Of a stretch of DNA of 35,001 bases, positions 1 to 35,001 are shown in pieces (the stretch's first letter is position 1; each line of letters begins with the position of its first letter). Source of the stretch: Pseudomonadota bacterium. Its GTDB lineage: Bacteria; Pseudomonadota; Gammaproteobacteria; Acidiferrobacterales; Acidiferrobacteraceae. Under the pieces are notes generated by a model. It was not told where the DNA came from, did no database searches, and was given only the letters and a program-made list of their open reading frames with translations. The DNA is taken from NCBI GenBank assembly GCA_021841585.1, contig JAKBUS010000025.1:1-35001 (forward strand). The letters run 5' to 3'. Position numbers and translations under genes: made by a program.

Positions 1-769
1 CCAGTTCAAGATCAGCGGTCGGTGGCGCCGGCACATCCGGGCAATCTTCTTCATGGGTTCGATGCGTGAGCGCAGGGTAGCGGTGCACCAGGCATCCAGG
101 AACTTGCCGGCCCAGGTGGGGGACTGGTAGGTCCAAAGCTGCTGGAAGTCTTCGTTCAGCAGATAGGCCCGAACGCTTTTGAGGTTATAGCGGAGCAACG
201 CCTTCAATCGCCCCTTCTGGGGGGTGGTGAGATTCTCGGAGCGCTTCAAGAGGCACCAACGGCTTTTTTTCAGGACCGGCTCCTGGCCATTGCGGGCCAG
301 CGCCCGGGCCTCCTCGGCGCGTACCTCATCCAAGGCGTCATTCATCTTGGCGACGATGTGAAACCGATCCAAGATGTCGACGGCCTGGGAACAGGGCTCC
401 CGAATGACCCGAATATAGGGCCGCCACATGTCCGAGCAGACGAACTCGATGCCGGCACAGGTCTCGGCCCCCAGCATGGTGAGGAAGCCCGCGAAGGTCG
501 CGCCCCGGCCCGGACGGTATCGATTTCCTGGCGCGCGAGCAGGGGCGGTGGCTCGGTGTGCGCCCGCCAGGCCCGTAGATGCTGCGCGACGGTGGTGAAG
601 CTGCCGGTGCGGAGTATCTGGCGCACGGCCTGGACGGTGACGGTCTGACCGCGATCGTGTCGCGTCCGTAGGTCCTGGAGCTAAGACCGTGCGCGATTAT
701 CGCGCCGCAGGCGTTCGCCCTGCCATCGTCTGTCTCTGCGAGAGGCTCTTTCAAGATGCAGTCTCCCAC
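1..769 (-). pseudogene. ISL3-family transposase remnant, truncated and frameshifted
   Basis: On the minus strand, from about 516 down to the window edge, one frame reads like the central and C-terminal part of an ISL3-type DDE transposase. It shows SDMWRPYIRVI, then VDILDRFHIVAKMNDALDEVR, then SRWCLLKRSENLT and LLNEDFQQLW, which are the order and spacing of that family. The frame is still open at base 1, so the C-terminus lies outside the window. Upstream of about 510 the reading switches to another frame (TVTVQAVRQILRTGSFTTVAQ, a helix-turn-helix-like stretch). The expected first catalytic Asp region is not recognisable, so the 5' part is deleted or rearranged. No terminal inverted repeat could be assigned. 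Family assignment is from recalled motif similarity. Confidence 0.72.
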
Positions 770-1104
770 CGTTTCCGCCTAGCCCACGGGTCAAGACGCG
801 AGAGCGTTCGATGTCTGAAGCGGCGCTGACCATACGGTCTTTGAGGCAATCGCGGGCCTGAATCTGCCCAATACATGTATCCATTGCCAGCAAAGGTGGG
901 ATTGGTAGCGGCTGCCGGCATGCCGTCGCTCTTCCTCGGAGAGATGTCGGCACGTCCGTCTCGTGCCCGGTCCGAAGTGTTACGATAGGCGCTGTCGCGA
1001 GGGGCGGTATTTGTGGGCTACTTTCGAGGATTGGCCAACACCGGCGGTGGGCTACCCTTCGCGCTTGCCGAATCCGCCACGCACACACGAGGAAGCGACC
1101 AATC
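770..1104. other. intergenic, no gene recognised
   Basis: The stretch between the transposase remnant and the SRPBCC gene holds only arginine-rich open frames on both strands with no recognisable motifs. It presumably carries the promoter of the SRPBCC gene at 1105, but no convincing -35/-10 pair stands out. Confidence 0.4.
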
Positions 1105-1578
1105 ATGGAGAACACCGAACACCCCGACCGTATCGAGCATAGTACGGTAATCCAGGCCTCGCGCGGGCGCATATGGCGCGCGCTTACGAACGCGGAGGAG
1201 TTCGGGCGCTGGTTCGGCGCCGATCTGAAGGGCCAGGAGTTTGTGATTGGGCAGCCGGTGCGGGGACCGATCAGCTACCCAGGATATGAACACATGAGTT
1301 TCGATGTGACAGTCGAGCGCATCGAGGATATGGAGTTATTCTCCTTTCGCTGGCATCCCTATGCCATCGACTCCGCCGTGGATTACTCGCAGGAGCCGAC
1401 GACGCTCGTGACCTTCACGCTTGCCAGTGCCCCGCGCAACAGCATTTTGTTGACGGTCGTGGAATCGGGATTCGACCGTGTGCCCGAGCATCGCCGACTG
1501 GAGGCTTTCCGCATGAATAGCCGCGCTTGGGAGTACCAAATGAACAATATCGGGCAATACGTCGCCACATACCCTTGA
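1105..1578 (+). CDS. SRPBCC / AHSA1-like domain protein
   Basis: The 157-residue product is a single START-like (SRPBCC) domain of the Aha1/polyketide-cyclase group. It opens with the typical N-terminal strand and helix pattern: IEHSTVIQASRGRIWRALTNAEEFGRWFG, where the W-x-A-L-T...F-x-x-W-F signature is clear. The C-terminal helix follows FDRVPEHRRLEAFRMNSRAWEYQMNNI. Such proteins bind hydrophobic ligands in a helix-grip cavity; the ligand here cannot be told from sequence. Length is normal for the family, and an AGGAA motif sits about 10 nt before the ATG. It appears monocistronic: a perfect hairpin lies 119 nt downstream and the next gene is on the other strand. Subfamily function is unknown. 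Confidence 0.85.
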   Translation: MENTEHPDRIEHSTVIQASRGRIWRALTNAEEFGRWFGADLKGQEFVIGQPVRGPISYPGYEHMSFDVTVERIEDMELFSFRWHPYAIDSAVDYSQEPTTLVTFTLASAPRNSILLTVVESGFDRVPEHRRLEAFRMNSRAWEYQMNNIGQYVATYP

Positions 1579-1696
1579 GGGTCGGGCTGCCATTGAGGGT
1601 GACGGGGAGCCCGGAAAGTCCCAAGCATCGCGCTTGTCCATCCGGGAAGTCTCCGGCGTAGCAGTAGTTCGGACATGGGCCACCCCCCCATGCGGG

Positions 1697-1732
1697 GGCA
1701 ATGCCGACCGGATTCGCCCGGTCGGCATTGCC
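1697..1732. repeat. perfect 15-bp hairpin
   Basis: Arms 1697-1711 and 1718-1732 are perfectly complementary with a 6-nt loop (ATTCGC). The stem is GC-rich. No T-run follows on either strand, so it is not a canonical intrinsic terminator. It lies between the 3' ends of the convergent SRPBCC gene and lysozyme gene, where it could stop or stabilise either transcript. Confidence 0.8.
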
Positions 1733-1844
1733 TTGCCAAAGCACGGAACCAAGCACCGCGGGATGTTGGCGCGGGCTCCCCGGGGCATGCCCATGAACCG
1801 TGTCATTCAGTAAGACGCTTACCCGTTTTAGCGGGTTGAGGGTG

Positions 1845-2306
1845 TCACGGTTTAGGCAGTGGGTGCGCCAATGCCCATTCGTTTGTGCGCATCTGGCGCG
1901 CAAGCCGGCGCGCGCGATCCCCGACCTGCCGGGCCCATAGGCTGTCTTGCATATGCAGGGCGCAGGCCTCGTGGTCCCCATGACGGGCCGCCGCCAGGGC
2001 CCGATGAAAGCCGCTGAGCCGCCCGATGCCCATGTTGAAGGCCATGTTCACGAACACCGCGTGGCGCACGGTGCCGAGGCTGCGGGCCCATGGCAAGACC
2101 CGATCCACGTCGCGCAAGGCGGCCGCGCAATCGGCGCGCAGCATCGTGAGCGCCTGTTCCTTCGTCCAGGTGGTGCCAGGGCGCGCCAGCGTATGGCCAT
2201 ACCCAATGGTCCAGTGCCCGAGCGTGTCCTGGTAGGCGACGAGACGTAGGCCCTCGTCTTCCTTGAGTTGTGCGATCAGCTCATCTGGCACATCGGTGGC
2301 CGCCAT
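1845..2306 (-). CDS. GH24 phage-type lysozyme (endolysin)
   Basis: The 153-residue product is a T4-lysozyme-like muramidase that would hydrolyse the MurNAc-GlcNAc bond of peptidoglycan. The catalytic triad has the exact family spacing E-8x-D-5x-T: E18, D27 and T33 in DEGLRLVAYQDTLGHWTIGYGH. It is followed by the usual GTxWTxEQA and FVNMAFNMG segments. I chose the ATG at 2306 because GGAGGA lies 7 nt upstream and the family N-terminus starts there; the frame stays open to 2465 but the extra residues look non-coding. There is no signal peptide, so as in phage it would need a holin or other export; neither a holin nor any other phage structural gene is adjacent. It is probably a prophage relic or a domesticated lysozyme. 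Confidence 0.88.
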   Translation of the reverse strand: MAATDVPDELIAQLKEDEGLRLVAYQDTLGHWTIGYGHTLARPGTTWTKEQALTMLRADCAAALRDVDRVLPWARSLGTVRHAVFVNMAFNMGIGRLSGFHRALAAARHGDHEACALHMQDSLWARQVGDRARRLARQMRTNEWALAHPLPKP

Positions 2307-2358
2307 TCGCCGTCCTCCATGCTGGGCGCCGCTTGTGGGCGTCTTTGTCCATGACGCC

Positions 2359-2407
2359 GCCCGCCTAGCCTCAAAGACGGCAATGGCGTCTTTGAGGCTA
2401 GGCGGGC
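2359..2407. repeat. perfect 21-bp inverted repeat upstream of the lysozyme gene
   Basis: Arms 2359-2379 and 2387-2407 are perfectly complementary around a 7-nt loop (GCAATGG). On the minus strand it lies 53 to 101 nt upstream of the lysozyme ATG. It could be a 5'-leader structure, a terminator for upstream transcription lacking a U-tract, or a protein-binding site. Confidence 0.85.
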
Positions 2408-2519
2408 ATCGGCTGTTTGGCCAGGGCGCCAAGGCCGGGAACAAGCGCGATGCCCCCACGGGCACGATGACACCAGGGGCCAGGAGCCCATAACAGCGGT
2501 TCGTGCGTGGCGAGCGTGC

Positions 2520-2541
2520 CCGCGCCCCCCGGGGGGCGCGG
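2520..2541. repeat. 22-bp perfect GC palindrome
   Basis: This self-complementary sequence has no loop; its centre is CCCCCCGGGGGG flanked by CGCG on both sides. It lies in the non-coding stretch between the lysozyme gene and copD. Confidence 0.8.
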
Positions 2542-2741
2542 TTTGCCCGCCGATGAGGCCGACATGGCGGTAAGCGGCAGCTCGCATTCGCAGGGGCCGA
2601 CGAGGATGCATGGGCCCAAACGTCGTATTATGGAACGGCGTTGGCGTTCAGTCCGGCGAATGCGCCGCCGTTATCGCTAGAGGTGCTGGTGGCTGCGTAA
2701 AACGCAAGCGCGCCAACGCCTTTTAAGATTGTAAGACGGTG

Positions 2742-3887
2742 TTACAGCGCGATTTGGTTGAAGGGCGGCCGGGGTGTGCCGGTGCCGTTCATCTCCGACG
2801 CGCTGCGGCGTAGAACTCCATAGCGGATGGTGGAGATGGCCGGCATCGGCCGCACGGGTCTTTGGTCCTTGAAGCGCACAAATTCGAGCCGCCCCATAGG
2901 CTCGCTTACGCGCGCCATGGTACCGCCCATGGCGTGCTCCATTTCCCGTGGCGGCATGCCATGCAAGAGCACCGCGGCGGCCACCAGCGCCGCGCCCAGA
3001 AAGCCGGTCTCGATCGCCACCGAGCGCGCGAGGTGCGAGAACGCCCGTTCGTCGGCCTCATGCGCGGGCGCCGGCGTGCCAACGGTTCGCGGCGCGGGCT
3101 CCGCGGCGCGGATCCTGGGGACGAAAAGGAAGCGGTTGGCGGCGCCCAGGGCGATGGCGACCGCCACAAATGCGAGCTTGACTAGCAGTATGTGCCCGTA
3201 GGCGGAATGAAAGAGCGGCCTGATCCCGCCGAGGTAGTGATAGGCGGATAGCACCCCCGTTATGAGGATTCCGGCCAGCGCCATTGCCGCTATCGACGAA
3301 AGCCGTTGCACGAGGGCAAGCCGCACGGGCGTCGATAACCGCGCCTTTGACAGAACCGGGAATATCGCCACAGTCATGGCAAACAGCCCTCCGGCCCATA
3401 TCGAGGCCGCCATGAGGTGCACGAAATCCACCCATTCGGGCGCCGTCCATTGTCCTTGGTCCGCGGGATGGCCGGTCGCGCTGCGCGTAAAGGCGATGAC
3501 GGCGGCGGCCAGCAGGGCGCCATAGGCGGCGCGGTGGCGGGCGGGCCTGCGGGCAATGAACCACGCGGCCCAGGCTATGAGTAGCATGGCTGGCCGCACC
3601 ATCCAGATATGACCAAACGAGGTCTCGCGCACGACCAGGGGCAGCCAGTGGCCGAGATGGCGCAGGGATTGACGGCTCATCTCGAGCGTGCGCCCAATGA
3701 GCAGCACGATGGTGCTCAGGGTAAGCGCCCCCAGGCTCAAGCCGGTCAGGCGCCACAGACGGCGATGAAAGGATTCGCGCGCCCCCTCGGGGATGATCCA
3801 CAGACCGGTGGCAAGCGTGCCGATGACGGCGGCGAGCGCCATGATGTCAAAGGCGCTGATGGCGATATACGGCAGGTGAGATGACAT
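2742..3887 (-). CDS. copD: CopD-family copper resistance / uptake membrane protein
   Basis: The 381-residue polytopic inner-membrane protein has about eight hydrophobic segments, matching CopD/YcnJ-type proteins that move copper across the inner membrane together with periplasmic CopC. Family features are the WxxPEWVDFVHLMAASIWAGGLFA segment and the later LILITGVLSAYHYL-type helix with GHILLVKLAFVAVAIALGAANRF. The ATG at 3887 is preferred because it follows the copC stop after 4 nt; a GTG at 3905 inside copC would also be in frame. The C-terminal tail of about 80 residues is hydrophilic, with an HGMPPREMEHAMGG stretch rich in Met and His that could bind copper. It is the last gene of the barrel-copC-copD operon. 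Confidence 0.86.
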   Translation of the reverse strand: MSSHLPYIAISAFDIMALAAVIGTLATGLWIIPEGARESFHRRLWRLTGLSLGALTLSTIVLLIGRTLEMSRQSLRHLGHWLPLVVRETSFGHIWMVRPAMLLIAWAAWFIARRPARHRAAYGALLAAAVIAFTRSATGHPADQGQWTAPEWVDFVHLMAASIWAGGLFAMTVAIFPVLSKARLSTPVRLALVQRLSSIAAMALAGILITGVLSAYHYLGGIRPLFHSAYGHILLVKLAFVAVAIALGAANRFLFVPRIRAAEPAPRTVGTPAPAHEADERAFSHLARSVAIETGFLGAALVAAAVLLHGMPPREMEHAMGGTMARVSEPMGRLEFVRFKDQRPVRPMPAISTIRYGVLRRSASEMNGTGTPRPPFNQIAL

Positions 3888-3891
3888 TCGG

Positions 3892-4269
3892 TTAACCCTT
3901 GACACGGAACATGTAATGACCCTCGGTGTGATGGCCGTCGACTGCCACGACGCTCCAGTAGACGCGGTATTTGCCCGGCGTCAGGGGCTTGACGGTCGTT
4001 TCCAGAAGCCGGTCGTGGCTCCCCGAGACGACATGGCCGCGTCCTTGGCTGACCACCTGTCCGGCGGCATTTTTCACGGTCAGCGAACAAAAGAGCGCCT
4101 CGAGCCCGGCGTCAAACCAGATGCGCACGTGGTGGGGCGTGGTCTTCACGGTGGCCCCGACGCGTGGCCGGGATCGATCGGGGAAGGCGTGCGCGTAGGC
4201 GGCGATGGGCAGCAGCAGGGTGAGGAGTGCAATCAGGGCAGCGCGTCTCATGGGCAGTCTGGTGGTCAT
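3892..4269 (-). CDS. copC: CopC-domain periplasmic copper-binding protein
   Basis: The 125-residue protein has a Sec signal peptide ending in AAYAHA, which would expose an N-terminal His after cleavage, the usual Cu(II) ligand of CopC. The mature part is a CopC beta-sandwich: HAFPDRSRPRVGATV at the N-terminus, VRIWFDAGLEALFCSLTV in the middle, and the C-terminal YWSVVAVDGHHTEGHYMFRV with the conserved DGH..G signature. The ATG at 4269 starts one base after the stop of the upstream barrel gene, with GAGGA about 9 nt before it; a TTG at 4278 is possible but less likely. It would carry copper to or from CopD in the periplasm. Confidence 0.88.
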   Translation of the reverse strand: MTTRLPMRRAALIALLTLLLPIAAYAHAFPDRSRPRVGATVKTTPHHVRIWFDAGLEALFCSLTVKNAAGQVVSQGRGHVVSGSHDRLLETTVKPLTPGKYRVYWSVVAVDGHHTEGHYMFRVKG

Positions 4270-4270
4270 T

Positions 4271-5179
4271 TTAGGCAATCCTCGGGGTTGCGGGGAAGAG
4301 TGGTGCGCCCAGGCTATGGGGGAAGATGTCGTCGAGATAGAAGCCGACGCCCAGTATCACGCCAAGGCCTCGGCCGCTTGCCCGATTGACCGGGATGGTC
4401 GCCTCCAGGCCGATCTGTCCATAATGTCCGATCCAGACAAAGCCTGGATCGATGGTGCCGAGCGTCTGTCCGGCATACGGTCCGCTCGTATAGGTCTGCA
4501 TCGGGAATTCCACGAGCGGCACGAGGTTGTTGAACGGGGCGTGCAGCCCGATATCGCGGACGTAGGACTGAAGATAGGGAAGGCTGTACTGGACCGACAG
4601 GCCCCACGTGACGGACCGCGGGACATCGGCCGCCGATGGGATATTGGCGGCCACCATGCCGGTCACCGCAAGCGGTCGTAGCAGGCGGATCTTGCTTGGT
4701 AGATCGCCAAGGCCTCGGCCAAACAACAGTGTCGGGGAAAATACCGAGTAGGGCTCACCAACCCCGGCGCTGCCGGTGTCATTGAGGGACTCGTTTAGGG
4801 CGCCTGTGATCAGGGTCTCTTGGCTGTCGCTCTTCCAGAGCAGGTAGCTAAGGCCTACCGCAACGTTTCCGAAACCACTCGGTACGGCGTTACCGCCGGC
4901 CCCTTGGTAGGCCCCGCCGATACTGAATGCCAGGTCTTTTGTGATGGTCTTCGATTCGGTGGCGGACGTTGTGGAGATGTCAGGGGAAGGGCTGCCGGGT
5001 GTGCTGCTCAAGGCCGCGCGGCCAAAGTTTAGGTCGAACTCGTCGGTGACCCCGGGATCGGAAAAGGTCAGGGTGCCAGGAAAGACGCGCATACCGGCAA
5101 TGGCGTGCGCGTGGGCGCTTGTGGCAAGCGCCCGAAAAACGACTCCCGCGGCAAGCGCGGCGTACCTTCGGACAGGCAT
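4271..5179 (-). CDS. predicted outer-membrane beta-barrel protein, first gene of the copC-copD operon
   Basis: The 302-residue product has an N-terminal signal peptide (cleavage near AHAHA), then alternating amphipathic strands rich in Gly, Tyr and Ser: DEFDLNFG, DLAFSIGGAY, GFGNVAVGLSYLLW, YSVFSPTLLFG, SVTWGLSVQYSLPYL, GQIGLEATIPVNRASG, LGVILGVGFYLDDIFP. This is typical of outer-membrane barrels such as the phenol-degradation meta-pathway and transporter-like families. I cannot name it. An AGGA motif is 8 nt before the ATG. Its stop is separated by one base from the copC start, so it is very likely cotranscribed with the copper genes and may serve as their outer-membrane component. The leader between 5180 and 5250 is AT-rich and probably holds the operon promoter. 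Confidence 0.72.
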   Translation of the reverse strand: MPVRRYAALAAGVVFRALATSAHAHAIAGMRVFPGTLTFSDPGVTDEFDLNFGRAALSSTPGSPSPDISTTSATESKTITKDLAFSIGGAYQGAGGNAVPSGFGNVAVGLSYLLWKSDSQETLITGALNESLNDTGSAGVGEPYSVFSPTLLFGRGLGDLPSKIRLLRPLAVTGMVAANIPSAADVPRSVTWGLSVQYSLPYLQSYVRDIGLHAPFNNLVPLVEFPMQTYTSGPYAGQTLGTIDPGFVWIGHYGQIGLEATIPVNRASGRGLGVILGVGFYLDDIFPHSLGAPLFPATPRIA

Positions 5180-6147
5180 GGGATGGATCCTAAGAGATTG
5201 TCGGTCAGTTTTTATTAAGCCCGAGGGGACCTTATTTTATCACGGGGTGTGACACGGGTTCAGCTATTTTGTTCCGTGGCGGCAACGAATCGTAAGCGCC
5301 CACGCAGGCGGCGAGGGGAAGTGGGCATTTCTCATGTCCCGCGGCGCTCTATTGCGGGCCGCCCGGGAGGTCGCGAAGGGGACCAAAAAGCCAAAGCCCG
5401 GCGCACGCACACCGATAAAGACCAGGGGCGTAAAGACCAGGGGCGGGCGGCCTGACCGTAGACCCCCTCGGCCCTGGACGCATTTGTGCAAAAAAGGCGT
5501 GCCGCGCGCGCCAAGGCGCACTGGACTTTCTGTGATCAAAAGAAGAAAGGCCAGGACTGCGACCGAAACGGGTGTCGGCGGTGATGGCTTGACGGGGAGG
5601 GGTCGCCGCAACATACAGGATCGGCGATCCGTCGTGGGACCGAAAGCCCGCGTCGTGCCAGACGGCCATGCGGCCCACGTCTTTCGGGAAGACCTGGCTT
5701 GTCTCACGACCGGCGCGCGTCGCTTCGAGACGCGCCTATGCCGCATGCATGGTTCGCAACTCGATCTTGTCGAGAGGGCATCCCCAAATTGGTGCATACC
5801 CCCCCGCGCCCTATCCATGCCTCGTCATAGGCAAGGCTAGGGGCCGCATCCCTGGAAGGGATTGCCGAATGGACGAAACGGCCCGTAGTCTTCCGGCAAA
5901 GCGATTGCATTCGCGGTTTTACCAAGCCCTCGGTATGGGATAGGCATGGGCAAACGATATACTAGGCCGCGCATGCCTCGGCGCTCGCATGGGATGTGTA
6001 TGCGCGGTCGGATTCGCGCGCAGGCCGGTGTCGGCGCGATGGCGTGGGGACGTACGCCCTGTTTGGAGATCGCTCAACCAATGGATCCATATTCTGGAAA
6101 GCGGGCGCCCCTAGGCGGGCATACTTTATGGGACAGCAGGAGATTAT
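5180..6147. other. long intergenic region, no gene recognised
   Basis: Nearly 1 kb lies between the divergent barrel gene and the DUF4337 gene. Open frames on both strands are long only because of high GC and are dominated by Arg, Pro and Gly. There is a 15-bp tandem duplication (TAAAGACCAGGGGCG at 5416-5430 and 5431-5445). The first 80 bases are AT-rich and likely hold the copper operon promoter. The last 100 bases precede the DUF4337 start. The rest looks like decayed sequence. Confidence 0.45.
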
Positions 6148-6729
6148 ATGACCGAGAATGGGGTCCACACCCATGCGCCGCATGAGGAGTTCGTCCAAGA
6201 GGCCGCGCAAGGCCATCACAAGCACCACAGCCTGAATCAGTGGGTAGCGATCTTCACGGCCATTCTCGCCACCTTAGGCGCGATCGTAAGCTACCAGGGT
6301 ACGCGCACCATGAATGAGGTGCTCCTCTATAAAAATGAGGCGATCTTGCGAAAGACCCATGCGGCCGACCAGTGGAATTATTATCAGGCGGTAAGCACCA
6401 AGGCGCATATCATGCAGTTGGCGGTAGCCATCCTGCCGCCTTCGAAGACACGACTCTTTCGCAAGAAGATTGCAAAGTACATGGCGCAAAAGGTGACGAT
6501 CAAGGCGCGGGCCGATGCCCTGGAGGCCAGTTCGAAGCAGGCAGACCATGAATCCGCGCGGCTCGATCGGCCTCACAACGGCATGGCCCTGAGTCTCATC
6601 TTCCTCCAGATCGCCATTTCACTTGCCTCGATAACGGCGTTGACGGGCCGCAAATGGCTGTTTGTCGCCGCTGGCGTCGCGGCCGTTCTGGGCGCGGGGC
6701 TGTGGGGCTATGCCTTGTGGTTGGTTTGA
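6148..6729 (+). CDS. DUF4337-family membrane protein
   Basis: The 193-residue product has a His-rich N-terminal cytosolic tail (residues 8-27), one transmembrane segment at about 31-49, a central charged helical region, and two further membrane segments at about 146-167 and 170-193. This layout, with KNEAILRKTHAADQWNYYQAVSTKAH in the middle, matches the DUF4337 family, whose role is unknown. AGGAG lies 6 nt before the ATG. The gene stands alone between two non-coding stretches. Confidence 0.8.
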   Translation: MTENGVHTHAPHEEFVQEAAQGHHKHHSLNQWVAIFTAILATLGAIVSYQGTRTMNEVLLYKNEAILRKTHAADQWNYYQAVSTKAHIMQLAVAILPPSKTRLFRKKIAKYMAQKVTIKARADALEASSKQADHESARLDRPHNGMALSLIFLQIAISLASITALTGRKWLFVAAGVAAVLGAGLWGYALWLV

Positions 6730-7254
6730 ATCTGGCCATTGGCGGGTCGCAGAATAAGCCGTGAGAGCACGCAGCGGTGTTATGCCAAAGGCTGCCAAGC
6801 CAGTCCCTGGTCGGGGCTTTTGCCTGCGCGCTGCGCGTTCTGACGAATTCCCGACGGGCGCCGTGGGTCGACGTTACAGCACCGCAATGGCGTCTCCCTC
6901 AGGTCTTATTGTCGGCAAGAAGTGTTTTGGCGGTTTACCGCTTCTTGTTTTTAGTATCTATCGACATTACGCGATGCACGATGGTTTCATGCGGCGTCCG
7001 CCCGGCTATGATTGATCTGCAATAAGGCAGATATTACTGAGGGGATAAAGCCGTATTGCCTCGGTGAGCGCTCCATTGCCATCCGAAAGCTACGGGTACT
7101 TTTCTTGGCCGATATTTGCCTATTATCGTTGATTTTTCCAGGTTCTCTCTATACATTCTTTGCCGACCGATAAAGGGATGTCAATGCCTTAGATATATGA
7201 ATTCGTCGGCAGGGCTGCCGCTTTAATTGGCTAAAAACAACAGAAGGGGGGGAA
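6730..7254. other. AT-richer intergenic region upstream of the TraT-like gene
   Basis: No gene is supported. From about 6890 onward the base composition is noticeably lower in GC than the rest of the window. The last 150 bases form the probable promoter and leader of the lipoprotein gene at 7255. Confidence 0.4.
7129..7155 (+). promoter_or_regulatory. candidate sigma-70 promoter of the TraT-like gene
   Basis: TTGATT at 7129-7134 and TATACA at 7150-7155 are separated by 15 bases (17 if TACATT is taken as the -10). They sit in an AT-rich stretch about 100 nt before the start codon. The assignment is by eye only. Confidence 0.3.
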
Positions 7255-7992
7255 ATGTTGCAAAAAGGTCTACGTCTTATACCGGTGCTCACGCTTGGGG
7301 CGCTTTTGGTGGGTTGCGCTACCGCGAACGGGCCAGCACCACAGAGTACGAGCTCTAGTGGCCTGTCGGCTGGGAATATGCGGCTTTCTGCGCGCATGTC
7401 GTCGAGCATCTTTTTGCAGCCCGTCGGGCCGGCCAAGAAGGTCGTCTATGTGGCGGGCCACAATACGTCGAGCGCCCAGGGTCTCCATTTTGGTCAGCTC
7501 GTAACACAAGGACTCATAGCTAAGGGTTATCGTATCACCAACAATCCCCACTATGCGCACTACATGCTTCTTTACAATATTCGCTACGTGGGTAAGGAGC
7601 AGGCGTCGCATGCGGCAGCGGGTGCCTTGGCCGGCGGTTTTGGCGGCGCCGTAATCGGGGGTGTCGCGGGCAATGGCAATGGCGCCTTAATCGGGGGCGG
7701 AATCGGCGCCTTGGCCGGTGGCATCATCGGGGCGATCTTCCCGACCAATCATTACATGATGGTGGTGGATATCCAGCTTGAGCAGCGCCAGAAAGGGGCC
7801 TACACGGCCACCAACACCTTTGCAAGCCAGGGCACCAACAGCTCCCTTAGCAGTTCGGCCGGGGGTATCAATGGCTGGATGATCTATCGGGACCGCATTG
7901 TGGCCCAGGCCATCGGGACGCGCCTGCGCTTTTCCTATGCGACGCCTGCCCTGAGCCATGAGGTGGCCGGGGAGCTTACCGGACTTTTCTGA
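7255..7992 (+). CDS. traT: TraT-like complement resistance / surface exclusion lipoprotein
   Basis: The 245-residue protein has a lipoprotein signal (GALLVGC, lipidated Cys21). It then follows the TraT pattern: SARMSSSIFLQPVGPAKKVVYV, NTSSAQGLHFGQLVTQGLIAKGYRI, and a glycine-rich hydrophobic stretch (about residues 121-165, AAAGALAGGFGGAVIGGVAG...GIIGAIFP) that is the known TraT membrane-associated part. The C-terminal half has the DIQLEQR and RDRIVAQA elements. On plasmids TraT is an outer-membrane lipoprotein that blocks mating-pair formation and confers serum resistance; chromosomal homologues occur without conjugation genes, as here. An AAGGGGGG motif precedes the ATG directly, and a strong terminator follows. 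Confidence 0.87.
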   Translation: MLQKGLRLIPVLTLGALLVGCATANGPAPQSTSSSGLSAGNMRLSARMSSSIFLQPVGPAKKVVYVAGHNTSSAQGLHFGQLVTQGLIAKGYRITNNPHYAHYMLLYNIRYVGKEQASHAAAGALAGGFGGAVIGGVAGNGNGALIGGGIGALAGGIIGAIFPTNHYMMVVDIQLEQRQKGAYTATNTFASQGTNSSLSSSAGGINGWMIYRDRIVAQAIGTRLRFSYATPALSHEVAGELTGLF

Positions 7993-8058
7993 CGCCTGTC
8001 TGAACCAACCCGCCCCGTTTTGGCAGACATGAAGCCCCAAACGGGGGTGGGAGGGAAA

Positions 8059-8093
8059 GACAAAAAGCGCTGCCTGACGGGGCGCTTTTTGTC
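8059..8093 (+). terminator. intrinsic terminator of the TraT-like gene
   Basis: Arms 8059-8070 and 8082-8093 pair over 12 bp (GACAAAAAGCGC with its complement) around an 11-nt loop; the 3' arm contains TTTTT. An imperfect second hairpin (about 8012-8050, built on CCCCGTTTTGG and its near complement) lies just before it. Together they form a double stop 70 to 100 nt after the traT stop codon. Confidence 0.78.
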
Positions 8094-9070
8094 GTTTTGG
8101 GTCGGCTATCGGGCGCGGGGTGAACGTTTGGTCAGGCCACGCCCGTAAGGCCCGCAACGGGCGATCGTGGGCAAGCTGAGGGGGTGGATGCACGCGTCAA
8201 AAGAGGCGGCGGCCATTGCGCCCAAGGCCGCAGGTGCGGGTCTTGCTTTTGACGACTTTAAGGGTCTGCGCGCCCCGGGCTTGGGGCTCGCCCTTGGCGG
8301 GATAAGGCGCGTACTTCGTCGCGGCGCCCTCGAGGCGCTGTGACACCCATGCGTGGAATCACGCCCCTTCGGCACGTGCGCGCGAATTTCCTCGCCGCGG
8401 CCCTGATAAGCATGGCCCTTCCATGGGCTGGTTTCCCCTTCAGGCTGAGGGTCCGGCCGCATTGCGGAGCCGGCGGTATGGCCGCGGTATGGCTAATGGC
8501 CCGCCGGTGATAACGCGTATGGAGGATTTAGGTGCTGCCGTCGACCCCAATGGGGGCCTTTTGCCCCTTTCAGAAGCGGGGGTTCATGCCGCAATAGGGG
8601 AGGCATGGCCCCTCGTGGTCCGATAGCTGTCGGGGTTGCGTGGATTTCTTGTGGCCGTTGTCGACGGGGGTGTTGGTGCTGACAGCCCCGGCGGCCGTTG
8701 CGTAAGTCGATGCCGGATCGAATCTTTAGATAGAAAAGCCTGCGTTCGTTGCCTCAGTGCATGTCTTACGGCCACACGGCCATTGTTTTCTCCAGCACCA
8801 TTTTATTGTCACAGTAGACATTTGAATAGCAAAGACAAGTCTCCATAAATAGGAGGCGGACATAATCTTTTGGGCGCGCACGGTATGGGCGCGGTCAAGT
8901 CCAATCTCTGCTATAAGTTCGATCCGGTAGTAGGGATACGGGATCGATCTCGACAATGTCCCTCATACCATGACCTCTTTCAGGTCGCCAAGAATGTGCA
9001 CATAAGTCCGTACACTACCGGGTGCCGAGTGATCGACATCCCCACCGCGACCGGAGAAATTTCCTGGTCA
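8094..9070. other. long intergenic region with one copy of a 41-nt dispersed repeat
   Basis: No gene is supported between the TraT-like terminator and the second SRPBCC gene. The first 500 bases are GC-rich with Arg- and Pro-rich frames only. From about 8700 the sequence becomes AT-richer, and a repeat copy lies at 8892-8932. Confidence 0.4.
8892..8932 (+). repeat. 41-nt dispersed repeat, copy 1
   Basis: CGGTCAAGTCCAATCTCTGC at the 5' end and TTCGATCCGGT near the 3' end recur in the inverse orientation at 33523-33563, with 36 of 41 positions identical. It is in non-coding DNA here. The five differences are spread across the element rather than clustered at one end. Confidence 0.75.
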
Positions 9071-9574
9071 TCATGTCAGCGTGGGGCCTCCGATAAGGTC
9101 AGGGTTGTGCTGGTCAATAGCCACTTTTGCCTCCGCGCGATCCTTTAACGCCCGATTCATCGCATCAAACCCCGCTTTTATCGCGGCTTCCATGCGCGGC
9201 AGGAACAGACCGACAAGGGCACCGGAGAATTGCTCTCCCTGGGTGAACCGCGTGTTCCCATCGCTGAGTGCGGTGAGCTGAAAATAGTGCTCACCGTCAA
9301 AAAGACCGGAGACCCCCAAGCGACCCCGCCAGCGCAGCTCCTGTTGAGCTATTGCCGTCAGAACTCCGGGACGGAAGGTCATGGCCTTGCGTCCCTCGGG
9401 TTGAATGGTCACACGCAACTTCTCTCCCGGCTTTGCAGCCCCGGAAAGCGAGCGAATGAAGGGATTCCATTGCGGATAGGTGGAGAAATCCATGAGCATC
9501 GACCACACACGCTCCGGAGATGCCCCAATATCCCTTTGCGTTACAATCTGATGCACGGCAATCTCTCTTTGCAT
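9071..9574 (-). CDS. SRPBCC domain protein
   Basis: The 167-residue product is a polyketide-cyclase/START-like domain: VTQRDIGASPERVWSMLMDFSTYPQWNPFIRSLSG at the N-terminus is a textbook SRPBCC opening, followed by GEKLRVTIQP, LRWRGRLGVSGLFDGEHYFQL and the C-terminal helix MEAAIKAGFDAMNRALKDRAE. It probably binds a small hydrophobic ligand; nothing identifies which. The ATG at 9574 gives the normal family length. It is unrelated in detail to the SRPBCC protein at 1105 and stands alone on the minus strand, divergent from ackA. Confidence 0.86.
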   Translation of the reverse strand: MQREIAVHQIVTQRDIGASPERVWSMLMDFSTYPQWNPFIRSLSGAAKPGEKLRVTIQPEGRKAMTFRPGVLTAIAQQELRWRGRLGVSGLFDGEHYFQLTALSDGNTRFTQGEQFSGALVGLFLPRMEAAIKAGFDAMNRALKDRAEAKVAIDQHNPDLIGGPTLT

Positions 9575-9898
9575 AGGAAAAAGCTTTGTCCGCCGCGAGA
9601 CCTTACAGCAGATTCATCCCGTCATCCACCACCACCGCTCCCATAACATAGTGAGCGCTCGGCTGGTTGGAATTATTCCATAGAAGTGCTTGTAGTCAAT
9701 CAACGCCTGGGCTCCTTTGTTTCATGCCGGTTTGCCATTGGCGCGCATGGGCGCAAGACGCCAAAAGCCTTGCTTTTTATCGAACCCGCGCAGAGACTGT
9801 TCGATAAGCTATAGCTATTCGCTTGCCGCGCGCGGGGGCTGGCATTCTCGTTTTTCGCGGCAGGGCTTTGGCGGGTCAGGGCCTCGCAGGGAGACGTG
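9575..9898. other. divergent intergenic region between the SRPBCC gene and ackA
   Basis: It should contain the promoters of both divergent genes. An AT-rich island lies around 9640-9700 and another around 9795-9820. No motif is clear enough to name. Confidence 0.4.
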
Positions 9899-11086
9899 AT
9901 GGCGGGCGCGCATCTTATACTCAGCGTGAACAGCGGCTCTTCGTCGCTCAAGTTTTCCTTGTACCGGCTTACCGCGAACGCGGACGCGTGGCTGGCGGAC
10001 GGGGCGGTGGAGCGTATTGGGGAGCCGGATGGCCGGTTTTGGATGCGGACGGCCGGACGGGAGAGCCCCGCGCCGCGGCGCGGGGCTTTCCTGGGGCATT
10101 CCGAGGCAATGCATACGGCGTTCGATGCCCTGGAGGGCCTGGGTCTCCCACAGCCCGAGGCCGTCGGTCACCGCGTGGTCCACGGAGGACCGGAATACTC
10201 CCGACCGCAGCGGGTTGATGCGGGCCTTGTGGAGGCCTTGCGCACACTGATACCGCTCGCACCGCTGCACCTGCCGAGCCAGATCCAGGTCATGGAGGCC
10301 GTCGCGACCCGTTCTCCGGGTCTCCCGCAGGTGGCCTGCTTCGACACCGCGTTTCATCGTTCCATGCCGACACTGGCCAAACATCTGCCATTGCCCCGCT
10401 CCCTGTGGCGCGAAGGATTGCAGCGCTACGGATTTCATGGGTTGTCCTGCGAGTATATCGTGAGCGTATTGGCGGATGAGGCGCGCGGGCGCGTGATCAT
10501 CGCGCACCTCGGTAATGGCGCGAGCCTTACGGCGGTGCGTGATAGGGCGTCGATTGATACCACCATGGGCTTTACCCCAAGCGGCGGATTGATGATGGGT
10601 ACGCGCACCGGCGATCTGGACCCTGGGGTACTGCTGTATCTGATGAACGAGAAGGGCTATGACGCCCGCGGGCTCGAGGGATTGGTGGACCATCAGGCGG
10701 GACTGCTGGGGGTTTCCGGCATCAGCTCGGACATGAAGACGCTTTTGGAGAGCAAAGACGGATTCGCCGCCGAGGCGGTGGCGTTATTTTGTTATCAGGC
10801 GCGCAAGCATATCGGGGCGCTCGTGGCAGTATTGGGTGGCCTGGACACGCTGGTTTTCACCGGTGGTATCGGAGAACGCGCGGCCGCCGTGCGCGGCGAT
10901 ATATGCTGCGGGTTCGAGTACCTGGGCTTGCGCCTGGATACTCAGCGCAATGCGGTCGATGCGCCGATCATAAGCACCCAGGATAGCGCCTGCACGGTGC
11001 GCGTGATCCCGACCAACGAGGATCTGATGATCGCGCGTCATAGCCGCGATTGCCTTTCGGCCCCCGCGGTAGAAGCCGCTCCATAA
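9899..11086 (+). CDS. ackA: acetate kinase
   Basis: This 395-residue enzyme interconverts acetyl phosphate plus ADP with acetate plus ATP. All family signatures are present: phosphate-binding VNSGSSSLK at residues 10-18, HRVVHGG, FDTAFH, YGFHGLSC, the GNGASL loop, TMGFTPSGGLMMGTRTGDLDPG and FTGGIGE near the C-terminus. The ATG at 9899 has GGGAG just upstream; a GTG at 9896 would add one residue. It sits directly upstream of phosphoketolase on the same strand, 126 nt apart, so the two probably work as a unit that turns the acetyl phosphate made by phosphoketolase into acetate and ATP. Confidence 0.96.
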   Translation: MAGAHLILSVNSGSSSLKFSLYRLTANADAWLADGAVERIGEPDGRFWMRTAGRESPAPRRGAFLGHSEAMHTAFDALEGLGLPQPEAVGHRVVHGGPEYSRPQRVDAGLVEALRTLIPLAPLHLPSQIQVMEAVATRSPGLPQVACFDTAFHRSMPTLAKHLPLPRSLWREGLQRYGFHGLSCEYIVSVLADEARGRVIIAHLGNGASLTAVRDRASIDTTMGFTPSGGLMMGTRTGDLDPGVLLYLMNEKGYDARGLEGLVDHQAGLLGVSGISSDMKTLLESKDGFAAEAVALFCYQARKHIGALVAVLGGLDTLVFTGGIGERAAAVRGDICCGFEYLGLRLDTQRNAVDAPIISTQDSACTVRVIPTNEDLMIARHSRDCLSAPAVEAAP

Positions 11087-11212
11087 GCCCGTGGGTGGCG
11101 TCGCGCCAAGAAGGTCGTGATGGAGGGCCGAGAGCAATCCGCTGGCGGCCGCAGGTAAGGCGTTAGCGATTTGGGTCGATGCACACTACCCCAACCCTAT
11201 GGGAGGTGGACA

Positions 11213-13606
11213 GTGAATACAAGCGCGATTTCTGTAGCGGATGTAAAGAGGCAGGAATTTTCGGCCGAGGAGGTGGAGCAGTGGGACCGCTATTGGCGGG
11301 CCGCCAACTATCTCTGTGTGGGGCAGATTTTTCTGATGGAAAATCCCTTGCTGCGTGAACCGCTCAAGCCCGAGCATATCAAGCCGCGCCTGCTGGGCCA
11401 CTGGGGGACGGATCCGGCGCTCAATCTGATCTACGTGCACCTCAACCGCTTGGTTCGCCGCACGGGGACGCGAATGCTGTACGTCACAGGTCCCGGACAC
11501 GGCGCGCCCGCGATGTTGGCCAACACTTGGTTGGAAGGGAGCTACACCGAGATCTACCCGGAGGTAAGCCAGGATGCCGACGGCATGCGGCGCCTGTTCC
11601 GCCAGTTCTCGACGCCGGGCGGCGTGCCAAGCCATGTGAGTGCGCACACCCCCGGCTCCATTCATGAGGGTGGCGAGCTCGGCTATGCCTTGGTGCACGC
11701 CTTCGGCGCCGCCTTCGACAATCCCGATCTCGTGGTGGCGTGCGTGGTGGGTGACGGGGAGGCCGAGACCGCGCCCGCGGAGGGCAGCTGGAAGTCTGTG
11801 AGTTTTCTGAACCCCGCGCGCGACGGGGCGGTACTGCCCATACTGCAGCTAAACGGCTACAAGATCTCCGGCCCCACCGTGCTCGCGCGGACCTCGGACG
11901 AGGACATCGAACGGCTGTTCGCGGGATACGGTTACCGCGTGCGTTTCGTGGAGGGCGATGAGCCCATGGCCGTGCACCGCTCGCTTGCCGCGGCGCTGGA
12001 CGAGGCCTATGCGGATATCCGTGCCGTCCAGGAGATGGCGCGCCGACAGGGGTTCTCCGGGCGTCCCATGTGGCCTTTGGTCGTGCTGCGCACGCCCAAG
12101 GGATGGACCGGCCCGAAGACTCTTAACGGGCTACCGGTGGAAGGCAGCTTTCGCGCCCATCAGGTCCCGCTGCCCGAGGCGCGAAGCGACCTAAAGCAGC
12201 TCCAGATGCTGGAGGCGTGGTTGCGGTCGTACAGGCCCGAGGAGTTGTTTGACGAGGCGGGCCGCCCGCGGCCGGATCTAATCGCGCTTGCCCCCAAGGG
12301 CGATCTCCGCATGGGCGCCAATCCGCACGCCAATGCCGGCGGGTGGCGGGAGGACTTGGTGCTGCCGGATTTCACGGAGCATGCGGTGGCGGTCGCATCG
12401 CCAGGCGGCGTGCGCGCCGAGGCCACGCGCGTGCTCGGCGAGTACCTGCGGGAGGTGTTTCGCAAAAACGCCGCGAGCGCCAACTTTCGCTTATTCTGTC
12501 CCGACGAGACCAATTCCAACCGTTTGGGTGCCGTGTTCGAGGTCACCAACCGCTGCTGGGTGCGTCCAGCGCTGTCCACGGATGAAAATGTATCGCCGGA
12601 TGGGCGCGTGATGGAGGTGTTGAGCGAGCATTGCTGCCAGGGGTGGCTGGAGGGTTATCTCCTCACCGGTCGGCACGGGCTGTTTGCGTCCTACGAGGCC
12701 TTCGCGACCATCGTAGACTCGATGTTGAACCAATATGCCAAGTGGCTCAAGACATGTCGTGAGCTGCCGTGGCGGCGTCCCGGTCCCTCGCTCAACTATC
12801 TGCTTACCTCTCATGTGTGGCGTCAGGACCACAACGGCTATAGCCATCAGGGGCCGGGTTTCATCGATACGGTGATGAACAAGAAGGGCACCGTCACCCG
12901 CATTTATCTGCCTCCGGACGCCAATTGCCTGCTTGCGATCACGGACCACTGTCTGCGCAGCCGCAATTACATCAATCTCATCGTGGCCGGTAAGCAACCG
13001 GAGCTACAATGGCTGGATATGGAGAGCGCCCGCCGCCACTGTGCCCGGGGCGCCTCCGTGTGGGCGTGGGCGGGGACCGACGATGGGGGTACGCCCGATG
13101 TCGTGCTGGGTTGTGCCGGCGATGTGCCGACCCTGGAGACGGTGGCGGCCGCGTGGTTGTTGCGCCGGCATCTTCCTAAGTTGCGTGTGCGCGTGGTGAA
13201 CGTGGTGGACCTCATGACGCTCTCGCCGGCCGCCTATCATCCCCATGGCCTGGACGACGACAGCTTCCGGGCCCTGTTTACCGATGAGGTGCCGGTGATC
13301 TTCACCTTTCACGGCTATCCGCGCATGGTGCATGACTTGGTGCACGGCCGCTCGAACCCTGCGCGCTTTCATGTGCCGGGCTATCGGGAGGAGGGCACTA
13401 CCACCACGCCCTTTGATATGGCGGTGGTCAATCAGATCAGCCGCTATCATCTGGCGATGAAGGCCCTGCATTATGTGCCGCGAATGCATTCCGAGGCCGT
13501 CTCTCTCATAGACCTGTTTCAGGATAAGCTGCGCGAGCATGAGGTATATGTGCGCCGCCATTTCGAGGATCTCCCCGAGATTCGCGACTGGCGCTGGGAG
13601 CCTTAG
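11213..13606 (+). CDS. xfp: xylulose-5-phosphate / fructose-6-phosphate phosphoketolase
   Basis: This 797-residue thiamine-diphosphate enzyme cleaves xylulose 5-phosphate (and usually fructose 6-phosphate) with phosphate to acetyl phosphate plus glyceraldehyde 3-phosphate (or erythrose 4-phosphate). Signatures: [28 protein letters not shown] (about residues 90-100), EGGELGY (152-158), ThDP-binding GDGEAETAP (180-188), [12 protein letters not shown], and later [43 protein letters not shown]. The start is the GTG at 11213, chosen because GGGAGGT lies 5 nt upstream and the family N-terminus fits. The ThDP motif reads GDGEAETAP where GP is commoner. Length is standard for the family. It probably forms an operon with ackA. 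Confidence 0.96.
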
Positions 13607-13687
13607 GGCGGCCGCCTGAGGGCTACTGGGTTTCGGCGCGCGCCAAGCCGCGAAAACGCCTCGTGTAGGGGCTCGCTTGCAGTCGCC

Positions 13688-14800
13688 CTAGGTCAGGCGG
13701 CGCCGGAAGAGCTGCATGGCAAGCGTCATGGTGGCAAGCCCGATGCCGATCAGGGGCAGGTACTGTGTCCAGAGTATGGCCACGCCGTCGCCTTGCAAGA
13801 AAACGCCACGCAGGATGATCAGGAAATAGCGCAGGGGGTTCAGGTAGGTCAGATACTGGACCAGCGGCGGCATATTGGCAATCGGCGTGGCAAAGCCAGA
13901 CAAGATGACCGCTGGCACAAGGAACAGAAAGACGCCGAGCAGTCCCTGCTGTTGCGTCGCCGAGGCCGAGGAGATGGCGAGTCCCACGCCGATCGCGGCC
14001 AGCAGAAACAGGGCAAGGCCCAGATAAAGGGCCAGCACGCTGCCCATGAATGGCACGCGGAACCATGATATTGCGACGACGATGATAAGCGTGGCCTCCA
14101 GGCCGCCGATCAGGAAGCCGGGTAGCGCCTTGCCGAGCAGGATCTCCCAGGGGCCAAGGGGCGTCACGAGCAGTTGGTCGAAGGTCCCGGCCTCCCGCTC
14201 CCGGGCCACCGAAAGACCAGACACCAGCATCGCCACGACCAGCGTCAGGAGGCCGACTATGCCCGGTATTATGAACCAGCGGGATCGCAGGTCCGGGTTG
14301 AACCACGCGCGCATGACGGGCACCGCGGGCGCTGTCTGCCACCCGTGCGTGGCCGCCCAATGCGCATTAAAAGACTGCACCACGGTATCGACGTCATTGA
14401 GCGCGAGAAGGCCGGTGTTGGAGTTTCGGCCATCGACCAGCACCTCTATCCGCGCCGTGCGGTGCAGCTCGAGGTCGCGCGAAAAGTGCGGACCTATGCG
14501 CAGCACCATGAGCGCTTCCTTGTCGCTTATGATGTTGGCGATACGTCGGCCGCTGGTGAGCATGCCCACGAGCGAGAAATACCGCGAACCCTGGAATCGG
14601 GCGATCAACTGCCGCGAGGCACCGCCGCGGTCCTCGTTGTAGACCGCGATAGGCACGTGATGCAGATTGAAAGTCGCCGCGTAACCGAACACGACAAGCT
14701 GGATCAGGGGCGGGCCGATCAGCACCATGCGGCTTGCCTTGTTGCGTAGGAGCGCCAGGAACTCCTTCACGACCAGGGCGCGTATCCGGTACCAGGCCAT
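13688..14800 (-). CDS. ABC-2 type permease (YbhR-like)
   Basis: The 370-residue inner-membrane subunit of an ABC exporter has one N-terminal membrane segment (VLIGPPLIQLVVFGYAATF), a large periplasmic domain (about residues 45-170) and five C-terminal helices starting at WFIIPGIVGLLTLVVAML. The permease signature VAREREAGTFDQLLVTPLGPWEILLGK is clear, as is NPLRYFLIILRGVFLQG. Its ATG overlaps the stop of the upstream permease as TGATG. It is the last gene of the tolC-hlyD-ATPase-permease-permease operon and would pair with the 14800-15915 product as a heterodimeric channel. Confidence 0.9.
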   Translation of the reverse strand: MAWYRIRALVVKEFLALLRNKASRMVLIGPPLIQLVVFGYAATFNLHHVPIAVYNEDRGGASRQLIARFQGSRYFSLVGMLTSGRRIANIISDKEALMVLRIGPHFSRDLELHRTARIEVLVDGRNSNTGLLALNDVDTVVQSFNAHWAATHGWQTAPAVPVMRAWFNPDLRSRWFIIPGIVGLLTLVVAMLVSGLSVAREREAGTFDQLLVTPLGPWEILLGKALPGFLIGGLEATLIIVVAISWFRVPFMGSVLALYLGLALFLLAAIGVGLAISSASATQQQGLLGVFLFLVPAVILSGFATPIANMPPLVQYLTYLNPLRYFLIILRGVFLQGDGVAILWTQYLPLIGIGLATMTLAMQLFRRRLT

Positions 14801-15915
14801 CAGTCGAGCCGTTTGCGCGATATGCGCGCCACAAGCCCGAGGAATAGCAGGGCGATGAGCCCGAGCGCGGCCATGTTGCCGCCGATGACCGGCCAGACAT
14901 TACCGGCCAGAAACAGCGTCTGCAGGATGGCGACGAAGTAGCGCGCGGCGATGGTGTGGGTAAGGAGGCGAATCGGCCAGGGCATGGAATGGATGTCGAA
15001 GATGAATCCCGAGAGGATGAAGGCCGGCAGATAGGTCGTCACCACGGCAATCATGCCGGCCACGAATTGATTGCGGGCGATCGTGGAGATCAGCAGGCCC
15101 ATGCCAAGCGTCGTGAGCAGGAAGAGGGCGGCGGCGGCAAACAGCAGCCACAAGGACCCGACGAACGGCACCGAGAATACGGTGATGGCCATCACCACCG
15201 TCAGGATCATCCCGCCCATCCCGAGGAAAAAGTAGGGGACGACCTTGCCGACAAGGATTTCCGGGATGGTCGCCGGTGATGCCATCAGCGACTCCATGGT
15301 GCCCCTTTCCCATTCGCGCGCGACCACAAGCGCCGTGAGCAGCGCGCCGATCAGTGTCATGATGAGGGCGATCAGCCCGGGGACCAGATAGTCATGGCTA
15401 CGCAAAGCGGGATTGAACCATACCCGGCTGCGGATATCGACGGGGAGCGTGAGCGGTTGCCCGCGTTCCCGGGCTTGCGCCGCGAGCCATGAGGCCCAGA
15501 CACCCTGGACATAGCCTTCGATGATGCGGGCGTTGTTGGCATTCACGCCGTCGACTATGACGCCGATCGGCGCGGACGCGCCGCGCAGGACCTGGCGCGT
15601 GAAGTCCGAGCGCAGCCACACGATCGCGTCGACATCGCGGCGCATGAGGGCGCGACGCGCGTCGCGCATGTCGGGATAGCCATAGGCCTTGAAGTATGGC
15701 GATCGCCAGAAGCCGGAGAAAAACCCGCTGGTCTGTGCGGACGGACGTTCCGCAACGAGTGCGATCGGCACGTGGCGGGCATCGAGAGACACGCCATACC
15801 CGAAAAGCAGCAGCAGCACCAAGGGCATGACGAAGGCAATGGCGATGGAGGAAGGGTCGCGCACGATCTGCAAGGCCTCCTTACGGATGAGTCCACGCAG
15901 CCGCTGCGCGTTCAT
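14800..15915 (-). CDS. ABC-2 type permease (YbhS-like)
   Basis: The 371-residue protein has the same architecture as the next permease: one N-terminal helix (IAIAFVMPLVLLLLFGYGVSL), a periplasmic domain of about 140 residues, and a C-terminal five-helix bundle beginning LVPGLIALIMTLIGALLTALVVAREWERGTMESLMASPATIPEILVGK. The REWERGTMESL element is the ABC-2 signature. Its start overlaps the ATPase stop by 4 nt (ATGA), so translation is probably coupled. Confidence 0.9.
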   Translation of the reverse strand: MNAQRLRGLIRKEALQIVRDPSSIAIAFVMPLVLLLLFGYGVSLDARHVPIALVAERPSAQTSGFFSGFWRSPYFKAYGYPDMRDARRALMRRDVDAIVWLRSDFTRQVLRGASAPIGVIVDGVNANNARIIEGYVQGVWASWLAAQARERGQPLTLPVDIRSRVWFNPALRSHDYLVPGLIALIMTLIGALLTALVVAREWERGTMESLMASPATIPEILVGKVVPYFFLGMGGMILTVVMAITVFSVPFVGSLWLLFAAAALFLLTTLGMGLLISTIARNQFVAGMIAVVTTYLPAFILSGFIFDIHSMPWPIRLLTHTIAARYFVAILQTLFLAGNVWPVIGGNMAALGLIALLFLGLVARISRKRLD

Positions 15916-17660
15916 GAGGCCTGCCTCGTAGGTGCCTCGTGCATCTCGATCAGCGCCACAAAGGCGTCATCCATGCTGGGATCGGGATTGTCGGCGGTTC
16001 TGGCGCTGGCGCGAATTTGCGCGGGTGTGCCGGCGGCGAGAATACGGCCGAGCGACATCAAAACGAGCTCATCGCAGTATTCCGCCTCCTCCATGAAGTG
16101 GGTCGTGACCATGATCGTGACCCCGTCCCAGGCAAGCGCGTTAATGCGCCTCCAGAACTCGCGGCGCGCCAGCGGATCGACGCCCGATGTCGGCTCGTCG
16201 AGAAAAAGGACCTTGGGTTCGTGGATGAGCGCGCACGACAGCGCCAGGTGCTGCTTGAAGCCCAGCGCCAGGTCGGCGGCGTTGGTGTCCCAGAACGGGC
16301 CAAGCCCGAACGTGTCTGCCGCCCAATGCAGCCGCCGCGCCCGTTGTGCCCCGGTCAATCCATAGGTGGACGCAAAGAAGGCCAGATTCTGCGCGACGCT
16401 AAGGTCGCCATAGAGGGAGAACTTCTGTGACATGTAACCGATGCGCGCGCGGGCCGCGGCCGGCGCGGCGCGCACGTCGACCCCGGCTATGGCAAGCGTG
16501 CCCGAGGAGGGTGGCAGCAGGCCGCAGAGCATGCGAAACGTCGTGGTCTTGCCCGCCCCATTGGCGCCCAGCAGGCCAAAGATGCGGCCCCGCTCGACCT
16601 GAAAACTGATGCCGCGGACTGCCTCGAAAGCGCCGAAGGTGCGGCGCAGCTCATGCGCCTCGATCATGACCTTGGGCGCGGGGAGGCGCGCGGGGGCTGG
16701 TGACGGGGCGGCTTGCGTCGCCGCGACGGGGGATGGCGATGCGGCGTCCCGCAGGCGCTCGACAAAGGCATCCTCGAAGCGCGGCGCGACCGGTGTGAAC
16801 GTGATGCCCGAAAGCGCGGGCGGGGCGGCGCCCGCGCGCATCACCACGCGCACCCCGTCGCGTTGCACAACGGTATCGAGAATGGCCGGGTCGCGGGCCA
16901 CAATGGCCTCGACCGCGCGCCCTGATAAATCCTGGGCCGTGGCAAAAAAGCCGCGGCCGGCCATGCTTGACCGAAAGCCCTCCGGCGGGCCCTGGGCTAG
17001 CAGGCGCCCCTTGTGGACAAGAAGGACATGCGCGCACCGTTCGGCTTCGTCGAGATAGGCGGTGCTGATCAGGATGCCGGTGTCCCCGCGCGCGACAAGC
17101 CCGCCCACGATCGACCATAGCTCCCGCCGCGAAATCGGGTCCACCCCCACGGTCGGTTCGTCGAGCAGCAGCAGGCGCGGCGGATGGACCAGCGTACAGG
17201 CCAGACCCAGCTTTTGCTTCATGCCGCCCGATAGATCCCTGGCAAGCCGCCGGCCGAACGGTCCAAGGCCCGTCAGGCGCAAAAGCTCGCCGTAGCGGGC
17301 ATGGCGCGCGGCGCGCGCGAGGCCATGGAGATCGGCATAGAGGTCAAGGTTTTCTTGGACCGTCAGGTCTTCGTAAAGGCCGAAGCGCTGCGGCATGTAG
17401 CCTACTGATTGCTGGATGTGGGCGGATGCGCCGCGGCTGTCGAAGCCCAGGACCATCACCCGCCCTTCGTCTGGCAACAGCAGGCCGGCGCACAGGCGCA
17501 TCAGTGTGGTTTTGCCGGCGCCGTCTGGCCCGAGGAGACCCGTGATCGCGCCGGCGTTCACAGTAAAGCCGACATCGGTGATGGCATCGACGCGCGCGCC
17601 TTGCGTGCGGAAGGATTTATGGACACCCTCAAGCGCCAGCAGTGGCGTGGGCGTGGCCAC
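15912..17660 (-). CDS. fused double-ATPase ABC exporter subunit (YbhF-like)
   Basis: The 582-residue protein carries two ABC nucleotide-binding domains joined by an Ala/Pro-rich linker (around AASPSPVAATQAAPSPAPA). Domain 1: Walker A GPDGAGKTT, signature LSGGMKQKL, Walker B LLLLDEPTVGVD. Domain 2: Walker A GANGAGKTT, signature position ALGFKQHLAL, Walker B VLFLDEPTSGVD. The degenerate second signature lacks the SGG core, as I recall for YbhF, so the two ATP sites are probably not equivalent. The start is the GTG at 17660, two bases after the hlyD stop, giving the normal YbhF length; the frame stays open upstream to 17765 inside hlyD. It would power the two downstream permeases. Confidence 0.9.
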   Translation of the reverse strand: MATPTPLLALEGVHKSFRTQGARVDAITDVGFTVNAGAITGLLGPDGAGKTTLMRLCAGLLLPDEGRVMVLGFDSRGASAHIQQSVGYMPQRFGLYEDLTVQENLDLYADLHGLARAARHARYGELLRLTGLGPFGRRLARDLSGGMKQKLGLACTLVHPPRLLLLDEPTVGVDPISRRELWSIVGGLVARGDTGILISTAYLDEAERCAHVLLVHKGRLLAQGPPEGFRSSMAGRGFFATAQDLSGRAVEAIVARDPAILDTVVQRDGVRVVMRAGAAPPALSGITFTPVAPRFEDAFVERLRDAASPSPVAATQAAPSPAPARLPAPKVMIEAHELRRTFGAFEAVRGISFQVERGRIFGLLGANGAGKTTTFRMLCGLLPPSSGTLAIAGVDVRAAPAAARARIGYMSQKFSLYGDLSVAQNLAFFASTYGLTGAQRARRLHWAADTFGLGPFWDTNAADLALGFKQHLALSCALIHEPKVLFLDEPTSGVDPLARREFWRRINALAWDGVTIMVTTHFMEEAEYCDELVLMSLGRILAAGTPAQIRASARTADNPDPSMDDAFVALIEMHEAPTRQAS

Positions 17661-17662
17661 AA

Positions 17663-18691
17663 TCAGTGTCCGCAGGGCCGGGCGTAAGCCCCGGTCCGCC
17701 GCTTCCCCTGGGGGATCAGGACGGTGACGGGCATGCCAAGACGCAGTGCGCCGGTGGGATTGCAAGCATAGACGCGCACGCTGTAGACAAGCTCCGTGCG
17801 CAGTTCCGTCGTTTCGACGGTCTTGGGCGTGAACTCCGCGACTGGCGATACATAGCCGACCCAGCCGGCAAACCGGCGGCCTGGAAGGTCCTTGTTCTCG
17901 ATGTAAGCGCGCATGCCGGGCTCGATGCGCGCCAAATCAGTCTCCGGCACATAGGCGCGCGCCCACACCGGATTGGTAAGCGCGATCGTGAATACCGGCG
18001 TGGCCGGGCTTGCCATATCGCCGGCCTCGAGGATGCGGTCCTCGATTATGCCGTTGGCGGGGGCGTGAAGGCGGGTATCGGCAAGCGCCCGGCGCGCCAG
18101 CGCCAAGGCCCCTCGATCCGCTTCGAGGGCGGCGCGCGCCGCCGCGATGTCTTCCTTGCGCGGACCCTTGACCGCCAGAATCCAGGTCTCGCGGTCGGCC
18201 TTCAAGGTCGCCGCGGTCGCATCCATCGTGCGCCGCGCATTGTCCATAGCCTCCCGCGACACATAGTGCTCGCGGTAGAGGGTGGCCATGCGTTGATAGT
18301 TCAGCATGGCGTTATGCCAATCGGCGCGTGCCCCCGCCACGTGCGCCGCCGCCGCAATGATCTCTTGCGGACGGCTGCCGGCGATCAGTCTCGCCAGGAC
18401 CTGCGCCTGTTCGCGGACCTGCCCGGCCGCGTGTTCGACGGCATCGGCAAACCGCGCCGCCTCCATCTGCGCCACGAGCACGCCGCGATGCACGGTGGCG
18501 CCTTCCTGTACATCGAGGCGCTCGATGCGCCCGGTATCATTGAAGGCCAGATGTACCTCACGAATGTCGATGTTGCCGTAAATGCGCAGGGGGCGCGCCC
18601 CCACCCGACCACGGCCGATCAGCAAAAACACACCGAGGCCGAGTACGGCAGTCACGCCGACAGCGATTGCTACCATGGTCATGCGCTTCAT
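17663..18691 (-). CDS. HlyD-family periplasmic adaptor (YbhG-like)
   Basis: The 342-residue membrane-fusion protein links an inner-membrane ABC exporter to an outer-membrane TolC. It has an N-terminal membrane anchor (VAIAVGVTAVLGLGVFLLIG), a lipoyl half-motif (GRIERLDVQEGATVHRGVLVAQM), a long alpha-helical hairpin (about residues 80-190, with ARLIAGSRPQEI and the paired TLYREHYVSREAMDNARRT) and the second lipoyl half (DTRLHAPANGIIEDRILEAGDMASPATPVFTI), then a beta-barrel. The ATG at 18691 is preferred because the anchor follows directly; an ATG at 18718 overlapping the tolC stop is equally possible. It lies between tolC and the ATPase in one operon. Confidence 0.9.
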   Translation of the reverse strand: MKRMTMVAIAVGVTAVLGLGVFLLIGRGRVGARPLRIYGNIDIREVHLAFNDTGRIERLDVQEGATVHRGVLVAQMEAARFADAVEHAAGQVREQAQVLARLIAGSRPQEIIAAAAHVAGARADWHNAMLNYQRMATLYREHYVSREAMDNARRTMDATAATLKADRETWILAVKGPRKEDIAAARAALEADRGALALARRALADTRLHAPANGIIEDRILEAGDMASPATPVFTIALTNPVWARAYVPETDLARIEPGMRAYIENKDLPGRRFAGWVGYVSPVAEFTPKTVETTELRTELVYSVRVYACNPTGALRLGMPVTVLIPQGKRRTGAYARPCGH

Positions 18692-19753
18692 GCGAAGTCC
18701 CGTGGGATATTCACCCATGTGCCCCGAAGTCCTGCGGCTTAAAGGCACGCCTGGGGCGGCGAATCAGCATGGCGTTGATGGTCGCGACATCAGCGGGCGT
18801 CAGTATGCCCGCGGCGCCCTTGAGGGCCACGCGCGCCACGATCTGATCGTAAAGTGCCAGGTTATAGCTACGCTGCGCTGCCGCATACTGCGTGGCGGTG
18901 CTCAGCACATCGATGATCGAGCGCGTGCCGACTGTGTAGCCTTTGCGCGTGGCCTGTAGGGAGATGCGCGCCGCGCGCCGCGCGGCACGCGCGGCATTGA
19001 ATTCGGTGACGCTGCTCTGCAGATCCAGGAAGGCGGTCTTGGTGTCCAGGCGGATGGTGTCGCGGATGTCGCGCAGGCGGCTGCGGTTGACCCGGACCGC
19101 GGCTTGCGCCTGCGCTGTTGCCGCCGACACGCCGCCACCTTGATAGATCGGCATTGACAGCTGCAGGCTGGCGCCGGCCTGATTGACCTCCACGGGGGGC
19201 AGCAGTATGCCAAGCCCATGCTCGGCCTCGCCGACGAGCGCGATCGTCGGCCAGTGCGCGCGTTCATGATAGGCCACTGCGGCACGCGCCGCGCGCACAT
19301 CCGCGCGCGCCTGCTTGAGCAGCGGTTGGTGGGCGAACGCCATCGCAAGCCAGGGCCCGATGGCGTCCGGATGCGGCGGCTGTGCCTGGACCCGACCAAG
19401 ATCGCGCAATCGCCCGAGCGGGTGGTGTGTCAGGCGTTGCAGTCGCTGGCGCGCCACGCGCACGGCATTCTCGGCCACGATGGTGCCGGCGCGCGCGCTT
19501 GCGAGATTGGCGCGTGCTTCCTCGACTGCGATCGGGTCGCCTTTGCCCACGCGCAGAAAGGCGCGCGTCTGGCGGTAGATGTCTGCGAGCAGGCGCTGCT
19601 CGCGCGTTGCCACGCGCGCGTCGGCCTGCGCCTTCAGGACTCCGAAATACGCGTCCGTGACGGCTTCGATCACGCGCTGCTCGGTCTGCGCGAGGGCCGC
19701 GGCCCCGGCGCGCACGCGCGCCCGCGCCAGCGCAAGCGCGCTCAGCGTCTGGC

Positions 19754-19789
19754 CATTGAAAAGCGGCTGAGTGAGGGTGATGCCATAGC
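19754..19789. repeat. 36-bp direct repeat, copy 1, inside tolC
   Basis: This sequence is identical at all 36 positions to 19821-19856. It encodes YGITLTQPLFN on the minus strand, in the frame of the C-terminal tolC ORF. The offset between copies is 67 bp. Confidence 0.92.
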
Positions 19790-19820
19790 GCTCATTACCC
19801 GCAGAATCTTTGCCCATATT

Positions 19821-19856
19821 CATTGAAAAGCGGCTGAGTGAGGGTGATGCCATAGC
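19821..19856. repeat. 36-bp direct repeat, copy 2, inside tolC
   Basis: This is the second identical copy, read in the frame of the N-terminal tolC ORF. The 31 bases between the copies (19790-19820) have no counterpart elsewhere in the gene. Confidence 0.92.
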
Positions 19857-20403
19857 TGTCGGAGCGGTAATTCGCTAGTATCGGCAAGCCGATGCCGGTG
19901 ACCTCCGCGCGGTTGACGCCAACGCTGGCCGCCACGCGCACGTGCGGATAAAGGGCCGAGCGCGCGACCGGCAGGCCGGCTTGGTCTTCGGCGAACTCAG
20001 CGCGCGCCTGGGCGAGCACCGGATCGTGCGCCACCGCCTGGTGGTAGGCACCGAGGAGATTTTCAGCCCAGGCGGAGCCTGTGGCGGCGAGAAGGCTCGC
20101 GTACAACACTACCCCACCATGGAGGAAGCGCATCTTCATGATATCGAGACTACCGTGTTCCCGGAATAAAAGAAACAGGCACGGGGGTTGTAGGACGCAT
20201 GTCGGATTACGTCGTGACACATTTCCCAGGAGGTCGGCGTATATTTACCGCAGTGTCACGGTATTGTGATAATGATCAAGAGACGGACCGGATTTTGGGA
20301 TTAGATATAACAGTTCCTATGCTGCGTTGGCGCGCGCAGTCCGCGGGGGCGTGCGTCATATAGGTCCGGTGCCAGAAGGGTCGCGGATTCCGGAGGCAGT
20401 CGG

Positions 20404-21774
20404 ATGCCTGATGCGAAGTATGATGTCGTTACGATTGGGGCCGGCGGTGGGGCCTATCCCGCGGCACTGCGCGTGGCGCGTAGCGGGCGGCGCGTTCTGC
20501 TGGTCGATCCGCACGGGGCTTTGGGGGGCAACTGCCTCGCCGAGGGTTGCGTGCCATCCAAAGCAATGGTGGAGGTGGCCGCGCACGGCAGGCGGCATGC
20601 GCGGCTGACCGGGGATACGGCGGGCATCGCCTACGCGCACGCGCTCGCCCACAAGGAGGCCGTGCAGGCGACGCGCTACGCCCAGCATGCGCGCGAGCTC
20701 GCGGCCCAGCCGGGCGTCACATTGCAACGCGGTATGGCGCGCTTCCTCGACCGGCATAGACTGGTGGTTGAGGATGAGGCCGGCAGCACAATCGTCGAGG
20801 CGCGGCACATCATCGTGGCGAGCGGGGCCGATGCGTTTATCCCACCGCTGCCGGGTGCCGACCTTTGTCTGACAAGCCGCGATCTTTTCGGTCGCAAGCC
20901 CACGCTTACTGAACGTCCGGCCTCGGTGATCATCATCGGCGGGGGCACGATCGGCATGGAGACGGCCAGTCTTTTTGCCGCGCTCGGGACCTCCGTGACG
21001 CTCTTGCAGCGTGGTTCACGGATGTTGGCCGGCATGGACGCAAACATGGTGGCCACCTTGCTGACACTGCTCGACCCGGGTATCCGCTTGGTCTACAACG
21101 CCGAGGTCACGGCCATCGAGCGCTCGAACGGCGGCGTACGCGTGCGCTACAGCCGCGGCGGCGCATTCGTGCAGGAAGAGGCCGCCGTTGCAATCATGGC
21201 GATCGGCCGTCGCCCCGTCGTTCCCGAGGGCTTTGGCGCCCTTGGGTTGGCCTTTGACCAGCGCGGTATCCAGGTGGACGCGACCTTGCGAGCCGGTACC
21301 TCGCCCATCTATGCCTGTGGGGATGTCAACGGCCGTCAGCCGCTCTTTCACGTCGCCGTGCGCGAATCACTGGTGGCGGGCCACAACATCCTTGCGGGCG
21401 ATACCCCTTGCGATTACATGGACTACGCCGCCATTCCCAACACGATCTTTACCATGCCGGCGGCCGCCCAGGTCGGCCTCACAGACGCGGGCGGGGCATC
21501 GGGCGTGTCGCTCATCGAATCGACTTATGCCTTTGCCGATGATGCCCGCGCCCAGATCTGTGGCGAGACAGGGGGTGGCCTGCATCTATTTTTCGAGGAA
21601 GGCAGTCTGCGTCTGCGCGGCGGCTGGGTGGTCGGTGTCGACGCCGCCCAGCTGATCGGCGAGATCGGTGTGGCGGTGGCCGCGGGTCTGTCGGCCCACG
21701 AGCTTGCGCGCTTTCCCGACCAGCATCCGATGGCCGCGGAGGGGATCTCTCATGCGGCGCGCGCCTTGTTGTGA
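20404..21774 (+). CDS. lpdA: dihydrolipoamide dehydrogenase (E3)
   Basis: The 456-residue flavoprotein would reoxidise the dihydrolipoyl group of a 2-oxoacid dehydrogenase using FAD and NAD+. N-terminal FAD site: VVTIGAGGGAYPAALRVA (about residues 8-25). Redox disulfide: GGNCLAEGCVPSK with Cys44 and Cys49. NAD-binding fold: SVIIIGGGTIGMETASLFAALG. FAD-binding IYACGDVNG. C-terminal dimerisation domain with the His-Glu pair HPMAAE at residues 441-446. All residues for activity are present and the gene is intact. It is followed on the same strand by wrecked pdhA and pdhB, so it is either the survivor of a pyruvate dehydrogenase cluster or serves another lipoyl complex elsewhere. Confidence 0.92.
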   Translation: MPDAKYDVVTIGAGGGAYPAALRVARSGRRVLLVDPHGALGGNCLAEGCVPSKAMVEVAAHGRRHARLTGDTAGIAYAHALAHKEAVQATRYAQHARELAAQPGVTLQRGMARFLDRHRLVVEDEAGSTIVEARHIIVASGADAFIPPLPGADLCLTSRDLFGRKPTLTERPASVIIIGGGTIGMETASLFAALGTSVTLLQRGSRMLAGMDANMVATLLTLLDPGIRLVYNAEVTAIERSNGGVRVRYSRGGAFVQEEAAVAIMAIGRRPVVPEGFGALGLAFDQRGIQVDATLRAGTSPIYACGDVNGRQPLFHVAVRESLVAGHNILAGDTPCDYMDYAAIPNTIFTMPAAAQVGLTDAGGASGVSLIESTYAFADDARAQICGETGGGLHLFFEEGSLRLRGGWVVGVDAAQLIGEIGVAVAAGLSAHELARFPDQHPMAAEGISHAARALL

Positions 21775-22014
21775 CGGTGGCGCCCTGCGATGCGCCATGG
21801 CAGGGGCCATGTTATGAGCGTGAGGGCGTGCTACGCGCGCCGTTTCTTTGGGATTGGCGGTCGACGCTAGGCCTGTAAGCGGCAAGGCCGAGCCCGCCGG
21901 CCGCATGTGCCCGCCAGGATTTCCAAAGGCGCCGACGCGGCTATGCGGCTTATATGGGGGGCGCATGGAAAGCAGGCAATGCAGGATGCCGGGATACGGC
22001 GCACGGGCGGCGCC

Positions 22015-23065
22015 ATGAACAAGGATCTGCACCGCCGGTTCGTGCGCGACATGCGGCTTGCGCGGGCCTTCGAGGAGCGTGCCGCCCAGGAATACACCGA
22101 TGGCCGGATCCGCGGGTTTTTGCATCTCTATCCGGGCGAGGAGGCGGTGGCCGTCGTCGTCCTGCACGCGGCCGAGCTGTCCGATTACATCGTCAGCACC
22201 TACCGCGAGCACTGCATGCCTTGGTGCGCGGCATCCCGGCGCGCACCATCATGGCCGAACTCTTTGGCAAGTTCGGCGGCGTCAGTCACGGCATGGGGGC
22301 TCCATGCACATCTTTGACAGCGAACGCCGCTTCATGGGAGGGTACGCGATCGTCGGCGAGACCTTCCCGGTTGCGCTCGGCATCGGCTATGCCATCGCCT
22401 ACCGCCAGCTGCCCGAGGCGGTCATCTGCTTTTTCTGAGACGGCGCGGCGAACCATTGTACCTTCCATGAATATTAGAACATGGCTGCCCCTTGGCGAAT
22501 TTCCATGCTGTTTGTTTGTGAAAATAACCGCTATCAGATCGGCAGCGAGATTCGCCGCCATTCGGCGGTCACCGACATTCACAGGCGCGCGTGCGCTTAT
22601 GCAATGCCCGCCGAGCAGGCCGATGGCATGGATGTCCTGACGGTCTACGCCGTGACCCGGCGGGCGCTCGATGCCATTTGCAACGAGGGTGGCCGGCGCC
22701 TCATCGAATTCGAGACCTATCGCTTCCGCGGCCATTCGATGGCCGATCCCGGGGCCTAGCGCGCGCCCGCCGAGGTCAAGGCCTATGTGCGCGATGACCC
22801 GTTTGCGGGGGTGTTGCGCGTCGCCAAGGTCACGGATCCGACCCCCGGTAAGCCACAGCCGCCGGCCGCCGGCCACGCGCCGCCGTCCCCGCCACAGGGC
22901 CAAGCCTTTGATGGCCTCGATGCCGCCGACATCGAGGCCGTGCGCGCCGAGGTCGCAATGGTGGTCGACGACGCGGTCCGCTTCGCCGAGGCAAGCCCTG
23001 AGCCCACACTGGAAGATGCCTGGCGTGCCTTCCATCGTAACCACGCGGGCGAGGGGCTGATCTGA
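22015..23065 (+). pseudogene. pdhA: pyruvate dehydrogenase E1-alpha, multiply disrupted
   Basis: The ancestral gene can be read across three frames. Segment 1 from ATG 22015: MNKDLHRRFVRDMRLARAF...LSDYIVSTYREH. A frameshift near 22210 leads to ALVRGIPARTIMAELFGKFGGVSHGMG, and another near 22300 (one G lost from a G-run) leads to SMHIFDSERRFMGGYAIVGETFPVALGIGYA. Three in-frame stops follow: TGA at 22436, replacing the first Gly of the thiamine-diphosphate GDGAAN motif; TAG at 22475; TAG at 22757 after HSMADPGA. The last part runs to 23065 with RAPAEVKAYVRDDPF. E1-alpha would have carried out decarboxylation of pyruvate with E1-beta. Two frameshifts and three stops make a sequencing artefact an unlikely sole explanation. 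Confidence 0.9.
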
Positions 23066-23280
23066 CGGCAAAGCCGCCCGCGGCCAACACCGTGGGCTTT
23101 ATTCCGGGGAACAGGGAGATGTCGCACATGCGGGAGGGTTGCAGACAAGCCGTGGTGTCGGGTGTTATGGGCCACGACCCGCGCCCGGTGGGCGGCTTGT
23201 GGCCCATGGCTTGCGCGCACCGGGAATGTCACGGCCATGCCCCAAGCGACCCATGCCGCGGGCCGCCTCGCGAGGCCTTT

Positions 23281-24247
23281 ATGAACGACACGACTCTCTA
23301 ACTGGGCGGCGATGAACTGGGCGCTGGATGCGGAGATGGCCGCCGATGACGCCGTCATCGTGCTTGGCGAGGATGTCGGCCTCTACGGCGGCACCTATCG
23401 CGTCACCGAGGGCCTCATGGCCAAGTACGGGCAATGGCGGGTGCGTGATACGCCCATTTTCGAAAACAGCTTCGTGGGGCTCGGCGTGGGCGCGGCGCTC
23501 GTCGGGCGGCGCCCCGTGGTCGAGATTATGACCGTGAATGTCGCGCTGCGCGCCATGGACGCGATCGTCAATATGGCCGCCAAGGTTCCCTTTATGTCGG
23601 GCGGCCAATTCGCCATGCCGCTTACCATCCGCATGCCGGAAGGGGTAGCCCATCAGTTTGGTGTTCAGCATTCCCAGCGCCTGGGCCAGCTTTTCATGAG
23701 TGTGCTAGGCCTGCGCGTGGTGGTGCCCGCGCAGGTGCAGGACGCGTGGGGGCAGCTGCGTCAGGCGATCCGCAGCGATGACCCCGTCATCGTGCTCGAG
23801 CACGAACGTCTGTACTTCTGCACGGGGCCCCGGATGAGACCTCGAAGCCGCCACCGCCGCGTCGGGCCGCGGTTCGCGTCGCCGGCACCGATGTGACCAT
23901 CATCGCGTGGTCTTGCATGGTCGAGGTCGCGCTGGCGGCCGCCAGCGCCCTCGGGCAGGAGGGTCTATCCGCCGAGGTAATCGCTCTGCGCGGCCTGCGG
24001 CCCGTGGACTGGGCCACCTGCCAGGCCTTTGTCAACAACACCCACCGCTGCCTCATTGTCGATGAGGCCTCGCGTTTCGGCGGTCCCGCCGCGGAAATCA
24101 CGGAAAGCCTGCATGAGCGCTGTTTTTTCAGCCTGGAGGCCCCGATCATGCGCGCCGCCGCGCTCGATCTGCCGACCCCCTTCAACGGCAAGCTCGAAGA
24201 CGCCTGCATCTCAAGCGCGCATACGGTAATCGACGCCGTTCATGGCC

Positions 24248-24264
<17 letters not shown>
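23281..24264 (+). pseudogene. pdhB: pyruvate dehydrogenase E1-beta, frameshifted
   Basis: The likely original start at 23281 (MNDTTL) hits TAA within seven codons. The body resumes in another frame at 23312: MNWALDAEMAADDAVIVLGEDVGLYGGTYRVTEGL, then RVRDTPIFENSFVGLGVGAALVGRRPVVEIM, DAIVNMAAKVPFMSGGQF and GVQHSQRLGQLFMSVLGLRVVVP, all typical E1-beta. A second frameshift near 23825, in a GC run, moves the C-terminal third (VTIIAWSCMVEVALAAASALGQEG...ALRGLRPVDW...IVDEASRFGG...GKLEDACIS) to the frame ending at 24264. The length of about 325 codons matches the family, so only small lesions broke it. No E2 (dihydrolipoyl acetyltransferase) gene follows; the next gene is convergent gpmI. Confidence 0.88.
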
Positions 24265-25777
<1,513 letters not shown>

Positions 25778-26103
25778 GACACCTCTCCGGTAAAAGGCCG
25801 CTGCCAGACACGCTCATATCACTTTAGGCGCAAAATACCCGGCACGCCACCTATGTATGCGTCCAGAAACGCCGACCTGCCGTGGTCTCAGGATCCGATG
25901 CGCCCGGGCCTGCCTAACGCATACCCCGCCGTCTACCACGCCGTCGGCCGCGCGGACATGGGTGCTGATATTGCCCGGCATCCCGGACTTCGGATGGAGC
26001 TTTCAAGGATACTCAAGATCGCTCGGGGCTGGTATCGTAGTGGACAAACGCGTAGCCGCATCCGCGCGCCAGCCCTGGCCGCCAAGCGGCCCTGGGAGCG
26101 CCC
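25778..26103. other. divergent intergenic region between gpmI and ftsH
   Basis: It contains the promoters of the divergent gpmI and ftsH genes. An AT-richer patch lies at about 25790-25840. No operator-like repeat or clear -35/-10 could be identified. Confidence 0.4.
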
Positions 26104-28005
26104 ATGACGTCCGCAGCGTTCGGCCCTGAACCGGACAAGAAGCCGCGCATCGAGGTCAACAAGCCCGAGCCGGCGCCGCCGCCGCGTTTTGGGCTGCGGC
26201 CCGACGCCAACCTGATCTTCTACGCGCTGCTCGTCACGGGCCTTTTTCTCGTGTGGCAGGGCGCCATGCCCCCGCGCCGCGAAGAGATACCCTACAGCCA
26301 GTTTCTGGAATATGTCCAGAAAAACGACGTGCGCAATGCCGTCGTCGGCCACCAGCGCATTACCGGTACCCTGAGCCTCAAGGGCCCGACCGGCAAGCCG
26401 CTGCTCTTTGCCACCGTGCCCCTTGAAAACCCGTCGCTGGCCACGCTGTTTGCTGCTCATCATGTCCCTTACACGGTGCACCACGAATCGCGCTGGGTCG
26501 GCGTGTTGTTGACATGGGTGCTTCCCTTCGCGCTCATTTTCCTGTTTTGGGGCTGGCTCGGCCGGCGCATGCAAGGCGCCGGCAGCTTCCTCAACATCGG
26601 CGACAATCGGGTGCACATTCATCCAGACACCCTGCCCAAGATCACGTTCGACGATGTCGCCGGGGTCGAGGAGGCCAAGGAGGAGCTGAAGGAGAGCATC
26701 GAATTTCTGAAAAATCCCCAGCGGATCCAGCGCTTCGGCGGACACATGCCCAAGGGCGTGCTGCTGCTCGGCGCGCCGGGTACCGGCAAGACCCTGCTTG
26801 CGCGCGCCGTGGCCGGCGAGGCGGGGGTGCCGTTTTTCAACATTAGCGGGGCTGAGTTCATTGAAATGTTCGTTGGCGTGGGCGCGGCCCGTGTCCGCGA
26901 TCTGTTTCACCAGGCCCGCGAAAAGGCCCCCTGCATCATCTTCGTCGATGAGCTCGACGCCATCGGGCGCGCCCGCGGCGGGCCCGCCTTACTGGGCGGG
27001 CACGATGAGCGCGAGCAGACCCTGAATCAGCTCTTGACCGAGATGGATGGCTTTGATCCCTCCACGGGCGTGGTAGTCATGGCTGCCACCAACCGCCCCG
27101 AGGTCCTGGACAAGGCGCTCCTGCGAGCTGGACGATTCGACCGCCAAATCGTGGTCGATAAGCCCGATCTGGTCGCGCGCACCCAGATCCTGCAGCTGCA
27201 TGCGCGCAAAATCACCATGGCCCCCGATGTGGATCTTACGGTGGTGGCGCAAAGAACGCCCGGGCTCGTCGGGGCGGATCTCGCCAACATCACCAACGAG
27301 GCCGCCATCCTCGCCATCCGCCACGATCACGAGGCCGTGACCATGGCCGATTTCGAGGCCGCCATAGATCGCATCATGGCCGGCCCCGAAAGAAAGCATC
27401 GCGTGCTCAATGCCGAGGAGAAGCATCGTGTCGCTTTTCATGAATCCGGACACGCCCTGACGGCGGCCAGCGTTCCTACCGGAGAGCCGGTACACAAGAT
27501 CTCCATCATCCCGCATGGCGTCGCAGCGCTCGGCTACACCATGCAGCTGCCGGTCACGGAAAAGTTTCTTGCCACCGAAGAGGAGCTGCGCGATCAGATC
27601 GCGATCCTGATGGGTGGGCGCTCGGCCGAAGAGTTGATCTTTGGAGATGTGTCGAGCGGCGCGGCCAACGATCTTGAACGCGCCACGGCCATTGCCCGCG
27701 ACATGGTCACGCGCCTTGGCATGAGTGAGAGCCTGGGGCCGCTCACTTGGGGACGCCGGCAGCAATCGCTGTATCTGGATGGCGGATACACCGAGGAGGC
27801 CAACTACAGTGAAGAGACCGCGCGGCAGATCGATGCTGCTGTCAAAAAGCTGGTCGAACAGCAACACCAACGCGCCCGCGCCATCCTGCAAGACAAGCGC
27901 GTGGCGCTCGAGCAGTTGGCAAATGCCCTCGAGGCGCGCGAGGTGATCAGCGGCGAGGACATGCGCCGTATCATCGCACCGCTCGTGCCCGTCCGCGCAT
28001 CATGA
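26104..28005 (+). CDS. ftsH: ATP-dependent zinc metalloprotease FtsH
   Basis: This 633-residue membrane-anchored AAA+ protease degrades misfolded or unassembled membrane and some soluble proteins. Domains: a Pro-rich cytosolic N-tail (1-35), TM1 at about 37-53, a periplasmic domain, TM2 at about 132-152, and an AAA module with Walker A GAPGTGKT, Walker [12 protein letters not shown] and second region of homology [21 protein letters not shown]. The pore motif FVGVG follows ISGAEFIEM. The peptidase zinc site is HESGH, with the third ligand in the AANDLERAT helix. HESGH differs from the usual HEAGH but keeps HExxH. A GGGAG sits 5 nt before the ATG. The Pro-rich N-tail before TM1 is longer than in E. 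coli FtsH, so this may be an accessory paralogue. Confidence 0.94.
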
Positions 28006-28018
28006 CAAGTCGCCCCGA

Positions 28019-28351
28019 TTGGAGGCCGCGGCGCCGTTGCCACGCCTGTCGGCCATCAAGGCCTGCACCAAGCGCGGGCGGCCGCCGGGGGGCAAAGACG
28101 TCTTTTATTGGGGATCGGTCGGGCGGGTCAAGATCGCGGCCTGGCACCGAGCCAGGGTCGCGCACAGACCAAGCGTCGAGCCTCTGTTTCTGTCGGACGA
28201 TAGTCAACGTTTGTATTGGGCCCGCCATGTGTCCGCCGCGCAGAGATCTGCCATTCGCGCCATGAGCAGAGAAACTGCAGAAAATCCGCTGCGCGGATCG
28301 TTGCTGTGGATAGAGGGGGGCATGATATTCGTGGAAAGGCGCGCCTTATGA
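28019..28351 (+). CDS. hypothetical small protein, start uncertain
   Basis: This open frame ends in a TGA that overlaps the ATG of the beta-propeller gene at 28348 (ATGA), an arrangement typical of translationally coupled genes. The downstream part (VEPLFLSDDSQRLYWARHVSAAQRSAIRAMSRETAENPLRGSLLWIEGGMIFVERRAL) looks like real protein. The upstream part is less convincing, and the only initiator near the 5' end is a TTG without a clear ribosome site. No family recognised. A shadow frame starting at 28002 overlaps the ftsH stop as ATGA but has Arg/Ser/Pro-rich composition. Confidence 0.35.
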   Translation: MEAAAPLPRLSAIKACTKRGRPPGGKDVFYWGSVGRVKIAAWHRARVAHRPSVEPLFLSDDSQRLYWARHVSAAQRSAIRAMSRETAENPLRGSLLWIEGGMIFVERRAL

Positions 28352-29247
28352 GGTTCAACATATCAAAAATGGCAGTTAGGGAAATCAAAGGTCGTGGACG
28401 TACATACGAGGCTTGCCAGGGACACTTTGTGATGATGTGTTTGACGTGCCTGCCGATGATGGTGGCAGGGGTTAGCCCTCCTGTCTTCAAACATCTGGCC
28501 AAGGGCAATCGTAAAGGCATCCCGGTAATGAGCCAGAAGCGCCCCCGATTCGTTTATGCCGCGAATTTCGATAGCAAAACCGTTTCAGAATACCGCATTG
28601 GACCCCATGGTGGGTTGAGTCCGATTGGTACCATCAAGGCAGGAAGCGGGCCCTACCGCATTTGTACAGATCCCGCCGGGCCTTATGTGTATGTGCTGAA
28701 CCGTGGCACGTTCACCGCCGCGGGGAGCATTTATGCGTACCAAGTCGGCAGACATGGGCTGTTGCGTAAGATTGGCGAGGTCTCGAAAGTTTCCGGCTCG
28801 GATATGACTATTGGCCCCCACGGGCGACGTCTGTACGTTGTCGAGATGGGGGCGATTGTGGAGTATGCCATTGGCTCGGGGGGCGCCCTTAAGCGAACAA
28901 AAGCCGTAAGCCCAATGTCGGGCATTAAGGGAATCGGCATTGACGCGACCGGCCGGTACCTTTTTGCTGTTTATTCTAGGGATCGCCACTCCAATACACG
29001 CAGGCTTTACGAATACGCGATTGCAAGCGACGGCGCGCTGGCTTTAGTCGGGAGTCGTACCTTGGGGACCTCCGTTTCCCTGGCAATAAATCCTGCCGGT
29101 CCGTACATCTATGTGGGAAGCATTTTTTGGAATGGCGGGGGCTCCAATCCCCAAATCTCGGTCTCTGTCATCGGGCACGATGGCGTGTTGATGCCGGTAC
29201 AGACAATCCACACAAAAAAACCTTGCGCTATCGATGGCGGCGAGTAG
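28348..29247 (+). CDS. beta-propeller (YVTN/lactonase-like) protein, N-terminal part, frame-split
   Basis: About 299 residues begin with a short basic tail and a hydrophobic segment (HFVMMCLTCLPMMVAGVSPP), suggesting export. Five repeats of about 45 residues follow, each with the pattern (F/Y)(V/L)(Y/F)-x-x-N...(S/E)YxIG...G-L...-P-x-G: FVYAANFDSKTVSEYRIG, YVYVLNRG, RLYVVEMGAIVEYAIG, YLFAVYS, YIYVGSIF. This is the lactonase/6-phosphogluconolactonase seven-bladed propeller family. The frame ends at a TAG after a shift in an A7 run (29214-29220); with six A residues it would read straight into the next ORF. A GGAAAGG motif lies 8 nt before ATG 28348. Function is unknown; secreted propellers of this type are often binding or surface proteins. 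Confidence 0.7.
   Translation: MRFNISKMAVREIKGRGRTYEACQGHFVMMCLTCLPMMVAGVSPPVFKHLAKGNRKGIPVMSQKRPRFVYAANFDSKTVSEYRIGPHGGLSPIGTIKAGSGPYRICTDPAGPYVYVLNRGTFTAAGSIYAYQVGRHGLLRKIGEVSKVSGSDMTIGPHGRRLYVVEMGAIVEYAIGSGGALKRTKAVSPMSGIKGIGIDATGRYLFAVYSRDRHSNTRRLYEYAIASDGALALVGSRTLGTSVSLAINPAGPYIYVGSIFWNGGGSNPQISVSVIGHDGVLMPVQTIHTKKPCAIDGGE
29214..29220 (+). other. A7 homopolymer at the propeller frameshift
   Basis: Seven adenines follow CAC. One fewer adenine joins the upstream frame to the downstream propeller frame as ...HTKNLALSMAASRSGRYLYAG, which keeps repeat spacing intact. The run is therefore the probable site of the frame lesion, of replication slippage, or of a base-calling error. Confidence 0.75.
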
Positions 29248-30529
29248 AAGTGGTCGGTACTTATACGCGGGCTTCAGCAACAACACAGTCTTGAAGTATC
29301 GTATCGGTGCCGGTGGCACGCTGAGCGTGATGGGCAATGCGCCAACTCAGCGCCTACCGATGTCGATTGTCGTGGGCGTCAATGGGCATATCTATGTGGC
29401 CAACGTGGGTAGCGATACGATCTCGAAATACGCGGTTCGCGCCAATGGATCCTTTGCCGCGCCTGGGGTTATCGTCGCGCTGCGTCCGAATGCGAGTCTC
29501 ACGTTCGCCCCCGCGGATGGACGCCACCTGTATGTTGTGCAGCATGGATGGCCACCACCGCGGCCTGTATCTTCGATCTTTGAGTATACGGTGGGGCCTA
29601 AGGGGGCACTCACGAAAAGCCATAAGGTGGTGGAAACCCCGTCCATATCGCCTATACAAATGGCGGCAGGCGGCCGGTATGCGTACCAATGGCACGGATC
29701 CATGGGCTCGATGCTCAGGTATCGTGTCGGATCGCAAGGACAGCTCCATCCCATGGGGCATCGTGCCGTGGATTGTCACCAAGCCATGACCCTCGATCCG
29801 AGGGGTCGTTATGGCTATTGCGTGGCCGGCAATGGTGTGGCTCAGTACGCAATCCAGGCGAATGGCCAGCTTTTGGAAATAGGCCAGGCGCGACTAGGCT
29901 ACTCCGCGTCCTACCTCGTTATCGATCCCACGGGCCGCTACCTCTATGCCGGACTTGGTGATGGGGTGGTTCGCGTGTATGGCATCGGGCCGCTCGGCAC
30001 ACTCAAGTCGTCCGGCACCGTTCATCTCGGAAAAGGTTTTTTCCCGCCCTTCGTCATCGATCCTAGCGGCAGGTATGCCTATGGAGTACACAGTCACTTC
30101 AACAGCAAGGGCACGCTTGCGACCTTCGTTTCGGAATACGTGATCAAAGCCAACGGCGACCTTGCCAGGATGGGCCGCGTTGCGGTAAGGCAACTAACGC
30201 CGGATGCAAGCCAGATCGACCCTCGGGGCCCTTACGTCTTCCTGTTTTCCCGTCTCGGCGGGGAGGTCTGCGAATACAAGATCTTGTCAGGTGGCATGCT
30301 TATGCCGATCAAAAGTAGGTTCCCCGGCCTCAATGACGTCAATGACATCATTATGGATCCCACAAGGAAATATCTATTCTTCAGGCACAATATCGGGCCC
30401 GGAGATGGGCAGGGACCAGGAAAAACCGTATACCTCGCGGTATCCATGGGGCCCGATGAGGCCATTGCGCCGATCGGCTTTGTTGCCACCGGCAGTGCGC
30501 CACGTTCACTCGCAAGTACTCCGTATTGA
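29234..30529 (+). CDS. beta-propeller (YVTN/lactonase-like) protein, C-terminal part, frame-split
   Basis: This frame holds nine more repeats: YLYAGFSNNTVLKYRIG, IYVANVGSDTISKYAVR, HLYVVQHG...SIFEYTVG, YAYQWHGSMGSMLRYRVG, YGYCVAGNGVAQYAIQ, YLYAGLGDGVVRVYGIG, YAYGVHSHF...EYVIK, YVFLFSRLGGEVCEYKI and YLFFRHN. With the five repeats of the preceding frame the total is 14, exactly two seven-bladed propellers, in a joint protein of about 726 residues. The ATG at 29234 has no ribosome site and falls inside a repeat, so independent translation is unlikely. The sequence is somewhat lower in GC than its neighbours. No catalytic residues can be assigned. Confidence 0.7.
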   Translation: MAASRSGRYLYAGFSNNTVLKYRIGAGGTLSVMGNAPTQRLPMSIVVGVNGHIYVANVGSDTISKYAVRANGSFAAPGVIVALRPNASLTFAPADGRHLYVVQHGWPPPRPVSSIFEYTVGPKGALTKSHKVVETPSISPIQMAAGGRYAYQWHGSMGSMLRYRVGSQGQLHPMGHRAVDCHQAMTLDPRGRYGYCVAGNGVAQYAIQANGQLLEIGQARLGYSASYLVIDPTGRYLYAGLGDGVVRVYGIGPLGTLKSSGTVHLGKGFFPPFVIDPSGRYAYGVHSHFNSKGTLATFVSEYVIKANGDLARMGRVAVRQLTPDASQIDPRGPYVFLFSRLGGEVCEYKILSGGMLMPIKSRFPGLNDVNDIIMDPTRKYLFFRHNIGPGDGQGPGKTVYLAVSMGPDEAIAPIGFVATGSAPRSLASTPY

Positions 30530-31028
30530 GGGGGTGGGAATCGGTTCGATCCAAGGGCGCGTGTAGGTCGCTAAGCCGGGCGTTGGTGGTGGCCCGCTTG
30601 GCTTTCTTGTCAACAAGACGGCTCGGCCATTTTTCGGGTCACCATTTTGCGGTGGCTCGAAGCTTGTTCAAGGGGTGCGCGGCCGCCCGCATCGCCAGCA
30701 AACCGTACGAGCCGTGCACTTAGCTGTTTATCAAAGAGGCGGTCGCCGAATCATAACGGAAAAACGCCAGGGAAGCGCAAAGCGATGTACCCAAACGCCC
30801 TACTGTCGCGCCGCTTCATCTTGAGTTCTGCATACCACCGGATTGGCGCCGAATCGTGCTTTGCCACACCGTCTTGTGCGCACAATAGAACTACCAACAA
30901 ACCGGTGTACATGAAGATCTTTGGACTCGGGTCGGCTCACTCAGTGCCTCTACCAGCGTAGGTGGTTTCCCATAAAGCCGTTTGCGGTCCATGGGCCCGC
31001 GCCTGCAAGAAAGCGCAAGCCACGGCCG
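30530..31028. other. intergenic, no gene recognised
   Basis: The stretch lies between the 3' ends of the propeller gene and the VWA gene. No T-tailed hairpin was found for either. On the minus strand around 30770-30840 a frame reads WYAELKMKRRDSRAFGYIAL, which looks protein-like and may be a fragment of a decayed gene, but I cannot assign it. Confidence 0.4.
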
Positions 31029-31682
31029 CTAAGACGACCGCAAGAGCGCCGGCAGGCGGCTCAATTGGTGGACGATGATGAAGCGCCCCCCGCCCTTTGC
31101 GATCCGCGCCTTCCATTTGTGCATGCGCGCGATATAGCGTGTGGGATTCATGTTCTCGCCGTACGATTTGATGACATTGACCGCGAACACGGAGACTTGG
31201 TTCAAGGGTAACGGTACATGGCGCACGGCGCCGGGCGGAAGATCCTGGCGCATGTCGGATACCACGATGATTTCCTTGCGAGCGGCGGGGATGCCCCGCA
31301 GAAATTGCGCCGCCTCCAAAAGCGCGCCGCTTATATCGGTGTAGGCTGTGCCACGCCGCTTCTCCATGGCCTTCACGAATGCCGATACGCGAGCCGCCAT
31401 CGCGCGTTTTTCCGCATCGGCTTGCGCTGGTCGGCGGGATAGGGTGATGGCCGCCACACGGTCCTTGTTTGTGAAGCTCAAGCTTGTGATGCGTGCCACC
31501 GCGATGGTGTCACCAGGCTCCAAGGTGCCCAAGAGATAGCGGATGATGCGCGCGGCCTTCGGAACCGCCTGGATATAGGATCCAGAGGTGTCGACCAGGA
31601 CATAGACGGCACGGCCACGCGGGCCGGTAGCGCATCCTGACAGGAGCAAGGCCAGAAGCAGGGGCGGCAGAAGGTGCTTCAT
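31029..31682 (-). CDS. VWA-domain lipoprotein
   Basis: The 217-residue protein has a lipoprotein signal (LALLLSGC, lipidated Cys17) followed directly by a von Willebrand A fold. The metal-ion-dependent adhesion site is complete: DTSGSY at residues 31-36, a threonine in GTAYTDISGALLEAAQFL, and an aspartate in IIVVSDMRQDLP. Such domains bind protein partners through a divalent metal. Its ATG overlaps the stop of the upstream membrane protein gene by 4 nt (ATGA on the minus strand), so the two are almost certainly translated together. It has no Ala-Asp-Ser after the Cys, which argues weakly for the outer membrane. Partner and function are unknown. Confidence 0.85.
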   Translation of the reverse strand: MKHLLPPLLLALLLSGCATGPRGRAVYVLVDTSGSYIQAVPKAARIIRYLLGTLEPGDTIAVARITSLSFTNKDRVAAITLSRRPAQADAEKRAMAARVSAFVKAMEKRRGTAYTDISGALLEAAQFLRGIPAARKEIIVVSDMRQDLPPGAVRHVPLPLNQVSVFAVNVIKSYGENMNPTRYIARMHKWKARIAKGGGRFIIVHQLSRLPALLRSS

Positions 31683-33109
31683 CCACGCGACTCCGGATGG
31701 GCAAGACGCTCCGTCCGTTGGCGCTCCATGGTGGCATGCCAGGTCTTCTCGATCACGAGCGGCAGGAAGATGACGATGTCGTAGAGGGCATTGATCGCCA
31801 CGCCGAGATAGCGCACGAGGCGCGCGATCACATGCAGGGCAAGGCTTAAAAAATGGAGCATACCCACCAGGATCATGCCGCCCACGGTGCGCGCGGAATA
31901 GATGAAAGACTCTAAGGGGATGGCGACGAACGCCAAGGCAAAGGGCAGGATGAAGCCAAGCACCATCTGGCCCGCGGTGGGGATCCAGGAGTTGATGGAC
32001 AAAAGGCTCACTTTGGCGTGGGTCGTGAGCGATGCCGCGAGCGCCTCATTGTCAACGGCAAGTTGCTCGCGCAAGAGCGCAAGCGCTGCCTCTATGCCCG
32101 CCATGACGATGAGAAGGCTAAGCGCCGCAATCATGAATCGACGCCGCATGGGCTCGTTCATATGCGCGATCCGCGGGAAAAGGTGGGTGATGCGCAAAGA
32201 CTCCATGAAGAAGAGCCCCATGGTGGCCTCTATCAAAATGATCACGAGCGCGGCCACGTCGGCTGTGCGAAAACTGCCGATGTAGCTGCCGCCCCCCACC
32301 ATCTCCGACATCGGCAAGGCGATCAGATGAAAGTTGATCACGGTTCCGCCGAGCGCCACGCAAAGGACGAAGAGGGACACGAACAACTGTACGAAGGCCG
32401 ATGAGGACAAGGTGCTTTGTATGGCATCCGTCTCCTTCGCGATCTGCTCGTACCGGTCCATATAAGCGTCCATGGTACCGGCACGCTCCGTCAGATGTGC
32501 CAGACGCTTGTCGACGGACTTCAGGGTGGAATCGACCGAGCGCCAGAAGGGAAGGGTCTGAGAAAGTTTCTTATGCCGCTCCAAGACGGCGCCGCGGTAT
32601 TCGCCAAGCGCGCGCTCCTGGCCCTTGGCCACCGTGGTCTTCAGGCTCTCGACGACTTCCTCCACCACGCGATCCGGGCCTGGCTTCATCTTTAGGAGCG
32701 GCGTCACGGCGCGCACCCATTCCGGGGGTACCGGAGGGATCTCGCGTGACTGCTGATAATCCGCCTCTATAGTGGTGATTTCATCCAGCAGTTTGCGCTG
32801 AAGGACCGGGAAGCCCTGCAAGTCGCGTTTCAGGACCGCGTCCACTCGCTCAAACTCGCGTTCTATGCGCTGACCCACATCCTCCTTCCCTTGGGCCAGG
32901 AGCACGATCTTGTTTCGCTCGCGCAGAGCGTCCGCGGCCTTGCGCAGCGCATGACTTGCGAGACGAAAGGGGCGGCTTAAAGCGCGTGTCGACAGTGTCA
33001 CGGCCGCTTCAATTGAGGTGCGTGCCAGATATAGGCAGACGAGCGTGAGGACTGCTGCCCCACCGGTCATCCATGGATGCAGGTCTCCGTAATGGGCCAC
33101 GATAGACAT
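31679..33109 (-). CDS. uncharacterised polytopic membrane protein with a long central soluble region
   Basis: The 476-residue protein has one N-terminal membrane segment (about 14-29), then about 205 residues of charged, mostly helical sequence (QRIEREFERVDAVLKRDLQ..., VVEEVVESLKTTVAKGQERALGEYRGAVLERHKK, VDKRLAHLTERAGTMDAYMDRYEQIAKETD) with coiled-coil character. Further membrane segments follow at about 238-260, 284-302, 325-346, 380-398 and 410-430, possibly one more near 436-453. I do not recognise the family. GAGGGAGA lies 4 nt before the ATG. It is the first gene of a two-gene operon with the VWA lipoprotein. The AT-rich stretch at 33140-33260 probably holds their promoter. Confidence 0.82.
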   Translation of the reverse strand: MSIVAHYGDLHPWMTGGAAVLTLVCLYLARTSIEAAVTLSTRALSRPFRLASHALRKAADALRERNKIVLLAQGKEDVGQRIEREFERVDAVLKRDLQGFPVLQRKLLDEITTIEADYQQSREIPPVPPEWVRAVTPLLKMKPGPDRVVEEVVESLKTTVAKGQERALGEYRGAVLERHKKLSQTLPFWRSVDSTLKSVDKRLAHLTERAGTMDAYMDRYEQIAKETDAIQSTLSSSAFVQLFVSLFVLCVALGGTVINFHLIALPMSEMVGGGSYIGSFRTADVAALVIILIEATMGLFFMESLRITHLFPRIAHMNEPMRRRFMIAALSLLIVMAGIEAALALLREQLAVDNEALAASLTTHAKVSLLSINSWIPTAGQMVLGFILPFALAFVAIPLESFIYSARTVGGMILVGMLHFLSLALHVIARLVRYLGVAINALYDIVIFLPLVIEKTWHATMERQRTERLAHPESRG

Positions 33110-33522
33110 TGGGTCTCCCTCGCGCTTCCGGCGGTCTTTAGAGTGATTCGTTATTTATAGATGGTTGTAAGCGGACCCGACCATAACGATCGGACAAAGT
33201 CGCGCTCTGGGGGGATATACGGGATGGACGCATCTCAGAAAATAGAATAATGCTATCTTGTAACTAACGGACTTATAAGCATATTGCGCGTGTTTGTGGG
33301 AAATGAAGCAAAAGCGCAAGATTTCCGGTAATCAGCCCTCGCACGGATTGCCGGTCGCCACAACCTTGGGTGTTCTCTACAACACCGGGGCGCGCACCTG
33401 GATATCCCGGCACCCGCCACGGTACATCTGTATGGCAGGGATGAATTCCACGAGTGGTGGGCCGGGCGACAACTCACGCACGCCGGGGGCAATATCGTGG
33501 TGCTGGGCTGGAAAAGAGACGT

Positions 33523-33563
33523 TACGACCGGATCGAATTTACAGCAGAGCTTGGATTTGACCG
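33523..33563 (-). repeat. 41-nt dispersed repeat, copy 2
   Basis: The minus strand matches 8892-8932 at 36 of 41 positions. The five differences are isolated substitutions with no indels. Flanks of the two copies are unrelated as far as I can see by eye. Confidence 0.75.
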
Positions 33564-33581
33564 GACGCCATCCAGAAATGG

Positions 33582-33617
33582 GAAGAGCAGGGTGGTGGGG
33601 AAGAGCAGGGTGGTGGG
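33582..33617. repeat. 18-nt tandem repeat, two copies
   Basis: The unit GAAGAGCAGGGTGGTGGG occurs at 33582-33599 and again at 33600-33617 with no differences. Its length is a multiple of three and it reads as a repeated GRAGWW peptide in the frame of the gene remnant upstream. Confidence 0.88.
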
Positions 33618-33652
33618 GATAAGACGGCGCCAACTGCAAACGGTATGTCACG

Positions 33653-34393
33653 GTGGCGGCCTTGACTGGCAGCCGCCGGTCCCCTCATGCGCACGCTTGC
33701 CTGGACTGCCCGCATGGCGCGTCAGATGCGGATGCCCCGTGTGAGTACATGTTTGCGCTCCGGTCGAGCGTCTACCACCGCGTCGTGGTCGCGGCGCACG
33801 GCGCGGGCGCGGAAGAATTTTTGCTCTATTCATACTGCGCAGACTACATGAACAAGGCTAATTCACTGACAGATCGCGGCCTGGTATGCGACGAGTCTCT
33901 TGCTGTTAATATATCTACTATCATCGTATCGACGCACATCCAGGAGCGGCGCGCCGGGGTGGCGCTGGCAGAAATGCTGCTGGATGGGGAAGAGCGGCGG
34001 GTGCTGGCCAAAGAGCATTGTGAACAAGACAGCAGCAACGCCCGGGCGCAGCTGCGCGGGGTGGAGAAAGCCCGCGCCTGGGTGCGCGCCTTCGCCCCGG
34101 AACTCGACCGGCTGGCCCTGGCCCTGGCGGGCGCGCCTGCCGACCGGGCACTGCACAAAATCATAGGGTTCGATGAGCTGGCGCGGTTGGCAAGCAAAGT
34201 GCCGGCGGGTGCGCGGCGCATCGATGCGACCATCATAGAGTCCGTGGACCTGCGCCATGCGCAGACCCCGATCATCCCTTTCGGGAGTGATTCATATGGA
34301 CGAGCACACGACGAGGCGGGCGCTGTCGGATTTTGTCCTGCGCCAAAGCGGACGCCGGGCATCGAACACGACCCTCGACTGCATCCTGGATGA
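33653..34393 (+). CDS. hypothetical protein, boundaries uncertain
   Basis: The middle of this frame looks genuinely coding: STIIVSTHIQERRAGVALAEMLLDGEERRVLAKEHCEQDSS, RGVEKARAWVRAFAPELDRLALALAG and RALHKIIGFDELARLASKVPAGARRIDATIIESVDL. The true start may be the ATG at 33848 rather than 33653, because the region before it is less convincing. The last 98 nt overlap the next ORF, which suggests a small frame lesion near 34270: another frame there stops just before the next gene's ATG at 34296. No domain recognised. It lies beside an integrase fragment and is probably accessory DNA. Confidence 0.5.
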   Translation: MAALTGSRRSPHAHACLDCPHGASDADAPCEYMFALRSSVYHRVVVAAHGAGAEEFLLYSYCADYMNKANSLTDRGLVCDESLAVNISTIIVSTHIQERRAGVALAEMLLDGEERRVLAKEHCEQDSSNARAQLRGVEKARAWVRAFAPELDRLALALAGAPADRALHKIIGFDELARLASKVPAGARRIDATIIESVDLRHAQTPIIPFGSDSYGRAHDEAGAVGFCPAPKRTPGIEHDPRLHPG

Positions 34394-34607
34394 GATTAAG
34401 GCCGCAGCTCTGGCGCGTGGGATCACGCCCGCTCAGGCGTGGGCGGCGCTGCTCGCGACCGCCGAGCGCCTGCTCGACGTGCATGGCGGCGACGCCGTAG
34501 CGGCCCTGCAGGAGGTCGCGGGCAAAGCCCCGGCTACAGAGCTTCTCTTGTGGGCCTGCGCCCACGAGCCACTAGCTGACGGGCCGCGGGCCGCCCAGGG
34601 GCCATAG
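34296..34607 (+). CDS. hypothetical protein
   Basis: The 103-residue product (MDEHTTRRALSDFVLRQSGR...DCILDEIKAAALARGITPAQAWAALLATAERLL) is mostly alpha-helical, with no membrane segment or signal. A GGGAG motif lies about 10 nt before the ATG; an ATG at 34257 in the same frame lacks one. It immediately follows the preceding hypothetical gene on the same strand, so the two may be cotranscribed. No family recognised. Confidence 0.5.
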   Translation: MDEHTTRRALSDFVLRQSGRRASNTTLDCILDEIKAAALARGITPAQAWAALLATAERLLDVHGGDAVAALQEVAGKAPATELLLWACAHEPLADGPRAAQGP

Positions 34608-34674
34608 CCCCCCACTGATTCCCACCAAAAACACGATCGCGCAGGGCTGGCGACGGGCCATCACGGCTCGCAAT

Positions 34675-35001
34675 GGGCCGCCCCGTGCGCACGCCGCCAA
34701 GGTTTTGATCGCTGCCGCAATGTCCTTGCCCCGAACGCTCGCGATGGGGCGTCGGGCCAGGGGCAAGTCCGCCCACCACCGAATGATCGCATCCTCGCCT
34801 TTTGCGCTTGCGAGCGACGATCTCGGCCTGATAACGACAGAGGGCCTCGCGTAGCGTCGTGGTTTCGGCTTCGGTGCGGGAAACGAAAGTGCCGTGCCGG
34901 ATCTCGGACTCGAAGTCACCCGCCCAGGCCTCGGCCTCTGCCTTGGTGTCAAAGGTGCGGACCTGCGCCGGATACCCACGGCGCCGGACATGCGCCTGCC
35001 A
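34675..35001 (-). pseudogene. tyrosine-type site-specific integrase fragment
   Basis: From the right edge the minus strand reads the N-terminal and core-binding region of a phage/ICE integrase: WQAHVRRRGYPAQVRTFDTKAEAEAWAGDFESEIRHGTFVSRTEAETTTLREALCRYQAEIVARKRK. At the AAAA run near 34797-34803 the frame shifts by one base and continues as GEDAIIRWWADLPLARRPIASVRGKDIAAAIKTLA. After about 34690 similarity ends, so the catalytic domain with its Arg-His-Arg-Tyr residues is missing. The extreme N-terminus lies outside the window. It marks an old integration, and the neighbouring unknown ORFs may have arrived with it. Confidence 0.72.

Follow-up and report, generated by a model that had tools for sequence, protein, structure and literature searches.

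A recent chance loss of function in the outer-membrane part of a patchy MFP/ABC-2 exporter is probably the best explanation for the interrupted tolC-like gene described here. The gene lies in the window, by which we mean the whole stretch of 35,001 nucleotides that was analysed, and it is divided there into two reading frames at a pair of identical 36-bp direct repeats with 31 bp between them. It seems that one event added 67 bp, made up of a duplicate of 36 bp of the gene and 31 bp of other DNA, and that the resulting shift of frame would leave an N-terminal fragment of 114 aa and at most a C-terminal part devoid of a signal peptide. We infer that the altered sequence is real DNA that became fixed in the sampled population, for which the exporter would not have been needed.

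Structure of the divided gene and its operon

The genome from which the window comes (G000) is a draft of 124 contigs, 99.67% complete, and it provides one sequence of the structure. The two 36-bp copies are identical at 36/36 positions, their starts are 67 bp apart, and the repeat-spacer-repeat has a total length of 103 bp (Table 1). When the window was scanned for non-overlapping direct repeats with 16-bp exact seeds, this pair was the only one of its kind, and chance cannot account for a perfect 36-bp match so close by. The original prediction had described two perfect copies offset by 67 bp, each in the frame of its own half of a TolC gene split out of frame. Re-measurement of the coordinates and of the identity confirmed the copies, the translations of both halves agree with the frames, and both halves match the OEP profile PF02321 in their two frames (30.3 and 167.1 bits, membership being defined as a score above the gathering cut-off of 22 bits). 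The upstream half is closed by TAA-TGA directly past the first copy. An outer-membrane duct would not be expected from this arrangement because the second half has no signal-peptide-like start, which is found only in the first. The tolC-like gene heads an operon of an adaptor, an ABC ATPase and two ABC-2 permeases, all of which are open, as had also been predicted.

Table 1. Window coordinates of the repeats, the two parts of the tolC-like gene and the remaining operon genes
Feature	Position	Strand	Remarks
5′ half of tolC-like gene	19795..20139	-	Start, signal-peptide-like N-terminus, first OEP segment; TAA at 19797-19795; PF02321, E 4.4e-7
36-bp repeat, first copy in gene direction	19821..19856	-	Encodes SYGITLTQPLFN in the 5′ frame
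31-bp intervening sequence	19790..19820	-	45% G+C, against 63% for the window
36-bp repeat, second copy	19754..19789	-	In the 3′ frame
3′ part of tolC-like gene	18711..19820	-	Own frame, without signal peptide; PF02321, E 4.9e-49
Periplasmic adaptor (HlyD/MFP)	17663..18748	-	Intact, same operon; PF16576, PF13437
ABC ATPase, two nucleotide-binding domains	15912..17765	-	Intact; PF00005
ABC-2 permease	14800..15915	-	Intact; PF12698
Second ABC-2 permease	13688..14800	-	Intact; PF12698

The form with one copy had been proposed to be the intact one, and it is indeed the form seen in relatives. A single copy without spacer is present at the corresponding point in G006, G012, G002 and G013 and in the loci L045, L046, L049, L053 and L054, and in every relative read the gene is a single open frame with one copy. 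The nearest relative is G006, whose DNA is 91% identical ahead of the repeat and whose protein is 94% identical over 431 aa; its intact form reads YRSDSYGITLTQPLFNGQ at the repeat site. Close homologues carry the motif (Y/F)xSDSY..TLTQPL there, and distant ones have looser variants. Because all relatives read carry the single copy in an open frame, the 67 bp appear to have been gained in the window's own lineage as a private, recent mutation. The dN/dS of the gene read across both halves is 0.16 against G006 (0.22 before the repeat and 0.13 after it), and on the strength of this value the break is recent, with purifying selection having held until shortly before it and decay having hardly begun.

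A DNA match to the tolC-like gene was found in 8 of the 14 genus genomes, with a match over much of the gene in five of them, the window's own genome included. The exporter was lost independently, by deletion, in the congener G013, and the two independent losses, one in the window's own lineage and one in G013, suggest that it is dispensable. At the G013 locus (L021, G013:C2:934500-938500), the tolC match ends at about codon 134, and neither adaptor nor ATPase is present between that point and the permease (positions 2034-3240). An ORF on the minus strand at 2402-3244 of this locus, named as transposase-like by its sequence alone, replaces the lost genes.

Origin of the additional 67 bp

Searches for a source of the 31 bp covered several kinds of sequence. 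The spacer has no second place in its own genome at up to 3 mismatches and no match in another 17 genomes from its family, and its two halves are unique in the 14 genus genomes with 1 mismatch allowed. A degenerate (synonymous) spelling had no match in a scan of GTDB contigs, and the 20-base core had none in viral contigs. Matches to phage and plasmid records were at chance level (best E 0.8), and comparison with the neighbouring 1.3 kb on both strands gave nothing better than shuffles.

These results bear on the earlier suggestion that the 31 bp plausibly represent a piece of TolC and may have come in by recombination with a tolC paralogue carrying NMGKDSAGNERYGITL. As that suggestion would have it, the downstream frame runs through the 31 bp without a stop; however, an open frame over ten codons in 31 bp is no evidence of coding, and most random sequences of 31 bases are open as well. 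The peptide NMGKDSAGNER is found at the repeat site in none of the TolC homologues examined across the order. The check that had been proposed, a search of the window's own genome for another tolC encoding the segment, returned 18 OEP matches at several places, none of which carries it. With no donor in the own genome, in the 17 family genomes or among the TolC homologues of the order, neither the TolC-segment interpretation nor the paralogue as its source was upheld. Moreover, the two copies in the window are perfectly identical, whereas a sister species differs from the window repeat at 3/36 sites, and this speaks for the copying of a local stretch. We therefore regard recombination with a paralogue as barely credible.

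A CRISPR array was observed in the congener G001 (L142/L138, G001:C1:402881-405457), with 38 identical 36-bp repeats in units of mostly 67-71 bp; it adjoins cas1/cas2 genes, with Cas1-like and Cas2-like matches, two of each, close together. The spacers of this array are mostly 31-35 bp long. The 36 and 31 bp in the tolC-like gene likewise amount to a repeat-length duplication around a spacer-length insert, and Nivala and colleagues reportedly described in 2018 neo-CRISPR loci that result from non-canonical (off-target) spacer integration. An off-target integration by Cas1-Cas2 could thus have duplicated a repeat-length target in tolC and inserted a foreign fragment of spacer length, with which the lower G+C content and foreign look of the 31 bp would agree. 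Non-canonical Cas1-Cas2 integration outside arrays, on overexpression, is cited in PMC11788318, and off-target integration is cited also in PMC9456107. The likeness to neo-CRISPR loci, as known from these citing papers, lies in the duplication of a target of about repeat length around the insert. However, the present host genome has neither Cas1 (PF01867) nor Cas2 (PF09827) at its 99.67% completeness, both being present in G001 and G005. The G001 repeat is absent from it genome-wide at 3 mismatches, and there is no CRISPR array in the 60% of it that was read. The tolC target itself shows a weak likeness to the G001 repeat, matching it at 12/36 positions without gaps and, with gaps, reaching p 0.03 on one of the two strands, and the spacer has no viral match and only the chance-level phage matches given above. 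Integration of this kind is in our judgement highly improbable, and a similarly slight probability attaches to the fuller scenario in which a natural off-target event disabled tolC, leaving within it a one-spacer array with a 36-bp repeat, the CRISPR system having since been lost or gone unbinned. Were this correct, CRISPR machinery would here have mutated genes of its own host, a natural event of a rare kind, in a genome without the genes needed for it.

Chance loss of function, which we favour, can be compared with ordinary frameshift pseudogenes that arise by a short duplication or insertion. As in those, the frame break is recent and private, the rest of the operon is intact, and the relatives have an intact single copy. 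The difference from ordinary duplication pseudogenes is that the copies are not in tandem, and plain slippage does not explain the origin because 31 unrelated bases separate them. An aberrant strand switch during replication or repair, with a short filler, most likely produced the structure, this forming event being a guess. End-joining repair with filler is disfavoured since Ku (PF02735) is absent from G000.

Assembly fidelity and the question of an on/off switch

It might be argued that the second copy and 31 stray bases were put into the contig by a chimeric read or a strain bubble, the true gene being intact. The purifying selection on the gene and the failure of every search to find a homologue of the spacer would fit such an artefact, as would the fragmentation of the draft and the nature of the related records, which are MAGs assembled in SPAdes style. 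The contig ends, however, overlap by exactly 127 bp in three cases and by 125-126 bp in others, and overlaps of 127 bp are the mark of a SPAdes-like k=127 de Bruijn assembly. Since the 103-bp structure fits inside one 127-mer, it was probably read directly and would not result from a simple join of overlapping ends, which is an argument rather than a proof; multi-k assemblers also pass earlier contigs forward. A systematic assembly fault is also unlikely, because no second repeat-spacer-repeat of like type was found in the 1.55 Mb read, 60% of the genome. The window contains no N, which also counts against an artefact. Taken together, we hold an artefact to be unlikely, though it is the alternative to which we give the most weight.

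Two other repeat regions of the genome came nearest to the structure in shape and were judged by eye to be different in kind: a coiled-coil-like gene with heptad-like repeats (L100), and repeats beside a transposase-like gene (L103). In the latter (G000:C27, positions 1902-1980), ccttaatggcgccag motifs occur in short direct repeats that may mark the end of an insertion sequence.

A gene split by direct repeats lying near one another is easily taken for a switch, and the original prediction had offered a reversible switch and a dead gene as alternatives. Under the former, slippage between the two 36-bp repeats would produce phase variation of the exporter. Slippage that does not depend on RecA is documented to recombine identical direct repeats that lie close to each other, the more so the greater their length and the shorter their distance (PMC8047081). 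It is likely that the tolC-like gene could revert by loss of the 67-bp unit, and the open state of the other operon genes and the low dN/dS are in keeping with a switch. However, a true switch must go both ways, and because the genome contains the spacer only once, a lost unit could not be regained, leaving at best a one-way reversion. The repeat-spacer-repeat is kept by no relative read, all of them being single-copy and of species other than the host's, and the congener lost its exporter by deletion. Thus, the tolC structure shares with phase-variable (contingency) genes direct repeats whose slippage could restore the frame, but it has neither their conservation nor a way to regain the spacer, and it bears no sign of selection for switching. 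We consider phase variation decidedly improbable; of the switch that had been predicted there stands a mechanical possibility only. Any reversion by slippage would be a by-product of the mutation rather than an evolved switch, and it is the comparison with relatives that reveals a private, recent knock-out. The dead-gene alternative is the better supported of the two, with the qualification that, at a dN/dS of 0.16, the gene would have died only recently.

Two further sequence features were seen elsewhere in the window. At 33580-33615, 18 bp (GGGAAGAGCAGGGTGGTG) are perfectly duplicated in tandem, and at 2359-2407 there is a 24-bp inverted repeat with a 1-bp loop, 96% complementary, which could be terminator-like or an extrusion-prone palindrome.
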